Below are positions 1-64,000 of a DNA stretch of 64,000 bases, one piece after another. The position numbers were made by a program, and so were the translations under genes. Where the stretch lies: the NCBI GenBank assembly GCA_025350105.1, contig JANXYJ010000201.1:1-64000 (forward strand). Reading direction: 5' to 3'. Numbering within the stretch: position 1 is the first letter of the stretch; the number at the start of each line of letters is the position of its first letter. The notes beneath the pieces are model-generated. The model was not told the DNA's origin. It searched no databases and saw only the letters and a list, made by a program, of their open reading frames with translations. The DNA comes from Terriglobia bacterium. Lineage in GTDB: Bacteria > Acidobacteriota > Terriglobia > Bryobacterales > Bryobacteraceae.

Positions 1-150
1 GTCACAGAGCTTGGAGATGGGCTCCTTCTCCAGTAAATGGCGCCTTAGGATGGCGACCTTCTATTCTGCCGTGTAGTGCTTCCGTGTCTTTTTCACGCGT
101 TCTCTCCGTTATCTTAACGGGCGAACGCTCCTTCCAGTTCCAGCTGAGGC
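1..150 (-). pseudogene. IS3-type transposase OrfA fragment at window edge, with in-frame amber codon
   Basis: Read on the minus strand, a GTG at 94-96 preceded by GGAGAGAAC begins a reading frame typical of IS3-family OrfA helix-turn-helix proteins. It starts KKTRKHYTAE, then a TAG codon (61-63), then continues KVAILRRHLLEKEP and ISKLCD to the window edge. In relatives I recall, a glutamate codon sits where the TAG is, so this looks like GAG changed to TAG. The element boundary is probably near 150, where homology of the neighbouring lipoprotein gene stops. Only the first ~32 codons are inside the window, so whether the rest of the insertion sequence is intact cannot be seen. The family call rests on pattern recognition. 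Confidence 0.6.
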
Positions 151-160
151 AAAACAGTTT

Positions 161-661
161 ATGGCAAGCCTAGCAGGCTTTGTCGATCTGGTCGCCGGCT
201 TCCACAATACCGTCGGTGCTTTTAGTTTGAATCGCTTTCAGCATAAGCGCGGTGGCATCGTGCATGGCGTGGTTGTGTTTAATCCAGGAAGCGCGGTCGC
301 TGTCGATGAGGGTCTTGATCACTTCCGGTGACAGCTCAATATCGGAACGTTCGGCTTTTTCGCCGGGCTGGGCCACAGCACGGAGGGGAATCTGCAAGGA
401 GTTGGTTGCCTCCAGCAGCGCGATGGCGTGGCGCCGCAGTTCCTTCCAATCGTCGTCAGTTTTGGGTGCGGTTTCGATGATGCCCTGGGCCGTGGAACGG
501 GTGGAAACCGATTTCCACAAAAAATCGGCGTTGGGATCCACGACGGAATCCATGAGATCCTTCACGGTGGCGGTGGTGCGATATTCCGGCTCCGGGCCGG
601 TGCATGCGCTACAGAAGAAAGCCAAAACGCCAGTGGCAGCAACAATCAGTCTCTTGCCCAT
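161..661 (-). pseudogene. Cytochrome c'-type lipoprotein, haem motif broken by an amber codon
   Basis: A 163-residue product begins with a signal peptide and a lipobox-like FCSAC, so it should be a lipid-anchored exported protein. The body resembles four-helix cytochrome c'-like proteins of soil bacteria (SVVDPNADFLWKSV near the start, HDATALMLKAI near the end), whose C-terminus carries CxxCH for covalent haem. Here the frame reads D-K-A-C, then TAG (170-172), then A-C-H (161-169). The haem motif is therefore C-stop-A-C-H, and a single GAG-to-TAG change would explain it. Only about three codons after the motif look homologous (K-L-F) before the sequence turns into the adjacent insertion sequence. 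I therefore read the gene as doubly damaged: nonsense in the haem motif and loss of the last residues. As it stands it could not attach haem normally. Confidence 0.65.
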
Positions 662-952
662 TTGTCACCTTCTGAAAAGAGAGTATGACAGCCCGGCCTG
701 CCGCGATCCAACTATCTTTAGGCTATTTTTGCATTTAGGCTATTTGTGCACTGGCGGCGTTCCGTTTGCGGGACACACCGCCGGGTGTTTTTGCGATTTC
801 CGGGGTGAATCGCGGAACCCGCGCTCGCTCATGCTCGCGGCTCGCGGCTCGCTGCCGAGATGGGGATGAAGGGGATAAAGTCGGCACCCAAGATGGAATG
901 AGCGGGCCGCGACATCAGCCAGCGCCTCTTTGCAGGGGGAGGTTGCAGCAGG
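662..952. other. Gene-free stretch
   Basis: No reading frame here has a credible start, ribosome site and protein-like composition on either strand. The segment includes a short GC-rich run with repeated CTCGCGGCTCG-like words near 830-850. It probably holds the promoter of the broken lipoprotein gene on one side and the 3' flank of the next minus-strand gene on the other. Confidence 0.5.
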
Positions 953-1228
953 TTAGCCGCGGGCGCGCATCACTTCGGGCGAGGGCCGGTAGTAGCGGCG
1001 GATGGCTTCGGCTTCCGTCATGAAGGTACCGTTCTTGGTGCGGCCGTAAAATTCGCCGCCTTTGTGATAGACCTTAGTGGTCGGGTTGGTCCACACCAGG
1101 CCGTTGGCCAGACTCACGGAGATTTCGCGTTCGTTGGGCAAAGCTACGGGTGTTTTCTGCGCTGCTTTCGCGACGGGGCGGGCCTCCTGAACAGGAGCCG
1201 ACATCTGAAGTACATGTGCGGGCATCAT
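953..1228 (-). CDS. Small protein with a YHKGG...YGRTKNG-type domain
   Basis: A 91-residue protein. The N-terminal half is low complexity (Ala/Pro/Lys). The C-terminal half has a compact motif series, GLVWTNPTTKVYHKGG, then FYGRTKNG, then MTEAEAIRRYYRP, resembling a short domain I recall at the ends of exported acidobacterial proteins, where Tyr-His and a Tyr-Gly-x-Thr core recur. The start is one of two adjacent ATG codons, with AAAGGA about 12 bases upstream. No signal peptide is evident. Function is unknown; the domain comparison is from memory and not tested. Confidence 0.65.
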   Translation of the reverse strand: MMPAHVLQMSAPVQEARPVAKAAQKTPVALPNEREISVSLANGLVWTNPTTKVYHKGGEFYGRTKNGTFMTEAEAIRRYYRPSPEVMRARG

Positions 1229-1347
1229 TTTGGTAGTGATCCTTTGTCCTTTGGGTAGTTTCGTCTTGCGGGTTTGTGCGGCTGCTTTTATTTACGGCTT
1301 TCCCAAACTGACGGCGCGCGGTCACGGCCGGGTTTTGGGAGTTGAGA

Positions 1348-1674
1348 TCAACACACCAGGTGGTTCAGTGTGCGGACCTCCTCAATCGGACTGGTTGCAA
1401 CAACCCCGTGATGGGGAATTTCAAACTGCAAACGCATTCCCCGCATCAGGGTGTCGGCAAGCAACGCCAACACCGGCACGGGGCAATGACGGGGGTGGCC
1501 AGAGATCAAGACCCGGCCATCCCCCCGGTTTACCATGCGGTAGGTATGCCCGCCGGTCCGCACTTCCAGCACGGCGCCGATGGGCAGGGTCTCCAGATCA
1601 ATGCCCTCGGTTTTGATTCCCTCTGTTTGGAATGAGGTCTGCGCCTCTGGGGAGTTTGTGTTTATGTTCCACAT
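1348..1674 (-). CDS. Conserved-looking 108-residue protein of unknown function
   Basis: The ATG at 1674 is preceded by AAGGTGG at good spacing, which supports a real gene. The product is soluble, with an acidic N-terminus followed by a beta-rich core (LPIGAVLEVRTGGHTYRMVN, then GRVLISGHP). No signal peptide or membrane segment is visible. Codon use matches neighbouring genes. I do not recognise the family. The same-strand neighbour downstream (953-1228) is about 120 bases away, so the two may be separately transcribed. Confidence 0.6.
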   Translation of the reverse strand: MWNINTNSPEAQTSFQTEGIKTEGIDLETLPIGAVLEVRTGGHTYRMVNRGDGRVLISGHPRHCPVPVLALLADTLMRGMRLQFEIPHHGVVATSPIEEVRTLNHLVC

Positions 1675-1736
1675 GGAATGCCACCTTGTCTTTCGTGCTC
1701 TGGCTGCGGTCGTGTTCTGGCTGCGGTGTTGCTCCG

Positions 1737-1764
1737 GGCTCTACTCTTCCGGCTCTACTCTTCC
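1737..1764. repeat. Short tandem repeat (GGCTCTACTCTTCC x2 plus partial third copy)
   Basis: Two exact 14-bp copies followed by a partial copy (GGCTCTACTAC) lie upstream of the minus-strand gene that starts at 1674. They fall in the intergenic space, where they could affect promoter spacing; no function can be assigned. Confidence 0.8.
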
Positions 1765-2054
1765 GGCTCTACTACGGCAATTGAGTGGCCAAGCTTGAAA
1801 ACGGGCGGGTTGCGCCGCCGGAAGACAGAAGGGCTGAAGCCTGAACAGCGCTGCGGCGATTACGCGAATCCTATCCAGGCTATTGTTGCCATTGCACTTA
1901 CCGGGAGTTTGGCGGGTAACACAAAGGAAATAGTGCGGTGGCGGCTGTGCTGGCGGCGGTAAGAAATAGCGGGGCGGAAGGAGCAAATTTCCGATGAAAG
2001 CGAGCCGGCGGTGTCTCGCCGGTGACTTTCTCATCTCATAGGTGAGATGCCAGC

Positions 2055-2300
2055 GTGAGCAAAGCATTGGAAGTGTGTGCAAATGAACGATGGTTAATCT
2101 CGGAACCGATTGGCCCGCGCCGTGCACTGCTGGAAGGCATGGAATCTCTGATCGCATCTCTCCTAATTGCAGGAATTGCCTGCGCCGGCTCGATTGGAGT
2201 CGGGTATTTGTTGGCCCGGGCAGCGTTGGGCGGAATTCTGGCGCTGGCGCAACTTCCGATCAGGGCGGAAGTCGTGGTTACCGAACGCAATCGGCGCTGA
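2055..2300 (+). CDS. Small single-span membrane protein
   Basis: The 81-residue frame has a GTG start preceded by TAGGTGAG at workable spacing. An internal ATG at 2139 would give a 53-residue version starting MESLIASLLIAG, but GGAAGG sits too close to it. The centre is one strongly hydrophobic Gly/Ala-rich helix (roughly residues 29-66), then a short basic tail (VVVTERNRR). Tiny membrane proteins of this kind exist in related bacteria but have no assigned function. Confidence 0.5.
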   Translation: MSKALEVCANERWLISEPIGPRRALLEGMESLIASLLIAGIACAGSIGVGYLLARAALGGILALAQLPIRAEVVVTERNRR

Positions 2301-2411
2301 ACCTAGGCAGTTGCGCACGGCGGCCGCAAGAAGCGCCGAGAACTCCGCCTCCTTAATTGGGTAGCAGGATATGTAGCAGGCCGTCGCCACCCTGGATCGC
2401 TCGACGCATCG

Positions 2412-2519
2412 ATAACTGCGTCCGTCGCTATAACTGCGTCCATCGCGATAACTGCGTCCATCGCTATAACTGCGTCCGTCGCTATAACTGCATCCGTCGC
2501 TATAACTGCGTCCATCACT
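2412..2519. repeat. Six tandem copies of an 18-bp unit
   Basis: Units start at 2412, 2430, 2448, 2466, 2484 and 2502, with consensus ATAACTGCGTCCATCGCT. Variation is confined to a few positions (CAT/CGT, GCT/GCG, TGCG/TGCA). The period is a multiple of three, so an open frame crosses it on the minus strand (repeating DAVIAT/DAVIAM), but nothing else supports that frame as a gene. The array ends about 120 bases before the GTG of the coiled-coil gene that opens the GTPase operon, so protein-binding sites or a phase-variable spacer are possible. Confidence 0.85.
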
Positions 2520-2639
2520 TCGGTCCCTGAGTTCACCCAGCCGGCCCCTGCAAACTGGTATTCTGATCTTGGCAATTGCCTGGCTCCCACACGCGAGTGA
2601 GGAGGGCACGGGTGTAAGTACGGCCGGGGAGGAAATCCT

Positions 2640-3209
2640 GTGTCAGAACCAGCATTCGCAGTGGACCAATTGGCGCACGCCGAGCACGCTCCGTCCAGTC
2701 ACGAGAACGCCGAAAAAGTTCAGCAGGTGCGCGAAATTCTTTTCGGACCCGACCTGCGGCAGATCGATCAGAATCTGAATCAGATTGGCGAGATGGTGCG
2801 GAAGCAGAGCGCGGATTTGCGTGAGGAAATGCGCCGCCGCCTGGATACCTTCGAGACGCTGTTTAAGAGCGAAATCGAAACCCTGCAAGGGCAAGTTCGC
2901 CGGGAGCGGGACGAGCGGGTTGCCGCCGATTCGCAGCTTTCCAAGAACTCACATGAAGCGGGCGAGGGCACGCACCGGCGTCTGGCCGATTACAGCGATC
3001 AGTTTGCGTCGGCGCAAACCGCGTTGCGCGGCGAAATGCTGGCGCAGATGAAAACGCTGTTCGACGAAATGACGGCGCGCGATGAGCGTTGGACCAAGCT
3101 GATTGAATCGCGGCTGGGCGCGCTCGGTCAACAAAAAACCGATCGCACGGCGCTGGCTACCTTGCTATCGGAGATGGCCGCGCGTTTGGGCCAGGAATCG
3201 CAGAGTTAG
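2640..3209 (+). CDS. Coiled-coil protein, first gene of the GTPase/phosphorelay operon
   Basis: A 189-residue soluble protein with a GTG start preceded by GGGGAGGAAA. After a short His/Ala-rich leader, residues ~25-185 are almost entirely charged amphipathic helix (Glu, Arg, Gln, Leu heptads such as DLREEMRRRLDTFETLFKSE). There is no signal peptide or membrane span. It lies 29 bases upstream of the OmpA-domain gene, and the next four genes overlap or nearly touch, so all five are probably one transcript. A scaffold or adaptor role for the GTPase module is a guess from position; the family is not recognised. Confidence 0.75.
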   Translation: MSEPAFAVDQLAHAEHAPSSHENAEKVQQVREILFGPDLRQIDQNLNQIGEMVRKQSADLREEMRRRLDTFETLFKSEIETLQGQVRRERDERVAADSQLSKNSHEAGEGTHRRLADYSDQFASAQTALRGEMLAQMKTLFDEMTARDERWTKLIESRLGALGQQKTDRTALATLLSEMAARLGQESQS

Positions 3210-3238
3210 AGCAGGCATGCAGGCATAAGGAGCGCGTT

Positions 3239-4777
3239 GTGGCGAAACCCGCGCCCTGGCGGCAGGCTGGCGTCGTGAAAACAAACGTGGCCGGATCAAA
3301 CGACGATCCCAACGACGAACTCGCCGAGCTGCGCAGGCTGCTAGACATCCCGGATTCGGTAGAGTGGGCGGAGCTGCGTTCCTTCTGGCTGGACCGCGAA
3401 CGCCGCGCCCGCGATTTGGGCGAGCGCCTGCCGGATGCGGTGCGTCTACGCACTGAATCGGATAACCAGTTACGGGACGCGCTGCAGCCGGTAATCGAAG
3501 AGGGCCTGAAGCTTTCGGTACGGCGCAATCCGCAGGTGATCACCGAAGCGCTGTTTCCGCTGATTGGCACGATGGTGCGCCGGTCTGTGGCGGCATCGCT
3601 GGCGCAATTGAACGAGAACGTAAATCAAACGTTGGAATCGTCTTTGTCGTTGCGATCGGTGGCCTGGCGCTGGGAAGCTTCGCGGCGCGGGGTTCCGTTT
3701 TCGCGCGTGTTACTGGAACGCAGCCTGCGTTTCCGCGTCGAACAAGCGTTTCTGATCGATCGCCGCGCGGGCCTGCTGCTGCTGCACCGCACCTCGCAGG
3801 ACTCCGTGGTACGAGATCCCACTGTGATCTCGGGCATGTTGACGGCGATTCAGGACTTCGTGCAGGATTCCTTCAGCGGACCGGAGGAAATGCTGGAGTC
3901 CGTGCGCATGGGTGAGCATACGGTGTGGATCAACTCCGGCCCGCGTGCGGTGTTGACGTGCGTGGTGCGCGGTGCGGTTCCGCCCAGCTTCAAGACGGTG
4001 ATGGAAGAGTCGCTGGGCGAAATTCACCGGGAGTTTGCCAAGGAACTGGAGGAATTCAGCGGCGATACGGAAGCCTTCGCCGGTGCCGCGCCGGTGCTGG
4101 ATGCGTGTTTGCTGGGCCAAGCACCGAGGGTTTTGCATAAAGCGGGCATGCGTTGGCTGTGGGCCACGGCGAGTTTGCTCCTGCTAGCCGCGGCCGCGTT
4201 CGGGATTTGGCGCTGGACGCAAAACCGTCACTTCGAACAGTATGTCCAAAGCTTGCGATCGCAACCGGGCATTGTGGTGAACCAGGCGGAGCGCGTCGGC
4301 GGCAAGTGGCACGTGAAGGGTCTGCGCGATCCGATGGCCGTTGATCCGCTGAGCCTGGCTGGATCGGCTGAAGTCGATCCAGCGCAGTTGGAGATGGAGA
4401 TGACGCCCTATCTTTCGCCGGACTATTCGCCACAACGGGCCGCGGCGGAAGCGGCGCAGCGCGTGCAAAGCCGGGTGCTGACGTATGCAACCAATTCCGC
4501 CAAGGTTCCCGATTCTGCGATTGATTTTCTGGCGGCCGATATCCGGCTGCTGGACGATTTCGCCACGCTGGCCAATCGCTCCGCTTTGATCCACGTGACC
4601 GGAAGCGCTGATACGGTGGGCGATGCGGCGCACAACAACAACCTGGCCACCCAGAGGGCCGAAAATGTGGTGGACGCGCTTACGGCGTCCGGACTGCCAG
4701 CGGCGCTGTTCGATGTGCGGGTAAGGCCGGGCGTGGCGCGCTTCGTCAATTTCGAAGTCGAGATGACCGCGAAGTGA
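3239..4777 (+). CDS. Membrane protein with cytoplasmic roadblock/longin-like domain and C-terminal OmpA-like domain
   Basis: 512 residues, GTG start behind AAGGAG. Residues 1-160 are helical and charged, predicted cytoplasmic. Residues ~168-285 (AFLIDRRAGLLLLHR, then ISGMLTAIQDFVQDSF, then GPRAVLTCVVRG) follow the hydrophobic pattern of roadblock/longin-like folds, which commonly partner small GTPases. This is my reading, not a search result. Residues 306-325 form one transmembrane helix. Residues ~400-512 resemble an OmpA/MotB peptidoglycan-binding domain (VTGSADTVGDAAHN, LATQRAENVVDAL). The architecture would tie a cytoplasmic GTPase to the cell wall. Its stop overlaps the start of the GTPase gene by four bases, implying translational coupling. 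Confidence 0.75.
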   Translation: MAKPAPWRQAGVVKTNVAGSNDDPNDELAELRRLLDIPDSVEWAELRSFWLDRERRARDLGERLPDAVRLRTESDNQLRDALQPVIEEGLKLSVRRNPQVITEALFPLIGTMVRRSVAASLAQLNENVNQTLESSLSLRSVAWRWEASRRGVPFSRVLLERSLRFRVEQAFLIDRRAGLLLLHRTSQDSVVRDPTVISGMLTAIQDFVQDSFSGPEEMLESVRMGEHTVWINSGPRAVLTCVVRGAVPPSFKTVMEESLGEIHREFAKELEEFSGDTEAFAGAAPVLDACLLGQAPRVLHKAGMRWLWATASLLLLAAAAFGIWRWTQNRHFEQYVQSLRSQPGIVVNQAERVGGKWHVKGLRDPMAVDPLSLAGSAEVDPAQLEMEMTPYLSPDYSPQRAAAEAAQRVQSRVLTYATNSAKVPDSAIDFLAADIRLLDDFATLANRSALIHVTGSADTVGDAAHNNNLATQRAENVVDALTASGLPAALFDVRVRPGVARFVNFEVEMTAK

Positions 4778-5313
4778 CAGAAGCGGTGAAAGCGATCCAG
4801 AAAAAAGTCTGCCTGCTGGGGTCTTTTGGCGTGGGCAAAACCAGCTTGGTGCGGCGTTTTGTGCAAGGCATTTTCGACGAGCGCTATCTGACCACCTTGG
4901 GCGTGAAGATCGACAAAAAGGAATTTACCCTGCCCGACAAAAAGGCGATGATCAACCTGGTGCTGTGGGATTTGGCGGGGGAGGATTTTCGCGCGCCGGT
5001 GCAGCTTGCTTACGTGCGCGGCGCGGCGGCATGCCTGTACGTGGCGGATGTGACCCGGCCGGAAACTTTGACCACTGCGCAAACCATTGCGGCGCGAGTG
5101 CGCGAGCAAGTGGGACCGCTGCCGTTTGCGTTGGCCCTGAATAAGACTGATTTGACTGCGGGCGATCCGGCTTACGGCGATCAAAAACGGGACGCCACCT
5201 CCGGGATTCTCACCCAGATGACCACGGAAGGTTGGACGGTTACGCAAACCAGTGCAAAAACGGGGGCGGGCGTAGAGGATGCCTTCGCGGCGCTGGCGTT
5301 GCGCTTGCTCTGA
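4774..5313 (+). CDS. Ras/Rab-like small GTPase
   Basis: 179 residues. All G boxes are present: P-loop GSFGVGKTS (16-24), switch I threonines TTLGVK (40-45), G3 WDLAGE (65-70), G4 NKTD (123-126) and G5 SAK (160-162). The position equivalent to Ras Gln61 is Glu70, as in several bacterial Ras-superfamily proteins I recall, so intrinsic hydrolysis may need a partner. There is no C-terminal lipidation motif. The start is a GTG inside GTGA, overlapping the upstream OmpA/roadblock-like gene. That partner and the two downstream phosphorelay genes suggest a polarity, surface-sensing or envelope-signalling switch, by analogy with MglA/MglB. It is not MglA itself, since the G3 box differs. Confidence 0.9.
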   Translation: MTEAVKAIQKKVCLLGSFGVGKTSLVRRFVQGIFDERYLTTLGVKIDKKEFTLPDKKAMINLVLWDLAGEDFRAPVQLAYVRGAAACLYVADVTRPETLTTAQTIAARVREQVGPLPFALALNKTDLTAGDPAYGDQKRDATSGILTQMTTEGWTVTQTSAKTGAGVEDAFAALALRLL

Positions 5314-5328
5314 CGGCGGCGATCGAGA

Positions 5329-6876
5329 ATGGCAACAATGGACTGGCTTTATCCAATTCTGGACATGGCGGTGCTGGAAACGGTGGTGCCGGAGGCGGCT
5401 CCGTTCCTCTGGCAGCTAAAGTCGCCCGCTCCGGATTGGTTTCGCTGGCAAACGGCGGAATCGGTTTCCATGGAGGCTTTGGCCGAAGAATTCGCGTTCC
5501 TGGATTTCTTTGTCCCGGAAGCCTTTCGCCTGCGGGAGACAAGCGGATTGCAACGGGTACGCAGCGAAATTTGGACGCAAGTAAATGCCCAGGGCGCGGA
5601 AAATGCCTTTCGGGCGGAAATGATTTTTGGCCCCTCCACGGTATTGGTGATTCAGCAAGTGAACCAGGATCACGCGGAGATTCGCACGGCGCATCAATGG
5701 GGGAGGGATTGGGCACTGGCCAGCCAGCGCCTGGATCATCGCCGCGAAAATGTGGAAGTGATGGGCCGGCACAAGGACGAATTTTTGTCCAGCATGAGCC
5801 ACGAACTACGTACGCCGCTCAATTCCATCGTCGGATTCGCCACACTGTTGGGACAGCGCAAAGGCGGCGAACTCACGGAACGGCAAGCGGGCTTTGTCAA
5901 CAATATTCACACGGCGTCCCGGCATTTGCTGGCCTTGATCAACGAACTGCTGGACATTGCCAAAATCGACGCCGGACGGCTGGAACTGCACAGCGAACTG
6001 TTTCCCGCCGAGGACTGCGTAAACGAAGTTCTTACCGTGCTGATGCCGCAAGCGAGCGTAAAAAGCCTGCAGATTAAAACCGTTGGCGCCCAGTTGAAGG
6101 TATTTTGCGACCGGTTGCGGCTGAAACAAATTCTGTACAACTTGTTGAGTAACGCCATTAAGTTTTCGCCGGTTGGAGCGCAGGTGACGATTGCATTTGA
6201 GGAAAAGCAAAATGCCGTGTGCATGACCGTGAGCGACCAGGGACCTGGAATCGCCAAGGCAGAGCAGGCAAGAATCTTCGAACCGTTTCAGAGCCGGAAT
6301 GGAAGAAAAGAAGAAGGCACGGGGCTGGGCTTGGCCATCACGCGGCGACTGGTGGAGGCGCACGGCGGGACCATTACGTTGGAGAGCACGCCGCAACAGG
6401 GCTCGCGCTTTCAGATGACGCTGCCGCGGCCCGGTTCCTCGGCCGTACCTTCTATCTCTGCTGGCGGCATCGCGGTGATTGAGGGCGAGCCGGGAACGGG
6501 ATTGTTAATCCGCTCCATCCTGGAACCCGAACACCAGGTGACGGTGTACTCCTCATGGGAGAGCGCACGGCAGGGGTTTGCCACAGCGGCGCCCGGCCTG
6601 GTGTTCGTGGATCACCATCTGGCCGACGCCGAAAGCAGCGAGGTGTTGGCGCAGATCCGCCAACAGAAATCCTTGACCCAGATGTTTGTGACGGTACTGA
6701 CGCGGGAGCCGGATGAGGGACCAGCGGGCTTTGACCAGGTGATTCACAAACCCTTGGGAGACGGCCGCGCGATTGAGCAATGCGTGGAACATGCGATGAA
6801 ACGGCGATTGGAAACCTTGCCTGACGCCGCGATTGAAAACACTGCGCTGGAAACGCCCAAAGGAGTTTCCGTTTGA
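5329..6876 (+). CDS. Soluble hybrid histidine kinase
   Basis: 515 residues. Residues 1-140 are an unassigned N-terminal sensory region without membrane spans. HisKA carries the phosphoacceptor in SSMSHELRTPLN (His158). The ATPase domain shows NLLSNAIKFSP (N box), DQGPGIA (G1) and GTGLGLAI (G2). From ~375 to 490 lies a receiver domain with EGE as the acidic pair, Asp in LVFVDHH and Lys in VIHKP. Histidine and receiver aspartate allow internal phosphotransfer. The gene starts 15 bases after the GTPase stop, and its own stop overlaps the next start, so it is in the operon. A cytoplasmic sensor next to a GTPase suggests it may read GTPase state; that is inference. Confidence 0.88.
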   Translation: MATMDWLYPILDMAVLETVVPEAAPFLWQLKSPAPDWFRWQTAESVSMEALAEEFAFLDFFVPEAFRLRETSGLQRVRSEIWTQVNAQGAENAFRAEMIFGPSTVLVIQQVNQDHAEIRTAHQWGRDWALASQRLDHRRENVEVMGRHKDEFLSSMSHELRTPLNSIVGFATLLGQRKGGELTERQAGFVNNIHTASRHLLALINELLDIAKIDAGRLELHSELFPAEDCVNEVLTVLMPQASVKSLQIKTVGAQLKVFCDRLRLKQILYNLLSNAIKFSPVGAQVTIAFEEKQNAVCMTVSDQGPGIAKAEQARIFEPFQSRNGRKEEGTGLGLAITRRLVEAHGGTITLESTPQQGSRFQMTLPRPGSSAVPSISAGGIAVIEGEPGTGLLIRSILEPEHQVTVYSSWESARQGFATAAPGLVFVDHHLADAESSEVLAQIRQQKSLTQMFVTVLTREPDEGPAGFDQVIHKPLGDGRAIEQCVEHAMKRRLETLPDAAIENTALETPKGVSV

Positions 6877-8297
6877 GCACGCACAGCGGCCGCGAGGTTC
6901 GCGTGTTGGTGGTGGACGACGATCCTTTGTCGCTTGAATTGGTGACCGCGGCATTGGAACAGGAAGGCGTGGAGATTGCCTCCACCACCGATTCGAGACA
7001 GGCCCTGCCGATGATGCGCGCGCAGCGGCCGGACATTTTGATTCTGGACCTGATGATGCCGGGCCTGACAGGCATGCAAGTTCTGGAGCAGGCGCGCGAG
7101 CAGGATTCGACGCTGGACGTAATTCTGATGACGGCGCACTACTCCACCGAATCGGCGGTGGAGGCGATTCAGAAAGGTGCCGCGGACTACTTCAATAAGC
7201 CCATTGACGTAGAGAAGTTGCAATCGCGTGTGGGCGGATTGATTGAAGAAGTACGCCGCCGGCAGAGGGCGCGCCGGCTGGATGAAGAGATGGTCGAGAC
7301 CGTGCGCTTTGAAGGCATGGTGGCGCGCAGCCCGGTGATGCAGGATCTGTTCGCCAGAATTCGCAGAGTGGCCCCGCATTTCCGTACCGCGTTGGTCACC
7401 GGTCCCACGGGCACCGGAAAAGAATTGGTGGCGCGGGCGCTGCACAACCTGAGCGCGAAATCGAATGGGCCGTTTGTGGTGTGCAATTGCGCGGCGCTGA
7501 CCGAGACCATCGCCGAAGGTGAGCTGTTCGGACACATGCGCGGGTCCTTCACTGGGGCGCAACAGGATAAAGCCGGATTGTTTGAAGCCGCGCATGGCGG
7601 AACGCTGTTCCTGGACGAAATCGGCGAAATGCCGCTGTCCATCCAAGCCAAACTGTTGCGCGCCGTGCAACAACAGGAAGTGCTGCGGGTGGGCGCCACA
7701 GCGCCACGCAAAGTGGATGTGCGCATTGTGGCGGCGACGAATCGGACATTGAAGGACTCCATTGCGCACAAAGAATTTCGCGAGGATCTGTTCTTTCGCC
7801 TTAGCATGGTGCAACTGACGCTTCCCCGTTTGGCGGATCGCCGCGAAGATATTCCGCTGTTGATCCAACATTTTCTGGATCATTGGTCGGCGGAATATAA
7901 CAAGCCGATTGCCGGGCTGGATCATCGGGCGCTGACGTTGCTGACGCTGTACGCTTGGCCCGGCAACGTTCGCGAACTGGAAAATACGCTGGGCTATGCC
8001 GCCATGATGGCACGCTCCGCCACCATTATGCCGCGCGATTTTCCGGAAGAAATACTGGGTGGGCCGGCGAAGGCGGCGGCCAACCCGGCGGAGAGCAGCA
8101 CGGATTATCCGCTGGTATCTCTCGAAGAAATGCGGCGTCTGCACGCGCGCCGCGTGGTGGAATCGCTAGGCGATGACAAGGTCCGCGCCGCCGCCATTCT
8201 CGGTGTCAGCCGCGCCACGCTATACAGACTGTTGTCCGATGCCGCCCCGGAAAATGATCGCGATGAGGAAACCAGTCCCTCAGCCTCAGCGCTTTGA
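6873..8297 (+). CDS. Sigma-54-dependent response regulator (NtrC type)
   Basis: 474 residues. The receiver has the DDD acidic cluster (15-17) and phosphoacceptor Asp59 (LILDLMMPG). The AAA+ domain has Walker A GPTGTGKE (177-184), a GSFTGA loop (224-229) in place of the usual GAFTGA, and Walker B LFLDE (245-249). The C-terminus has a Fis-type helix-turn-helix (VRAAAILGVSRATLYRLL). The start is TTG overlapping the kinase stop, with AAAGGAG upstream. It is the expected output of the adjacent hybrid kinase. Activators of this class act at -24/-12 promoters; I did not find a clear one in the window that it obviously controls. Confidence 0.9.
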   Translation: MSTHSGREVRVLVVDDDPLSLELVTAALEQEGVEIASTTDSRQALPMMRAQRPDILILDLMMPGLTGMQVLEQAREQDSTLDVILMTAHYSTESAVEAIQKGAADYFNKPIDVEKLQSRVGGLIEEVRRRQRARRLDEEMVETVRFEGMVARSPVMQDLFARIRRVAPHFRTALVTGPTGTGKELVARALHNLSAKSNGPFVVCNCAALTETIAEGELFGHMRGSFTGAQQDKAGLFEAAHGGTLFLDEIGEMPLSIQAKLLRAVQQQEVLRVGATAPRKVDVRIVAATNRTLKDSIAHKEFREDLFFRLSMVQLTLPRLADRREDIPLLIQHFLDHWSAEYNKPIAGLDHRALTLLTLYAWPGNVRELENTLGYAAMMARSATIMPRDFPEEILGGPAKAAANPAESSTDYPLVSLEEMRRLHARRVVESLGDDKVRAAAILGVSRATLYRLLSDAAPENDRDEETSPSASAL

Positions 8298-8749
8298 TCC
8301 GTTTCCGCCTTCCCAGCAGCAAGATAGCTGTAGTTAGGGCAGGTCAGGCATGGGAAACACCTACCTCCAACTGAGTGAATCACTTTAAGCCCCCGCGGCC
8401 TTTTGTTAGAGGGTTTATTCGCTAATGCCCGCTCATTGACGTTCACAACCCCATCGTCCATAATGACCCTACAAATGCGATTTCATGGAAACCGTGACAC
8501 GTTCCACCGAAAGTCACTGTCCTACAGCGTTAGCCTGCTTTGATTATCCGCTGAGTCATCCCAAAAAACGCGCCGCCCGGTTGGGTGCCTTTACCGAAGG
8601 CCCGCAACACTTGGCTCCACAGCTGTGCATCAGGCCGAACGTGATCAAGAAGCGCTTGGTCCTGAAACGTTTGATCCATACCGAAACCGCACAGGGGCAC
8701 CATTGCCGGAAGCCCAGTAGAGGAACGAAAGCTCAAGTGTCCAAATCCG
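8298..8749. other. Region without a convincing gene
   Basis: Two overlapping frames on opposite strands cross 8485-8784, but neither has a credible ribosome site or recognisable protein character, and each is probably the shadow of non-coding DNA. Base composition is lower in GC than the flanks. It may contain the terminator of the sigma-54 regulator operon and degraded gene remnants. Confidence 0.4.
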
Positions 8750-8953
8750 ATGTCGATGTCAGGCGATAAGCCCGGCCCGCACAATCTGAGCGAATACTCG
8801 CGTCGCGACTTCAGCGATCACGAAGCCGTGCTTCGCGAACTCCGCTGGCTGCGCGCGCGGCTCAAACGCATCAACGCTTTGATCGCAAAGATCGAGGCGC
8901 ATCAGACAGGAGTCAGCGAAAAGCGGCGGAGCAGAAAGGAGGCAGAGGGCTGA
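8750..8953 (+). CDS. Possible small charged helical protein
   Basis: A 67-residue frame with an amphipathic, basic helix in the centre (AVLRELRWLRARLKRINALI) and a lysine/arginine-rich tail. It has no good ribosome site, and its N-terminus overlaps other open frames, so it may be spurious. The regular hydrophobic spacing is the only positive evidence. Confidence 0.3.
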   Translation: MSMSGDKPGPHNLSEYSRRDFSDHEAVLRELRWLRARLKRINALIAKIEAHQTGVSEKRRSRKEAEG

Positions 8954-9141
8954 GGCAGAGGGCAAAAGAAGAACGTCAGAGTGACAATCCGTCGCATCGC
9001 CCGCTTACGTCATGCCAATCTGTCATCTCCCCTTCCGGGCGAGGACTACGTAAGCACTGGCAAACAGGTCTACGTGAAACCACGCACCGCTTGGCAGCCG
9101 CCGTGCATTGTCCGGGTGGTCGTCGAAATTGACCTAATTCT

Positions 9142-9789
9142 ATGACTAAACTTCCCATCAAAGCCGTCGCTCTTACCGGAGCCATGACCCTGGGCGCGCT
9201 GGCTGCGATCATTTTCGCGACCCAATCCATGCACGCCTTGCAGGACGCGCGCGGGTTGCTGCTGTTGGCTGCCGCTTTAATCACCGCGCGGCTAAAGGTA
9301 AAATTGCCGGGCCTTACCGGCAACATGGCGGTGAGCCTTCCCTTCATTCTGATCTCGCTGACGCAACTCAGCCTGCTGGAGTCCATGCTGGTAGCCGTGC
9401 CCTCCTGCGCGGTGCAATCGCTACCCCAGCGCGGCGGCAAATTGAAACCAATTCAGTTCCTGTTCAACCTCAGCACCACGGCGCTGTCCGTCACCTTGGC
9501 CAGCGTATGCAGTGCGCGGTTTTCCATGCCGGCGGGCGTGGCCGTTTTCTTCCTGACGCAAACCGTTCCGGTGGCCAGCATCATCCAGCTAACCGAGGGG
9601 GGCGCGCTACGGCGCATCTGGATCAGCATCGCGCAGTGTTCGTTTCCCTTCTACGTTCTCAGTGCCGGGCTCACCTCCATGGCGCTCAGCACACAGCAGC
9701 CCACCTGGCAATGGATGCTGATTAGCTTGCCGATGCTGTATGCGGTTTATTGTTCATATCGGTCGTACTTCCGGCAGGAAATCGCTTAG
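9142..9789 (+). CDS. Polytopic membrane protein of unknown function
   Basis: 215 residues with about six hydrophobic helices and a conserved-looking cytoplasmic loop, LKVKLPGLTGNMAVSLP, near residues 51-67. The arrangement recalls stand-alone versions of the membrane sensor region (MASE-like) found at the N-terminus of acidobacterial cyclic-di-GMP enzymes, but no catalytic domain follows. Start ATG at 9142 lacks a strong ribosome site. It lies ahead of another membrane gene about 100 bases downstream. Function is not known. Confidence 0.7.
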   Translation: MTKLPIKAVALTGAMTLGALAAIIFATQSMHALQDARGLLLLAAALITARLKVKLPGLTGNMAVSLPFILISLTQLSLLESMLVAVPSCAVQSLPQRGGKLKPIQFLFNLSTTALSVTLASVCSARFSMPAGVAVFFLTQTVPVASIIQLTEGGALRRIWISIAQCSFPFYVLSAGLTSMALSTQQPTWQWMLISLPMLYAVYCSYRSYFRQEIA

Positions 9790-9891
9790 CAGCTTCCGGC
9801 AGCGGCCTTGGGTTCGTCAGGGCGGGCACATCTTGCATTCGCCTACGAATTTCACCTACGGGTTTCGCCGATAATGTATTAGGAGCGTGCA

Positions 9892-10611
9892 GTGAGCTCA
9901 GTTAACGCCAAAAGCGGGGGGAGTGGGAAATTGAGCCGTTCAGCGTTGATCGCCGGCTTCGGTTATCTGCTGTCGCCCGTACCTTTTGCGGAGTTCTACA
10001 TGTACCCCAGGCTGGTGGTCCCGGGCAACGTCCAACAAACCAGCGAAAATATTGCCGCTCATGGCTCACTTTTCCTTGCCGCGATATCTTGCTATCTCAT
10101 CACATTTATCGCCGACGTAGTTGTGGCCTGGGCGTTGTATGTTCTGCTGGTGCCAGTAAACCAGCGGCTATCATTCCTGGCCGGATTGTTGAGGCTGGCT
10201 TATGCGGCCATCGCGCTTTTCGGGCTGCTAGATCTGGTGAAGGTGTATCGCCTGGTGGCTGCGCCGGATCCGGCTCTTCGATCGGGACAGTTAGCTGCCC
10301 AGGTTGATCTCCTGCTCCACTCATTTCGCTACGATTGGTCCATGGGCTTGTTGCTTTTTGGCATCCACCTGGTCCTGCTAGGCTACCTGATTTTCCGGTC
10401 CGGCTACATTCCTCGTGTGATTGGTGTTTTGCTGGCGATCAATGGTTTGGGTTGGCTGATTGACACCTTGAAGCCCTATCTTTATCCAACGGCCCATGTT
10501 GGCTTTGTTTCCATAACGTTCCTGGGCGAGTTGGTATTCATGCTTTGGCTTTTGTTTCGGGGTGGGAAAATTCAGGGCGCTGGCCACTCCGATAGTCTCG
10601 GCCGCTCTTAG
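9892..10611 (+). CDS. DUF4386-type integral membrane protein
   Basis: 239 residues with about six membrane helices. The pattern fits the DUF4386 family: an N-terminal segment with polar residues in the first helices (SALIAGFGYLLSPVPFAEFY), ITFIADVVVAWALYVLL in the middle, and a conserved LLRLAYAAI stretch. The start is GTG with AGGAG nine bases upstream. The family occurs widely in soil bacteria and has no established role. It ends about a dozen bases before the convergent minus-strand gene. Confidence 0.75.
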   Translation: MSSVNAKSGGSGKLSRSALIAGFGYLLSPVPFAEFYMYPRLVVPGNVQQTSENIAAHGSLFLAAISCYLITFIADVVVAWALYVLLVPVNQRLSFLAGLLRLAYAAIALFGLLDLVKVYRLVAAPDPALRSGQLAAQVDLLLHSFRYDWSMGLLLFGIHLVLLGYLIFRSGYIPRVIGVLLAINGLGWLIDTLKPYLYPTAHVGFVSITFLGELVFMLWLLFRGGKIQGAGHSDSLGRS

Positions 10612-10623
10612 TTGGCAACCCCG

Positions 10624-12246
10624 TTAGCGAACGCCCGCGCAAAACTGCTTCCACTCCTCCGCCGTCTTCATACGCGGCAGGGCCAGCGGGCTGGTGTGAT
10701 TCGCAATCGCATTCAGCGCGGACATGGCGGAGAATTTCGGGTCCCAGGTGACGTCGATGTCGAGCACCGCAGGATCGTTCAAATGCGGGCAGATCGCCGG
10801 CAGGAATTCTGCCAGCCCGGAGAACCCGGCTTTTTGCAACGACTGGCTCACGCGAATGGCGTCTTCAGGAGTCTGGCGAAATGGAAGCGCCAGTTCGGCG
10901 CGAATGCGCGCGATGTGTTCCCGCGAACCCAATCGCGCCAGCGCAGCTTCGCTGGCGTCCTGCACTCGCTTCAATCCACCCCAACCGTTGCGATACTGAA
11001 AGTTTTTTTCCAGCACGGGAAAATCGTCTGGATTGCCCGTGAAACCCGTCACGTACAGCGCCAGTTCCATCGCATCGGTCCGGGAGGCCTGCGGTTTGCC
11101 CAGCACCCGGAGTGCAGCGGCATGAGCGCTTAAAGCGGTGGCGGTTTCCGCATCGTAATGTTCCAGAAACCAACCCATTCCAATGCGCTGAATGTTGGGA
11201 CCGGAGTCCGGCATGGACTGAAACAAAATCTTCAGCGCCTGTTTTTGGCTGGTAGCGGGGTCCACCTCCAGCATGGCGTAAGCCGCGTCGCCACCCAGAT
11301 CGGGATCGTCCAGAAAATTCGCCAGCACCGGCAGCGGGTCGAAGTCCAGCGCCCGCAACTGGGTCGCCTGTTGCTTGCGCGGGCCGTGCAGAATCAACGC
11401 GACATCGTCAGCCGGGGTTTGCGAAAACGCCAGCCGCAATGGTTCGGGCATCGGTTCGTCAGGGGCGCTGGGATCACCAGCATTACGGCCGCTGACATAA
11501 GTTCCATCCGCGGCGACGTTAGCCGCGCGCAGGATCAGGTATTGACTGCCGCGCGCAAAGGGAATGTCTTCCTGCAGACCGCGCAGGCCGGAAACCAGCA
11601 TGCCCGATTCTTTGACATCGATCCGCAGGCTTCGGGTCTGGCCCAGCACTTGTTGGCTGCCCTTGGCGATCGCGTAATTCACCACGCCCAGAACATCGGG
11701 ACACAGAACAATGGCCTTGCGCAAGGATTCGGCCACCACCCGGGCAGGCTTGCCGTCGACCGTAACACGTGTGGTCTCCGCATTGCCATCAAACGGGCCC
11801 AACACGGGAGCGGGCGCGATTGCTTGAATGAAGCGCGGCAGATGGAATTGGCGATCGCCAGCACGGGCGGCCGCCGGAGCGCGGCCGTGAACCGTAGCCC
11901 GCGCCACCTCTACACCGCGGGCATCCCGCAGGATCAGGGGATAGTCTTTCTGCGCGGCGGGCGTATTCCAATGCACCACGCCCTGGCTGGCTTTCGCTGA
12001 TTGGCCCGCAAATGCAAGCGTATAGTTGGCTGGCCCTTCCGTGGTGGCGCTGAACGGCTCGTCCGGCGCCAGATCGTCGGGAAGATAGGCCCGCGCCTGC
12101 ACGCGGTGGTTCTGGACAGCGGTTTTAAACGTAAACGCCAGCAGGCCGCTGCCAGCCTCCACTTTCAACTCAAATGGAGTCTGTGCCCAGCACAAACCGG
12201 TTGTGATCAGGCTCAGCAGGACTGCGGAATGTGGCTTTCGCGTCAT
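10624..12246 (-). CDS. Exported protein with C-terminal helical repeats
   Basis: 540 residues with a cleavable signal peptide (LLSLITTGLCWAQ). Residues ~25-300 look beta-rich, with an IPT/Ig-like composition (TRVTVDGKPARVVAESLRKA), similar to exported acidobacterial proteins carrying uncharacterised beta-sandwich modules. Residues ~310-520 are helical with spaced leucine/alanine pairs, compatible with HEAT-like repeats (AAYAMLEVDP, EAALARLGSREHIARIRAEL). No catalytic motif is seen. The divergent histidine kinase at 12382 shares its upstream region, so co-regulation is possible. Confidence 0.7.
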   Translation of the reverse strand: MTRKPHSAVLLSLITTGLCWAQTPFELKVEAGSGLLAFTFKTAVQNHRVQARAYLPDDLAPDEPFSATTEGPANYTLAFAGQSAKASQGVVHWNTPAAQKDYPLILRDARGVEVARATVHGRAPAAARAGDRQFHLPRFIQAIAPAPVLGPFDGNAETTRVTVDGKPARVVAESLRKAIVLCPDVLGVVNYAIAKGSQQVLGQTRSLRIDVKESGMLVSGLRGLQEDIPFARGSQYLILRAANVAADGTYVSGRNAGDPSAPDEPMPEPLRLAFSQTPADDVALILHGPRKQQATQLRALDFDPLPVLANFLDDPDLGGDAAYAMLEVDPATSQKQALKILFQSMPDSGPNIQRIGMGWFLEHYDAETATALSAHAAALRVLGKPQASRTDAMELALYVTGFTGNPDDFPVLEKNFQYRNGWGGLKRVQDASEAALARLGSREHIARIRAELALPFRQTPEDAIRVSQSLQKAGFSGLAEFLPAICPHLNDPAVLDIDVTWDPKFSAMSALNAIANHTSPLALPRMKTAEEWKQFCAGVR

Positions 12247-12381
12247 ATTTTAAAGCAGATAGGCGGCAGTTTGGCGCAACGTCCCATTATCACCGTTTCG
12301 CGGAACATTCGGTTTGCCCTGCGGTTTAGTGGGGCCGCATCTTTCCGCGCGCTAAAGACATAGCCCACCGCTGCCGATAGT

Positions 12382-14157
12382 TTGCCTGTGCCAACTGCGC
12401 TGTTGCCCCACGAGCTGCTCCCCGAGTCGATTCCTGACTTGCGCTCCGAGCCGCTCTCCGAACGTCAGGCCAACCGGGGCGTCTTAAAATCAAATGCGGC
12501 AAAACTAATCCCCGAAAAATCAGATCGCCCAGGCGAACGGGCGCCTGAATTGGCCGATGCGGCGGACGTCCTCAGCGATCAGCTGCGCGTGCATTTGCAC
12601 CGTTTGGCGATCTTACTCGAACCGCACACGGCGCGCATCGACCGTAAGTTTCTGCGCCGCTTACAGGAGCTGGAGTTCGAACCCCGCCAGCGGGCAGCCC
12701 TGTCGGAAATCACTCCTGGCGCGGCGGCGCGAAGTCTAGCCAATGGCAAAGCCCCGCTGCATTTCATTGAACAAGTGGAGTACAACGGCCGCCGCCTGGC
12801 CAAGTTGAATCTTCCCCCCAGTGCAATTCTGGAAGCCCTGCAGGAATACGACCGCATCTTGACTCCGGTGCTGCAGGGTCTGATCCGCGAAGAACACGCC
12901 AATTTTCAATGGGTACGGGAACAACTGCACTTTTGCGTGGTTCTCACCTTGAACAACGCCTACTATCAGGTGCGGGAGGCCGAAACCCAGGCCTTTTATG
13001 ATCTGTTTCGCATCGAGCTGGAATCGCTGAACCTGGGCGAACTGCTCACCCGGTTCCTGCAATCGCTGGTTCGGGTATGCCACGCCGACGTGGGCCAGTT
13101 GTACCTGTTGAACGAAGCCGGTACCGCGTGGGAATTGAAAGCGTGCATGCCCCAGACCAACATTTCCGAGAATGGATCGTCAGCGCCCGAACCAGTTTCG
13201 GTGCCCACCCGCTCCGGGCTGGTGCAAAGGCTTTCCAAGCCACGCTATTTGAACGCCGAAGCGGGCCAGTCTGTCAAACCGGGCACCTTGCTCGACGAGA
13301 ATTGGTCCGGCAAGTATCAATCCTGTTGGTCCATTCCCCTGGCGGCCAATGGCCGGACGGCGGGAGTGATGCAGTTCGGTTTTAAGCAGATCTATGAATG
13401 GCTGCCGCGCGAGCAGGAATTGTTGGCTGCAGCGGCCGAACGCTGCCTGATCGCCGCCGAAAAAGCCCGTTTGATTGAAGATTTGGCGCAACGGGAAGAA
13501 CAAGTCCGGCGCCTGGCCGAACACATGTTGCAGGTGGAAGAAATGGAACGCCGGCGCATCAGCCGGGAGTTGCATGACGAAGCCGGCCAAAGCCTGCTGT
13601 GCATTCGTTTGCAGATGGAATTGATTGAGCAATCGATGCCGGAAAGCGCCAGCGACATCCGCGCCAAGCTGGGCGAGGCGCGTGACCTGACTGAGCGTAC
13701 CATTCTGGAAATGCGCCGGCTGATTGCCGCGTTAAGTCCGGCAGTGTTGGAGCAATTGGGCTTAGGCGCCGCGCTCCGGCAATTGGTGAACCGCTTTCAA
13801 CGCCTGCATCAGTGCCGGGTGAAGCTGCAGATTTCCAAAATGGTACGGCTGCCGCAGCAAACCGAAGTCATCACGTACCGGCTAGTGCAGGAGTGCTTCA
13901 ACAACATAGGAAAGCACGCGAACGCGTCCCATGTAAACATTTCCCTGGCATCAACCGATGGAACATTAAGACTCAACGTGGAAGACAACGGCGTCGGGTT
14001 CAACGTGGAAGAAGCAATGCAAAAGCGCGAATCTTTCGGGATCTCGGGCATGCGCGAACGGGTGGCCCTGTTGGGTGGCAACTTCCGCGTGGAAAGCCGG
14101 ATGGAAGGCTCCAAAAAGGGCACGAAGATTTCCATAGAACTGCCGATAGCTCGGTAG
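12382..14157 (+). CDS. GAF-domain histidine kinase of the NarL-partner (HisKA_3) class
   Basis: 591 residues, apparently soluble. Residues ~60-200 are an all-helical region that could be a globin- or RsbR-N-like sensor (uncertain). Residues ~215-365 form a GAF domain. HisKA_3 has ERRRISRELHDEAGQ with His398, and a C-terminal ATPase domain has VEDNGVGFN and GISGMRERV. The start is unclear: TTG at 12382 or GTG at 12388, neither with a strong ribosome site. The gene is followed 34 bases later by a LuxR-type regulator, its evident partner. Confidence 0.88.
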   Translation: MPVPTALLPHELLPESIPDLRSEPLSERQANRGVLKSNAAKLIPEKSDRPGERAPELADAADVLSDQLRVHLHRLAILLEPHTARIDRKFLRRLQELEFEPRQRAALSEITPGAAARSLANGKAPLHFIEQVEYNGRRLAKLNLPPSAILEALQEYDRILTPVLQGLIREEHANFQWVREQLHFCVVLTLNNAYYQVREAETQAFYDLFRIELESLNLGELLTRFLQSLVRVCHADVGQLYLLNEAGTAWELKACMPQTNISENGSSAPEPVSVPTRSGLVQRLSKPRYLNAEAGQSVKPGTLLDENWSGKYQSCWSIPLAANGRTAGVMQFGFKQIYEWLPREQELLAAAAERCLIAAEKARLIEDLAQREEQVRRLAEHMLQVEEMERRRISRELHDEAGQSLLCIRLQMELIEQSMPESASDIRAKLGEARDLTERTILEMRRLIAALSPAVLEQLGLGAALRQLVNRFQRLHQCRVKLQISKMVRLPQQTEVITYRLVQECFNNIGKHANASHVNISLASTDGTLRLNVEDNGVGFNVEEAMQKRESFGISGMRERVALLGGNFRVESRMEGSKKGTKISIELPIAR

Positions 14158-14191
14158 GAACTTCGAGAGCGGGATTGGGCGAAACAATATT

Positions 14192-14857
14192 ATGGCCAAG
14201 ATTCGAATCATGTTAGCGGACGACCACACGTTGTTCCGCCAAGGTATCCGGACGCTGATCTCCGCCGAAGCGGATATGGAAGTGGTGGGCGAAGCGTCCA
14301 ATGGCGGAGACGCCGTGGACAAAGCCAACGAAGTGCGGCCGGACGTGGTCCTGATGGACATTGGCATGCCCGGGTTAAGCAGCTTTGAATCCACGCGCCA
14401 GATCAAGAAGAACCGCCCCGAAACCAAAGTGCTGTTCCTCACCATGTATGACGATGAGGACTATCTGGTGGAAGGCATGGAGGTTGGCGCCAGTGGCTAT
14501 GTATTAAAAGACAGCCCCAGCAACCAACTGGTGGCGGCCGTGCGTGACATCATGCGGGGTGGCAGCTACTTGAGCCCGCGCATGCTTTCGCAACTGGTAG
14601 ACGATTTCCGCAGCCGCATTAAATCCGCCAATCGCCTGCCTCGTTTCGCCACCCTCACCACCCGCGAACGCGAAGTACTGAAAATGTTGGCCGAAGGCAA
14701 TTCGGTGAAGGAAATCGCCTGCGACCTGAACCTGAGCGTGAAAACCGTGGAAGCGCACAAGTTCAACCTGATGCGTAAACTGGATATTCACAACAAAGCC
14801 CAGCTGGTGCAATACGCGATTCAGAAAAAGATCATCAAGATTCCGAACATCGCGTAA
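14192..14857 (+). CDS. NarL/LuxR-type response regulator
   Basis: 221 residues. The receiver domain has the acidic pair AD-D (10-11), phosphoacceptor Asp56 (VVLMDIGMPG) and the conserved Thr/Lys region (FLTMYDDEDYL, GYVLKDSP). The C-terminal LuxR helix-turn-helix reads LTTREREVLKMLAEGNSVKE and VKTVEAHKFNLMRKL. It forms a two-component pair with the kinase directly upstream. Target genes are not identifiable from the sequence. Confidence 0.92.
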   Translation: MAKIRIMLADDHTLFRQGIRTLISAEADMEVVGEASNGGDAVDKANEVRPDVVLMDIGMPGLSSFESTRQIKKNRPETKVLFLTMYDDEDYLVEGMEVGASGYVLKDSPSNQLVAAVRDIMRGGSYLSPRMLSQLVDDFRSRIKSANRLPRFATLTTREREVLKMLAEGNSVKEIACDLNLSVKTVEAHKFNLMRKLDIHNKAQLVQYAIQKKIIKIPNIA

Positions 14858-14904
14858 GCCGTATCATACCGGCATCAAGCCGCGAGCGTAAGCCAGCGCC
14901 TAAC

Positions 14905-15582
14905 TCAGGGCTGCAAATAGAACAAACTCAGCCGAGGCAAAGCCGACGTCTGCAGTAGTTTGCGTTCCAGAAACTGCTTCTCTAACATTGCCAGTTGTTC
15001 GGCGTTCATTTTCGAGCGATAGGGTTTCAGATCCTGATCCAGCGACCGCCGCGCTTCAAACAATGCTTCGTCACTGGCCGTAGCCCGCAAGCGCGCAATC
15101 ATTTTTTCTTCGAGAGCCGCCAGTCGCTGCTCCAGTTGCTCCAAGTCCCCGTACAAAACGGCCAAATCCAGGGTTTCTAGTGAAGTAGCGATATCCTCCA
15201 TGCCCGCTTTGCGCAACGTCCCAGCGTTGCCCAGCAAAAATTTCTTCACGTCATCCAGCGTAAACGGCGCAGCGGTTTGCGTTGGCTTTGACAGCACCAC
15301 GCCGTTTGCCGCGTCCGCCATCGCTTGTGCTTCTTTGGCAATCGCCTGGGTACAAAACGCCAATGAATTCACCATCTGGCTGCGTGCCCGCGCTGGCCGC
15401 GCACGCCATTTCTCAAATGCCTGATCGATGCCGCGCAACACGGCTTCCAGCGGAATGCCGCCATTCTTCCAGGCCTCAATCAGCGCCCAATCAATGGGCG
15501 AAAGCAGAAACAGACTGGTGCCGCGGGCACGTTGAAAGTGCTCTTCGATTTCGGTGAAGTAGTTGAAATAACTTTGGGCCAC
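14905..15582 (-). CDS. Helical protein encoded after coaX
   Basis: 225 residues, no signal peptide or membrane span. The N-terminus (YFNYFTEIEEHFQRARGT, LLSPIDWALIEAWKN, GIPLEAVLRGIDQAF) is a pattern I recall from conserved acidobacterial proteins of unknown function. The C-terminal half is coiled-coil-like (LEQLEQRLAALEEKM). The GTG start is only three bases after the coaX stop, so the two are translationally linked. No function can be proposed beyond that association. Confidence 0.75.
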   Translation of the reverse strand: MAQSYFNYFTEIEEHFQRARGTSLFLLSPIDWALIEAWKNGGIPLEAVLRGIDQAFEKWRARPARARSQMVNSLAFCTQAIAKEAQAMADAANGVVLSKPTQTAAPFTLDDVKKFLLGNAGTLRKAGMEDIATSLETLDLAVLYGDLEQLEQRLAALEEKMIARLRATASDEALFEARRSLDQDLKPYRSKMNAEQLAMLEKQFLERKLLQTSALPRLSLFYLQP

Positions 15583-15585
15583 GGC

Positions 15586-16356
15586 TTACGTGTTCTGATT
15601 GCGTTCCCAAATCATCCGCAGGCCATCAAGCGTCAGATCCTCGTCGCAAATCTTCACCAGCTTCGAGCCATCGGCGATCAACTGGCCCTGCCCGCCAGTG
15701 GCGATCGCTTTGGTTTGCGGACCCAGTTCGGCGACAATGCGTTCGACAATGCCGTCAATCAAGCCGATGAAGCCAAAATATAGCCCGGACTGTATGCTGC
15801 CCACCGTATTGCTGCCCACCAGTTTTTCCGGCGCACGGAAATCGACCATCGGCAGGCGCGCCGTTCGGGCGAACAATCCGTTGATGGACATGCCAATGCC
15901 GGGCGAGATCAGGCCGCCCAGGAATTCAGCATCCTGCGAGACGACGTCGAAATTAATTGTCGTGCCCAGGTCGACGATGACGCACGGTCCGCCATACTTT
16001 GTAAAACCCGCGACGGCGTTGACGATGCGGTCCGCGCCCACTTCGCGCGGGTTGTCATACAGCACTTTGATGCCAGTGCTGGTTGCCGGTGTGACGAACA
16101 TCGGCTGGCGCTGAAAGTAGCGCTCCGACATTGCCGTGAGCGGTTGATCGACGGCCGGCACAACACTGGATATCACCACGCCGTCGACTTTGCTGAGATC
16201 GAGCGCCGCCAGCGAAAACAGGTTGCGCATCAGAATGCCCCACTCATCGGGTGTTTGGTCGCGAATGGTACGCAAACGCCAACGTCCGGTGAGTCGCTGG
16301 CCCTCAAACGCACCAATCGTAATATTGGTATTTCCGGCGTCGAGAGCTAGCAGCAT
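15586..16356 (-). CDS. coaX: Type III pantothenate kinase
   Basis: 256 residues, the usual length for the family. It phosphorylates pantothenate with ATP, the first step of coenzyme A synthesis, in the cytoplasm. Signatures are the N-terminal phosphate-binding LLALDAGNTNITIG with Asp6, GADRIVNAV with its Asp, and DLGTTINFDVV in the centre. It is the middle gene of an rlpA-like / coaX / unknown operon on the minus strand, 28 bases after the rlpA-like gene. No other pantothenate kinase type is in the window. Confidence 0.93.
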   Translation of the reverse strand: MLLALDAGNTNITIGAFEGQRLTGRWRLRTIRDQTPDEWGILMRNLFSLAALDLSKVDGVVISSVVPAVDQPLTAMSERYFQRQPMFVTPATSTGIKVLYDNPREVGADRIVNAVAGFTKYGGPCVIVDLGTTINFDVVSQDAEFLGGLISPGIGMSINGLFARTARLPMVDFRAPEKLVGSNTVGSIQSGLYFGFIGLIDGIVERIVAELGPQTKAIATGGQGQLIADGSKLVKICDEDLTLDGLRMIWERNQNT

Positions 16357-16384
16357 TCTGTTGATTCCATAACGACTAGTTTTT

Positions 16385-16744
16385 CTATTTCTCTACTTGC
16401 AGATTGACCGGAGTGCGGCCCTTTTTCTCGATGCCGATTTCGTGCGCCGCGCGGCGGGTCAGGTCAATCATGTTGGTGTTGTTCGGCGCCATGCGGTCCG
16501 TGATGGTGACCACCACGCTCTGCTTAGTTTCCGGATTGGTGACTTTCACTTTGGTGCCGAACCGCAACGTTTTGTGTGCCGCCGTAAGGCCTTCCTGATC
16601 GAAGACGCCGCCATCAGCGGTGTGCTTGCCCTGAAAATAATTGCCGTAGTAAACGCCCATGCCGTCTTCGGCGCTGGCCACCAGTAGGCCCAAAACTGCG
16701 AATCCCGCCACAAAACGTACTACCCCTAAAATGCTTTTCTTCAT
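16385..16744 (-). CDS. RlpA-like double-psi beta-barrel protein
   Basis: 119 residues with a signal peptide (VRFVAGFAVLGLLVASAE) and a single RlpA-type domain: TAAHKTLRFGTKVKVTN, VVVTITDRM with the conserved Asp-Arg, and MIDLTRRAAHEIG. RlpA proteins cleave denuded peptidoglycan glycan strands in the periplasm. The common RGPF after the Asp is replaced by RMAP, and no SPOR domain is present, so septal targeting is not expected and activity is unproven. It leads the operon containing coaX. Confidence 0.8.
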   Translation of the reverse strand: MKKSILGVVRFVAGFAVLGLLVASAEDGMGVYYGNYFQGKHTADGGVFDQEGLTAAHKTLRFGTKVKVTNPETKQSVVVTITDRMAPNNTNMIDLTRRAAHEIGIEKKGRTPVNLQVEK

Positions 16745-16882
16745 GTTTTATCTCCGCGCGTTAAATATCGAAATGATTAAGGAATAATCACTGAGGGCGG
16801 CCTATTGTTGGTATTGTAGTGCCCACCCACGCACAAGCTTAACACTGATAATCCGGCGTAGGAACAGAAAACTCGTACGGTC

Positions 16883-17356
16883 TTATTGCGCTGTGGGCGG
16901 CCGTCGCGACTCTAACGCGAGCAGGCGGTCCTCAATCACCGCAAGCCGCAGTTTAAAGTCTGATTCATTGTTTTCAAGACCATGCATCCGGGCTTGTTGA
17001 CCTTTGGCGTAGCGATGAAATTCGGTGAGCAGATTGGTTTCGACTTGGCGGATCAGATCCGTCATGTCCGATCTTGTTGCGGCAATCTCCGCCTTGAGCT
17101 CCGAGCCTGTTGCGGCAATTTCCGCCTTGAGCTCCGATCTTGTTGCGGCAATCTCCGCCTTGAGCTCCAATCTTGTTGCGGCAATTTCCGCCTTGAGTTC
17201 CGAGGCTGTTGCGGCGATCTCGGCCTTGAGCTCCGTTTTTGTTGCAGCAATCTCGGCCTTGAGGTCGGAACCTGTTGCGGCGATCTCGGCCTTGAGCTCC
17301 GTCTTCAGCGAACCCAGCGCCTCCAGCAAATCCGCTTTTGTTAACGGTTGATCCAT
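16883..17356 (-). CDS. Hendecad-repeat coiled-coil protein
   Basis: 157 residues. Residues ~19-96 are seven copies of an 11-residue unit, (T/S)ELKAEIAATx, encoded by a 33-bp tandem repeat. The rest is helical (LIRQVETNLLTEFHRYAKGQ, then LRLAVIEDRLLALE). Eleven-residue periodicity normally gives a right-handed or untwisted coiled coil. The overall look resembles small phage- or chromosome-encoded helical proteins with variable repeat number. There is no signal peptide. Function unknown; it sits upstream of recR in the same direction, about 20 bases from the recR start of the next gene unit. Confidence 0.7.
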   Translation of the reverse strand: MDQPLTKADLLEALGSLKTELKAEIAATGSDLKAEIAATKTELKAEIAATASELKAEIAATRLELKAEIAATRSELKAEIAATGSELKAEIAATRSDMTDLIRQVETNLLTEFHRYAKGQQARMHGLENNESDFKLRLAVIEDRLLALESRRPPTAQ

Positions 17357-17377
17357 AACACTCTCAGTATAGCCCCC

Positions 17378-17977
17378 CTACATTTCGCGCCGGTTCTCCA
17401 GCGATTTCGAGATCGTCACTTCATCCGAAAATTCGATGTCGCTGCCCACGGGAATGCCCATCGCGATACGCGTGACGCGCAGGCCCAGCGGTTTCAGTAA
17501 ACGCGACAAATACGCTGCCGTCGCTTCGCCTTCTACGGTTGGGTTGGTGGCCAGGATAATCTCCTTCGCCTCGCCGTGCCCAATGCGATCCAGCAGTCCT
17601 TTGATCTTCAATTGTTCCGGGCCGATGCCGCGCAGTGGGGAGATGGCTCCGTTCAACACGTGGTATTGGCCTTGGAACGTTCGCGTGGTTTCAAAGGGGA
17701 GAATGTTGTGCGGCTCTTCGACGACGCAAATCTGGCTGCGGTCGCGATGGGGATCGCGGCAATACGGACACAGTTCGGAATCACTGATGTTGTTGCACTC
17801 CGCGCAAATGCCCAGGTTGTCTTTTACGTCAAGCAAGGCCGTGGCCAGCCGTGCGGCGTCATCGCGCGACGAACGCAAAACATAAAACGCCAGCCGCTGC
17901 GCGGACTTCTGGCCCACGCCGGGCAAACGGCGAAACTCGTCGACTAAACGTTGCAGCGGGGCGGCAAAATCAGGCAT
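17378..17977 (-). CDS. recR: Recombination mediator RecR
   Basis: 199 residues, standard length. An N-terminal helix-hairpin-helix ([19 protein letters not shown]) is followed by a four-cysteine zinc finger (C58, C61, C70, C73) and a TOPRIM domain (~79-175; [17 protein letters not shown]). RecR works with RecF/RecO to load RecA on gapped DNA. In many bacteria it directly follows dnaX and ybaB; here an oppositely oriented gene (18060-18608) separates it from ybaB. Confidence 0.95.
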
Positions 17978-18059
17978 GAAACGTTATGCTAACAGAGTGA
18001 GTTGGCGGCCGCATGACGCACCGTCGCGCTATCAAGTTCCCTGCAAAGGAGGCTGATCG

Positions 18060-18608
18060 ATGAACGAGGCAGAGTTCGCCGATTACGTCGTAACACTCGA
18101 GACCAGAGTTAAAGCCCTGGAGGCCGGTGCTCAAAAGAAGTTGGACGACACTACGATTGCGACCACGCGCATGGCGTACACCGAGTACGGGAGTCAAATC
18201 CGGCACTATAGCACCATCCGCTCCGCGCTCACTACATTTCTTGTCACGGCCGGGATGACTTCGTTTGCAGGATACCAGGATAAGAAGATTTCATTCCTGT
18301 TTTTCGCCGGGCTGGTGTTTGCCAGTGCCGCCATTCTCGTCTGCGGCTGGTTTTCCTACAAAACCGAGAGGGTGGTGATGCGCTACAAAAGCGAGTGGAA
18401 CATTCTCCGTGGGGTCACAACGGCAACCTCCCATGGCCCCTTGCAAAAGAAAATTATCGCAAACCTCAAGCAGTCCATTGCCGGCCGAATGGTGATCGAT
18501 TTGATGAATTGGTTGCTGATTCTGGCGGCGGGCAGCTTTCTTTGGATCGCGCTGCAAGACTTCCCTCAACCTGGCCCCGCGGCGGATAACTGTTCCTGGA
18601 GCGAATAA
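18060..18608 (+). CDS. Three-span membrane protein inserted between ybaB and recR
   Basis: 182 residues with an excellent ribosome site (AAAGGAGG) ahead of the ATG. The cytoplasmic N-terminus has a short acidic helix (ADYVVTLETRVKALEAG). Two membrane spans follow (~62-80 and ~82-102), then a charged linker, then a third span near 148-166. The layout, with YGSQIRHYSTIRSAL just ahead of the first spans, is somewhat reminiscent of two-span SLATT-like effector proteins, but I cannot establish homology. It has its own terminator and opposite orientation to the flanking DNA-maintenance genes, which suggests a later insertion. Confidence 0.7.
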   Translation: MNEAEFADYVVTLETRVKALEAGAQKKLDDTTIATTRMAYTEYGSQIRHYSTIRSALTTFLVTAGMTSFAGYQDKKISFLFFAGLVFASAAILVCGWFSYKTERVVMRYKSEWNILRGVTTATSHGPLQKKIIANLKQSIAGRMVIDLMNWLLILAAGSFLWIALQDFPQPGPAADNCSWSE

Positions 18609-18628
18609 GCCGGTCACGACGGCTTTTT
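18607..18628 (+). terminator. Rho-independent terminator of the 18060-18608 gene
   Basis: AAGCCG (18607-18612) pairs perfectly with CGGCTT (18620-18625) across a seven-base loop, and the run continues as TTT. The stem starts inside the stop codon. A second AAAAGCCGG copy follows at 18632 and could pair alternatively. Confidence 0.7.
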
Positions 18629-18641
18629 AGAAAAGCCGGTT

Positions 18642-18950
18642 CTAGAACAATCCCGGCGGTAGGCCCAGCCCGCCCAGCATGCCGCTCATTTTTTGTTGCG
18701 TCTGCTCTTCCACTTTCTTCGTTGCTTCATTGCAGGCGGCTAGCACCAAATCCTGCAGCATCTCGACATCGCCCGCAGTTTCCGGGTCGATCTTCACGCC
18801 CGTAATGTTCTTATTGCCGTCCATCTTCACCACCACCATGCCGCCGCCCGCGGAGCCTTCCACGCGAATCAGCGCGATCTCCTCCTGCATTTTCTGCTGC
18901 ATCTTCTGGGCTTGTGCCATCATGTTCTGCATGTTTCCGGGCATCTTCAT
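18642..18950 (-). CDS. ybaB: YbaB/EbfC-family nucleoid-associated protein
   Basis: 102 residues. The Met/Gln-rich N-terminal helix (MQNMMAQAQKMQQKMQEE), the central GSAGGGMVVVKMDGN strand pair and DLVLAACNEATKK helix are diagnostic of this family of small dimeric DNA-binding proteins. The ATG is preceded by AAGGAAACC. It follows dnaX with 23 bases between them, the conserved bacterial arrangement. Confidence 0.95.
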   Translation of the reverse strand: MKMPGNMQNMMAQAQKMQQKMQEEIALIRVEGSAGGGMVVVKMDGNKNITGVKIDPETAGDVEMLQDLVLAACNEATKKVEEQTQQKMSGMLGGLGLPPGLF

Positions 18951-18973
18951 GGTTTTGGTTTCCTTCGCGTGAT

Positions 18974-20719
18974 TTAGTTTTCTGGCTTGGAAGTATCTTG
19001 CAAGTTTCGCACCGTACGCACCTGACTATCAGGGAACAATTCCTGAAAGCGCTGAACATCGGGATGAGCCATCGCGCGGTCTGCCGCTTCGTTTTGAGGA
19101 ACAGGTTTGGGAGCCGCAGCGGGTGCTGCTTGGGCCGCGGGCTCTCCCACCCTAATCACCACGCGCACGGCGCGGCCCGCCACTTTCTTTGCCAGTGTTT
19201 CAAAATCGGGTTGCTTGATATACAGCTGATACATCTTGGGCGTGGTGAAGGTCAGCTCGGTTGGCGATTCGCTCACTTGCGTGTGTTCCAGCGCGTCGGC
19301 CAAGTGGGTCATCTTGGCGTCGAGCAAAGCCGCGTAGAGACGAGAGCGGAAGTCACCGGAACTGGCGTCGATGTTCGATGACGCGCTAGGTGGCGGGGCC
19401 GCGGCCGGTTTCGGTGCAGTGCTTTTTGATACGGATGCGGCTTCCCAAGGCGGAGCAGTAGAACTTTGGCCCCGTAGCGCTGAAGCTGGCGCTGTGTAGG
19501 ACGAAGGCAACCGCCCGCCAGAAGCCGAGGATGATGAGGCCGATGACGATGAAGCTGATGATGAGGACGCAGGCGCCCCCGCCAGTGCCGGCGTTGCCTT
19601 CAATTCCGCGAGCGCTTCTTCAATCGGCTGCATTTTCGCGGCGTGCACCAGCCGCAGCAGGCCAATTTCCAAATGCAAGCGCGGTTGCAGAGAGCTTTGC
19701 AGATCGCGAAAGAGATCCAGCGACAGCTGCAGATAACGCGTCAGATCTTCTTCGCTGAACGGTTTCACCGTCGCCAGCAACTGCGTTTGTTCGGCGTCGG
19801 AGGCGGCAACCAGCTTCGTCACGCCGCCGGAAATTTTCAACACCAGCAGATTGCGGAAGTGCCGGGCAAGCTCACGCGCAAAGTGCTGCAGGCTGCGGCC
19901 ATTCGCTTCCAGTTCCGCCACCACTTCGAACATGCCTTGCGGGTTGCCGGTTTCCAGAGCCTCCACCACGCGGCCCAGTGACTGCAGCGAGAACATGCCC
20001 AGCAACGTTCGCACTTCGCTGGCAACCAGATTACTGCCACAACACGCAATCGCCTGATCGAGCGCCGAAAGCGAATCGCGCACGCTGCCTTCGCCTGCTT
20101 GGGCCAGCACGCTGAGCGCTTCCGGATCGGCGGTCAGCCCTTCCTGTTCGCAAATCCACTGCATGCGCGCAACCAGCGACGCGAAATCGACGGAGCGAAA
20201 GCTGAACTGCTGGCAGCGCGAAATAATCGTGGTCGGAATCTTGTGCGATTCGGTGGTGCACAAAACAAACGCCACCCACTCAGGCGGTTCTTCCAGAGTC
20301 TTGAGCAACGCGTTAAAAGCTTCGCTGGTGATCTGGTGCGCTTCGTCGACGATGAACACTTTATAGCGATCGCGCGACGGGCGATAGCGCACACTCTCAC
20401 GCAGTTCGCGCATCTCATTGATGCCGCGATTGGACGCCGCGTCGATTTCGATCACGTCAGGTGACGAACCGGCGGTGATTTCTTTGCAACTGGCGCAAAC
20501 CCCGCAAGGAGTGGGCGTGGGACCCTTTTCGCAATTCAAACACCGCGCGAAAATGCGCGCCACCGTGGTTTTGCCGGTCCCGCGCTGTCCGGAAAAAATG
20601 TAGCCGTGCGCGATGCGCCCCTTGGTGATGGCGTTTTCCAGCGTGGTTTTGACGTGTTCCTGGCTGATCAGCTCGTCAAACCCCTGGGGCCGGTATTTGC
20701 GGGCGATCACTTGGTACAT
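18974..20719 (-). CDS. dnaX: DNA polymerase III subunits gamma/tau
   Basis: 581 residues. Walker A is GQRGTGKTT (44-52). The zinc-binding module uses C60, C63, C72, C75 and C78, Walker B is VFIVDEAHQ, and the sensor-1 region FVLCTTESHKIP is clear. The protein is the clamp-loader ATPase that opens beta clamps at the replication fork. Residues ~385-460 are a low-complexity linker with three SSSSA repeats and Ala/Pro runs, then a C-terminal tau-like domain (~460-545). Whether a shorter gamma form is made by frameshift is not obvious. The SRP RNA gene lies directly upstream on the same strand. Confidence 0.95.
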   Translation of the reverse strand: MYQVIARKYRPQGFDELISQEHVKTTLENAITKGRIAHGYIFSGQRGTGKTTVARIFARCLNCEKGPTPTPCGVCASCKEITAGSSPDVIEIDAASNRGINEMRELRESVRYRPSRDRYKVFIVDEAHQITSEAFNALLKTLEEPPEWVAFVLCTTESHKIPTTIISRCQQFSFRSVDFASLVARMQWICEQEGLTADPEALSVLAQAGEGSVRDSLSALDQAIACCGSNLVASEVRTLLGMFSLQSLGRVVEALETGNPQGMFEVVAELEANGRSLQHFARELARHFRNLLVLKISGGVTKLVAASDAEQTQLLATVKPFSEEDLTRYLQLSLDLFRDLQSSLQPRLHLEIGLLRLVHAAKMQPIEEALAELKATPALAGAPASSSSASSSSASSSSASGGRLPSSYTAPASALRGQSSTAPPWEAASVSKSTAPKPAAAPPPSASSNIDASSGDFRSRLYAALLDAKMTHLADALEHTQVSESPTELTFTTPKMYQLYIKQPDFETLAKKVAGRAVRVVIRVGEPAAQAAPAAAPKPVPQNEAADRAMAHPDVQRFQELFPDSQVRTVRNLQDTSKPEN

Positions 20720-20752
20720 AGAGAAAGGACTCTGGGGATGAGATGATCTAAT

Positions 20753-20859
20753 GCCAGACCCCGGGTGATCCGCGGCACACAGGTTAAACTACTACCGTTG
20801 CTTCCTTCCGGACCTGGCGGGGTTCGCAGCCGCCCGTTGCACGAAGCCCGGAGCCTGAC
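20753..20859 (-). ncRNA. ffs: Signal recognition particle RNA (small bacterial 4.5S type)
   Basis: Read on the minus strand, the molecule contains the universal SRP domain IV sequence CAGGTCCGGAAGGAAGCA, with its GGAA tetraloop and asymmetric internal loop that bind Ffh. The ends pair: CAGGCTCCGGG (rc of 20847-20857) with CCCGGGGTCTG (rc of 20755-20765), using only two G-U wobbles. The length of about 105 nucleotides fits the short bacterial form lacking the Alu domain. Location immediately upstream of dnaX is seen in many bacteria. Exact ends are estimated from the closing helix and upstream -10 box. Confidence 0.95.
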
Positions 20860-20864
20860 AAACC

Positions 20865-20870
20865 ACTATA
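20865..20870 (-). promoter_or_regulatory. Probable -10 box of the SRP RNA
   Basis: On the minus strand TATAGT (preceded by AA) lies seven bases upstream of the predicted SRP RNA 5' end. The -35 region is weak; CTGTCG about 18 bases upstream is the best candidate. This is inferred from spacing only. Confidence 0.5.
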
Positions 20871-21163
20871 TTAGCAGGGCCCTCAAAACGACAGTGGGTT
20901 TCGTCTGTTTTGGCGTGCGACAGGGGCGATGATGGCATTGGCTGCGCGCTCGTTTTGTAGCGCCTTTGATACACCGGAGCCGGTAAGCCGGTGTTGGGCT
21001 GGAAACACTGTAGGCCCCCGGCTGATGAACGTGACGGTTTTCTTAAATCATTCTTGCCCGGAAATGAATAAAACAGGATTTGCTAATAATGTTTGAACAG
21101 GAGTAAGATGGGCACCAGGAGGGCCTTTTGGCTCTCGAACATTTGTTTCAATTGAGGTACTCC
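20871..21163. other. Intergenic region with a hairpin and an upstream element shared with the next gene
   Basis: No gene is seen. ACACCGG (20971-20977) and CCGGTGT (20988-20994) form a seven-base-pair stem. Near 21071 the sequence AAACAGGATTTGCT is closely repeated at 22008-22020 ahead of the paralogous gene, so the two paralogues appear to have been duplicated together with a promoter segment. An imperfect GAGGGCC/GGCTCTC stem lies just before the first paralogue. Confidence 0.5.
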
Positions 21164-21961
21164 ATGATGCTGCGCGTTCTTGTTGTTTTGTCCCTGTTCG
21201 CCGGCGCCCTTACCGTGATGCTGGCGCAAGCACCAGGGCCCGCTCCCGAGCCACTTACGGCGTTGCAGGTGAAGAGCATGATCAATTCAGGCGTCTCCGA
21301 CACTCAAGTGATTGCCTTGATTCAAGCCGCTCCCGTTGGCTATAACCTTACAGGGCCTGAATTGCAGGACATGATTTACGCCAAAGTGCCGGATCGTGTC
21401 ATTGAGGCCATGTATAGCCGTAAAGCAGCGGCGGCCGCTGCTGCGGCACGCGGCGGTGGCGGTGGTGGAAATGCGCCCACCTTGCCCGCATTCCCCGCCG
21501 ACAAAACCGACGGTGTTTTCTACGCCAAAGGCACCGCGTGGGTCCCGATGCTTGAGGAACGGGTTACCTGGTCCCAACGCGACGGTTTGTCCACTATGCG
21601 CAAAGTGGCAACGGTGGGCACCATGCGGAATCCGGTGAGGGGATCGCTGACCAACGAGACCAGCAAAACGCTGTTGGGCAATCCTCCCGCGGTCGCGATC
21701 AATATCTCCACCGGCGATATTCACAGCTATCACCTGGTTACGTTCAAGGTGGGCAAAGGCAAACGCACCGTGGTGGTGGGAGACGCTACCAAAGCTGCAG
21801 CAGCGCACGCCTCTACCGACTACAAGATTGACACCGCCGCAGGCGGCCAATATAAGATCGCCATGCCCGGCGGCCTGCCTCCCGGCCAATACGGCATTTA
21901 TAACGATCGAACCTTGGCCAAGGAACGCATCGGTAAGATCTATACCTTTGAGGTGCAGTAA
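21164..21961 (+). CDS. Exported two-domain protein, first of a tandem paralogous pair
   Basis: 265 residues from the ATG at 21164, chosen because TTGAGGT lies just upstream and the product then begins with a clean signal peptide (MLRVLVVLSLFAGALTVMLA). The N-terminal domain (SMINSGVSDTQVIALIQ, then VPDRVIEAMYSRK) recurs in the neighbour. A linker of Ala8 and Gly6 runs follows, then a C-terminal beta-rich domain (GVFYAKGTAWVPMLEE, then PPGQYGIYN, then KIYTFEVQ). The N-terminal motif resembles short helical modules widespread in exported acidobacterial proteins. Function unknown; probably periplasmic or surface-associated. Confidence 0.75.
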   Translation: MMLRVLVVLSLFAGALTVMLAQAPGPAPEPLTALQVKSMINSGVSDTQVIALIQAAPVGYNLTGPELQDMIYAKVPDRVIEAMYSRKAAAAAAAARGGGGGGNAPTLPAFPADKTDGVFYAKGTAWVPMLEERVTWSQRDGLSTMRKVATVGTMRNPVRGSLTNETSKTLLGNPPAVAINISTGDIHSYHLVTFKVGKGKRTVVVGDATKAAAAHASTDYKIDTAAGGQYKIAMPGGLPPGQYGIYNDRTLAKERIGKIYTFEVQ

Positions 21962-21977
21962 ACGTGAGGTGCAGTAA
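21950..21977. repeat. Direct repeat duplicating the stop-codon region of the upstream gene
   Basis: GAGGTGCAGTAA, the last codons plus the TAA stop, occurs at 21950-21961 and again at 21966-21977, a 16-base offset. The second copy lies after the stop and is not translated. Compare the similar arrangements at 29785-29860 and 58992-59042. Confidence 0.8.
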
Positions 21978-22087
21978 CGCAAAAGCAATTGTTTGAAATA
22001 TTGTTGTAAACAGGATTGCTTATATCTGTTTGTGGAAAAGTCCGCAACACAGTACAATGTGTGCTGATGAGGAGGCATTGCGTCCTT

Positions 22088-23071
22088 ATGAAGCAGGTTC
22101 CCATGAAGCGGCTCCATCTACTTTTCTTCTTCCTAATCGTCGTACTGGGCGGCTGGTTCAGTGCCCAGGCTCAAGAAACCTTGACCAATGAAACCGTGCT
22201 GCGCCTATGGCGAGCCGGCATGAGCGAGACTTTCATCGTCGAACGGATCCAGCAGCAGCCGGGGATTTTTCAACTCACCGGCGGCGATCTGCAAACGCTT
22301 ACCGACAACCGGATTCCGGACCGCGTGATTGAGGCGATGTACGCCAAGCGCAGCCAGGCGAACCAGCGGGCGCTGCCCGGCGGCGGTGTCGCGCAAAATG
22401 CGTCCGTGCAGGCTCCCTCGCAACAGAATACGGCCGTGCCGCCACCACCTCCGCCAACTGTGCAGGCATCAGCCCCCAGTGTTGCGGCCCCCGCAGCGGT
22501 GCTCAGAGGGGGCGTGCCGCCTCCGCCCGCTACGCTGCCGCCACCATCCGGTGCGGTAACGGCGCCAACCGCAGACACCAGCGGAGCCGTTTTTTACCGC
22601 CGCGGCAACAACTGGGAGCTGGTGCTTCCTGAAACGATGACATGGCAATCGAATGGCGTGGTGAAGAAAGCCGCGCGCGTGCCCAGCTTAGGGATTGTTG
22701 GCCGGCCCGCTCGCGCCAAATTGTTTGGCGAACACAGCCGCACCAGCTTTAGCGGCACGCCGGATATCGTGGTAGCGGTGCCCGCCGGTACCAACATGCA
22801 GAACTACCTGATGGTGCAGTTGAAGCAAGGCAAGGGCGAACGCATCCTCAGCGTGGGGGATTCGCGCAATCATGCCGCACACAACTCCATTCAATTCGGC
22901 GCGCAAAAAGTGCAGACCATCGGCCAGTACGATCAATACCGCATTGAAATGCCCGATGGCTTCGCGCCCGGTGAATACGGCGTCTACAACGTCGCGGGGG
23001 TGTTTAGTCCGAACGCGACGTCGGCCAAGGGAAGCGAAACCGCCAAGATCTACACGTTCTCCATTCAATAA
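22088..23071 (+). CDS. Exported two-domain protein, second of the paralogous pair
   Basis: About 327 residues if it starts at the ATG at 22088 (GGAGG lies upstream); 22103 is an alternative. A signal peptide (LLFFFLIVVLGGWFSAQAQ) is followed by the same helical motif as the neighbour (RAGMSETFIVERIQQQPG, then IPDRVIEAMYAKR). A long Pro/Ala/Gln-rich linker (~95-185) follows, then the shared C-terminal domain (GAVFYRRGNNWELVLPE, then GEYGVYN, then KIYTFSIQ). Linker sequences differ completely between the paralogues while both domains align, so the linkers are under loose constraint. Upstream DNA shares AAACAGGATT with the first paralogue. Confidence 0.75.
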   Translation: MKQVPMKRLHLLFFFLIVVLGGWFSAQAQETLTNETVLRLWRAGMSETFIVERIQQQPGIFQLTGGDLQTLTDNRIPDRVIEAMYAKRSQANQRALPGGGVAQNASVQAPSQQNTAVPPPPPPTVQASAPSVAAPAAVLRGGVPPPPATLPPPSGAVTAPTADTSGAVFYRRGNNWELVLPETMTWQSNGVVKKAARVPSLGIVGRPARAKLFGEHSRTSFSGTPDIVVAVPAGTNMQNYLMVQLKQGKGERILSVGDSRNHAAHNSIQFGAQKVQTIGQYDQYRIEMPDGFAPGEYGVYNVAGVFSPNATSAKGSETAKIYTFSIQ

Positions 23072-23077
23072 AGAATG

Positions 23078-23154
23078 TGGTGGGAACGGGCAGATTCGAA
23101 CTGCCGGCCTGCCGCTTAGGAGGCGGCCGCTCTATCCAACTGAGCTACGTCCCC
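23078..23154 (-). tRNA. tRNA-Arg (anticodon CCU)
   Basis: On the minus strand the sequence begins GGGGACGTAGCTCAGTTGG and folds as a full cloverleaf. The seven-base-pair acceptor (GGGGACG with CGTTCCC) contains one G-U. The D arm is GCTC/GAGC, the anticodon stem GCCGC/GCGGC has loop CTCCTAA, the variable loop has five bases, and the T arm GGCAG/CTGCC has loop TTCGAAT. The anticodon CCT (rc of 23118-23120) reads AGG. A CCA end is encoded. Confidence 0.96.
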
Positions 23155-23199
23155 AGGCCTTTACCTGTTGCGATTGTACCGTGTTCTTTAATAGGCGGA

Positions 23200-24402
23200 T
23201 CAGGCCCAGCGCTTCAATCCCTTGGCTCCAATATCGCGGCGATAGTGCATGCCGTCGAAATGAATCTTCTCCACTGATGCGTAAGTGTTCGCGATGGCGC
23301 TTCTCAAGTCAGGTCCTGAAGCCGTCACGCCCAGTACACGTCCGCCCGAAGTTTCGGTGCCACGCTCCGTGGTCTTCGTGCCAGCGTGAAAGGCTTGTGC
23401 GGTAGATTGATTGAGGCCGGTGATCAAATCGCCTGACCGTACTTCACCGGGATAGCCATAGGCGGCCATCACCACACATACGCTGGGCTCCGCCTTCCAC
23501 TGCAGGGAAACATTTTTGAGATTTCCGCCAGCCGCGCGCATCAGCACATCCGCCCAGTCCGAATCGATCCGATGCATCAGCGCTTGCGTTTCCGGATCGC
23601 CCAACCGTACGTTGAACTCCAGCGTTTTGGGGCCATCGGCGGTTATCATCAAACCGGCGTAAAGAAAGCCAGTGAAATTGGTGGCGGCCACCGCGGGAGC
23701 AATCACCTTATCCAGCGCCTGTTGAATTTGTTTTGCCGACAGAATGCGGCCATCACAGTACGCGCCCATGCCTCCTGTGTTGGGCCCGGTGTCGCCGTCG
23801 CCCACGCGTTTGTGATCCTGCGTGGCTTCAAGAGCCACCACATCGCGCCCGTCGCACAAAACGATGAAGCTGACTTCTTCGCCTTGCAGAAATTCTTCGA
23901 TGATCAGCCGCGGCCCCAGCAACTGCACAGCAGCTTGGGCCTCCGCCGCATGCTGCGCGATGATCACGCCCTTGCCCGCGGCCAGGCCATCGGCCTTCAC
24001 CACCACCGGATACTGAAATACGCGCAGGGCTGCCAGGGCTTCCGCAACGGATTCGGCTCGTGCGAATCGTGCCGTGGGAATGCCCACGCGTTGCATGAAT
24101 TGCTTGGAATAGATTTTGCTGGTTTCCAATCGCGCCATTTCCTGGGTTGCGCCCACAATGGCGAAGCCCGCCGCGCGAAACTGATCCACCACGCCCGCGG
24201 CCAAAGGAACTTCCGGCCCAACCACAGTGAGATCCGGATGAATGCTCTGCGCAATTGCCAGATAGTCACTTGAGGGAAAGACCTTTCCCACTTGGGCCGT
24301 GCCGGGATTGCCCGGCGCGCTAAAGATCTCGTGGCCCTCCATCGCCAGCCGCCACGCCACGGCGTGCTCGCGTCCGCCACTTCCAATGACAAGAATTTTC
24401 AT
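23200..24402 (-). CDS. purD: Phosphoribosylamine-glycine ligase
   Basis: 400 residues, somewhat shorter than the usual ~425. It joins glycine to phosphoribosylamine with ATP to form glycinamide ribonucleotide, the second step of purine synthesis. Signatures: MKILVIGSGGREHA at the N-terminus, the ATP-grasp core YPVVVKADGLAAGKGV, EEFLQGEEVSF, GDGDTGPNTGGMGAY and LEFNVRLGDPETQ. No other purine gene is adjacent. The tRNA-Arg gene lies just downstream. Confidence 0.96.
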   Translation of the reverse strand: MKILVIGSGGREHAVAWRLAMEGHEIFSAPGNPGTAQVGKVFPSSDYLAIAQSIHPDLTVVGPEVPLAAGVVDQFRAAGFAIVGATQEMARLETSKIYSKQFMQRVGIPTARFARAESVAEALAALRVFQYPVVVKADGLAAGKGVIIAQHAAEAQAAVQLLGPRLIIEEFLQGEEVSFIVLCDGRDVVALEATQDHKRVGDGDTGPNTGGMGAYCDGRILSAKQIQQALDKVIAPAVAATNFTGFLYAGLMITADGPKTLEFNVRLGDPETQALMHRIDSDWADVLMRAAGGNLKNVSLQWKAEPSVCVVMAAYGYPGEVRSGDLITGLNQSTAQAFHAGTKTTERGTETSGGRVLGVTASGPDLRSAIANTYASVEKIHFDGMHYRRDIGAKGLKRWA

Positions 24403-24549
24403 GGTGAAAACCCAGTGTACCTAGCTTCCGGTAAGGTGTTTGCCGCAAGCGTTCCGCAAGTGTTATAGATAAGCTCAGCTCCTACACCGGACTTAAAGGT
24501 TATACGCCATGCGCCCGATTATCTTGCTAGGCAGCGGGTACAAAAAACC

Positions 24550-27462
<2,913 letters not shown>

Positions 27463-27567
27463 CGGCGAATCGGTTGGCGGCTAGTCAAGCCCTATTACAT
27501 AGATACAGTTTTTGGCCATCCTGTTGCGACTTTGCTGCCCGCAGACTTTGGGCACGGAGGTCCAAAC

Positions 27568-28539
27568 ATGGACAAACCTGTTTCTATTGATTTTCTTATT
27601 GATCTTCTTGCTGGCAGCAAACACTTTCTAAAAGCCTGTTGGTTGCTGGTTTTTGCCTGCGCTACTTTCGCGCAGGCTCCCCTGGCACAGCCTCAACCCG
27701 CTGGGCCAACCTACAGCACGGATGTAATTTCGTTGTTTCCGCAATACACGCGTGACAGCTATCGCGCGGCAACGGGGACACCCGCGCCGGCTTGCGACCC
27801 CGCAAAACCTTTGAAGACCTGGTTCGACCTGAGCGCCAAAGGCCGCGGGACGGTCACCTACACGGCATTGAATTCCAGTTTCGACGCGAGCCTGCAGTCG
27901 TCTCCGCTGATGAACTTTTCTTTGAGCGATGGCGATGCGGCGAGCGTGAATCTTCCGGGCGCCGAGCCGACTAATTTTGCGCCATTTGTGGTCGCACCAA
28001 CCACCGCGACCATGAAGATCGGATCGACGATTTTGCCGCTCAGCCCCAACCGGTTGAGTACGCCCGCAGAAGCATCGCTGGTAGCCCACCAACTGGGAGC
28101 TGGGGCTCCCAAGCTGCTAACCACCACCGGCCTGATTACCTATAACTATGGAACGGACGCCCGCGGCATCTGGCAGGTGAGCTTCAACGGCGCCACCTAT
28201 GACGTGGGTGCGCTGCTGCCGCAAATGTATGCCAAAGGCGTTGGTTATCCGGGAAGCTGGAGCCTGACCAGCGCTGGCGCGGTGTGGACGCCGGCGGCGA
28301 TTTCAGACTGCTCCGCTGTGACGGCAACCATTCCGGCGCCGGTTCGCGCGCTGTTTCCGAATGAAAAATTCAGCATGGGGCTGGCTGGAATGATTCCGGT
28401 GCTGCAGATCACACGAACCGATATGGCGGGGCCTGGCGGAAGTGCCAGCAGCGCAGGCTTCACCGAGGGCGACCGCGCTCTGTTGACCGCGATACAAGCG
28501 GCTTTGTTCAAAGTACTCACAACCTTGGGAGTCCAATAG
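27568..28539 (+). CDS. Exported protein of unknown function
   Basis: 323 residues from the ATG at 27568, chosen because GGAGG sits seven bases before it. An N-terminal charged segment is followed by a hydrophobic core ending FACATFAQA, a probable signal peptide. The mature part (~40-320) is Ser/Thr/Ala/Pro-rich with predicted beta structure and two cysteines (ACDPAKP, ISDCSAVTA) that could pair. No catalytic or binding motif is recognised. A small gene follows six bases later and is probably co-transcribed. Confidence 0.65.
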   Translation: MDKPVSIDFLIDLLAGSKHFLKACWLLVFACATFAQAPLAQPQPAGPTYSTDVISLFPQYTRDSYRAATGTPAPACDPAKPLKTWFDLSAKGRGTVTYTALNSSFDASLQSSPLMNFSLSDGDAASVNLPGAEPTNFAPFVVAPTTATMKIGSTILPLSPNRLSTPAEASLVAHQLGAGAPKLLTTTGLITYNYGTDARGIWQVSFNGATYDVGALLPQMYAKGVGYPGSWSLTSAGAVWTPAAISDCSAVTATIPAPVRALFPNEKFSMGLAGMIPVLQITRTDMAGPGGSASSAGFTEGDRALLTAIQAALFKVLTTLGVQ

Positions 28540-28545
28540 AAACCT

Positions 28546-28770
28546 ATGAAATTTTCCTGGAATGTATTTTTTCAGACCGTCGGTACTGCAATTCAAGTGG
28601 CGAACGCGAGTGGGGTGATCCCGCCGAAGTATCAATCGCTGGTGGCGGCGGTGACCGGACTGATGCAGGGCGGAGTGGCGCTGAAGGCGCACAATAGTAA
28701 CCCGGATGGAACTCCGGCGCGGTCATCGATGGAATCGCCGGTCCTGGCACCCGCGACTCCGGCGAAGTAG
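28546..28770 (+). CDS. Small helical protein co-transcribed with the upstream exported protein
   Basis: 74 residues. The first half is a weakly hydrophobic helix (NVFFQTVGTAIQVANASG), followed by a second one (SLVAAVTGLMQGGVALKAH) and a polar Pro/Ala/Ser tail. Two short Gly/Ala-rich helices give it a holin-like or membrane-peripheral appearance, but this is only a composition argument. It starts six bases after its neighbour's stop. Confidence 0.6.
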   Translation: MKFSWNVFFQTVGTAIQVANASGVIPPKYQSLVAAVTGLMQGGVALKAHNSNPDGTPARSSMESPVLAPATPAK

Positions 28771-28779
28771 CTTTTACCG

Positions 28780-28806
28780 GGGAGCAGGAGGCGAACTTCT
28801 GCTCCC
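28780..28806. terminator. Hairpin between convergent genes
   Basis: GGGAGCAG (28780-28787) pairs with CTGCTCCC (28799-28806), an eight-base-pair stem with an 11-base loop, located exactly between the plus-strand gene ending at 28770 and the minus-strand gene ending at 28811. A T-run is weak on both sides, so it may be a shared but inefficient or factor-assisted terminator. Confidence 0.5.
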
Positions 28807-28810
28807 GTAT

Positions 28811-29782
28811 CTAAAGACCGAATAGCTTTTGTGCGTTGGTGCGCCCGATTTTGATGCGATCGGTTTCGCTGATGGACGCGCTATGGAACCATTCCGCGGC
28901 GTCGCGAACGTCTTCAAACGGATAATCCGCGGAAAACAAAATGCGATCGGAACCCACTTCCAGCATGGTATTGATCAGCGTCTGCGTGCGGAAGTTTCCG
29001 CTGGTTGTGAGGTAAAAATTTTCGCGCAGGTATTCCGCAAAAGGCTTTTGCGCGGGCATGCCGCGGCGGTCCTTTTTCAAACGATGATCGGTCCGCCAAA
29101 TGTTGAACGGAATACCTTCGCCCAAGTGGCCCAGGATCATCGTCAATTTGGGGTGGCGATCGAACAATCCGCATGCCATCAGGCGCAGCGCGTGAATCGA
29201 TGTTTCCACCGCAAAGGCCCACACGGGACCCACAAACCACGGGTGCCCTTCATAATGTTGCTGCCGGCTAAATAGCGGATCGCGAGGATGCAGATAGAAG
29301 GGCACGCCCAGCGCTTCTGCGATTTCCCAAAACCCGGCATACTGCGGAGCGTCGTAATAGACCGCGGAATCCTCCACGTCCACTTGGGAAAACCCGTTGA
29401 CCAACGCTCCGCGGAATCCCAGTTGTTGGACGCAGCGGGTGAGTTCGCGCGCCGCTTCATCGGGATCCTGCATCGGCAAGGCCGCCAAACCCTGAAAGCG
29501 GGACGGATTCCTGGCGATGTTCTCCGCCAGATGATCGTTGGCCAAACGCGCAATCTGCACGGCTTTTTTGCGGTCCCAAATGGCCTGAATCGCCGGCGAA
29601 TTTAATGACAGCAGCATCATTTCGATGCCGTGTTGGTCCATCTGTTCCAACCTTTTCTGGTGAAAGTCCGTCAGCGCGCCGTGCATTTTGCGCCAGACAT
29701 CGGGCGGGAAGTAGCGCTCGGAATCGCCCAGCGTTTCTTCCATGGCGAAGTGTTCTTCCAGTGCGATTTTGCCGCGCATCAT
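28811..29782 (-). CDS. Gamma-resorcylate decarboxylase-like amidohydrolase
   Basis: 323 residues, the family length. Sequence follows bacterial gamma-resorcylate (2,6-dihydroxybenzoate) decarboxylase closely as I recall it: GKIALEEHFAMEETLGDS, GALVNGFSQ, PFYLHPRDPL, ILGHLGEGIP, TTSGNFRTQT, RILFSADYPFE. Counting from the second Met, metal ligands fall at Glu8, His10 and His164, with the Asp near 285, matching the known site. The enzyme non-oxidatively removes CO2 from a hydroxybenzoate. A related 2,3-dihydroxybenzoate decarboxylase role is the alternative. It follows a SnoaL-like gene; the start region contains four 19-bp repeats carrying ribosome-site-like AGGAA. Confidence 0.85.
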   Translation of the reverse strand: MMRGKIALEEHFAMEETLGDSERYFPPDVWRKMHGALTDFHQKRLEQMDQHGIEMMLLSLNSPAIQAIWDRKKAVQIARLANDHLAENIARNPSRFQGLAALPMQDPDEAARELTRCVQQLGFRGALVNGFSQVDVEDSAVYYDAPQYAGFWEIAEALGVPFYLHPRDPLFSRQQHYEGHPWFVGPVWAFAVETSIHALRLMACGLFDRHPKLTMILGHLGEGIPFNIWRTDHRLKKDRRGMPAQKPFAEYLRENFYLTTSGNFRTQTLINTMLEVGSDRILFSADYPFEDVRDAAEWFHSASISETDRIKIGRTNAQKLFGL

Positions 29783-29784
29783 TT

Positions 29785-29860
29785 GGGACTTCTATTTCCT
29801 GGTGGGACTTCTATTTCCTGGTGGAACTTCCATTTTCTGGTGGAACTTCTATTTCCTGGC
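29785..29860. repeat. Four tandem 19-bp repeats carrying stop and Shine-Dalgarno sequences
   Basis: Copies at 29785, 29804, 29823 and 29842. On the minus strand each reads CAGGAAATAGAAG or a close variant. The copy farthest upstream on that strand (29842-29860) contains the end of the SnoaL-like gene (A-R-K-TAG at 29849). The remaining copies lie between that stop and the ATG at 29782, and the last places AGGAAATAG just ahead of the start. The array thus multiplies a stop-plus-ribosome-site module. Confidence 0.9.
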
Positions 29861-30475
29861 CCCTTCCACCGACCCTCCGGCCAACCAAGTCTTTCCGTAG
29901 CCGTAGAGTTCGTCGTTGGCGGGCCCAAACAATCCAGGCAAATTTGTTTTTACCGGAAAACCCAAACCTGCTTGCAAATAACCCAGGTGTTTGTATCCTG
30001 GCGGGAACTGCTTTAGCTTTTCCGGGTCGAGCGTGATTTCCGCGGTGGGGTCCACCGGATCCATCCGGTCTTTTTCATAACAGACGCGCCGCAGCACCAG
30101 GCCCCACTTGCTGTCGCGCTTTTCTAAGAAGTCGTAAAACCGCCCGGTGCACAGTACATCCACGACAACATCATGCACCGGGGCGCGCTGCGAAATGGTC
30201 ATCTTGGTTTGTGCCAGCGCACGATGCCCAGCAAGGTCGATCGACGTCCCGCCCAGAAAGTGCATGATGCTATAGCCGTTCTTGCCACCGCGCTCAAAGC
30301 CATCTTTTGTGACCGCGATGAACTCGCTAGCGCTGCCCTGAAACCAGGTGGCCATCATGTAACCGTCGTCATGCCAGACGGTGCGGAAGCGATCCCAATC
30401 GCCAGAATCGCGCCAAATGGCCCAATTTTCAATCAATTCTCGAATGGCTAGTTTGTCCAGTACAGTTTCCGTCAT
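29849..30475 (-). CDS. SnoaL-like (NTF2-fold) protein
   Basis: 208 residues. The N-terminus (LAIRELIENWAIWRDSGDW, then FRTVWHDDGYM) is the typical SnoaL/NTF2-like opening helix plus the aromatic-Asp strand. The C-terminal ~70 residues extend past the fold and are Pro/Gly/Lys-rich. Members are ring dehydratases, cyclases or dioxygenase small subunits. Position directly upstream of the decarboxylase-like gene suggests the same aromatic pathway. The ATG has GGAG seven to eight bases upstream. Substrate unknown. Confidence 0.75.
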   Translation of the reverse strand: MTETVLDKLAIRELIENWAIWRDSGDWDRFRTVWHDDGYMMATWFQGSASEFIAVTKDGFERGGKNGYSIMHFLGGTSIDLAGHRALAQTKMTISQRAPVHDVVVDVLCTGRFYDFLEKRDSKWGLVLRRVCYEKDRMDPVDPTAEITLDPEKLKQFPPGYKHLGYLQAGLGFPVKTNLPGLFGPANDELYGYGKTWLAGGSVEGARK

Positions 30476-30537
30476 AAAAGTTTCTCCGTCAAATGTGAGT
30501 GGCTCTGGTGGCGGCTCAGTAAATTGCAGCGATAAAA

Positions 30538-32460
30538 CTACGGCAGCGCATACACCAGCAGAGCTTGCCCGTCTTCGGGACCCGGATCATCAATCGCACT
30601 GGCGCCCGCCGACACAATCGCTACATATTGTTTTCCGTTCCTACCTAAAAATGTCATGGGAATGGCGTGAGCGCTCAGGTCCATTTTGCTTTCCCAAAGT
30701 TGTTTGCCGGTTTTGGAATCGAACGCGCGAAAGCGCTTGTCGTTGCTGGCGCCGATGAACAACAGACCGCCTGCCGTCACCATCGGTCCGCCCATGCTCA
30801 GTCGCCCCGTGTTTTGTTTTCCGGCGGGCAATTCGTCGGTCACACCGAAAGGAATGGACCACGCAAAATCGCCCGTGTTTCCGTTCACCGCGATCAACCG
30901 CCCCCATGGTGGTTTCTGGCACGGCCACGCTTTTGCACCGGACCCATTGATGTTGCCCGAACGCGGATTGCCTTCGAACCACTGAAAGCGCGAAGTGGGG
31001 CCCACCACGCTATTGCGGTCATACTGCACGGAGCCCTGGGTTTTCTTTTCCACCCAGCCAATGCTGGCTTCATCCATCGTATTGACGAAGATGTAGCCCA
31101 TGCGCGGGTCCACCGCCACGCCGCCCCAGTTGACGCCGCCAATGGAGCCCGGAAACAAGATCGAAGACTTCGGTGCGGCGCCCGCCTCTTTGAAGGGATA
31201 CGGCGTAAAAGGACCCTGGTTGATGAAGCCTCCGCTGCGCTGCATGAGATCCGCGCAAAATTTGGCGTGCTCTTCCGTGGTATCGGCAGCCGTGACAATG
31301 TCTTCGGGTTTGAACTGGTTACGTGCCAGAGGAGGAGGCTTTATGGGAATGGGCTGTGTGGGTGAACTCTGCTCACCGGGCACGTTGCTTTGGGGCACCG
31401 GCGTTTCGTTTATCCCGAACACCGGTTTGCCAGTGACGCGATCCAGAATGTACATGAAGCCGGACTTGGTGGTTTGCGCCAACGCGGGAATTTTGCGCCC
31501 GTTGACAGTAACGTCCACCAACGCCGGAGCGGGCGGCAGGTCGTAATCAAAAATGTCGTGATGCACCACCTGATAGAACCATTTCATTTTGCCGGTTTCG
31601 GCATCCAGCGCGACCACCGAATTGCCGTACAGATTATTGCCATGGCGGTCGCCGCCCCAATAATTTGTATTAGGCCCGCCGAAGACCGTGTAAACGATGC
31701 CGCGCTCCACATCAACAGTCATCGAAAAACCCCAGTTATTTACGCCGCTCCGCTCTTTCCAACTGTCGCCCTCCCATGTCTCGTGGCCGGGTTCGCCCGG
31801 CTGCGGTACCGAATGAAAGGCCCACATCTTTGCGCCCGTCCGCGCATCGTAGCCACGAGTATCGCCGGCTTGGCCCGTGGCCGGAGCCTCTCCTGTGTTT
31901 GCACCGACCAACAGAACATTTCGATAGACTACTGGCGGCGAATCATACGGCACTTCCAGATCCACTTCGCCTTCTTTGCCAAAACCAGGATCCAGCTTTC
32001 CTGTTTTAGCGTTCAAACCCACCATGCGGCGGCTGGTGGTGAAGAGGATGCGTGCGGGATTGTTTCCGTCGCCGGGCCAATAGGCCACGCCGCGCCGCGA
32101 AGGCTGCGAACCATTCACCGCGTACCTCCAATTTTCTTTCCCTGTTTCGGGGTCCAGCGCAAGCACGGCGTTCACGGTGGTGATGTACAGCACGCCTCCA
32201 ATGGCGATGGGCGTGGACTCAAATCCGCCGGTGATGCCGCCGCTTGAAGGATGCTTGCCCAATTTTACCGACCACGCCTGCTTCAATTGCCCAACGTTTT
32301 TCGCGTTGATCTGCGTGAGTGGCGAGAACCGCGTGCCGGCCAGGTCGCGGTTGAACATGGGCCAGTCGGCACCCGCATCTTTCTTTAGTGTTGGCTTTTG
32401 CGCCGATAACAGCGTCGACAGCAGCGACGATAGGAGATACAGCAAAATGCAAGTACGCAT
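30538..32460 (-). CDS. PQQ-dependent dehydrogenase (exported quinoprotein)
   Basis: 640 residues with a signal peptide (LLYLLSSLLSTLLSAQ). It is an eight-bladed beta-propeller: WPMFNRDLAGTRFSPLTQI at the N-terminus, repeated tryptophan-docking motifs such as ALDPETGKENWRYAV and ALDAETGKMKWFYQVVHHD, and FDYDLPPAPALVDV near the centre. Such enzymes oxidise alcohols or sugars in the periplasm with PQQ. No haem c domain is fused and no cytochrome gene is adjacent. Compare the two other quinoproteins at 44699 and 56498. The SnoaL-like gene begins about 60 bases downstream. Confidence 0.88.
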   Translation of the reverse strand: MRTCILLYLLSSLLSTLLSAQKPTLKKDAGADWPMFNRDLAGTRFSPLTQINAKNVGQLKQAWSVKLGKHPSSGGITGGFESTPIAIGGVLYITTVNAVLALDPETGKENWRYAVNGSQPSRRGVAYWPGDGNNPARILFTTSRRMVGLNAKTGKLDPGFGKEGEVDLEVPYDSPPVVYRNVLLVGANTGEAPATGQAGDTRGYDARTGAKMWAFHSVPQPGEPGHETWEGDSWKERSGVNNWGFSMTVDVERGIVYTVFGGPNTNYWGGDRHGNNLYGNSVVALDAETGKMKWFYQVVHHDIFDYDLPPAPALVDVTVNGRKIPALAQTTKSGFMYILDRVTGKPVFGINETPVPQSNVPGEQSSPTQPIPIKPPPLARNQFKPEDIVTAADTTEEHAKFCADLMQRSGGFINQGPFTPYPFKEAGAAPKSSILFPGSIGGVNWGGVAVDPRMGYIFVNTMDEASIGWVEKKTQGSVQYDRNSVVGPTSRFQWFEGNPRSGNINGSGAKAWPCQKPPWGRLIAVNGNTGDFAWSIPFGVTDELPAGKQNTGRLSMGGPMVTAGGLLFIGASNDKRFRAFDSKTGKQLWESKMDLSAHAIPMTFLGRNGKQYVAIVSAGASAIDDPGPEDGQALLVYALP

Positions 32461-32532
32461 AACCCCACTAATATGTCAGGTTCGGGGCATGTGTGTCTAT
32501 TCGCTTTTTGCTTTGTGTTAGACAATATTCAG

Positions 32533-33201
32533 ATGAAATCGGCCAGATCTTCCAAGCCCTTCCTATTCAAGCGCGACCGGCCGGATTTGCCTTCACGGCT
32601 TGATCCGCTGCCGAATGCGGACGAAATATTCGCGGACGGCGAGGTGATTATCGATGAGCAGCAGATTAGCGATCTGGAACGCCCGGGGCTGAAACTGCGT
32701 AGTTTTCAGTTGAACGGCTCGGTACTGGAACGCGCCTCATTCGCTGGTGGACAATTTAGTTCCGCAGTTTGGAAAGACGTGCGGTTTGCGGCGTGCGACC
32801 TGGCCAATCTGCAAATCCATCGCCTTACGCTGGTGCGCGCGGAAATGACGGATTGCCGGATGACCGGCTTCCGCGCCACCGCGCTTGAGTTGCAAGACGT
32901 GCTGCTGCAGGAAGGGGAGCTGCGTTACGCGCAGTTGCAGGACGGCAAGTTTCGCGCCTGCGAATTTGTGGGCTGCAATCTTCAGGACGCCGATTTTCAG
33001 GGCGCGGATTTAACGGGCTGCGTCTTCCGTTCCTGCAATCTTGCGCGTGCCGATTTGCGCGGAGCGAAGTTGCAAAACACCGACTTCCGGCGTTCGGATG
33101 TCGACACGATGATGGTGAATATCAATGATCTGCGCGGGGCGATTGTGGAACCCGTCCAGGCCATGATCTTCGCGCGGCTGTTGGGTTTGCAGATCCTCTA
33201 G
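32533..33201 (+). CDS. Pentapeptide-repeat protein
   Basis: 222 residues from the ATG at 32533 (no strong ribosome site; an upstream in-frame extension is possible). Residues ~70-215 contain about ten turns of A(D/N)LXX-like repeats, for example NLQDADFQGADLTGC and NLARADLRGAKLQNTDF. Repeats of this type form a right-handed quadrilateral beta helix. Some mimic DNA and bind gyrase; most have no known target. The stop overlaps the stop of the convergent YtxJ-like gene through the shared tetramer CTAG. Confidence 0.8.
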   Translation: MKSARSSKPFLFKRDRPDLPSRLDPLPNADEIFADGEVIIDEQQISDLERPGLKLRSFQLNGSVLERASFAGGQFSSAVWKDVRFAACDLANLQIHRLTLVRAEMTDCRMTGFRATALELQDVLLQEGELRYAQLQDGKFRACEFVGCNLQDADFQGADLTGCVFRSCNLARADLRGAKLQNTDFRRSDVDTMMVNINDLRGAIVEPVQAMIFARLLGLQIL

Positions 33202-33578
33202 TTTTTTAGCGCCCGTTCCAACTCATCCACATTTACATCCTGATGGGACATGGCGGCGATCACTTTACCATCGCGAAAAATAATGGTCTGCGGCGATTCG
33301 TGGCGGACCTGGGTGCGCGCGGCCAGTTGCCGCGACAAGTCCCGATCGCGCAACACGTGCAGCAGATGAACCGGAACCGCCGGGTTTTGTTCGGCGAACT
33401 CCACCACTTCGCGGTGCGCGGAGCGGCTAACCACGCACGTAGGGCTGTGCTTGAACAAGACCACGGAGCCCTGGGTCAAAAATTGCTCGAAATCGCTTTC
33501 GGACTGGATTTCCGGGAATGCGCTTTGTAATTTTGCTGGCGCGGCTTTTCGTACGCCTTTTTGCAGGAACGAGAACAT
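33198..33578 (-). CDS. YtxJ-family (bacillithiol-linked) thioredoxin-fold protein
   Basis: 126 residues. KHSPTCVVSRSAHREV fits the single-cysteine active-site region of YtxJ, and ESPQTIIFRDGKVIAAMSHQDV matches the conserved cis-Pro strand and end. YtxJ is a monothiol bacilliredoxin-like protein that is thought to remove bacillithiol from oxidised proteins; its presence fits a bacillithiol-making Acidobacteriota. Cys47-equivalent is visible. Neighbours (Ohr, VOC, cupin) suit oxidative or electrophile stress. The start has no obvious Shine-Dalgarno. Confidence 0.8.
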   Translation of the reverse strand: MFSFLQKGVRKAAPAKLQSAFPEIQSESDFEQFLTQGSVVLFKHSPTCVVSRSAHREVVEFAEQNPAVPVHLLHVLRDRDLSRQLAARTQVRHESPQTIIFRDGKVIAAMSHQDVNVDELERALKN

Positions 33579-33596
33579 GCTGTATTCATCGTCGCA

Positions 33597-34148
33597 CTAA
33601 GGCGTAGCATTAGGGGCTTCGCCCCGCGGCTTTGAATGCGCGACCAGACTCCAAGCGGCGCCAGAATCCCCCTCGGCCAGCTTGCGGAACCCATAGAAAT
33701 CGATTCGTTTCGTTTTTGCGCGATACGTTCCCGGCGACCACTCCACGTGAATCGCCGCTTGGGCATGGCGAGTGGTTCGCGTAGGGATCGCCAGCCGCAC
33801 GGACCTGAAATTCTTTGGCGGGGGCCGTTCCGGCGTGGACCAGAGCTGGCCGTCAAAATCGAATTGCAGGATGACGCTCCAATCCAGCTCCGGCTGTCCG
33901 CGACGATATAGTTTTCCGGGCCCGTATCCAATGGGCGCAGCGAAACCACCACCAGCGGTCCAGCGGGTTTGATGTGGGCGGAACCAATGTGAACACGCGC
34001 CGACAATCGCGTAGAGTTTCAGACCGTGGCCCAGTTCCGTTTGCAAATACAGCGCATCGTCCGCCGCCGCGCGCAAAACCTCGATCCAGAGTTGCGGATC
34101 GTCGTGCGCCGTCAGGCGTTCTTGAACGGCTTCAGGAATTTCAGTCAT
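33597..34148 (-). CDS. Hypothetical protein
   Basis: 183 residues, mostly polar. It opens MTEIPEAVQERLTAHDDPQL and has mixed strand/helix composition (WIEVLRAAADDALYLQTELG, then LKLYAIVGACSHWF), with the C-terminal half richer in beta residues. There is no signal peptide or membrane span, and no recognised motif. It follows the Ohr gene on the same strand with 18 bases between them, so the two may share a transcript. Codon use is normal for the region. Confidence 0.6.
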   Translation of the reverse strand: MTEIPEAVQERLTAHDDPQLWIEVLRAAADDALYLQTELGHGLKLYAIVGACSHWFRPHQTRWTAGGGFAAPIGYGPGKLYRRGQPELDWSVILQFDFDGQLWSTPERPPPKNFRSVRLAIPTRTTRHAQAAIHVEWSPGTYRAKTKRIDFYGFRKLAEGDSGAAWSLVAHSKPRGEAPNATP

Positions 34149-34166
34149 TAAGGCTGCTGATCGGCC

Positions 34167-34604
34167 TTACGCTCCCACAACTTCAATCCGCACATCCACG
34201 TTGCCACGGGTGGCGTGCGAGTAAGGGCAGATGTTTTCGTGGGCCTCCAGCACCAGCGCGGCCAATTCGGTCTGCGGCAGGCTTTTGTCTTCCACGTGCA
34301 TTTTCACGGAGATGCCAAACCCGCCGCCGTCACGCGGGCCAATGGAGGTGGCGCAGGTAATGGCCGCTTTGCTGGCATCCTTTTTGTGTTGCTTGCCGAC
34401 AAAATCCAGCGCGCCGCCGAAGCAAGCAGCGTAGCCTGCGGAGAAGAGATGCTCGGGCGTGGCAGTGTTGGGCCGGCCGGGTCCGCCCATTTCTTTGGGA
34501 ACGGAAAGGTCCACCTTTACCATGCCGTCGCTCGATTCGGTGTGTCCGTTGCGTCCGCCGGTTGCCGTGGCTATCGCTGTGTAGAGGGGTTTGATTTGGT
34601 CCAT
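34167..34604 (-). CDS. ohr: Organic hydroperoxide resistance protein (Ohr/OsmC family)
   Basis: 145 residues from the ATG at 34604, preferred over an upstream ATG because it gives the usual Ohr length and AAAGGCG lies upstream. Features are LYTAIATATGGRNGH, then AGYAACFGGAL with the peroxidatic-type Cys, and ICPYSHATRGN with the second Cys. Ohr is a dimeric thiol peroxidase that reduces organic hydroperoxides. Sits between an unknown gene and a PhnB-like gene on the same strand. Confidence 0.88.
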   Translation of the reverse strand: MDQIKPLYTAIATATGGRNGHTESSDGMVKVDLSVPKEMGGPGRPNTATPEHLFSAGYAACFGGALDFVGKQHKKDASKAAITCATSIGPRDGGGFGISVKMHVEDKSLPQTELAALVLEAHENICPYSHATRGNVDVRIEVVGA

Positions 34605-34620
34605 GGGTGTATTGTCGCCT

Positions 34621-35073
34621 TTATCCGCTGTGCGCATCGCGTAGACGCTGGATATCGATCTTGTCCATCTGTAGCATGGCGTCCATCACACGCTTAGCTT
34701 TTTGGGGGTCGGGGTCCACCAATAGTTCGGTCAGGCCCCGGGGAATGATCTGCCAGGATAGGCCAAACCGGTCCTTCAGCCAGCCGCATTGTCCTGAGCC
34801 GCCTCCGGCGCAGAGTTTTTCCCAAAGTTCGTCCACTTCCTGCTGGGTTTCGCAGTCGACGAACAGGGAAATGGCTTCCGTAAATTTGTACTTCGGGCCG
34901 CCGTTTAGGGCCATAAACCGCTGGCCCTCCAGTTCAAACGTTGCAGTGAAGACCGCGCCGCCGTGCCGGGTCACGCTGAGCATCTTGCCGTTTTTGAAGA
35001 TGGAAAGATAGAACTCGATGGCTTCTTGCGCATTGCCATCGAACCACAGGAAGGGAGTGATCTTTTGCGCCAT
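34621..35073 (-). CDS. PhnB-like VOC-superfamily protein
   Basis: 150 residues. KITPFLWFDGNAQEAIEFYL at the N-terminus, RFMALNGGPKYKFTEAISLF, and GQCGWLKDRFGLSWQIIP are standard for the PhnB / 3-demethylubiquinone-methyltransferase-like VOC group. These have a glyoxalase-type fold, usually with unknown small-molecule substrates. It abuts the Ohr gene. Confidence 0.85.
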   Translation of the reverse strand: MAQKITPFLWFDGNAQEAIEFYLSIFKNGKMLSVTRHGGAVFTATFELEGQRFMALNGGPKYKFTEAISLFVDCETQQEVDELWEKLCAGGGSGQCGWLKDRFGLSWQIIPRGLTELLVDPDPQKAKRVMDAMLQMDKIDIQRLRDAHSG

Positions 35074-35097
35074 TCCCGCATTTTCGCACGATCGCTT

Positions 35098-35490
35098 CTA
35101 GCGTTCGTGGTGATGATTGTCCGGCACTCCCAACCGGTTCACGGTATCGCCTTCGAAATCGAATTCGATCAGCACGGCAGGTTGATCACCCACCACCCAG
35201 CCTTCATGCCCTGGCTCGACGGCCACAAATTGCGGCGCTTTGTATTCCTTCACGCAGCCGTCCTTGAAGCGTACGTTAATCTGCCCCTGAGCCATGAACC
35301 CAACGTGGGCGTGCATGCAGAGCTCCGTACCCACGGCGCTTTTCAGGTTTGCGTCCCAGTTGAAGCCGACGGGATAAATCATGCGCTTCACCCGAACGTT
35401 GCCGGTTTTGGCGATATCCACCTGGACGCCGCCGACGTTCATGGATTTGTCCGCCTTCACGGCGCCGAGAAGTGGGTTGTTTGTGCTCAT
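35098..35490 (-). CDS. Cupin-domain protein
   Basis: 130 residues with a single cupin barrel. ELCMHAHVGFMAQGQINVRF is the first cupin motif (His-x-His pattern), and KAPQFVAVEPGHEGWVVGDQ with its His resembles the second. A metal site from two or three histidines is plausible. The C-terminus is His-rich (DNHHHER). The substrate is unknown. It is about 25 bases upstream of the VOC gene on the same strand. Confidence 0.72.
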   Translation of the reverse strand: MSTNNPLLGAVKADKSMNVGGVQVDIAKTGNVRVKRMIYPVGFNWDANLKSAVGTELCMHAHVGFMAQGQINVRFKDGCVKEYKAPQFVAVEPGHEGWVVGDQPAVLIEFDFEGDTVNRLGVPDNHHHER

Positions 35491-35549
35491 AATTAGGGCC
35501 TCGACTGGCCAGTATACCCAGTTTTTTGGGTCAGCGTGCCTTTGGGCCC

Positions 35550-35939
35550 TCAGCGCCCCAGCGCCTCAGCAAAATCCGTAGTGATGCGCCGCAGGACTAC
35601 CCGCTCGAAGCCTGCCGCTCCTTTGGGGACCCCAAATTCGTGCATTTCGCGCCGGCCAGGACGGCACCAGTAGATGGCCCAGACGCCGTCGTCAAGATGC
35701 TTTCCGGCGCCGTCCAGGAAGCTAACCTGCACATAAACCGCATCATATTCGCGCGAGCAATGGCTGGTAGCATCAACAAAATAACGGACATCTTCACTTT
35801 TCGTCATTTGGCGGACGTTAAAACACTGGGAGACATTTTCCAGGCGAGTTTCTGAAGCACGCGCCTGTTTGGGCAGGATAAAGGTAACCGACGATGCCAG
35901 AAGACACACTGATAGCAACAATTTAGGTAAGCGATTCAT
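35550..35939 (-). CDS. Small exported protein
   Basis: 129 residues with a signal peptide (LLSVCLLASSVTFILP, then AxA). The mature domain has three cysteines (SQCFNV, SHCSREYD, YWCRPG) and a strand-rich middle (YDAVYVQVSFLDGAG). No family is recognised. It opens a possible minus-strand group with the cupin and VOC genes, about 60 bases ahead. Confidence 0.6.
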   Translation of the reverse strand: MNRLPKLLLSVCLLASSVTFILPKQARASETRLENVSQCFNVRQMTKSEDVRYFVDATSHCSREYDAVYVQVSFLDGAGKHLDDGVWAIYWCRPGRREMHEFGVPKGAAGFERVVLRRITTDFAEALGR

Positions 35940-36234
35940 CGTACTCCTATCGGCCGGATTCCGCTTAAGCCGTAGACTAGGCAGGATTGGGCGCGGTTAG
36001 CCCAGAACTGAATCGCGCGGGTCTGCACGCCGTTGCGAATAGGGATCGTAACACATTGTTCTAAAAGTAATGTGGCGAGTACGGCCCATTACTATCACTG
36101 GACTAGGGGCCAGTTTACTCTTAGCTGATACCTGCGCAGGGGTAGGCGTTACAAAACGCTGGAGGGCAAGTGGCGCGTTGAAGATGAGTATGATGAGTAC
36201 GTAGAGACGCTGGACAAAGTACAATGACCTGCAG
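35940..36234. other. Intergenic boundary before the ATPase cassette
   Basis: No gene seen. The segment becomes AT-richer toward 36234 and would hold the promoter of the plus-strand ATPase gene and of the exported protein on the other strand. I did not find an inverted or direct repeat marking an insertion boundary here. Confidence 0.4.
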
Positions 36235-37380
36235 ATGCTCGTATCACAGCTCACACTCAAGAATTGGCGGAATTTCACGCACGTTAGCGTGCCGCTTTCT
36301 GAACGTGTGTTTGTGATTGGGCCAAATGCGTCCGGGAAATCAAACTTTTTGGATGCACTTCGCTTCGTTAGGGACATTGCGAAGCCCGGTGGAGGGCTGC
36401 AGCCTGCACTCGCGCAACGGGGCGGCTTATCAAAAGTCCGATGCCTGTATGCGCGCCAGAAACCCGACGTCGAACTGGTCTTCGAGCTGAAAAACGGTGG
36501 CGACACTCCCGACTGGAAATATGAAATCGGGATAACCCAGCAGGTGCGAGGCCGCCGCCAGCCAATATTGAAATACGAGAGGGTGTGGAACGGCACTGAA
36601 AAAATCCTTGACCGCCCGGACGATCACGACAAAAGGGATGAAGAAAGAAGAACGCAAACGCACCTTGAACAGATCAGTGCCAATTCCGAGTTCAGAGAGG
36701 TTTCGCGCTTCTTCGAGTCGATTCGATATTTGCATCTGGTTCCTCAGCTATTGAGGCATCCCGGCGCATTTCAGGGGTTGAATGTTCACGAAGATCCATA
36801 TGGACGAAATTTCCTGGAAACTGTCGCCAAGACAAGCGAAGCGCGGCGCGATTCGAGACTGGGAACCATTGAACGAGTATTGCAGGAAGCGGTTCCAAAC
36901 CTTAAACATCTTAAATTGACAAAGGATGAGGCCGGAGTGCCTCATCTCGAAGCAATATATAAACATTGGCGACCAAACGGTGCTAGGCAGCGCGAAGATC
37001 AATTCTCAGACGGAACACTCCGTATGATTGGATTATTTTGGTCTCTGCTGGAAGGGGATGCCCCATTACTTCTTGAAGAACCGGAACTATCATTGCACTC
37101 GGAGATTGTGAAGCTGCTTCCTGGTCAGCTAGCGCGGCTTCAGCGAACAAAAAAGCGCCAAATTCTTGTTAGTACCCACAGCTGGGATCTTCTTTCAAAT
37201 CGTGGTATCAGCGGAAACGAAGTCATTATTCTAAAGCCCGGCGAAGAGGGGACCGAAGCGAAGCTGGCCTCAGACGACCCGAGTGTGCGTGCTCTCCTGA
37301 CCGGCGGGCTAACTATTGCCGAAGCAGCTCTACCCGGGACTAAACCTGCCGGTCTGGGGCAGCTTCAGCTATTTGAATAA
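36235..37380 (+). CDS. AAA/ABC-type ATPase of the OLD-like class
   Basis: 381 residues, soluble. Walker A is GPNASGKSN (29-37), following LTLKNWRNF, the usual opening of RecF/OLD-like ATPases. A signature-like QFSDGTLR lies at 256-263, Walker B PLLLEEPE at 277-284, and the switch His in STHSWDLL at 313-316. GC is visibly lower than in neighbours (about 45-50%), suggesting transfer. The stop overlaps the start of a TOPRIM-like DUF4276 gene by one base. ATPase plus TOPRIM nuclease is the layout of OLD, Gabija-like and PARIS-like defence systems; this exact combination is not one I can name. Confidence 0.8.
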   Translation: MLVSQLTLKNWRNFTHVSVPLSERVFVIGPNASGKSNFLDALRFVRDIAKPGGGLQPALAQRGGLSKVRCLYARQKPDVELVFELKNGGDTPDWKYEIGITQQVRGRRQPILKYERVWNGTEKILDRPDDHDKRDEERRTQTHLEQISANSEFREVSRFFESIRYLHLVPQLLRHPGAFQGLNVHEDPYGRNFLETVAKTSEARRDSRLGTIERVLQEAVPNLKHLKLTKDEAGVPHLEAIYKHWRPNGARQREDQFSDGTLRMIGLFWSLLEGDAPLLLEEPELSLHSEIVKLLPGQLARLQRTKKRQILVSTHSWDLLSNRGISGNEVIILKPGEEGTEAKLASDDPSVRALLTGGLTIAEAALPGTKPAGLGQLQLFE

Positions 37381-37997
37381 TGTCTCCAATTCTGATTTAC
37401 TTAGGTGTCGAGGATGACTTAAGCGAGGCGGTGGCAAGACGAATTCTCGCGCTAGCCAACACCGCTTATCAAGTGGGTACCGTCTACGGTCGTCATGGAT
37501 TCGGGGATCTGAAGCGGAATGTAAAGGGCTGGAATAGCCTTGCGAAAGTAGTCCCATTTTTTCTTCTGACTGATTTGGATAATTCCCCTTGTCCTTCTGC
37601 GTTGATGGAGAAATGGCATGCTGAAGCGTACCACCCAAATCTGATTTTCCGGGTAGCCGTAAGAGAGGTAGAGGCTTGGCTTATGGCTGACAGAGCAGGG
37701 TTTGCGAAGTTCATCGGTGTGTCGGTAGATTTGGTTCCACCCAAACCCGAAGATAGCCGTGATCCGAAAGCCCAATTGATAAAGATCGCAAGCCGTTCGC
37801 GAATTCGAGCGATCCGGGAGAGGATTGTACCGAAGGCTAAAAGTACCGCGCAGATTGGACCCGAATACAACTCTTGCCTTAGTGAATTCGTGACGAAGGA
37901 TTGGGATGTTGCAGCTGGAGCGAAAGGAGCACCCAGCCTCTCACGCGCGATCAGGCGGCTCAAGAGTTTCCAGCCCAACGCTAGGTTCAATTCCTGA
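37380..37997 (+). CDS. DUF4276/TOPRIM-like protein, partner of the ATPase
   Basis: 205 residues. Acidic residues sit where a TOPRIM-type metal site would be: Glu11 in LGVEDD, Asp65 and Asp67 in FFLLTDLDN, and Glu96/Glu98 in VREVEAWLMAD. The VEAWLMAD motif is characteristic of DUF4276 proteins as I recall. Starts at TAATG overlapping the ATPase stop, so stoichiometric co-expression is expected. Likely a nuclease or other effector activated by the ATPase. It ends 14 bases before a strong terminator. Low GC like its partner. Confidence 0.75.
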   Translation: MSPILIYLGVEDDLSEAVARRILALANTAYQVGTVYGRHGFGDLKRNVKGWNSLAKVVPFFLLTDLDNSPCPSALMEKWHAEAYHPNLIFRVAVREVEAWLMADRAGFAKFIGVSVDLVPPKPEDSRDPKAQLIKIASRSRIRAIRERIVPKAKSTAQIGPEYNSCLSEFVTKDWDVAAGAKGAPSLSRAIRRLKSFQPNARFNS

Positions 37998-38010
37998 ATT
38001 ACACAAAAAA

Positions 38011-38040
38011 GGCGGGCCCTGCGGCCCGCCCTCTCTTTCT
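38011..38040 (+). terminator. Strong hairpin terminator after the ATPase cassette
   Basis: GGCGGGCC (38011-38018) pairs fully with GGCCCGCC (38023-38030) across a four-base loop, preceded by a run of A and followed by a CT-rich tract ending TTTCT. The A-run on the other side makes it potentially bidirectional, serving the minus-strand PEP carboxykinase gene that ends at 38084 too. Confidence 0.85.
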
Positions 38041-38083
38041 TAAACACCGCTCCCTAACGGTCGCGGCTTGGTGCTGGCCTGAA

Positions 38084-39910
38084 TTACAAACGGCAGATCA
38101 GCAATTCCCGCTCGTAAACCAATTCCGGCGGCAGATGATCGTGCAGTTCGATGAACAGTTCTTCGTGGCCCACCACTTCCTGTTTCCAGGCCGCGGTGTC
38201 GAATTTTTGCAGTTCGTCGAATTTCTCTTTCGCGAAGCCCAGACCTTTCCAGTGGATGTCTTCGTAGCGCGGCATCCAGCCGATGGGCGTTTCGCGGCCC
38301 AAAGCGCGGCCATTGGCGCGGTCCACAATCCATTTCAGCACGCGCATGTTTTCGCCGAAGCCGGGCCACATGAATTTGCCGTCGGCGTCTTTGCGGAACC
38401 AGTTCACATGAAAAATGCGGGGTGTTTCGCTCAACGACTTCTGCATCTTGATCCAGTGGCGGAAGTAATCGCCCATGTGATAGCCGCAGAAGGGCAACAT
38501 GGCCATGGGGTCGCGGCGAACTTTGCCGACGGTTCCCACGGCGGCGGCGGTCATCTCCGAGCCCATGGTCGCACCCGTGTAGACACCCGCACTCCAACTG
38601 AAGCTTTGGTATACGAGCGGCATGGTCGTCGCACGGCGTCCGCCGAAAATAAACGCGCTGATGGGCACTCCTTCGGGCGCTTCCCAGTTGGGATCGATCG
38701 TCGGGCATTGCGAGGCCGGCGCGGTGAAGCGCGAATTCGGGTGGGCGGCTTTTGCGCCAGTGGCTTTGCCGATTTCCGGCGTCCACGGATTGCCCTGCCA
38801 ATCGGTACAGGCAGCAGGCGGCGTGTCGGTCATGCCTTCCCACCAGACACCACCTTCTGGAGTGAGTGCGGTGTTTGTAAAGATCGTGTTGCGCGCCAAC
38901 GTCTTCATCGCATTCGGGTTGGTGTGCGTGGAAGTTCCCGGCGCTACGCCGAAGAAGCCAGCTTCCGGATTGATGGCGCGCAGGCGGCCCTGGGCGTCCG
39001 GTTTGATCCAGGCGATGTCGTCGCCCACGGTCCAAACTTTCCAGCCGTCGAAACCGTCGGGTGGAATCAACATGGCGAAGTTGGTTTTGCCACAGGCACT
39101 GGGGAACGCCGCGGCGACGTAGGTCTTTTCGCCTTGCGGATTTTCCACGCCCAGAATCAGCATGTGTTCCGCCATCCAGCCTTCGTCGCGGGCAATGTTA
39201 CTGGCAATGCGCAGTGCAAAACATTTTTTGCCCAGCAGCGCGTTGCCGCCGTAACCCGAACCAAAGGACCAGATTTCGCGGGTTTCCGGAAAATGAACAA
39301 TATACTTTTCTTTGTTGCAGGGCCACATCACGTCGTTCTGGCCAGGCATGAGAGGCGCGCCCACGCTGTGCACGCACGGCACCACGCGCTTTTCTCCTTT
39401 GTCGATTTCCTTGAAGACGTCCACACCAATGCGTGCCATGATGCGCATATTAACCACGACGTAAGGCGAATCGGTTAACTGCACGCCGATCTGCGACATT
39501 GGGCCGCCTACTGGCCCCATGCTGAACGGCAACACATACATCGTGCGCCCACGCATGCAGCCGCTGAACAGTTCTTTCAGTTTGCGGCGCATCTCCGTCG
39601 GGTTCATCCAATTATTGGTAGGACCCGCGCCATCTTTCGAAAGCGAGCAGATGAAGGTGCGGTCTTCCACACGCGCCACATCGCTGGCATCAGAGCGCGA
39701 GTAATAACAACCCGGCCACAGATCCTGGTTCAACTTGATGAAGGTTCCGCCCGTCACCAGTTGGCTGCACAGATCATCGTATTCCTCTTGGGAGCCATCC
39801 ACCCAATGAATCTGATCGGGCTTGGTCAACGCCGCCATCTTCTCAACCCAATTCAGAAGATGCGTGTTTTGGCTCAAAGGCTGAGCCGAAGTTCGTGCAC
39901 TAGCTTGCAT
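38084..39910 (-). CDS. pckG: Phosphoenolpyruvate carboxykinase (GTP)
   Basis: 608 residues from the ATG at 39910, the usual length; an upstream in-frame TTG is less likely. Converts oxaloacetate plus GTP to PEP, CO2 and GDP for gluconeogenesis. GTP-type signatures are [13 protein letters not shown] (phosphate loop with the hyperreactive Cys), [25 protein letters not shown] and [18 protein letters not shown]. Cytoplasmic, single gene. The converging ATPase cassette terminates just before it. Confidence 0.95.
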
Positions 39911-40023
39911 ATTCCCATAGTTTCGCATAGCTGAGGGCAAGTGGCATATTGGGAAGATGGCGTAGGCGGGCTAGCACCGGGTGGGTCTGATTAGGACTTG
40001 CTGGTCAACGAATCGGGCGGGGG

Positions 40024-40821
40024 CTATTTGCCGACCATGTGGCCTGGATCGCGGTTGTTTTCCTCGCAAATGTGTTCGATGAGTTCGCCATCTGCCAGCA
40101 GATGCGCCGATTCGCGGATGGTCCAGGGCCTGCTGTAAGCTTTCGGATCGTCGATGGTGATTTCCATCTGCAGCGTGCCCACGTTTTTGCGTGTAATGCG
40201 CTCAACGACGTGTAGCTGATCGGTCCCTGGGTGACCCGCCATGTCCAGCCAACCGTCGTCTTTAAACCCGCGCGTGTCGACGACGAGAATATCGCCCTCC
40301 CAATGCCCGATCGAATAGCCTTGCCATGCTGGTTCGGCGTCTTTGGGCAGCGGGCGGCCATCCATGAAAATCTGCCGGAAAATGGTGCGCGATTCGTAAA
40401 GGATGACGATCAGGTCGTCCATTTGCAGGATTTTGAAGGGCGCGGGAACGGCATCTTTTTCAGGAATACCGGAGGGCAGGCAGCGCGCGCCGGGATGATC
40501 TTTGCTATTGGTTGCCTGGCGTTGCTTCAGCAGGTTGGCGGCCCAAGGCTGAATGGGCAGCTCGCCCGGCTTCAGGTCCGCGGCGATGTCGATCAGATAT
40601 TTGGGGCGATCATATTCACCATACTGTTCCCACAAGCCTGAAAAATCAGGTTTATTTTGCGCATTGCGCGGAGCGGGTGCGCCAAGCTTCACTTTGCCGT
40701 CGGCGGTACGCGGAAGTTTTTTGGAAACCACGGCCGGCCATTGGGCAAAAATTGGTTGGTTAAACACGGGTGCGACAAAGATTGACGCGGCAAATAAGAA
40801 AAGTTTGAATGGACGTAACAT
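40024..40821 (-). CDS. Exported protein common in acidobacterial style, unknown function
   Basis: 265 residues with a signal peptide (LFLFAASIFVAPVFN). The mature part starts RTADGKVKLGAPAPRN and DFSGLWEQYGEYD, and contains GYSIGHWEGDILVVDTRGF and GTDQLHVVERITR. Proteins with this DFSG(L/V)W ... EGDTLVVDT pattern are very numerous in Acidobacteriota and have no proven function; a dehydrogenase-associated or metal-binding role is only speculation. No cysteine pair or haem motif. Confidence 0.7.
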   Translation of the reverse strand: MLRPFKLFLFAASIFVAPVFNQPIFAQWPAVVSKKLPRTADGKVKLGAPAPRNAQNKPDFSGLWEQYGEYDRPKYLIDIAADLKPGELPIQPWAANLLKQRQATNSKDHPGARCLPSGIPEKDAVPAPFKILQMDDLIVILYESRTIFRQIFMDGRPLPKDAEPAWQGYSIGHWEGDILVVDTRGFKDDGWLDMAGHPGTDQLHVVERITRKNVGTLQMEITIDDPKAYSRPWTIRESAHLLADGELIEHICEENNRDPGHMVGK

Positions 40822-40896
40822 CGCTGCGAGTTCCTAACTTAAGTAAGTCTATAGCAACCAAGCAGGGCGACGCGCGGGCCCTAAAACAAGTGCTTC

Positions 40897-41415
40897 TTAC
40901 TTCTTGCCATAGCCAGCAAGAACTCTGTCGAGTTTGTCCAACTGATCCTGCAAATCGTTCATCTTGGCTTGTTCCTGGCGGAATTGGTTGTCCGCTTCAG
41001 CTTGCTCGATCTGACATTGTTGCTCTTGGCTCGCCAGTTGTTCGGTGAACAAGCGGAGCTGCTGGAGCTCTGCCTCAGCTGCTTTCTGTTCTTGCGGGTT
41101 TTGCGCATTGGCCTTGCGAGCTTGGGCTTGTTCCATTTGCCTAGTATTGTTCTTTTGCTGCCACTGCATCCCCATACAGCCGACCCGCGACTGTTCCACG
41201 CGCTGAGTAGCGCGATCAAGTTGTGACGATTGCGCCTGCACGCGATACATCGCGATCTGCACTCTTTGAATGGTGGCCGCTGCGCCTTGCAGATCCTGCC
41301 GCAGCAGACGAATCTCGGTGAGCATCGATTGGGCAAGCGGCGAATCGGCGGAATTGGTTTCTGCCAACGCCAGGACCGGGAACAGCAAAGCCAAACAGAT
41401 TGAGACGGGAAGCAT
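40897..41415 (-). CDS. Exported coiled-coil protein
   Basis: 172 residues from the ATG at 41415, chosen because GGAGGAAACC directly precedes it; a GTG four codons earlier is unlikely. After the signal peptide (SICLALLFPVLALA) the protein is Gln/Glu/Ala-rich coiled coil with two cysteines (RVGCMGMQW and EQQCQIEQ). It lies in the periplasm or is secreted. No homologue is recognised. Confidence 0.65.
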   Translation of the reverse strand: MLPVSICLALLFPVLALAETNSADSPLAQSMLTEIRLLRQDLQGAAATIQRVQIAMYRVQAQSSQLDRATQRVEQSRVGCMGMQWQQKNNTRQMEQAQARKANAQNPQEQKAAEAELQQLRLFTEQLASQEQQCQIEQAEADNQFRQEQAKMNDLQDQLDKLDRVLAGYGKK

Positions 41416-41496
41416 GGTTTCCTCCACTACTTACAACTTGGTTTTAGACACCACGTAAGCGCGGAATGTTCCCGTGCGCTGGCGGTAATTACAAAT

Positions 41497-42516
41497 CTAC
41501 TTCGCCGCCAGCCTGGCCGCCATTCGCGGGTAAACCTTACGTGCGTTTCCTTCGAATAGCTGGTAGCGCTGCGCGTCGCTGAGTGGCAGCGCGTCGATAT
41601 AGCGCTTGGTATCATCGTAATATTGCCCGGTTTCGGGGTCGATGCCGCGCACCGCGCCCACCATCTCAGACCCAAACAGGATATTGTCCAGCGGCACCAC
41701 TTTCAACAGCAGCTCAATTCCCGGCAGATGATACACGCAAGTGTCGAAGAAGATGTTGTTGCGCATCAAGTCCGGCAGCAAAGGCCGCTTCATGTCTTGC
41801 GCCAGCCCTCGATAGCGTCCCCAATGGAACGGCACGGCACCGCCGCCATGGGGAATGATGAAGCGCAGCGTGGGGAAATCCTTGAACAAGTCTGCAGTGA
41901 GGAATTGCATGAACGCGGTGGTGTCCGCATTGATGTAATGCGCGCCGGTGGCGTGGAAGTTGGGATTGCACGAAGAACTGACGTGCACCATGGCCGGCAC
42001 GTCCAGCTCCACCATTTTTTCGTAGAGAGGATACCAATAGCGGTCGGTAAGTGGGGGAGCGGTCCAATGGCCGCCCGAGGGATCCGGATTCAGATTGCAG
42101 CCGATGAAGCCCAGTTCGTTCACGCAGCGCTCCAGTTCCGCGATGCAATTGGACGGAGGCACGCCCGGCGATTGCGGCAACTGGCAGACACCCACGAAAT
42201 TGCTGGGATAGAGCTCGCACACTCGATAGATGAGATCGTTGCAGTGCTGCGACCAATGCAGGCTGGTGGTGGCGTCACCAATGTGATGCGCCATGGCGGA
42301 AGCACGGGGCGAAAAGATCGTCACGTCGCTGCCACGCTCGCGCTGCAGCTTCAATTGGGCATTTTCTAAACTCTCACGAATCTGATCGTCGCTGATATTC
42401 AGTTTCCCTTTGGCAGGAACGTGTGACGGGTCCTTCAATCCCGCGATCTGCGCGTCCCGGTAGGCTTGCAAGTCTTTGGGTACGGTGGTGTAGTGTCCGT
42501 GGCAATCGATGATCAT
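41497..42516 (-). CDS. 4-oxalomesaconate hydratase-like amidohydrolase
   Basis: 339 residues. MIIDCHGHYTTVPKDLQAYR and FSPRASAMAHHIGD closely follow LigJ-type 4-oxalomesaconate hydratase, the enzyme hydrating the ring-cleavage product in the protocatechuate 4,5-cleavage pathway of lignin monomer catabolism. The N-terminal HxH, MVHVSSSCN and IPHGGGAVPFHWGRY provide the metal-binding histidines. No other lig genes are adjacent, though a hydroxybenzoate decarboxylase-like gene lies 12 kb away. A related TIM-barrel decarboxylase role is the alternative. It starts about 50 bases before the left inverted repeat of the IS1595-type element. Confidence 0.8.
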   Translation of the reverse strand: MIIDCHGHYTTVPKDLQAYRDAQIAGLKDPSHVPAKGKLNISDDQIRESLENAQLKLQRERGSDVTIFSPRASAMAHHIGDATTSLHWSQHCNDLIYRVCELYPSNFVGVCQLPQSPGVPPSNCIAELERCVNELGFIGCNLNPDPSGGHWTAPPLTDRYWYPLYEKMVELDVPAMVHVSSSCNPNFHATGAHYINADTTAFMQFLTADLFKDFPTLRFIIPHGGGAVPFHWGRYRGLAQDMKRPLLPDLMRNNIFFDTCVYHLPGIELLLKVVPLDNILFGSEMVGAVRGIDPETGQYYDDTKRYIDALPLSDAQRYQLFEGNARKVYPRMAARLAAK

Positions 42517-42567
42517 GTTTTCTTTGTGGGTTCTGACTGGGATGCTAGCAAGGATGCTTGGCGCAGG

Positions 42568-42600
42568 TCAAACTTGGGCAACTATTTACTTCGCTAACCA
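42568..42600 (+). repeat. Left terminal inverted repeat
   Basis: Begins TCAAACTTGGGCAACTA and ends CTAACCA. It aligns with the reverse complement of 44590-44622, with six mismatches in 33, among them the two inner bases at 42592-42593. Confidence 0.85.
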
Positions 42601-42660
42601 GACATGATAACCTCTTCGCATGCAATGCGGGCATTGGAAATATTTTGGGGAGGTGCTTGC

Positions 42661-43416
42661 TTGAATAACTCCCCTTTCAAATATCACGCTTTTGGCTTTT
42701 TTGATGAAAGCGGAAAGCTGTCTAAGCGCGAAGATATTGTTGCGTTTGCCGGATTCATAGGATTGGCGAACGAGAACGCTCTTCTCTCCGGAAGATGGGG
42801 CGAACGACTGAAAGAGGATGGCCTAGACTACACCAGCATGAAAGAAGCCCTGCGCTGGGAGGGGCCGTTTTCTACCTGGTCCAATATGCCTGAGCGTAGG
42901 GAACGACTGCTTCTCGATTTGGGGAATATCATCTTAACCTCACGGGTTATGCGGACCTGTAGCTATGTAGCATCGGAGGATTTTAGCGCCCTTCCTGAAT
43001 CCGAACAAAAGATTTTTATCAATCCGCAATATTGTTGCTTTGAGGGCTGCATAGTTGAATCCCTGCGCGGCAGAGACGATTTTTCGCTAAGCGTCATATG
43101 CGACTTGTCAGAGGAGTATGCAGAGCAGTGCGTTACATTATTCAATAAAATACGGGCCAGAAACCCGCTGGTAAAAAACCGCGGGTTGGGCATTAGCTTC
43201 ATGGATGATAAAAATTCGTACGCACTGCAAGCAGCCGATATGATCGCCTACTGCGCTAGGGCCGAGCAGCTCAAGGATCGCAGGAATGAATCTCCCGTGG
43301 TCACTAAGCTCATAGAGCTCTTTAGCTCACGAGATCGGGTTGAAAGGAAATTTGGGTATAAAGTAGGAAGTCTCGGGCTTGGAGACGGAGACATAATGGA
43401 GTCAAATGAAAAGTAA
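42661..43416 (+). CDS. DUF3800 protein (passenger of the IS1595-type element)
   Basis: 251 residues from the TTG at 42661, chosen because GGGGAGG ends seven bases before it; an upstream ATG would add an unlikely leader. AFGFFDESGKLSKRE near the N-terminus and SYALQAADMIAYCARA near the C-terminus are the two hallmarks of DUF3800, a family with an RNase H-like fold and probable nuclease function, often found near mobile and defence genes. GC is lower than in chromosomal neighbours. The stop overlaps the start of the small basic peptide gene. Confidence 0.8.
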   Translation: MNNSPFKYHAFGFFDESGKLSKREDIVAFAGFIGLANENALLSGRWGERLKEDGLDYTSMKEALRWEGPFSTWSNMPERRERLLLDLGNIILTSRVMRTCSYVASEDFSALPESEQKIFINPQYCCFEGCIVESLRGRDDFSLSVICDLSEEYAEQCVTLFNKIRARNPLVKNRGLGISFMDDKNSYALQAADMIAYCARAEQLKDRRNESPVVTKLIELFSSRDRVERKFGYKVGSLGLGDGDIMESNEK

Positions 43417-43552
43417 CCCTGAGATGATTGAAGGCCCCGAGGCGTTCGCGCGCTTCCGCGATGCTGCCGCGCAAATGCTCGCGGCCAAAAAGCAGGCGAA
43501 CCCATTCGGCCAAGGCAAGCCCAAAAAGAAAAAGCCAAACCCTAAGGCTTAG
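43406..43552 (+). CDS. Small basic peptide encoded inside the IS1595-type element
   Basis: 48 residues. Its ATG overlaps the end of the DUF3800 gene in another frame, so they are probably translationally coupled. The product has an acidic helical first half (EGPEAFARFRDAAAQMLAAK) and a basic tail ending KPKKKKPNPKA. Similar small proteins accompany DUF3800 and other mobile genes in my recollection. A role as DNA/RNA-binding accessory or antitoxin is possible but unsupported by direct evidence. Confidence 0.65.
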   Translation: MKSNPEMIEGPEAFARFRDAAAQMLAAKKQANPFGQGKPKKKKPNPKA

Positions 43553-43587
43553 CTTTCTTCCCTCGTCCCTGCCGTTTGCGTTCCTTC

Positions 43588-44565
43588 TCAGTTAGGATAC
43601 GTTTGCGGTTCATGATTCTTGCCCGTGGCCTCATTCCAGGTGAGACGTTTGCCTACGATGCTGGAGGCCGCTGCTTTGAAGCGGTCGAGATCGTTCATGG
43701 ATTTGTCGCGGTTATTGAAGCGATAGGCTTGTTCGTCCAAGTAGCGAAACAGGTGGAACGGTTCGACCGAAACATAGGTGCCGCTCAGAGTGCGTTTCAG
43801 CAAGCTCCAGTAATTCTCCAGCGAGTTGGTATGGCATTCGCCGTCCACGTACTCTACAGCGTGATCCACAACTTTGTGGGCATATTCACCCGCCAAGCCA
43901 TCATACGAAAGCAGCGAATCGCTATAGAGCGCGGAACCAGCTTCTACATGCTTCCGTACTTCGCCTTGGATGGCGTGCTTTTTGCGGTTCGGCAGAACTG
44001 AAGTGCGAACCTTGCTCTTGCCATCTTTGGCGCGTTCCAACACGCCCATAACGGCAGTCTTGTCTTTGGTTCCAGTGCCAGTGATGCGGCGTTCGCGTTG
44101 AGCTACGTGCATGTTGCGGGCTTTACCGCCGATGAAAGTTTCATCTGCTTCGACATGGCCGGAAAGTTTCTCGATACTGCCAGTGTGCAGCGCCATCCGA
44201 ATGCGGTGATTCAGAAACCATGCGGACTTCTGAGTGATTCCGAGGTCTTTGGCCATCTCGCAAGAGCTAATGCCATTCTTGCAATTGACGATGAGCCACA
44301 GTGCGACAAGCCACTTGTCTACGCTGATCGGGGAATCTTCCATGATGGTGCCAACCTTCAGCGAGAATTGCGCCTTGGAATGACCGCCATAGCATTTGTA
44401 GCGGTTCTGAGTGGCGAGATAGGTAACGCGATCAGAGCAACAGATGGGGCACAGGACCTTGCCGTCCGTCCACCGCAAGTCCGCTAAGAACGAATTGCAG
44501 TTCTTCGGATCGGCGAAATGAATGATCGCCTCTTGTAGGGTTTTGGGTTCGTTTGCGCTTGCCAT
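43588..44565 (-). CDS. IS1595-family transposase
   Basis: 325 residues. An N-terminal zinc ribbon (CPICC ... YKC) is followed by the ISXO2-like core: HVEADETFIGGKARN with the first catalytic Asp, LYSDSLLSYDGLAG, and CHTNSLENYWSLLKR with the terminal Asn/Lys, as in the DDN(K)-type catalytic set of this family. The gene is full length with no frameshift, so the element could still be active. It is oriented toward the two passenger genes. Confidence 0.92.
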   Translation of the reverse strand: MASANEPKTLQEAIIHFADPKNCNSFLADLRWTDGKVLCPICCSDRVTYLATQNRYKCYGGHSKAQFSLKVGTIMEDSPISVDKWLVALWLIVNCKNGISSCEMAKDLGITQKSAWFLNHRIRMALHTGSIEKLSGHVEADETFIGGKARNMHVAQRERRITGTGTKDKTAVMGVLERAKDGKSKVRTSVLPNRKKHAIQGEVRKHVEAGSALYSDSLLSYDGLAGEYAHKVVDHAVEYVDGECHTNSLENYWSLLKRTLSGTYVSVEPFHLFRYLDEQAYRFNNRDKSMNDLDRFKAAASSIVGKRLTWNEATGKNHEPQTYPN

Positions 44566-44589
44566 GAACCAAGTATGCCTGAATTTGCT

Positions 44590-44622
44590 TGGTTAGTCAA
44601 GTAATTAGTTACCCAAACTTGA
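44590..44622 (-). repeat. Right terminal inverted repeat
   Basis: Reverse complement begins TCAAGTTTGGGTAACTA and ends GACTAACCA, pairing with the left repeat at 27 of 33 positions. It lies 24 bases beyond the transposase start codon. Confidence 0.85.
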
Positions 44623-44698
44623 GCCATATTAAAGCTTGCGCCGGGGAAGTGGCCTTATGATAGAGTTTCGGTTCACGTTCATAAGAGCGAGGTCTTTC

Positions 44699-46573
44699 AT
44701 GCGGCGATTTCTCACTTCCATCGGTATCGTGATGTATCTTGCGCTGGCAAGCCCGGTGGCCTTTGCACAAAGCAAGCAGCAGACGGAGTGGCCTATGTTT
44801 GCGCACGATCCGGGGTCGACGCGGTACTCTCCGCTGGGGCAGATCACGCCGGCGAACGTTGCCACGCTGAAGCAGGCGTGGAGTTTTGATACTAAACCGC
44901 AGGTGGAGGTTAATAACCGTGCGGAATCGCGCACCACGCCTCTGGTTATTAACGGCGTGATGTATTTCCTGACCCGCTTCGAGGAACTGGTGGCGGTGGA
45001 ACCGGAAACAGGCAAAAAGTTGTGGAGTTTCGGCTACGGTCACGCGGGGCGGCCGGCGAAAGGGTTGGCGTATTGGCCGGGCGCCAACACGGGAGCAAAC
45101 AACGCCCCGGCGACCATTTTCTTTGGAACCGACGATGGCTTTATGTACGCCGTGAATGCGAAAACGGGCAAACTGGTGCCAGGCTTCGCCAAGGAAGGCG
45201 AGCTTAGTCTGAAAGCTGGAATGAAGGACAAATTTCCCACTGCGCTCTACGGGCTGAACGGCGCGCCGATTGTTTTTAAGAATCTGGTGATTACCGGATC
45301 GCACGTGCAGGACGTGGGCACGCGTGGCGGCCGCGGCGACGTGCGTGCCTGGGACACCGCCACCGGCAAGCTGGTGTGGACTTTTCACACCGTGCCGCAG
45401 CCTGGTGAAACCGGCCATGAAACCTGGCTGGACGATGGCTGGAAAGATCGTTCGGGTGCGAACGTGTGGAGCACGTTTACGCTGGACACCGAAACCGGTA
45501 CGCTGCTGATGCCGTTGGGCTCCGCCAGCGATGACCGTTATGGCGGCGACCGGCCGGGAGCCAATCTATTCGCGAATACTCTGGTGGCGCTGGACGCAGC
45601 AACCGGCAAACTGAAGTGGCATTTCCAGACCGTTCATCATGATTTGTGGGATTACGATTTGCCGCCGCAGCCAACACTGGTGGACGTGATGCACGACGGC
45701 AAAAAGATTCCCGCCCTGATCCAAACCACCAAAACGGGTTTGGTCTTTATTCTGGACCGGCGCAACGGCAAGCCCATTTATGGCGTGGAAGAACGCGCGG
45801 TGCCCAAAGGCGACGTTCCGGGTGAGTGGTATTCGCCCACCCAACCGTTTCCGCTGAAGCCGCCACCCTTGGCGCGCAATAGCTGGAAGCCGGGGGAATT
45901 AACCGCCTTCACGCCAGAACACAAAAAATATTGCGAGGATCTGTTCCAAAATGCGCACAATGAAGGTCCGTTTTCGCCCGTGCGCTTAACCGACACGGTG
46001 ATTTTTCCGGGGCCCGACGGCGGTTTCAATTGGGGTGGGGGCAGCTACGATCCCAAGCTGGGTTACTTCTTCACCAACTCGCATGACCAGGGCGAAGTTA
46101 CGAAAATGGTGCAGCGCGGATCCCAGGAAGATACGCAGAAGGCGGCCATTGTCGGTGACGTGGAACGGCCGCCTTATGTGCGCAAGAACGCGGGCAATCC
46201 GGTGAATCCGGCAACCGGGTGGCCGTGCCAATCGCCGCCGTGGGGTGAATTGTTCGCCATCAATGTTCACACCGGTGAAGTTGCCTGGCGGATTCCGTTT
46301 GGCCGCATCGAATCGCTGGAGACGCTGGGGTTCAAGGACACCGGGTCGTATAACATTGGCGGTTCGGTGGCCACTGCAAGCGGTTTGTTATTCATCGGCG
46401 CAACGCCCGACAAGCGCTTTCACGCTTACGATTCGAAGACCGGGAAACTGATGTGGGAAGCCATGCTTCCCGATCACGCCTACGCCAATCCCATTACGTA
46501 TTTGGGAAAGAACGGCAAGCAATACGTGGTGATCGATGCCACCGATCACGTAATTGCGTTCGCGTTGCCGTAG
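44699..46573 (+). CDS. PQQ-dependent alcohol/sugar dehydrogenase (exported)
   Basis: 624 residues from the ATG at 44699, which follows GCGAGG and opens a clean signal peptide (FLTSIGIVMYLALASPVAFA). The quinoprotein propeller is visible as WPMFAHDPGSTRYSPLGQI, LVAVEPETGKKLWSFGYG, ALDAATGKLKWHFQTVHHD and LWDYDLPPQPTLVDV. It oxidises a periplasmic substrate with PQQ; no haem c domain is present and no cytochrome is adjacent. Similar length and layout to the enzyme at 30538. The IS1595-type element ends 77 bases upstream, within the probable promoter. Confidence 0.88.
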   Translation: MRRFLTSIGIVMYLALASPVAFAQSKQQTEWPMFAHDPGSTRYSPLGQITPANVATLKQAWSFDTKPQVEVNNRAESRTTPLVINGVMYFLTRFEELVAVEPETGKKLWSFGYGHAGRPAKGLAYWPGANTGANNAPATIFFGTDDGFMYAVNAKTGKLVPGFAKEGELSLKAGMKDKFPTALYGLNGAPIVFKNLVITGSHVQDVGTRGGRGDVRAWDTATGKLVWTFHTVPQPGETGHETWLDDGWKDRSGANVWSTFTLDTETGTLLMPLGSASDDRYGGDRPGANLFANTLVALDAATGKLKWHFQTVHHDLWDYDLPPQPTLVDVMHDGKKIPALIQTTKTGLVFILDRRNGKPIYGVEERAVPKGDVPGEWYSPTQPFPLKPPPLARNSWKPGELTAFTPEHKKYCEDLFQNAHNEGPFSPVRLTDTVIFPGPDGGFNWGGGSYDPKLGYFFTNSHDQGEVTKMVQRGSQEDTQKAAIVGDVERPPYVRKNAGNPVNPATGWPCQSPPWGELFAINVHTGEVAWRIPFGRIESLETLGFKDTGSYNIGGSVATASGLLFIGATPDKRFHAYDSKTGKLMWEAMLPDHAYANPITYLGKNGKQYVVIDATDHVIAFALP

Positions 46574-46580
46574 ACTGCGC

Positions 46581-47477
46581 TTACGCTAACGCTGCTTTGC
46601 AGAATTCGACGCAGCGGGCGAGTTCGGTAACCGGATCGTCCTGGCCCATGTATTCGTATTCCGCGTTGGCCGGGAACCCGTACTTTTCTTTCTTTAACAG
46701 CTGCAGCACACCTTTGATGTTGGTATCGCCCTGGCCCCACGGCATGTTGGGCCCGTGATTCTTCTTGCGATCTTTCAAATGCAGATTGGTGATGCGCGCG
46801 TGGTGTTCTTTGATATATGCAATGGGATCGTAATTGGCGGCGGTGAAGTGGCCAATATCCAAATTCACGCCCATGTATTTACCAAACGACATGATCATGG
46901 CAAAGCTTTCCGGCGTGGAGAACTCTTCGGGATCTTCCGTCTTATCGTGCCCGTGGCCGCCCCACATCATTTTGTGTTTATCGGCAAAAGGACCCACCCG
47001 TTTTGCGGTGACCATCTGCGCCGTGGACGAAATTGCCTTCGCTCCCAAGGCGTTGGCCATCTGGAAGGAATAGTCGATCTCCTCATCGGAGACGCCCTTC
47101 GGCAGGTTGTAGCACAGGATTTCGATATTGACGCCGGCTGCGTCGAACTTCTTGCGCAGGTCTTTAAATTGATCCATGGAAACGCCAGCGCGCCATTTCT
47201 TCAGCGCGGCGATGCCTTCCGTATCCGGCAGGCCTCCCGGACTACGCTTCACCGCAGGCGCGCCCATCAGCGCTTCGGCGTGATTGGACATCAGTTCCAC
47301 TTCGCTAATGCCGGCCTTCACCATGCCCGGTAGAATCTGGTCCACCGGCAAGGCGCGCAAGCTATAGCTGATCGTTCCAATCTGCACGCCGCCGAATTTT
47401 GAACTGGCTGCATGCAGCGCCATCGCGGCTGGCACCCCGGCCAATACCGTTTTTCCAAATTGTCGTCTTGTGTACAT
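46581..47477 (-). CDS. Tat-exported sugar isomerase/epimerase-like TIM-barrel protein
   Basis: 298 residues from the ATG at 47477 (GGAGAAGG upstream). A Tat-type leader (MYTRRQFGKTVLAG) precedes an AP-endonuclease-2/xylose-isomerase-like barrel: GTISYSLRALPVDQ, VELMSNHAEAL, GVNLDIGHFTAANYDP (metal-binding Asp/His) and ITNLHLKDRKKNHG. Glu, Asp and His residues expected for a divalent metal are present. Third gene of the sulfatase / GH140 / isomerase operon, so probably acts on a sugar released by those enzymes. Confidence 0.8.
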   Translation of the reverse strand: MYTRRQFGKTVLAGVPAAMALHAASSKFGGVQIGTISYSLRALPVDQILPGMVKAGISEVELMSNHAEALMGAPAVKRSPGGLPDTEGIAALKKWRAGVSMDQFKDLRKKFDAAGVNIEILCYNLPKGVSDEEIDYSFQMANALGAKAISSTAQMVTAKRVGPFADKHKMMWGGHGHDKTEDPEEFSTPESFAMIMSFGKYMGVNLDIGHFTAANYDPIAYIKEHHARITNLHLKDRKKNHGPNMPWGQGDTNIKGVLQLLKKEKYGFPANAEYEYMGQDDPVTELARCVEFCKAALA

Positions 47478-47512
47478 TCGCCTTCTCCTTTTTGATCTTA
47501 GTCCCTTGGCGC

Positions 47513-48964
47513 CTATTCCCCTGGTAATCGATACCCGGCATCGGCATCCACAATCACCAGCACCCAATCCTGGCCTCTGCCATTGGTGGGCGGCGTATAT
47601 GTCTGAATTCCCTGCCCGTCCGGTTCCTGAATCACGTAAGCCACGCCGTAGCGCGGATCGAACCAGGCTTGGCGCTGGCGCTCCGCCTGCACTACACTTT
47701 TGTCCAGCGTAAAACTTTCGCCACGCGGAGAATAGACCAACGCGAAACTCCCGTCGCTGGAACGCGCCGAGCGCAGCTTCGCTCCGCCGCTCATCGGGCC
47801 ATTCAAAATGATTTTTTGATCGGGCACCAATTTGGTGAAACGCACGGACTCCATCAGCCGCCGCAAATGCGCCACTTGCAAGGCACCGGGATGATCCAGC
47901 GCCTGTTCCCAGGAAATGTTCGCGCCAATCGCGCCGCCACCCGGGCTGGTATACAAGCCCCAGGGCGGACCTGCAGGTGTGTTTTTTGCCGGCACCCCAG
48001 GCGAAGCGTCTGGCTGGTACATTTGCCAGACGCTGTTATTGCCGTAGGTGTGGCCGCAGGCCCCGGCGAACACAGACCAATACGCCGCCTGGCGTGCGTC
48101 GTAATCATCGAAACGATCGATGTGTCCGGCGCCCTTTAGATAGAATCCTACAGGAACATTTTCGTAGCGCGGCTCGCCGTCCAAGGTTGGTTTGGCGGGC
48201 GTCAAAACATAGTCGTGCTCGGCGTACAGGCCGTTATCATGATCGCGCGCCGCGTGCGATGACTGGTACATGTTGAAGTCCAGCCATTTGGCATTGTGCA
48301 GTTGCGACGACGACGCGCCCGGGCCCACCGGGTGAAACGTCTTCAGGTGCACACCGCCGTCACCGGTGCCAAGTCCCTCGGCCATCGCGTCGATTACCGC
48401 GCGTTCATTTGCGTTGGTGATGGAGCGGTCGCCACCCAGAATCCAGATGATGGGTTTGCTTTTGAAGCGGCGTCCCAGATATTCGCCATATTGCCGCGCG
48501 GAGGCCAGCGTGAAAATAGACCGTTCCGTGGACCAATAAGTGCCCCAGGTGGGCAGCATGCCAACGTAGAGCCCCAGTTCCTCGGCTTTATCGACGATGA
48601 AGTCCACGTGTTTGAAATAGGCGTCGTTTGGTTTGGTTGGATCATTTGCGTTCAGTGGCAAGTCGCCATTCGCGTTCGGAATCGTCAGCCCGCCCAACTG
48701 CGCCAACAAGGAACACTGAATCACCGTGAAACCCTTTGCCGCCCGAATGGTTAAATAGCGTGTGGCTTGTTCGCGATTCAACCGGTGAAACAACTCCCAT
48801 GCCGTATCGCCCAAGTAAAAGAACGGCTTGCCGCTGTCGTACTCCAGATAACGATGATTGGCGGTTACCCGCAAGCGGCCCTCCACGGCGGCGCGGGCGC
48901 GTTGCAGCGCCAGCAATGCCGCGGCAGATGTGAAAGATGCGCTGATAAATTTGCGGCGGTTCAT
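47513..48964 (-). CDS. Tat-exported GH140-like (DUF4038) glycoside hydrolase
   Basis: 483 residues with a Tat leader (MNRRKFISASFTSAAALLAL). Sequence follows apiosidase-like DUF4038/GH140 enzymes: PFFYLGDTAWELFHRLNREQ near the N-terminus, FTVIQCSLLAQLGGL, IIWILGGDRS, and AAYWSVFAGACGHTYGNNSVW. Characterised members release apiose from rhamnogalacturonan II side chains. Family assignment is by motif memory; substrate unproven. It starts five bases after the sulfatase gene and precedes the isomerase gene. Confidence 0.82.
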   Translation of the reverse strand: MNRRKFISASFTSAAALLALQRARAAVEGRLRVTANHRYLEYDSGKPFFYLGDTAWELFHRLNREQATRYLTIRAAKGFTVIQCSLLAQLGGLTIPNANGDLPLNANDPTKPNDAYFKHVDFIVDKAEELGLYVGMLPTWGTYWSTERSIFTLASARQYGEYLGRRFKSKPIIWILGGDRSITNANERAVIDAMAEGLGTGDGGVHLKTFHPVGPGASSSQLHNAKWLDFNMYQSSHAARDHDNGLYAEHDYVLTPAKPTLDGEPRYENVPVGFYLKGAGHIDRFDDYDARQAAYWSVFAGACGHTYGNNSVWQMYQPDASPGVPAKNTPAGPPWGLYTSPGGGAIGANISWEQALDHPGALQVAHLRRLMESVRFTKLVPDQKIILNGPMSGGAKLRSARSSDGSFALVYSPRGESFTLDKSVVQAERQRQAWFDPRYGVAYVIQEPDGQGIQTYTPPTNGRGQDWVLVIVDADAGYRLPGE

Positions 48965-48969
48965 GTGGT

Positions 48970-50505
48970 TTAATTTGGGGTGGGAAATCCGCGCGCATCT
49001 TTCTCAAGCGGAGCGACATCGGAGGTTCGCACATACCAGTTCATCAGCTCCCCGAACAGACTCGCCTGCACTCTACTGTACCCGCTTTCGCCGTGGACAT
49101 TGTGCAGTTCCCGAGGGTCTTTCGCCAAGTCATACAGTTCGCTTTGATCGTCTGGCCGGTAGATCAGCTTGTGCGTGAGCGTACGGATCATCGACGTGCG
49201 CGTGATGGTTTCGGGCTGTTCATTCTGCAACGCCACTTTCGGATAGTAGGGATTCGCGGCATCGGCAAATTGATTCAGCGGTTCGAACTCTTGGGGCTCA
49301 TTTGCGTTGTAGCCGCCTTCGCAAAACACCGCTCGGGATGCGTCCCCGGTATCACCGTTTCCGTTCGGGCCGCGCAATTGCGGCATGAGTGACTTCGCAA
49401 AGTGCGTATGGCGAGCCCTAATGCCAGCCAGCTCCAGACACGTGGCCATCACGTCGAACAGTTCCACCTGCCCGGTGGCGACTTTGCCCGTCGCAAACCC
49501 TGGTGACATACCCGGTGCGCGGACGATCAACGGAATGCGGGTCAGCACATCGTGCATCGCGTTGGGCCATTTTTCCACCAGGCCGTAATCGCCGGCATAG
49601 TCACCGTGGTCAGAGAACAAAAACAGCGCGGTGTCGTCGCGGTGGCCGGTGCGGTCAATCGCCGCGGTGAGCTCACCCAACACCCAATCGCAGTAACTGA
49701 TTTGCCCCAGATACACGGCCTGGATCTGGCGAAAGAAAGCATCGTTCAATTGATCCCAGCGCGCCTTCTTTCGCAACGCGGCATGAAAGCTCGGCAGGCG
49801 TTTGGTGTTGGCTGGGCGCAGCGGCGGCAAATCCTGCGGCCGGTACATTTCGTGAAATTCCTCCGGCGCGGAATAGGGTGGATGCGGATAGATCAGCGGC
49901 AGGAAAATACAAAACGGTTTGGCGGAACTACGTTCCAGAATGCGAATGGCCGATTGAACATTTTCGTAATCGCCCGTTTTATGCTTATCTTTCCCTTTTT
50001 CCCACAGGAAAGAGTAAAAGCGCGGATCGTCCTTCGGCCAGGGGTTGCGCGTGAACACACCAGAAGGCGGCCCGGCCTCGGCATGCGTCACGCTGGAGGC
50101 GAAAGAATCCGGCGAAAGCAAATCGTTTTTGCCGTACCAATACACATCGTAACCGGCTTCCTTTAGATAGCGGAAGAGATTGGGCTCATCCGGATGCAGC
50201 CCATAATACAAGCTGCGGTGCCCGCGCACGTGCACGGGCCATCCCGTAAGAAAACTGCAGCGCGATGGCTCGCAGACGGTGTTTTGCACGTGGCACTGCG
50301 CAAAGCGCGTGCCTTCGCTCGCCAGCTTATCGATGTTGGGAGTTTTCACCAGCGGATGGCCGTAGCAGGCAATGCTTTCGGCGCGGAGCTCATCCGCCAT
50401 GAAGAGGACGAGATTGGGCGGCCGCCGGTCCTGGGCGGATGCTGAATTGGCCGCAACCGTTGCGGCGGCGGCGCTGCCCAAAAATTCTCTGCGCGTAATT
50501 GACAT
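48970..50505 (-). CDS. Tat-exported arylsulfatase-family enzyme
   Basis: 511 residues with a Tat leader (SITRREFLGSAAAATVAANS). The Cys-type sulfatase site NTVCEPSRCSFLTG carries the Cys converted to formylglycine. NLVLFMADELRAESIACYG opens the fold, and a metal-site segment LFLFSDHGDYAG is present. Ca2+-dependent hydrolysis of carbohydrate sulfate esters in the periplasm is expected; an anaerobic-type maturase is not nearby. First gene of the minus-strand operon whose next members are a GH140-like hydrolase and an isomerase, hinting at a sulfated pectic or algal-like polysaccharide. Confidence 0.88.
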   Translation of the reverse strand: MSITRREFLGSAAAATVAANSASAQDRRPPNLVLFMADELRAESIACYGHPLVKTPNIDKLASEGTRFAQCHVQNTVCEPSRCSFLTGWPVHVRGHRSLYYGLHPDEPNLFRYLKEAGYDVYWYGKNDLLSPDSFASSVTHAEAGPPSGVFTRNPWPKDDPRFYSFLWEKGKDKHKTGDYENVQSAIRILERSSAKPFCIFLPLIYPHPPYSAPEEFHEMYRPQDLPPLRPANTKRLPSFHAALRKKARWDQLNDAFFRQIQAVYLGQISYCDWVLGELTAAIDRTGHRDDTALFLFSDHGDYAGDYGLVEKWPNAMHDVLTRIPLIVRAPGMSPGFATGKVATGQVELFDVMATCLELAGIRARHTHFAKSLMPQLRGPNGNGDTGDASRAVFCEGGYNANEPQEFEPLNQFADAANPYYPKVALQNEQPETITRTSMIRTLTHKLIYRPDDQSELYDLAKDPRELHNVHGESGYSRVQASLFGELMNWYVRTSDVAPLEKDARGFPTPN

Positions 50506-50522
50506 GGGTTTCAGATTCCCAC

Positions 50523-50549
50523 AAAAAAGGGGCCTCCGCGGAGGCCCCC
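50523..50549 (-). terminator. Rho-independent terminator of the TonB-dependent receptor gene
   Basis: GGGGCCTCC (50529-50537) pairs perfectly with GGAGGCCCC (50540-50548) across a two-base loop, and on the minus strand the stem is followed by a run of six T. It lies 26 bases after the receptor stop codon. Confidence 0.88.
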
Positions 50550-50575
50550 GTTTACGTCATCGCAAAAACAGCGAA

Positions 50576-53500
50576 CTAGAACAACAGCTTCAGCGCGAAC
50601 TGAATCTGCCGCGGTGTGTAGCCACCGGCCATCTGTGTGATGGTCCCAAAATTGGCGTTGCCAAACGTCGCGTTCGGATTGCCAAAGATGGGGTGGTTGG
50701 CTACGTTAAAACCTTCCATACGGAATTGCAGGCTGGTGCTTTCCGTAAACTTGAAGCTTTTGAAGAACGAAAGGTTGATCACCGACTGATTGGGGCCCAC
50801 GCCAACGTTGCGCGGTTCCGTACCCAACGCCGTGTTCCCATTCGCGGAAGAAGTGGGCAGAGCGAACGACGCAGGATTCAAGTACAACCCCTGCGCGCCC
50901 ACCGTGCGGTTGGCGGTGTAAACATCCGGAGTCACCAGATTAGGGCGTTCCGTGGTGAGACCAATCACGCCGCTCACCGAGGTCGCGTCGATTACCGTGA
51001 ACGGCAGGCCGGTCATCCAAGTGACGGACCCGTTGGTTTGCCAGCCACCCAGCACCTGTCCGGGTAAACCCTTCAGGCCTTTGCCGGGCAATACGTAATT
51101 ACCGCCGAAAGACAAGCGGCGTTTGATGTTGAAATCGCTGGTGGCCCAATCATACTGGCGGGCGTTGGCCACCACCGCGGCCACGTTCGCACCGCCGTAA
51201 TTGCTGTAGCCGCCGGTGCCGGTGCCCAGGCCTGTTACGTCGTCTTCGCCGTGCGAGAACGTGACTCCGGAAGTGAAGCTTAGTCCTTTGCTCAAGCGCC
51301 GGTTAAAGCCAAGCTGCAGAGAATTGAAGTGCAGTTCGCCTTGGGTGACGTAGTCGCCAATTGAGGTGATGCGCGGTGCCACCGCCGCAAATGTCCGCGG
51401 CGACGCAGTGGCGGTACCGGTGGGTACGGCGCGGTTGATATCGGTCAGCACCATCACCAGGCGGCTGCCCCGCATGCCCACGTAACCGGCGCTGATCACG
51501 TTGGCGCCGATTTGCTTTTCCACAATCACGTTGTACTGCATATTTAAGCTGGTGCGGAAATCGGTAGATACGGCACCCAGCGAACTGGGCACGATCTTGC
51601 TTAGATCGAGCGTGGTTCCGCCCGGTCCCTGAACCGTCGGGAAGCTGCTGATTTGCAACGGCAGCGGAACACCTTGTGAAAGCGTGCCGATTCCCGTGGG
51701 GCAACCGTTGTTGGTGAAACTGCTCGTGGTGGAAGGTCCACAGCTGAAGGCGCCAGCGAAGGGCGGATTCTTCAATGCTACGCCAGAGGTGTAATCGCCG
51801 GGGAAGTAGCTCAAGCCCCAACCGCCGCGCAGAACCAGACCCTTGGGCAGGCTGGCCGCAAAGCCGATGCGCGGCGCGATGGCGCCGTAGTCGGTTTGGA
51901 TATCCGTGGTGCGGCTGCTGTTCACGCCGGCGATGCGGATTACGCCCGCGGCCGGATCAAAGTTGGCCAAACGATCGTGCTGTTCCACCTTGGGCGGGAA
52001 CACGTCGTAGCGAACACCCAGGTTCAGGGTCAAACGGCGATTCACGCGCCAGTCATCCTGAACATACATACCGGGCTCCCAGGTACGATAGCCGGGTTTG
52101 TAAAGCGCCGCGTTACGCGCGATGGTGCTGGGCGCGCCGAACAGGAAGTTGGCGAAACCATTGTTCAACGGCACCGGAGCGCTGGTGCTGGACGGATTAA
52201 AAGTGAACTGGCCGCGCGGCGAAGCGCTTTGCACGATCGAAAACTGGCGGCGGATCAGGCTGGCGCCGAACTTGATGTTGTGCGCGCCATGGGTCCAGGT
52301 GATGGCTCCGTTTTCCTGAAACGTGTTGTCGAACTGGAGCAGCGGCACAAACACCGCGTCGCCCAGTTCCTGGAAGCCGCTGTTCATGATGAGCCGGGGC
52401 AGCCCGTACGTCTGGTCGTCGCCAATGTTTACGCAGCTAACCGCGTTGCAGGGGAAGCCGATGGTGTTACCCGTGGCTTGGTTGTCGTTGATGGTGCGCG
52501 ATTGAATGGCCGCGCGAGTGTAGCCCGCCTTCAGCTCCATCAATAACGTGGGGCGGAAAATATGCACCAGGTTCAATTGAATGTTCTGCGCCCGGGTTTT
52601 GTTGGTTCCGGCAAAAGCGAACAGCCCGCCCGGATTGATGTTGCCGACGCTCGGAAAGCCCGTTGGTTGAGTGGTGCTGACATCGTTGAACGAGTACCGG
52701 CCGAACATATTCCATGCGGGAGAAAAGCTATGGTCCACGCGGCCATCAAAGGTGGTTGCGTCCTGCGGACGGGTGGGCGCGGTAGCGTAGTTCACGCCGT
52801 TCACAATCGAGCTGGTGGGCTGCGGGTACAACGCAGCAATCTTCAATGCCAGCGGATCCAGTTGCGTGTTATACGGGGCCAAGTCCAGCCGGTTAAACGG
52901 CACCGCACCGGTGGCGACACCGCCGACGGAATTCGCGATGTTGATTTGCTGCGACGCAGTATTGCAAATACCAGCGCTGCTGAAACCAGAGGTGCAGCCT
53001 TCCGAGAAATTACCGATGCGCTGCAGCGCGGTCGGCACCTGCGCCGTGATCAAGACGCCTTGGCGAATCTTCAATCCTTCGTAGTCTCCAAAGAAGAACG
53101 TTTTGTCCTTCTTGATGGGCCCGCCGACGCTGCCGCCGTATTGGTTCTGGCGGAAGGGCGATTTCTTCTGTTGCACGCCGCCGGTCAGATTGAAATTCCC
53201 GTTCGCGTCCACTTTGTCGTTGCGCAAAAATTCAAACGCCGTACCATGGAAAGCGTTGGTGCCGGACTTGGTCAAAATGTTGATCACACCAGCCGAGGTG
53301 CGCGTCACTTCGGCACTGTAAAGGTTGGTTTGTATTTTGAATTCCTGAATCGCATCGATAGACGGACGCACACCGATGGTGCCGATCACCCGCTCGTTGT
53401 TATCCATACCGTCGATCATATTGTTATTGGCCACGGGGTCCTGGCCATTCACCGAGAACGACGAGTTCAGGCGGCGGTCGTCCGGACGGGTGCCGGTGGC

Positions 53501-54016
53501 CAGACCGTTCGCCGGACCGGGACTCACGCCGGGTGCCAATTGCGCTAACTGAATATAGTTGCGGCCATTCAAAGGCAAATCCTGCACCAACTTGCCACTC
53601 ACCGAAGTGCCCATGCTGGAACTGTCCGTCTGCAGCAACGCCGTTTGCCCGGTCACTTCCACGGTTTCGGTGGCGGCGCCCACCGCCATTTGCGCGTCCA
53701 AACGCGTGCGGTCGCCCGCCGCAAGTTGCAGGGAGGTAACAGTGTAAGCCTTGAACCCCATCTTTTCAACCTTCACCGAATAACGCCCGGGTGACAGCAG
53801 ATTGAAAACAAAATCCCCCGCCTCATTGGACGGAATCATGCGGGTGACGTTGGTGTCCAGGTTGGTGAGCGTCACATTGGCGGCAGGAATCACCGAGCCC
53901 GACGCGTCCACCACCCGGCCTACCACATCGGCGGTGGTCACCTGGGCGGACAGATTTGTCAGGCCCAGCAAAACAAACACAAATGCGAACATCGGCATGC
54001 TAAGTTTTCTGATCAC
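50576..54016 (-). CDS. Oar-like TonB-dependent receptor with carboxypeptidase-regulatory domain
   Basis: 1146 residues with a signal peptide (MFAFVFVLLGLTNLSAQ). Residues ~25-110 are a carboxypeptidase-regulatory-like domain (VTTADVVGRVVDASGSVIPA). A plug-like region (YIQLAQLAPGVSPGPANGLA) and a ~900-residue beta-barrel ending in the aromatic terminal strand RQIQFALKLLF follow. Very large families of this type are typical of Acidobacteriota and import or display carbohydrate or peptide ligands. The terminator separates it from the sulfatase operon downstream, and the regulator-like gene at 54180 lies upstream, suggesting a co-regulated polysaccharide locus. Confidence 0.88.
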   Translation of the reverse strand: MIRKLSMPMFAFVFVLLGLTNLSAQVTTADVVGRVVDASGSVIPAANVTLTNLDTNVTRMIPSNEAGDFVFNLLSPGRYSVKVEKMGFKAYTVTSLQLAAGDRTRLDAQMAVGAATETVEVTGQTALLQTDSSSMGTSVSGKLVQDLPLNGRNYIQLAQLAPGVSPGPANGLATGTRPDDRRLNSSFSVNGQDPVANNNMIDGMDNNERVIGTIGVRPSIDAIQEFKIQTNLYSAEVTRTSAGVINILTKSGTNAFHGTAFEFLRNDKVDANGNFNLTGGVQQKKSPFRQNQYGGSVGGPIKKDKTFFFGDYEGLKIRQGVLITAQVPTALQRIGNFSEGCTSGFSSAGICNTASQQINIANSVGGVATGAVPFNRLDLAPYNTQLDPLALKIAALYPQPTSSIVNGVNYATAPTRPQDATTFDGRVDHSFSPAWNMFGRYSFNDVSTTQPTGFPSVGNINPGGLFAFAGTNKTRAQNIQLNLVHIFRPTLLMELKAGYTRAAIQSRTINDNQATGNTIGFPCNAVSCVNIGDDQTYGLPRLIMNSGFQELGDAVFVPLLQFDNTFQENGAITWTHGAHNIKFGASLIRRQFSIVQSASPRGQFTFNPSSTSAPVPLNNGFANFLFGAPSTIARNAALYKPGYRTWEPGMYVQDDWRVNRRLTLNLGVRYDVFPPKVEQHDRLANFDPAAGVIRIAGVNSSRTTDIQTDYGAIAPRIGFAASLPKGLVLRGGWGLSYFPGDYTSGVALKNPPFAGAFSCGPSTTSSFTNNGCPTGIGTLSQGVPLPLQISSFPTVQGPGGTTLDLSKIVPSSLGAVSTDFRTSLNMQYNVIVEKQIGANVISAGYVGMRGSRLVMVLTDINRAVPTGTATASPRTFAAVAPRITSIGDYVTQGELHFNSLQLGFNRRLSKGLSFTSGVTFSHGEDDVTGLGTGTGGYSNYGGANVAAVVANARQYDWATSDFNIKRRLSFGGNYVLPGKGLKGLPGQVLGGWQTNGSVTWMTGLPFTVIDATSVSGVIGLTTERPNLVTPDVYTANRTVGAQGLYLNPASFALPTSSANGNTALGTEPRNVGVGPNQSVINLSFFKSFKFTESTSLQFRMEGFNVANHPIFGNPNATFGNANFGTITQMAGGYTPRQIQFALKLLF

Positions 54017-54179
54017 TTTTAGAACTCCCCTTTGACGGCTGGACTGTGGCTATGCAAGCATAACCGCTTCAGGCAAGGATAGAAGTGTGTTGAATGGATT
54101 GCAACGACAGTACGGTATCGCGCTTTTGATTTAGATACTTACGGCTACGTACTGCCGTCCCGAAAAAGGGATTTTCCCA

Positions 54180-55460
54180 CTACCAAAAATAGGATGCCAG
54201 CACGCGTGGCGGGCCGGAGCTTTCTCCCACCAATTTGGTGGCCAGAACAATTTGGATGTTCTTGCCTTCCCAGCCATTAGGGGCCGAGCGCAAGGCGTCT
54301 GCCATGTATTTGGGATCGGACAGGAACTCGCCTGCGGCCGCAGTGCCGAATTTTGACACTCCGGCAGCGGTTACCACCAAATGGCCGGTGGTGGGTTCCA
54401 GAATGCGGGCGACGATGGCATAATCATCGATAACCTCCTTATACGGCTTGGCTTGGTGAACCACCCAAGGCCGGTCCAGCGGATGTTCGCGATCGCCAAT
54501 CCAGTTGTCGTGGGTCTCCAGGTCGGAGGCAAAATAGAACCGGCCTTGCTCCACCAGCCGAACGGTCCAATCGTTATTGAACGCACCGATCAGGACGGTG
54601 GGACCCTCGCGAAGGTCCTCCAGCTTGGCAGACCTATGTTGGCGGAAATGAAACGTCTTCCCTTTTCCAATCATGACGCCGGTGATGCGCGCCATGGTGG
54701 TGGCATCGGCGAAGGCAACTTGCTCTTGGCGCTGCAGATCGGCTACCGAGACCGGCGCAATCCGCTCGACGGTGCCCGCTCTGGCCGCACCCCCAATGAG
54801 GAATAGGACAGGCTCCGAGGAAGCGAGTACGGGGTCCCAGAAACGGTCCAATGCCGTCTTCGGAGGCGCGGACCAAGACCTAGTTGTTCCCGCGAGCAGG
54901 GCACCTACGGTGAATAAAGCGGCAAAACTCAAAACTGCCAACCCAACGGCTGCCCATTTCCAGGGAAAGGACTTCACCAGTTGCGGCGCAGGGTCCCGAA
55001 CCGCCGCGGCCACTTCCGGCGTCTCTACAACCTCGGTTGGAGTTACATGAGTAGCCGGCGGCCACTCTGCGGGAAGCCGGAATTCCGGCAAATAGGAGCC
55101 CGTGGGAAGCAGGATCCGGATCTCATTTACCCTCTCCGGCGAACTGTAGTATTGCGCGATACGTTTACGGATCTCTACCGCCGTGGTGCGGACCACGGGG
55201 TCACGATTGGTGTCGTAGTCCGGATCCCGCTGAAAGACATCCACGCCAAGCGAGCGCTCCTTCAGATGGTCAATGCGGCCATCCAGCAAGCTTTCCACAA
55301 CAAAACGCAGCAGGTTGGCGGAGCGTTTGCTATTCGAGAATAAAGGACTTGTCAGAATGCGGCGCAGCTGAAGGCGAACCGCTTCTCGTTGGTTGTCGGT
55401 TTCGGGCAGCCAAGTTTTGATTGCGTTTTCAGAGACCGGTCGGTGTGGTGTCGTGGCCAT
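54180..55460 (-). CDS. Membrane-anchored regulator-like protein upstream of the receptor gene
   Basis: 426 residues from the ATG at 55460 (no clear ribosome site). The N-terminal cytoplasmic part (LQLRRILTSPLFSNSKRSAN, LLRFVVESLLDGR, LKERSLGVDVFQRDPDYD, DPVVRTTAVEIRKRI) matches a module common at the start of acidobacterial regulators, often fused to TPR or cyclase domains. A transmembrane span lies at ~167-191 and a 230-residue exported domain follows. The layout suggests a signal-transducing anti-sigma-like or sensor role for the adjacent receptor gene, but no DNA-binding domain can be named confidently. Confidence 0.7.
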   Translation of the reverse strand: MATTPHRPVSENAIKTWLPETDNQREAVRLQLRRILTSPLFSNSKRSANLLRFVVESLLDGRIDHLKERSLGVDVFQRDPDYDTNRDPVVRTTAVEIRKRIAQYYSSPERVNEIRILLPTGSYLPEFRLPAEWPPATHVTPTEVVETPEVAAAVRDPAPQLVKSFPWKWAAVGLAVLSFAALFTVGALLAGTTRSWSAPPKTALDRFWDPVLASSEPVLFLIGGAARAGTVERIAPVSVADLQRQEQVAFADATTMARITGVMIGKGKTFHFRQHRSAKLEDLREGPTVLIGAFNNDWTVRLVEQGRFYFASDLETHDNWIGDREHPLDRPWVVHQAKPYKEVIDDYAIVARILEPTTGHLVVTAAGVSKFGTAAAGEFLSDPKYMADALRSAPNGWEGKNIQIVLATKLVGESSGPPRVLASYFW

Positions 55461-55646
55461 TTGTAATTGTACTGTCGCGTAAGTATACCACTGCCGAATG
55501 GCGAACGCTCGCGTGAAATTAGCCCCGTATCGGGTACGTACCGGCCGGCGCAGTACGCCTTTTGCCGCCATCCGCTACGCCAACCTGCTTGCGAGTCTGG
55601 TTTCATAGGCGTTAGATTCGTTAAGGTTTGGAAGATAGAGGTGATT

Positions 55647-56501
55647 GTGCGAACGGGCAAGTATGTTTTAGCCATCCCAGTCCTATTCTTGGCGACGGTA
55701 TCATTCCCGGGCAGCCGGGTCAGGGCGCAAGCCCCACCGGCGGAGCCGTCGCGGATTCCGGCGCTTGATCCGGTTTCGGTGGAACGCGGTCAGGGTTTGT
55801 TTGTTTCGCGGTGCGGCTTCTGTCACGGCTCCAACGCGAAGGGCGGCGAAAGTGGACCGGATTTGATCCGCTCGGTTCTGGTTCTGGATGACGAGGGCGG
55901 CAAACAGATCGGCCAGTTGCTGAAGACCGGGCGCGAGAACCAGGGCATGCCGCGGTTCGAGCTGACGCCGCGCGAGACATCGGACATCGCGAATTTTTTG
56001 CACCAGAAAATCTCCGACGCGGCATTCCGGCAGGCCTATCAGATTCTGAACATTCTGGTGGGCGACGCCAAGGCCGGCGAGGCGTATTTTAATGCGGCAG
56101 GCGGCTGCAAAAGCTGCCATTCGGTGACTGGCGACCTAAAAGGGATTGGAGCCAAATACGATGCCGAAACCCTGCAAGGGCGCATCGTGATGCCGCGGCC
56201 CTCTCGCGGAAACGAGGGCAGATTTGCGGTGATCGCAACGGTTACCTTGTCTGGAACATCGTCTGGAACATCGTCTGGAACATCGTCAGGAAGTAGTTTC
56301 AAGGGAGTACTGCTGCGGATGACCGATTTCGACGTCACGATCAAAGAGGATAGTGGTGCTGTGCGAACGTTCACTCGGGTTTCGGAAATGAACCCGAAGA
56401 TCGAACGCAAAGATCCGCTGCAGGCGCACCTGGATCAACTGCCGAAGTGGAAGGACACCGACATGCATAATATGACGGCGTATCTGGTGACGCTCAAATG
56501 A
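55647..56501 (+). CDS. Dihaem cytochrome c paired with a PQQ dehydrogenase
   Basis: About 284 residues; GTG at 55647 is the likely start (another GTG at 55641). Signal peptide, then CGFCH and CKSCH haem motifs, about 100 residues apart, each in a class-I-like context (FVSRCGFCHGSNAKGG; AAGGCKSCHSVTG). Residues encoded by three 12-bp repeats (56250-56285) give a SGTSSGTSSGTS linker before a C-terminal beta-rich domain (VTIKEDSGAVRTFTRVSE). The gene overlaps the quinoprotein gene by ATGA, so the cytochrome is the probable electron acceptor of that enzyme. Confidence 0.85.
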   Translation: MRTGKYVLAIPVLFLATVSFPGSRVRAQAPPAEPSRIPALDPVSVERGQGLFVSRCGFCHGSNAKGGESGPDLIRSVLVLDDEGGKQIGQLLKTGRENQGMPRFELTPRETSDIANFLHQKISDAAFRQAYQILNILVGDAKAGEAYFNAAGGCKSCHSVTGDLKGIGAKYDAETLQGRIVMPRPSRGNEGRFAVIATVTLSGTSSGTSSGTSSGSSFKGVLLRMTDFDVTIKEDSGAVRTFTRVSEMNPKIERKDPLQAHLDQLPKWKDTDMHNMTAYLVTLK

Positions 56502-58126
56502 GAATGCGTTTGTTTACCTTACTGGCAATGGCCGGCGGCGCCTTCGCGCAAGGTCCGCTGAATCCCAGCCTCTTGAAACAGCAGCCGACCGGCGCGTGGC
56601 CCACCTATCACGGCGATTATTCCGGGCGCCATTTCAGCACCTTGAAACAGATCAACGATACCAACGTCAATCACCTCACCTTGGCGTGGACCTATCGCAT
56701 GAATCTTTCAAGCGGGGGCGCCATCCTTGGCGGCGAGGGACCGGAGACGCCCGCGCCGGGCTCCAATTCGGGGTTCGGCGGACCCAGTATAAAAGGGATT
56801 CCGTTGATGGTGAACGGCATTCTGTATTTCACGGCGCCCGATCACGCCTATGCGGTGGATGCGCACACCGGCCGCGAGATTTGGCATTACTACTGGAAAA
56901 CGCTGGGCGGCATCCACATTGGCAATCGCGGCTTCGGCATGTACAACAACTGGCTGTTCTTTGAAACGCCGGACTGCTACATTGTGTCGCTGGACGCCAC
57001 CACGGGCAAGGAGCGCTGGCATCATCAAATCGCCGATGTGAAGCAGGAATATTTTTGCACGCCGGCTCCGCTGGTGATTGGCAATCATGTTTTGGTAGGC
57101 ATGGGTGGCGATTCGCTGGACGTGCCCGGCTGGCTGGAATCACGCGATCCGGAAACGGGCGTGATTCAGTGGAAGTGGTTTGCCACTCCGCGTCCAGGCG
57201 AAGCGGGAGCCGAATCCTGGCCCGATAAATATTCCATGGAACACGGCGGCGGCATGACCTGGCAACCGCCAACCTACGATCCGGAATTGAATCTTGTATA
57301 CGTGCCCACCGGAAATCCGAATCCGGTGATGGCGGCGCAGAGCCGCCCGGGCGACAATTTGTGGACCGCCTCGATTGTGGCGCTGAATCCAGACACCGGA
57401 AAAATGGCGTGGTACTTTCAGGTCTCTCCGCACGATACCCACGATTGGGACGGCACACAAGTGCCCGTTCTGGTGGATACCATCCTGAACGGGCAACCCC
57501 GCAAACTGCTGGCCCAGGCCAGCCGTAACGGTTATTACTTCTTGCTGGACCGCACCAACGGCAAGAACGTTACCACCAAGATGATTTCCGCTTTCGCCAA
57601 CTGGCAGAAAAGCATCGACGCGAAGGGGCAACCCGTGCGCGATCCGTCAAAAGACCCGCAGATACCCGGCACGCTGGTGTCGCCTAATTCCAGCGGGTTC
57701 ACCAATTGGCCGCCGCCATCGTATTCGCCCGACACCGGTTTGTTCTACGTGGGCACCAACGACACTTTCAGTCTTTTCTATTTGACCGATACCGACGCGC
57801 ATCCGCAAGGCTATGGCGCGGCGGAGAGAAACGTGGCCACGGTGAACAATTCGCTGCGTGCTTTCGACGTGAAGACCGGTAACCCGGTGTGGAGGCGAAC
57901 CACCAACACCGGTGCGCAGGGCCTGCTGTCAACCGCCGGAAATCTGTTATTCGGTGGAGACGGCAACGGCAATTTCATCGCGTTCAATTCCAGAACCGGG
58001 AAACCGTTGTGGCATGCGGGCTTGAACGTGAACCATAGCAACGGGCCGTCCACCTGGATGCTGGACGGCAAGCAGTATGTGGTGGTGGGTGCGGGCGATA
58101 CACTGTATGCTTTCGTATTGCAGTAG
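56498..58126 (+). CDS. PQQ-dependent dehydrogenase of the methanol/ethanol type
   Basis: 542 residues with a signal peptide (LFTLLAMAGGAFA). It is shorter than the other two quinoproteins of the window but has the propeller repeats: WPTYHGDYSGRHFSTLKQI, AVDAHTGREIWHYYW, ALNPDTGKMAWYFQVSPHD and AFDVKTGNPVWRRTT. It oxidises a periplasmic alcohol or aldehyde. ATGA overlap with the dihaem cytochrome gene gives a classic enzyme-acceptor pair, unlike the two stand-alone enzymes. Confidence 0.88.
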   Translation: MRMRLFTLLAMAGGAFAQGPLNPSLLKQQPTGAWPTYHGDYSGRHFSTLKQINDTNVNHLTLAWTYRMNLSSGGAILGGEGPETPAPGSNSGFGGPSIKGIPLMVNGILYFTAPDHAYAVDAHTGREIWHYYWKTLGGIHIGNRGFGMYNNWLFFETPDCYIVSLDATTGKERWHHQIADVKQEYFCTPAPLVIGNHVLVGMGGDSLDVPGWLESRDPETGVIQWKWFATPRPGEAGAESWPDKYSMEHGGGMTWQPPTYDPELNLVYVPTGNPNPVMAAQSRPGDNLWTASIVALNPDTGKMAWYFQVSPHDTHDWDGTQVPVLVDTILNGQPRKLLAQASRNGYYFLLDRTNGKNVTTKMISAFANWQKSIDAKGQPVRDPSKDPQIPGTLVSPNSSGFTNWPPPSYSPDTGLFYVGTNDTFSLFYLTDTDAHPQGYGAAERNVATVNNSLRAFDVKTGNPVWRRTTNTGAQGLLSTAGNLLFGGDGNGNFIAFNSRTGKPLWHAGLNVNHSNGPSTWMLDGKQYVVVGAGDTLYAFVLQ

Positions 58127-58148
58127 GCCTAATCAAAGGAATTTCTCT

Positions 58149-59006
58149 ATGAAACGTATTCTTTTACTCGCCGTACTCGGTGCCGCGTGCTTTGGCCAGG
58201 CGCTGTCGTCCAATTGGGCGGAGCTCACGGGCCCCGATTTCGTAAAAGCCATTCAGCAGGCGCGAGGCGTGTGTCTGCTGCCTTTCGGCATCATTGAAAA
58301 GCACGGCCCCAGCGGACCCATGGGAACGGATTTAATGAACGTCCGCTATGCTTCGTTTGAAGCGGCGAAACAGGAATACGCCGTGGTGTTTCCGGAATAT
58401 TTTGTAGGCCAGATTTTCGAAGCCAAGCATCAGCCCGGTACAGTGGCCTACAGTACGCATCTTCAACTGGAAATGCTGCAGGAGACCACGGCGGAGATGG
58501 CGCGCAACGGCTGCAGTAAAGTTGTGGTGATCTCGGGACATGGCGGCAACACCAACCTGATTCAGTTTTTCGCGCAAACGCAGTTGGAGACGCCGAAGGA
58601 TTGGGTACTGTACGCGGTGATGAACGATGGTCCGAATCCCAACGTGCCGGGCCCTTCCAAACCAGGCGTAGATGGACATGCCGGCGAAGGTGAGTTGTCA
58701 AACGTGATGGCGCACCGGCCAGACCTGGTTCATCCGGAGCGAGCCGGCACGCAATCGGGTGCGGACCTGAAACGGCTGGACATGCCGCGCAACGTTTACA
58801 CCGGCATCTGGTGGTATGCCAGTTTCCCGAATCATTATCAGGGCGACTCGAGCGGAGCCAACGCGGTGCGTGGCACAGCGGCGATGAAAGCCCGCGCGGA
58901 CTCGATCGCCAATGCCATCCGCTCCATCAAAGCCGATCAGGCCGGGCCGCGTTTGCAAAGAGAATTCTTCGAAGCGTCAAAGCATCCCCTAGACACCAAG
59001 CAGTGA
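58149..59006 (+). CDS. Exported creatininase-family protein
   Basis: 285 residues from the ATG at 58149 (AAAGGAA upstream). A signal peptide (ILLLAVLGAACFGQA) precedes a creatininase-like domain: LLPFGIIEKHGPSGPMGTDL (Glu/His/Asp metal ligands), VVVISGHGGNTNLIQF and DGHAGEGELSNVMAHRP. Typical members are cytoplasmic amidohydrolases of creatinine or of lactam intermediates; a signal peptide is unusual but common in this phylum. The true substrate is unknown. It follows the quinoprotein gene by 22 bases. Its last codons are part of a short tandem repeat. Confidence 0.8.
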   Translation: MKRILLLAVLGAACFGQALSSNWAELTGPDFVKAIQQARGVCLLPFGIIEKHGPSGPMGTDLMNVRYASFEAAKQEYAVVFPEYFVGQIFEAKHQPGTVAYSTHLQLEMLQETTAEMARNGCSKVVVISGHGGNTNLIQFFAQTQLETPKDWVLYAVMNDGPNPNVPGPSKPGVDGHAGEGELSNVMAHRPDLVHPERAGTQSGADLKRLDMPRNVYTGIWWYASFPNHYQGDSSGANAVRGTAAMKARADSIANAIRSIKADQAGPRLQREFFEASKHPLDTKQ

Positions 59007-59042
59007 CACCAAGCAGTGACACTAAACCGTGACCCAAGCAGT
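58992..59042. repeat. Four degenerate 13-bp repeats spanning a stop codon
   Basis: GACACCAAGCAGT occurs exactly at 58992-59004 and 59005-59017, then as GACACTAAACCGT (59018-59030) and GACCCAAGCAGT (59031-59042). The first copy contains the end of the creatininase-family gene and its stop codon TGA begins at its last base. Confidence 0.88.
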
Positions 59043-59072
59043 AAGAATGCACACCAAGCAATCGTCTCCTGG

Positions 59073-60812
59073 TTAGTGCTGGTTCGAAATGCCCGTGACG
59101 GTTCCGTCCAGCTTGCGTAAGGAAATATTGAACGGCTCATTGTAGGAATCGGCGCGATCGCGCAGGACGCTTAAAGCCACTTGCTCCCCCAGCAGAATTG
59201 ACCAATAAGTGGAGCTGCGGAAATGAATACCCGCCAGAATGCCATGGCCGAAGGAGATGTTAAAGGCCAGCTTATTCAGTTCTCCGTTGATGTCCAGTTG
59301 ATCGCGGTCGAAACCGGTATAGGTGTTGTGCGAAAGCCCGTCGGAGCTGGGGACCACCAGGTCCCTTCCCGCCGCAGCTAGCAAGGGCCGCAGTTTTTGG
59401 CTGCAATCGAAGAAGAATTTGAGCGCCGTGATGCACGCACCGGCAACCGTTCCGTGGCCGGTTGGATAGCAGGGGTGCGTGGGAGAACCTTCGGGAAAGG
59501 GTTGCGGCATCAAGTATGTGCCGTACAACGAATGAACCTGCGCCACCGCGTTTGAGTTCAGCACATCCGTGTGCAGCGCGGCGGCGGCTTGCGGTTGCGG
59601 TTGCGTCTTGGCGCGATTGGCGTGAACCAGCCCACCGTATTCTTCCGGGCGCAGGCGCAGGTCTTTGATCCACTTGTGATACCTGGCCGCCTTCAGCGCG
59701 CGCGTGGCCATTTCGGCAAGCGTGGCCGCGGCATCGGGTCCACCCAAAGTTCCGAAGGCTTTTTGGGTTTTCGAATTCAGGTACGGGTTCCCGGGATTTA
59801 GCGGCGTGCCGATTTCAGCAAGCAGGCAAAACGCCGTGAAATAGGCCTGATAGAGTACGTCTACGCGGGTATACGCAGCCAGATCGCGGCCGGTGTGCAA
59901 GTAGCGGGGTGTGGGGTCAAACACGATTTTGCGGCCCGAATCGCCACCGTTTTGGACCAGTTGAAACTCGTTGGCCGAGGTCATGTACTCACTGCCACCC
60001 GCACCAACCGGGAGGTAGGTTCGATACTGCTGTCCCAAGGGCTGAGCACCGAAAAACGTGGGCTGCAGCAAAAATTGCGACAGATACGGTCCCTTCACAT
60101 TGCCGGCGCCCGCCATGAACTGTCCGCGAAAAAGATTCTGCGGAAGCACTGGATAGGGAAACTGGTTGTTGCCGGCGCTTTTTATAAAAGACAGATCGTT
60201 CAGTTCCGCCACCGCGCTGGCCACCAGCGGATTGGTCCCGTAGTCAGTGAAGGGAACGTCGCGCAGCAAACCAGCCCAATACATTTCCACGGCTTCCCCA
60301 GCCGTCTGCGCACTGGCCACGCTGGGGGATGCGGGAATGATGGTGGCGTGAGAATCCAGACCTTCCAGATCAAACGCCAATGCGCCTTGCGGCCCATTTT
60401 GCCGGGAGTTCCCCCCTCCGCCCGGTGTTCCTACCAGGATCCGCTCGAAGTCCGAAGCGTCTCCCGATTGCATCGCCGTTTGCAGACTTTTAACCGCGTT
60501 GCGATTGGGCACGCCCAGCGCATCGTGTAACAGCGCCTTGCTGTAGTTACCGCTGAAGTCGCTGAAGCGGGTGAGGTCTCCGTTGTTGGGCTGAATGCCA
60601 ACGTCGATAGCCTCGTCACGTGCGGCGGAGGAGCGGTACTCAAAGCTTGCCCTCGCGCGCTTTCGTGAAGAACCGCCGTCAGAGCTGAAGGCTGCTGACT
60701 GAGCCTCCGTGGTGCCTGCCAAAAGCGGCTGCAGGGGCAGCGCGGCGGCCACCCCGAGTGCCCCTTTCGTTAATCCGCGGCGGGTGATCGTGTGGTTCTG
60801 GTTGCGTTCCAT
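59073..60812 (-). CDS. Vanadium haloperoxidase-like protein with altered pocket residues
   Basis: 579 residues with a Tat leader (ITRRGLTKGALGVAAAL). The C-terminal region has the PAP2/haloperoxidase signature PCYPTGHGTVAGACIT with the catalytic-type His, the upstream Lys and Arg of RYHKWIKDLRLRPEEYGG, and the last segment GILAGIHFRSSTYWS. Compared with the known vanadate site, the usual Ser before Gly-His is Thr, and the Arg six residues before the final His is Gly. Vanadate or phosphate binding may therefore be weakened, or the protein may act on another oxyanion. Function unproven. Confidence 0.72.
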   Translation of the reverse strand: MERNQNHTITRRGLTKGALGVAAALPLQPLLAGTTEAQSAAFSSDGGSSRKRARASFEYRSSAARDEAIDVGIQPNNGDLTRFSDFSGNYSKALLHDALGVPNRNAVKSLQTAMQSGDASDFERILVGTPGGGGNSRQNGPQGALAFDLEGLDSHATIIPASPSVASAQTAGEAVEMYWAGLLRDVPFTDYGTNPLVASAVAELNDLSFIKSAGNNQFPYPVLPQNLFRGQFMAGAGNVKGPYLSQFLLQPTFFGAQPLGQQYRTYLPVGAGGSEYMTSANEFQLVQNGGDSGRKIVFDPTPRYLHTGRDLAAYTRVDVLYQAYFTAFCLLAEIGTPLNPGNPYLNSKTQKAFGTLGGPDAAATLAEMATRALKAARYHKWIKDLRLRPEEYGGLVHANRAKTQPQPQAAAALHTDVLNSNAVAQVHSLYGTYLMPQPFPEGSPTHPCYPTGHGTVAGACITALKFFFDCSQKLRPLLAAAGRDLVVPSSDGLSHNTYTGFDRDQLDINGELNKLAFNISFGHGILAGIHFRSSTYWSILLGEQVALSVLRDRADSYNEPFNISLRKLDGTVTGISNQH

Positions 60813-61086
60813 ATTTCCTCCGAAAATGTCCGCATCATTTCGTTTGTCTGGCGTTTGTCTGGCGATTCTCTGCCTATTCTCTGTGGAGCATTCCTGTATT
60901 CATTGGGCGCGGCGATTGCGCAGTCAAAGACTCACCCAAGCGGGAAGACATGGCTAGGGCGTAGCTTACACCCAAAGCCGCCCAATTTCCCGCACAGTAC
61001 GCATACAACTGGCGACTCCATTTGAAAAGAGGCCTAAAAAGCGCAAACCGTTACAGTGCTTTGAGGAAAACTGATACGGTTGGGCC
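60813..61086. other. Gene-free stretch between the haloperoxidase-like and PLP enzyme genes
   Basis: No reading frame with a credible start is seen. The region contains the divergence-side promoter of the haloperoxidase-like gene; no terminator with a T-run was obvious for the PLP enzyme gene ending at 61087. Confidence 0.4.
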
Positions 61087-62349
61087 TCAGCAGGCTGCCA
61101 GGGCTTGCTCAAAATCGGCGAGAAGATCGCGCCAGTCTTCAGTTCCCGCCGAGACGCGGACCAGGCCGTCGGTAACACCGGATTCGGCCAGTTCCTGCAC
61201 CGTCATGCCGGAGTGCGTGGTGGTTTTCGGATGGCACACCAGCGATTCCACACCGCCCAAGGAAACCGCGTTACGTGCGATTTTCAGATTGCGCAGAAAA
61301 TCGAACGCAGCGGGCTTGCCGCCCTTGAAGTCCAACGAGAAAACTCCGCCTGGGAAATCGCATTGCTTTTTGAAGATGCGGATCTGTTCGCCATCTTCAA
61401 ACAACGTGGGGTAGATGACGCGGTGGAGCTTGGCATGACCGTGCAGCGCCTCTGCCAACCTCTGCGCGTTCTTGCTTTGCCGGTTCATGCGCAGGCCTAC
61501 TGTGGGCAGGCGGCTATCCAGCATCCAACATTCGTCGGGTTGCAGGATATTGCCGAACATCACGCGGCGATTGCGCAAAGTTTGAATGATTTCCGGATCG
61601 TTGGCCAGGGCAATGCCCGCAAGCATATCGCTGAAACCCGCCAGATACTTGGTGGCGGAGTACAACACCAGATGCGCGCCCAGATTCAGAGGATGTTGAA
61701 ACGCGGGCCCCAGAAATGTGTTGTCGACAATCACCATCGGGCGATCCGGATGGCGCGCCGCAGCGGCGGAGGCGCGCTCAATATCGGTCATCGTCAAAGT
61801 AGGATTGGCGGGTGTTTCCAAATACACCATGCAACAGTTGGGCGCGGCGGCAATAGCCGCATCCAGGCCCGCCGTATCGCCCGACGCCACCGCGATCCCC
61901 TTCATGTGCAAAGGGCCCAGGAACTGGTGAATCAAACCCGTGGTGCCTCCGTATAACGGAGTGGTGTACACGATGGTTCCATCCAAACGGCCGAAGGTGA
62001 AGAAGGCCGTCATGATGGCCGCCATGCCGGAGTTGAAAACCGCCGCCGCGCGCGCACCGGCCTCCAGCGGGACAATTTGATCCTCCAGAATTTCGGCGTT
62101 GGGATGCGAAATGCGCGAATAGATCAGGTCCGGACGCTGGCCTTCGGGAACCGCGATCTTTCCGGTGGCTGTGGCAAAGGCGTGCTCGGCAGCTTCGGGA
62201 GTAGAAAAAACATAAGTGGAGCTGCGGAACACAGCAGGCCGCGCCGATCCTACCGAAAGGCTGGGATCGAAACCGCGCGTAAGCACGGCGGTGTGCGGAC
62301 GGTGATCAGGGTGGCGGGGGTCGACTTTAGACTTGGCTATGTCAGACAT
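61087..62349 (-). CDS. Cystathionine gamma-synthase/methionine gamma-lyase-family PLP enzyme
   Basis: 420 residues, family length. LIYSRISHPNAEILEDQI, VFNSGMAAIMTAFFTFG and the PLP-lysine region LVLYSATKYLAGFSDML are diagnostic for Cys/Met-metabolism PLP enzymes; the aromatic at the substrate site (LYGG) is present. It could be cystathionine gamma-synthase, a gamma-lyase or an O-acetylhomoserine sulfhydrylase; position gives no decision. No other Met genes are adjacent. Confidence 0.85.
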   Translation of the reverse strand: MSDIAKSKVDPRHPDHRPHTAVLTRGFDPSLSVGSARPAVFRSSTYVFSTPEAAEHAFATATGKIAVPEGQRPDLIYSRISHPNAEILEDQIVPLEAGARAAAVFNSGMAAIMTAFFTFGRLDGTIVYTTPLYGGTTGLIHQFLGPLHMKGIAVASGDTAGLDAAIAAAPNCCMVYLETPANPTLTMTDIERASAAAARHPDRPMVIVDNTFLGPAFQHPLNLGAHLVLYSATKYLAGFSDMLAGIALANDPEIIQTLRNRRVMFGNILQPDECWMLDSRLPTVGLRMNRQSKNAQRLAEALHGHAKLHRVIYPTLFEDGEQIRIFKKQCDFPGGVFSLDFKGGKPAAFDFLRNLKIARNAVSLGGVESLVCHPKTTTHSGMTVQELAESGVTDGLVRVSAGTEDWRDLLADFEQALAAC

Positions 62350-62458
62350 GGCGATTCCAGTCTACAGCGGGCCAGCCGGTGATGATGGTTTTCTGCGGCA
62401 CGGCTTGCTGCGATACCGGCCGGTTCGTGTATTGTAGAAACTGGAAGGAACAATCAAA

Positions 62459-62848
62459 ATGCGGATCCGGTCACTGTTCGTCACGAAGTTCATCACCAAA
62501 CTTTTCTGTGGCAGCGTTTTGCTTGCTGCCTTCGCCTATGCGCACGGCGGCTTTGAACACGTCATCGGCAACGTGGTAAAAGTCGCTGACAATGTGCTGA
62601 CCGTTAAGACATCCACTGGCAACGTGGATGTCAAAATCGACGCCAAGACGGAAGTGAGCAAGAACAAAGTGAAGGCCACGGTGAGCGACCTGACACCGGG
62701 TACCCGCGTGGTGATCGACATTCCCGAAGGCCCCGAAGGCAGCGCGCCGGCGAAGGAACGGGTCGCGCACGCGATCAAAATTGGAGCGGCCACCGGAACC
62801 ACCGCCGCGCCCGCAGCCGAGCATGCCGGCCACGGCGATCACAAGTAA
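62459..62848 (+). CDS. Exported DUF5666-like small protein with His-rich tail
   Basis: 129 residues with a signal peptide (LFCGSVLLAAFAYA). The mature domain has FEHVIGNVVKVADNVLTVKT and VDVKIDAKTEVSKNK, strand pairs typical of DUF5666-type beta-barrels, then an acidic/basic region and a His-rich tail (AEHAGHGDHK) that could bind metal. ATG preceded by AAGGAA at 10 bases. Single gene. Confidence 0.72.
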   Translation: MRIRSLFVTKFITKLFCGSVLLAAFAYAHGGFEHVIGNVVKVADNVLTVKTSTGNVDVKIDAKTEVSKNKVKATVSDLTPGTRVVIDIPEGPEGSAPAKERVAHAIKIGAATGTTAAPAAEHAGHGDHK

Positions 62849-63082
62849 GGCCAGCTTCCCCAGTCCGTTTCGCCGACGGGCCTAACCACAGTCGAGACCA
62901 GTAGTCATCGCCCGCCAACTGCGCCGTCCTCTTCCGCATCATAGCGGAACTTCGGCCGAGCTCTGTTATCCAAGCCATGTTATCGTAGTGAAATCACTCG
63001 TCAAAAGCGCCTGCTTTTGCGTCCGCCCGGCCGGAGACCCGGGTTCGGTTCCCCCGTTTTGACTTTTGGTTTCGATTTTTAG
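62849..63082. other. Intergenic stretch containing a tRNA-like remnant
   Basis: The segment 63000-63063 has ends GTCAAAA and TTTTGAC that pair perfectly and a T-arm-like GGGTTCGGTTCCC. The 64-base span is too short for a full tRNA, and the central part folds instead as a CAAAAGC/GCTTTTG hairpin (63002-63008 with 63013-63019). I regard it as a degraded tRNA gene or a coincidental structured element ahead of the flippase gene; not annotated as a tRNA. Confidence 0.35.
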
Positions 63083-64000
63083 ATGATCGCCCAACCGGTG
63101 GAAGCAGCTGCACGGAGCGCTCCTTCCCACCTTTCACAACTCGACTTCAGCGCCAAACTGGAAATCAGTAGTGGCGTGGCCGCCCTTGTCGCGCAGGCGG
63201 TTCAACTGGTTCTCTACACCGGAACCGCCGTTGTGCTGGCCCGCATCCTTACGCCGGAGGCGTACGGATTATTTGGAATTGCGCTGGCCGTTGTCGCGTT
63301 TTTGGGCATCGCGAAAGACGCCGGTATGATCGCGCCGGTGATTCAAAGCGCCACCCTCAGCCGGCCCCAGTTGGATACGCTGTTCTGGTTCACCGCCGGC
63401 GGCGGACTGCTGCTGATGTTGGCGGCGCTCCTGGCGGCCCCTCTCACCGGACTATTTTATAAAGATGCCCGGCTGATCCCGCTGACGCAGACATTGGCGT
63501 TGACGCTCTTCATCAGCGGCCTGTCCACCCCGCACCGGGCGCTTTTGCGCCGCCAAATGCGATTCACCGTACTGGCACGGTGTGAATGTGCCGCCGCGGC
63601 CGCGGGCTGCGCGGTGGCTATCGTGTCGGCGATTCGCGGAGGCAGCTACTGGGCGCTGGTGTGGTTGTATCTCACCACCGAAATTGTGCAAACGTTGCTG
63701 ACGGTGCTGGTTTCCGGCTGGCTGCTGGGTTGGCTGCCAGGTTGGCCCAGGCGCGCTACCGGCATCCGGCCCTTGCTTCGCTTCGGCGGCTTGGTGATTG
63801 CCTTCGATTTCATCGGCTACCTGAACTATCGCTTCGACAATCTTCTGGTGGGCCGCTACCTGGGAGCCGCCGCGCTCGGTTTCTACGACAAGGCCTATCA
63901 GTTTCTACTGCTGCCCATCAATCAGATCAACGGGCCCATTTCGGGCGTGGCGCAATCGGCGATGAGCCTGGCGCAAGACGCTCCGCATCTCTACCGTGCG
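63083..64000 (+). CDS. Polysaccharide/lipid-linked oligosaccharide flippase (truncated by window edge)
   Basis: ATG at 63083; the frame is open through the last base (306 codons visible). Multi-span membrane protein (at least eight hydrophobic helices). Early ARILTPEAYGLFGIALAVVAFLG and the later RFDNLLVGRYLGAAALGFYD are typical of Wzx/polysaccharide-synthase-type flippases (MOP superfamily) that export oligosaccharide precursors of lipopolysaccharide or exopolysaccharide. The C-terminus lies outside. It probably opens a surface-polysaccharide gene cluster to the right of the window. Confidence 0.85.
   Translation, partial: MIAQPVEAAARSAPSHLSQLDFSAKLEISSGVAALVAQAVQLVLYTGTAVVLARILTPEAYGLFGIALAVVAFLGIAKDAGMIAPVIQSATLSRPQLDTLFWFTAGGGLLLMLAALLAAPLTGLFYKDARLIPLTQTLALTLFISGLSTPHRALLRRQMRFTVLARCECAAAAAGCAVAIVSAIRGGSYWALVWLYLTTEIVQTLLTVLVSGWLLGWLPGWPRRATGIRPLLRFGGLVIAFDFIGYLNYRFDNLLVGRYLGAAALGFYDKAYQFLLLPINQINGPISGVAQSAMSLAQDAPHLYRA

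Follow-up and report, generated by a model that had tools for sequence, protein, structure and literature searches.

The window analyzed here, a 64,000-nucleotide stretch of DNA from a Terriglobia bacterium, contains five open reading frames, A to E, that the initial annotation had described as five coupled genes. We found all five on the plus strand at the coordinates it gave (Table 1). The B/C and D/E pairs each overlap by 4 bases and the gap between C and D is 15 bases, indicating that the genes are tightly coupled. The sequence GGAGG lies upstream of A, and scanning the operon for promoters and terminators revealed no excess. The same set recurs in relatives (see below).

Table 1. Genes and domains of the five-gene operon in the window.
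Feature	Position	Strand	Properties and basis
A, putative cytoplasmic coiled-coil protein	2640..3209	+	189 aa; ORF; relatives in 97/101 loci; coiled coil by reading the sequence
B, protein with predicted longin fold, TM helix and OmpA-like domain	3239..4777	+	512 aa; ORF, model, Foldseek/VIA, hydropathy, OmpA PF00691
Predicted longin-fold domain of B, residues 164-296	3728..4126	+	predicted model and VIA
C, Rup-type (Rab/Ras-like) small GTPase	4774..5313	+	179 aa; Ras PF00071, 88 bits
D, soluble histidine kinase: Dn, HisKA-HATPase core, degenerate receiver tail	5329..6876	+	515 aa; Pfam
Dn, putative PAS-like N-terminal adapter domain of D, residues 1-151	5329..5781	+	predicted model; moderate PAS matches
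E, NtrC-type response regulator: receiver, sigma-54 AAA+, Fis-like HTH	6873..8297	+	474 aa; Pfam

The GTPase, C, is a single-domain protein of fewer than 240 aa with intact G1–G5 motifs, including Asp66 in G3, NKxD in G4 and SAK in G5, and its best relatives of solved structure are Rabs. G3 reads WDLAGED, with Glu70 at the position of Gln61 in Ras; across 99 aligned rows position 70 is Glu in 85 and Gln in 1, and Asp66 is kept in all 98 rows with a letter there. A small single domain with Ras-like G1–G5, the G3 Asp and no G3 Gln is characteristic of Group 1 Rup GTPases, whose described neighbors are a coiled-coil protein, a protein of DUF-TM-OmpA layout, and a third protein, either a kinase or a c-di-GMP protein, with an invariant Gln in its N-terminus (Wuichet and Sogaard-Andersen, 2014; PMC4316618). 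The neighbors of C correspond: A is a coiled coil by eye, B combines a conserved domain with a TM helix and an OmpA-like domain, and D is a kinase with a Gln-bearing N-terminus. As in Group 1 Rup systems, no MglB (roadblock) gene is coupled to the set; the sole PF03259 match of the genome lies on another contig, contig 11.

B consists of a helical N-terminal region (residues 24–150), a domain at residues 164–296, one TM helix (about 303–325, with the hydropathy maximum at residue 306), a periplasmic segment and an OmpA-like domain (about 435–489). The last of these matched the Pfam OmpA family (PF00691) at 31.8 bits against a cut-off of 27.2, as expected from the initial proposal of an OmpA-like far end; the corresponding domain in L054, the nearest relative, went undetected by Pfam. 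The cytoplasmic part had been proposed to hold a roadblock/longin GTPase-partner domain at about residues 168–285. In the predicted model of B (mean pLDDT 81.5, pTM 0.52; block means of 72–94 for residues 161–220 and 89–98 for residues 221–290), the strand and helix order of residues 164–296 is bb-a-bbb-a-a. This order, with no N-terminal roadblock helix and with an extra C-terminal helix, is the one given for longins (PMC10933270); a short helix at 154–162 sits ahead of the first strand of the model. VIA matched the domain to a chain of the Rab23/Fuzzy-Inturned entry (Z 13.9, rmsd 2.7, 124 residues), and Sec22b scored Z 13.5. The best longin chains aligned over 118–125 residues within 164–296 at Z 13.4–13.9, as against 104 residues at Z 10.9 for MglB, and chains of the Rab-binding complexes Fuzzy-Inturned, Mon1-Ccz1 and TRAPP were among the matches (Z 10.5–13.9). 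Given the pTM of 0.52, the helix at 154–162 and a first Foldseek row that was MglB, a roadblock protein (E 5.2e-5), the choice of longin over roadblock depends on the VIA comparison and the pair of C-terminal helices. The model, Foldseek and VIA thus all point to a platform fold of the roadblock/longin type at 164–296, as initially proposed, but a roadblock topology fits less well than the longin-like fold predicted here.

At the sequence level, no longin or roadblock Pfam model matched B, and no longin was among the 25 families listed for 62 relatives. A profile of the longin-like region compared with a set of 26 roadblock proteins of low diversity gave an hhalign probability of 0.5%; other profiles, set against either the roadblock proteins or the longin-like region, gave 0.1–8.6%, with the second adapter family (Sn; see below) against the roadblock set the highest, and such low values throughout indicate that the roadblock comparison had little power. 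With no profile or Pfam link, the relation of the domain to longins and roadblocks is one of fold only. A roadblock identity was not found at the sequence level, with no PF03259 match and a probability of 0.5%. PDB sequence searches with profiles of B and Dn gave nothing credible.

A matched no Pfam family above cut-off and has no hydrophobic stretch by hydropathy; on reading of its sequence it appears to be a coiled coil. Its consensus has two conserved segments, N-terminal V-R-x-I-L-F-G and C-terminal D-R-x-x-L-A. When A and B were compared for possible homology at their N-terminal ends, hhalign gave a probability of 3.4%.

D had been annotated as a hybrid kinase. Its kinase core stands (HisKA and HATPase_c by Pfam), but the receiver-like tail is degenerate, scoring 20.7 of the 30.2 bits required, and hydropathy revealed no strongly hydrophobic segment. 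The N-terminal domain, Dn, was modeled with a pLDDT of 92.9 and looks PAS-like, with moderate matches: the best Foldseek match was a LOV-PAS kinase (E 4.8e-3, with none at E <= 0.001 in the PDB), VIA aligned it with the FixL PAS domain (Z 9.2, rmsd 4.5, 137 residues), and one of 43 Dn members matched PAS_8, at 0.0016. The near-invariant Gln123 and Arg126 of Dn lie on the outgoing helix, with the Gln conserved in 77 of 80 rows; Gln123 is probably the invariant Gln shown in figure 4 of PMC4316618. A second adapter family, Sn, has a Gln at the matching place. E has a receiver, a sigma-54 AAA domain with its lid and a Fis-type HTH below the Pfam cut-off (16.2 of 22); its AAA+ loop reads GSFTGA (GAFTGA-type) and rpoN is present in the genome, all consistent with a sigma-54 response regulator. 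The exact sigma-54 promoter consensus was absent from the window (0.27 occurrences expected), and a relaxed pattern occurred 21 times against 37 expected; with no excess, we propose no local targets. The pattern GG-N10-GC, found 946 times in the window with 997 expected, is uninformative.

We next compared the operon with related loci. The 101 loci were retrieved through B, which is therefore in all of them by construction; each of the pairs L034/L060 and L041/L119 is a single contig, leaving 99 distinct loci. A is found in 97 of the 101 and C in 95; 90 have an adapter domain, with no recognized adapter at the other 11, and the gene set recurs beyond chance. Two of the six loci lacking C (L059 and L087) are contigs under 3.5 kb; the others are L037, a 9.1 kb contig from a genome with C on another contig, L102, L116 and L133. 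In L038 and L128, B was found by a six-frame scan after being missed by the first ORF scheme. Among 396 genomes of the phylum, B (E<1e-50) and C (E<1e-60) occur in the same 21, the next match to C being at 1.4e-23. Strong Dn matches (E<1e-25) were found in 14 genomes, all within these 21 and only at Rup loci; four of the 21 have no Dn match and three have a weak one. B is absent from all 22 other genomes of the same genus, indicating that the operon is not a core function.

The output domains behind the adapters are HK, sigma-54, GGDEF, GGDEF-EAL and Guanylate_cyc. The adapter is fused to a sigma-54 activator in 14 of the 101 loci, and a kinase is accompanied by a sigma-54 regulator (encoded on the same strand and no more than 6.5 kb from the start of B) in 10. 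These proportions are biased, since 80 of the loci were taken from the top of a list of 518 relatives ordered by similarity to the window, and Cyanobacteria are numerous. About 1 kb separates the kinase from the start of the sigma-54 regulator in L055, L061 and L062. On a tree of B there were several changes of output label, a quick tree with long branches used only for such changes: four for the fused sigma-54 activator and four for kinase plus sigma-54 regulator, with at least two changes forced by starred branches in each case. The proposed linkage of GTPase, kinase and sigma-54 regulator recurs in relatives. The kinase-regulator set of the initial annotation is one of several outputs behind the same adapters.

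We favor, with moderate confidence, reading the five genes as a Group 1 Rup GTPase signaling operon with a sigma-54 transcriptional output. Gene order, domain content, conservation, co-occurrence and exchange of outputs behind the adapter are observed, and the longin and PAS-like folds are predicted; the mechanism we infer is a wall-anchored longin platform acting through a GTPase and a PAS-like kinase on sigma-54. B would cross the inner membrane and grip peptidoglycan with its OmpA-like end, its cytoplasmic longin domain would serve as a docking or regulatory platform for C, and A would probably assist that platform. GTP-bound C would then engage the PAS-like domain of D, and the Gln on the signal helix of D may complete the active site of C, which has no catalytic Gln of its own, a step in trans already proposed in 2014 (PMC4316618). 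GTP hydrolysis would thereby be coupled to helix movement in D, which would phosphorylate (or dephosphorylate) E, and E would activate sigma-54 promoters elsewhere in the genome. The direction of signaling, and envelope state as the input, are likewise suppositions; as initially suggested, the device may sense wall attachment, polarity or surface contact.

The kinase could instead lie upstream, with D and E forming an ordinary two-component system that controls the expression or activity of A-B-C and the GTPase acting on envelope or motility machinery, as MglA does. In favor of this, A-B-C comes after the NtrC and kinase genes in L046 and L047, no Dn or Sn was found at either locus, and the PAS_4 domain of the L046 kinase is an ordinary one. 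However, the adapter is found at most loci fused to several kinds of output, strong Dn matches lay only at Rup loci among the 396 genomes, and it is difficult to see cyclases and sigma-54 activators as inputs, so we regard this arrangement as unlikely. We consider it equally unlikely that residues 164–296 form a passive structural platform, with a longin fold that binds A or lipids rather than the GTPase. There are roadblock/longin proteins, SNARE longins among them, that regulate no small GTPase (PMC10933270), and we found no sequence-level link of the domain to roadblocks; by contrast, B and C are coupled genes that occur in the same 21 of 396 genomes, and several fold matches are to chains from complexes that bind Rabs.

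It is very improbable that the operon is an MglA/MglB polarity module with additional domains, the Foldseek match to MglB notwithstanding. MglA is described as lacking the G3 Asp (PMC4316618), which C invariably keeps, the only PF03259 protein is encoded on another contig, and VIA aligned longin chains better than MglB. We therefore rejected membership of this family, and Group 1 Rup systems replace MglA/MglB, initially named the closest known analogy. The MglA/MglB/RomR module likewise combines a Ras-like GTPase, a roadblock/longin-type partner and two-component proteins, but its GTPase is of another family and its partner has roadblock, not longin, topology. That module is not known to have a wall anchor or a shared output adapter. 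Actinobacterial conservons (CvnA-D) also place a small GTPase gene beside histidine kinase and GTPase-partner genes; unlike the operon described here, they are reported to have an MglA-type GTPase, an MglB-type roadblock, a membrane HAMP kinase and no response regulator (PMC4316618). In eukaryotic longin Rab-GEF complexes (Fuzzy-Inturned, Mon1-Ccz1, TRAPP) a longin fold sits next to a Rab-like GTPase, but we saw no sequence relation, and B differs in sitting in the membrane and in having an OmpA-like end that binds the wall.

Relative to the Group 1 Rup systems, our preferred assignment, the gene set itself is not new; the fifth gene here is a sigma-54 regulator, and the main text of PMC4316618 does not contain the word "sigma". 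What seems not to have been described before is the predicted longin-like fold of the DUF, the predicted PAS-like nature of the Gln-bearing N-terminus, and the range of outputs, with adapters also on sigma-54 activators and class III cyclases. No Rup member had been characterized by experiment as of 2014, and ancestral Rup GTPases have been proposed as the source of eukaryotic Ras-superfamily GTPases (PMC4316618). We suggest, tentatively, both that bacteria have true longins as dedicated partners of Rup (Rab/Ras-side) GTPases, such that the longin-Rab pairing of eukaryotic GEF complexes predates or is independent of eukaryotes, and that the Rup switch is a general wall-to-cytoplasm signaling device, in which a single PAS-like, Gln-donating adapter combines the roles of effector and GAP and can be joined to different outputs: kinases, sigma-54 activators, diguanylate cyclases and class III cyclases. 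If the constant neighbor of Rup is a longin protein, the pairing of GTPase and partner that lies at the core of eukaryotic membrane traffic would have a bacterial counterpart, open to study in culture, for example in Nostoc. The operon would also offer a concrete path that can be tested, leading from the membrane protein that binds the wall, via the GTPase, to transcription or second messengers. For the effector domain, the swapping of outputs behind a single adapter is a direct pointer.

All five ORFs of the initial annotation were found at identical coordinates, in a genome of 4.74 Mb (206 contigs) that its nearest named relatives (Acidobacteria, Bryobacterales) suggest is acidobacterial, and we read A–E as one operon because two of the junctions overlap by 4 bases. 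The products are a putative coiled-coil protein (A), a transmembrane protein with predicted longin-like and OmpA-like domains (B), a Rup-type GTPase of the Ras superfamily (C), a histidine kinase (D) and an NtrC-type sigma-54 response regulator (E). Hydropathy placed a single hydrophobic segment in B, near residue 306, and none as strong in A, C, D or E. The OmpA part of B retains D458, G461, N466, R473 and A474, near-invariant across 21 aligned sequences, and we take its Asp and Arg to be the peptidoglycan-binding pair of OmpA-like domains. D ends in a receiver-like tail that falls under the Pfam cut-off and in which, as read from the sequence, the usual acidic pair is incomplete. The genome encodes rpoN. 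Similar R-x-L-L-x-G segments open the conserved parts of A and of the B N-terminus; comparing the two as profiles gave no significant match. Upstream of the operon, and stopping 126 bp short of it, lies a tandem array of 18-bp units (5.7 copies; consensus ATAACTGCGTCCGTCGCT), which could serve to bind a regulator or be a slipped repeat. The window also carries an ISXO2/IS1595-type transposase gene adjoining a DUF3800 gene, and an AAA_21-type ATPase gene (128 bits; AbiEii is mentioned in the Pfam name) that is possibly of defence type.

The Rup family was named, and its Group 1 loci described, by Wuichet and Sogaard-Andersen in 2014 (PMC4316618). As described there, the Group 1 GTPase lacks the G3 Gln and neighbours a coiled-coil protein and a second protein, whose unknown domain is often accompanied by a TM helix plus OmpA domain; the output protein, a kinase or GGDEF/EAL protein, has an invariant Gln in its N-terminal region that is perhaps provided in trans to the GTPase. 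The authors compared these loci to the actinobacterial conservon. Every described feature that we checked is present in the window, so neither the gene set nor the idea of membrane-linked GTPase signalling is new. On the platform domain and the link to signalling the initial annotation was correct; its proposal of a new system next to MglA/MglB gives way to membership of Group 1 Rup. What is new is the longin-like fold predicted for B, the Gln-bearing, putatively PAS-like adapters, and the outputs through sigma-54 and cyclases. The word 'sigma' is absent from the main text of PMC4316618, and no later work on Rup systems was among the open-access matches listed (Rup/longin/bacterial GTPase).

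An AlphaFold2 model of B residues 1–341, built from 62 aligned sequences (mean pLDDT 81.5, pTM 0.52), predicts the order strand-strand-helix-strand-strand-strand-helix-helix for residues 166–291. By title, the best 50 PDB rows from Foldseek were mostly roadblock, longin, adaptin, TRAPP and GTPase-complex chains, with MglB as the top row (E 5.2e-5). VIA-align ranked the matches differently: a chain of a Rab23/Fuzzy-Inturned entry came first (Z 13.9, rmsd 2.7, 124 residues), then Sec22b (Z 13.5), VAMP7 (13.4), adaptor subunits and TRAPP; MglB scored Z 10.9 across 104 residues. The published mark of longins versus roadblocks is an extra C-terminal helix (PMC10933270). On the model, the unknown domain of B is longin-like. 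This region had no Pfam match, and hhalign against a narrow set of 26 roadblock proteins gave 0.5%, with no sequence-level link.

The N-terminal adapter domain of D (Dn, residues 1–151) was modelled as a PAS-like domain running into a long helix (pLDDT 92.9); its PDB matches were mostly PAS/LOV domains, of moderate strength. A helix Gln is kept in 77 of 80 rows (the remainder being M, R and one truncated row), as is a helix Arg (77/80; H in 2). C itself has Glu at the Ras Gln61 position, where Glu occurs in 85 of 99 C rows and Gln in 1. A second adapter family, Sn, is a small gene downstream of C in Cyanobacteria and is fused to kinases or cyclases elsewhere. It carries a Gln-Gln pair on the stretch corresponding to that of Dn, and hhalign relates the two weakly (probability 78%), with the Gln residues aligned. 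In 34 cyanobacterial loci a stand-alone Sn gene (mostly 124–143 aa) lies between the GTPase and the Dn-kinase, which suggests a split or competing adapter.

Matches to B (E<1e-50) and C (E<1e-60) fell in the identical 21 of 396 genomes in the phylum, an overlap with a chance of about 2e-35 by simple counting that ignores shared ancestry. Strong Dn matches (E<1e-25) numbered 16 in 14 genomes, all 14 among these 21 Rup genomes, and by coordinates all 16 adjoin a B or C match. Three of the remaining seven Rup genomes had weak, helix-limited Dn matches and four had none; two non-Rup genomes had matches at 5.8e-6 and 5.6e-5. Many genomes of the phylum carry roadblock genes (81/119); the survey set includes 6 of the 21 Rup genomes, and among the matches listed for these six none lay on a Rup-locus contig. 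This Rup system is accessory and patchily distributed, because B was absent from 22/22 other genomes of the window's genus and present, in the same search, in 1/38 outside it.

Outputs were classified across 101 loci fetched through B (99 distinct; one locus can count under two outputs), which by title or kinship belong to Acidobacteriota, Cyanobacteria, Nitrospirota, Desulfobacterales, Zetaproteobacteria and others. In 54/101 there was a kinase but no sigma-54 regulator nearby; these include L044, where the kinase is just a neighbour and the adapter bears GGDEF. Ten had a kinase plus sigma-54 regulator, and in 14 the adapter was fused to a sigma-54 activator (chiefly in Nitrospira, also in L036 and L053, the latter from the window's own order). 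The output was a class III cyclase in six (five distinct) and a GGDEF protein in three; nine had an adapter with no recognised output, and nine had nothing recognised. Pfam supports these classes for representative loci. Two of the last nine, L091 and L122 (titled Deltaproteobacteria and Desulfobacterales), pair C with a sigma-54 activator whose N-terminus is weakly like Sn. The order A-B-C-kinase-sigma-54 regulator recurs in Acidobacteriota. The regulator is directly next in L050, L051, L054 and L079, and likewise in L063, where A is missing from the contig; it comes about 1 kb further on in L055, L061 and L062; in L046 and L047 regulator and kinase lie upstream of A-B-C. In a quick tree of B the window groups with L054 (52% identity), mostly among kinase-plus-sigma-54 loci, and several changes of output type are required.

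Coordinates of features in the window and in related loci (L-numbers)
Feature	Position	Strand	Remarks
A	2640-3209	+	ORF
B	3239-4777	+	ORF; OmpA (Pfam)
C	4774-5313	+	ORF; Ras (Pfam)
D	5329-6876	+	ORF; HisKA-HATPase (Pfam)
E	6873-8297	+	ORF; receiver + sigma-54 AAA+ (Pfam)
18-bp array	2412-2513		
AAA_21-type ATPase	36235-37380		
DUF3800	42604-43416		
Transposase	43588-44565		
Stand-alone Sn genes	L065:10253-10654, L111:10135-10536		and 32 other cyanobacterial loci
Sn-class III (Guanylate_cyc) cyclase fusions	L103:6225-7256, L105:3499-4530, L120:10882-11916, L041:5809-6852		next to Rup GTPases; L120 identified by local phmmer only
C with sigma-54 activator	L091:1475-3452, L122:5062-6995	opposite to A-B	

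We propose that B, as a peptidoglycan-anchored longin platform, probably determines where the GTPase sits or its nucleotide state, and that C probably engages the PAS-like adapter, whose helix would then probably drive whatever output is attached; in the window, this would probably be the kinase, then the sigma-54 regulator, then genes elsewhere. Which proteins touch, which way the signal runs, the supply of Gln in trans and what kind of envelope signal is read are all inferred. Zhang et al. (2012; PMC3521125) traced eukaryotic longins to roadblocks of MglA-type GTPases and regarded Rab binding as a broadening of specificity, a view that a bacterial longin adjoining a Rab-side GTPase would complicate. 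Through the Sn-cyclase fusions, in turn, cAMP/cGMP-type signalling would be linked with a small bacterial GTPase.

Follow-up and report, generated by a model that had tools for sequence, protein, structure and literature searches.

The gene at positions 3239–4777 of the window, the whole 64,000-nucleotide stretch of DNA analysed here, probably encodes the membrane protein of a Group 1 Rup system, one whose predicted longin domain would form a GTPase platform and whose OmpA end would hold the cell wall, while the GTPase encoded next to it would gate a kinase acting on an NtrC-type regulator. Group 1 Rup operons were described as encoding a coiled-coil protein, a protein made of a domain of unknown function (DUF), a transmembrane segment and an OmpA domain, a Rab-like GTPase and an output kinase; the GTPases have no catalytic Gln, an invariant Gln of the output proteins might act in trans, and no member had been tested as of that description (Wuichet and Sogaard-Andersen, 2014, PMC4316618). 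The window carries the same elements, namely a coiled-coil gene, a DUF-TM-OmpA gene, a Gln-less Ras-superfamily GTPase and an output protein with the N-terminal invariant Gln, and nothing essential differs. As judged from sequence, it is a Group 1 Rup locus in all features examined, namely the GTPase motifs, the neighbouring genes and the invariant Gln. The architecture that the sequence-only reading had presented as new was already published in 2014 (PMC4316618). Additional to the published description are a fifth gene, of the NtrC type, that follows the other four, and the phylum itself, as Acidobacteriota are missing from the published Group 1 Rup list. The new element is the predicted assignment, from structure models, of the conserved Group 1 Rup DUF to the longin fold, by which a longin and a Rab-like GTPase would share one bacterial operon. 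The open-access literature searched yielded no laboratory work on Group 1 Rup systems since 2014 and no paper naming a longin in them.

The ORF check of the window returned gene 2 as a 512-codon frame with a GTG start and an AGGAG motif seven bases 5′ of it, and the gene is the second of five on the same strand (Table 1), with 4-base overlaps between genes 2 and 3 and between genes 4 and 5. When an alignment of 21 members served as query against species genomes, at least 457 relatives of gene 2 were detected across several phyla, and the frame is thus not a chance ORF. The best 80 of the 457 relatives belonged to Acidobacteriota, Nostocales cyanobacteria, Nitrospira, Gemmatimonadota, delta- and gammaproteobacteria and others. 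To judge from its membrane gene, the four-gene system thus has a wide distribution. Plasmid-borne relatives were found in Mesorhizobium, Rhizobium and Nostoc. Close to home, homologues covering most of residues 20–400 with E below 1e-56 were present in 20 other genomes out of 396 from the phylum, OmpA-only matches being counted apart. The 22 further genomes from its own genus had none. Because the gene is missing from these 22 genomes yet present across the phylum, it has either been lost often or been acquired here. Gene 5 was retained downstream in several Bryobacterales loci, and a window scan for sigma-54 promoters yielded no excess of sites over shuffles. A tandem repeat of 5.7 copies of an 18-base unit lies immediately upstream of the operon at 2412–2513.

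Table 1. Coordinates of the five genes and of the predicted parts of the gene 2 protein in the window.
Feature	Positions	Strand	Basis
Gene 1, 189 aa, coiled-coil-like	2640..3209	+	Judged by eye; match to the published operon
Gene 2, 512 aa, predicted neck, longin, TM, periplasmic module and OmpA	3239..4777	+	ORF, Pfam, alignment, models, hydropathy
Helical neck, residues ~20–160 (about 140 residues)	3296..3718	+	AlphaFold2 secondary structure
Predicted longin domain, residues 164–296	3728..4126	+	Two AlphaFold models vs. solved structures
Transmembrane segment, residues 306–324	4154..4210	+	Hydropathy
Short periplasmic beta-module with GLRDP motif, residues ~343–392	4265..4414	+	21-member alignment and model
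OmpA domain, residues 398–512	4430..4774	+	Pfam, fold match, residue counts
Asp458 of the OmpA domain	4610–4612	+	Alignment with OmpA TDxxG
Arg473 of the OmpA domain	4655–4657	+	Alignment with OmpA RA
Gene 3, Rab-like (Rup-type) GTPase	4774..5313	+	Pfam, G motifs, best solved relatives
Gene 4, histidine kinase with weak C-terminal receiver match	5329..6876	+	Pfam
Gene 5, NtrC-type response regulator: receiver, sigma-54 AAA+, helix-turn-helix	6873..8297	+	Pfam

Hydropathy analysis of the gene 2 protein identified one hydrophobic segment and no N-terminal signal peptide, and the sole Pfam match above the cut-off was OmpA at residues 435–489 (31.8 bits vs. a cut-off of 27.2), in agreement with the single span and outside OmpA end proposed from the sequence alone. 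The inside-to-outside layout of that reading also held overall, although the helical neck and the periplasmic beta-module had been missed. The neck ahead of the longin part is conserved among members, with W143-R144 invariant. The spacer between membrane and wall is highly variable in length: the Mesorhizobium and Rhizobium members (L031 5848–8913 and L032 5830–8895) carry four near-identical tandem periplasmic modules of ~113 aa each, and the window protein has only part of one such module. A BON-like identity of this module was indicated in a single one of 21 members (E 0.08) and is not claimed.

The fold of the cytoplasmic domain was evaluated with two AlphaFold2 models, one from 21 sequences (model 1, mean pLDDT 75.7) and one of residues 20–300 alone from 74 sequences (model 2, mean pLDDT 76.9), two rows from plasmid records having been left out of the folding alignment. 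In model 2, pLDDT was ~75–97 through most of the longin region and dropped to about 66 in a single loop. Both models gave the order strand-strand-helix-strand-strand-strand-helix-helix (in model 1, E166–174, E180–185, H194–211, E221–224, E227–233, E237–244, H249–271 and H277–291), which is the order of longins, where a second C-terminal helix is present and an N-terminal helix absent; the alignments with Sec22b and Fuzzy extend over this order. Model 1 matched Sec22b (1ifq) with a Z of 15.0 and an rmsd of 2.5 over 126 aligned residues, followed by Vamp7 (Z 13.7), Fuzzy (13.6) and Ykt6 (13.5), and no roadblock structure appeared among its top 50 structural matches. Consistently, the best longin matches of model 2 were Fuzzy (7q3d, Z 13.6), Vamp7 (4afi, 13.3), Sec22b (13.3) and TRAPP (13.2). 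The most conserved segments of the domain were the first strand (RVEQvFLIh, mean identity 0.93) and the first longin helix (SgMLtAIqdFvxDS, 0.80); a helix face conserved in this way would fit an interface for dimerisation or for the GTPase.

A roadblock domain of the MglB type, acting as GAP or co-GEF for the GTPase and resembling a longin through an artefact of modelling, is an unlikely alternative that draws on the same models. MglB chains stood high in the Foldseek list of model 2 and aligned with it at Z 11.3–11.4, and Pfam Robl_LC7, which gave no match for the window protein, touched 1 of 76 members weakly (E 0.0056). However, MglB and likewise the other roadblocks scored below the longins, MglB by about 2 Z units, and the longin alignments ran through the second C-terminal helix to model-2 residue 276, whereas that of MglB (1j3w, Z 11.4) covered about 107 residues and left the last helix unmatched. 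The MglB alignments started at the first strand of MglB and ended at 253, so that the N-terminal helix of MglB is unmatched as well. The cytoplasmic domain is thus predicted by the models to be a longin first and a roadblock second. Since neither the Pfam scan of 76 members nor the PDB profile search gave a longin match, the assignment rests on predicted structure, and because sequence profiles do not reach the domain, descent shared with eukaryotic longins is not established. The domain noted earlier as roadblock/longin-like at residues 168–285 accordingly stands as a member of the longin/roadblock superfamily, with its limits moved to 164–296 and its nearest fold being longin rather than MglB; the profile searches, which were silent, and the models, which gave longin, pointed to no unrelated fold. 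Pfam matches of the N-terminal region to Ku_PK_bind, BID and OSCP were weak and scattered, and were set aside.

Conservation of the neighbourhood was then compared over 104 related loci. A gene 1 homologue lay upstream in 98 of them, contig ends accounting for 4 of the 6 exceptions, and a gene 3 homologue lay directly downstream in 93; neither was found at any of 9 control loci with OmpA-only proteins. Loci with no adjacent GTPase included L006, L013, L043, L091 and L111, while L040 and L047 had a GTPase some kilobases upstream instead. Close cyanobacterial and Mesorhizobium relatives carry the same operon, and in Mesorhizobium the neighbour is annotated 'Rab family GTPase', with an adenylate cyclase after it. 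The cytoplasmic part and the GTPase were correlated in their pairwise identities (Mantel r 0.87, null maximum 0.21), a co-varying divergence that any co-inherited operon would also be expected to show.

These data bear on the reading of the longin-type domain as a PAS- or profilin-like sensor or scaffold that makes no contact with the GTPase and links the wall directly to the kinase, which we consider quite improbable. The longin fold falls within a broader PAS-like class, many of whose members bind ligands (PMC3521125, PMC4917890), and the membrane protein is kept without an adjacent GTPase in a few loci. After the coiled-coil gene, however, adjacency of the GTPase is the most constant feature of the locus. 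Moreover, longin and roadblock folds are recurrent partners of small GTPases.

In OmpA and Pal domains, an Asp/Arg pair binds diaminopimelate. The OmpA end of model 1 matched Pal and OmpA domains with Z 12–13, and both residues, Asp458 and Arg473, are present in the window protein, for which wall anchoring is likely on the strength of these residues. An alignment count over 102 members showed that the Arg473 equivalent was kept in all 102. The Asp458 equivalent was retained by 11 of 11 Nitrospira members and 7 of 39 cyanobacterial ones, and by 50 of 52 members from the remaining groups. In most cyanobacterial members (e.g., L051, L056 and L061), Asn or Ser replaces the Asp and the Arg is intact. 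Since the Asp is gone in most of the cyanobacterial members, wall binding is not a general function of the protein group, and the wall-binding end proposed earlier is likely for the window protein but does not extend to the group. That the protein is mainly a structural tether from inner membrane to wall, with signalling genes merely sharing the operon, would fit the intact Asp/Arg of the window protein but is very improbable, as the cytoplasmic part is better conserved than the OmpA part in the member alignments, the Asp is so often absent in cyanobacteria, and the relative at locus L016 lacks an OmpA domain.

Pfam places the gene 3 product among the Ras-family GTPases. Its G1 (GSFGVGKTS), G2 (switch I T), G4 (NKTD) and G5 (SAK) motifs are intact, while its G3 reads WDLAGE, with Glu70 where Ras has Gln61, so the catalytic Gln is missing; Glu occupied this position in 83 of 94 GTPases. 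The best solved relatives of gene 3 were Rab5, Rab22, Rab23 and an Asgard Rab. The N-terminal domain of gene 4 (~1–140) bears Gln123 (5695–5697), in a column that was 99% Gln in the alignment of the output proteins, which combine this common N-terminal domain with varied effectors (kinases, sigma-54 activators and an HD domain).

Taken as the Group 1 Rup membrane component, the gene 2 protein may bind the GTPase, act on it as GAP or GEF and tether it to the wall. The longin, probably dimeric and perhaps joined by the coiled-coil protein, would serve at the inner membrane as a platform that docks and regulates the GTPase, while the OmpA end would hold the complex on peptidoglycan and may report the state of the wall or envelope across the membrane. 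The GTPase, without a catalytic Gln of its own, would meet the N-terminal domain of the kinase, where Gln123 may complete hydrolysis in trans, so that the state of the GTPase would gate the kinase. The kinase would in turn drive the NtrC regulator, and thereby sigma-54 transcription. The predicted longin assignment thus gives the protein a testable role, as an inner-membrane GTPase platform with an outer end able to sense or hold the wall.

Eukaryotic longins include regulators of Rabs (Fuzzy-Inturned for Rab23, Mon1-Ccz1 for Ypt7 and TRAPP for Ypt1) and the SNAREs Sec22b, Vamp7 and Ykt6. The window domain is similar to them in its predicted fold, which matches along almost its entire length, and in the neighbouring GTPase gene, whose nearest solved structures are Rabs, and differs in having no sequence-level match and in being part of a bacterial, membrane-spanning protein with a putative wall-binding end. 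Similar to MglA/MglB of Myxococcus and Thermus, a small GTPase and a partner of the roadblock/longin superfamily are encoded close by. However, MglB is a small cytoplasmic protein of roadblock topology, and MglA belongs to the other prokaryotic GTPase family; the GTPase of the window is Rab-like rather than MglA. Actinobacterial conservons (CvnA-D) likewise encode a kinase, a roadblock-type protein, an accessory protein and a small GTPase per operon (PMC4316618), but their membrane protein is the kinase and a wall-binding domain is not described for them, while in the window the putative longin protein spans the membrane.

Longins are usually treated as eukaryotic or Asgard-archaeal domains derived from roadblocks. 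Because the GTPase is nearest to Rabs and longins are usually considered eukaryotic or Asgard, the predicted pair bears on the origin of the Rab-longin partnership. A derivation of longins from roadblock regulators of GTPases has been described (PMC3521125), longins are numerous in Asgard archaea, and a review table marks 'Longin/Roadblock' as present in bacteria with the two not separated (PMC4917890). In a tree of 2014, Rab, Ran, Ras and Rho were nearest to the Group 1 Rup GTPases and transfer from bacteria was proposed (PMC4316618); a later paper found Rups to be the closest group and left the relationship open. It is conceivable, at a low probability, that longin and Rab-like GTPase form an ancient bacterial operonic pair and that a relative of this pair was the source of the eukaryotic Rab-longin trafficking partnership, in which case a longin next door would have allowed the partner to travel together with the GTPase switch.

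Some further observations were made on roadblock and effector proteins. The genome of the window encodes one ordinary stand-alone roadblock protein (L114 1471–1836), with no recognisable GTPase adjoining it in the examined stretch. A second type of output protein, bearing a cyclase, resembles the common N-terminal domain by eye. In cyanobacteria, a separate 130-aa protein is encoded between GTPase and kinase (L051 9253–9654, L052 9260–9649 and L058 9107–9514) and is similar to the N-terminal region of the cyclase from Mesorhizobium, which suggests two effector types per operon.
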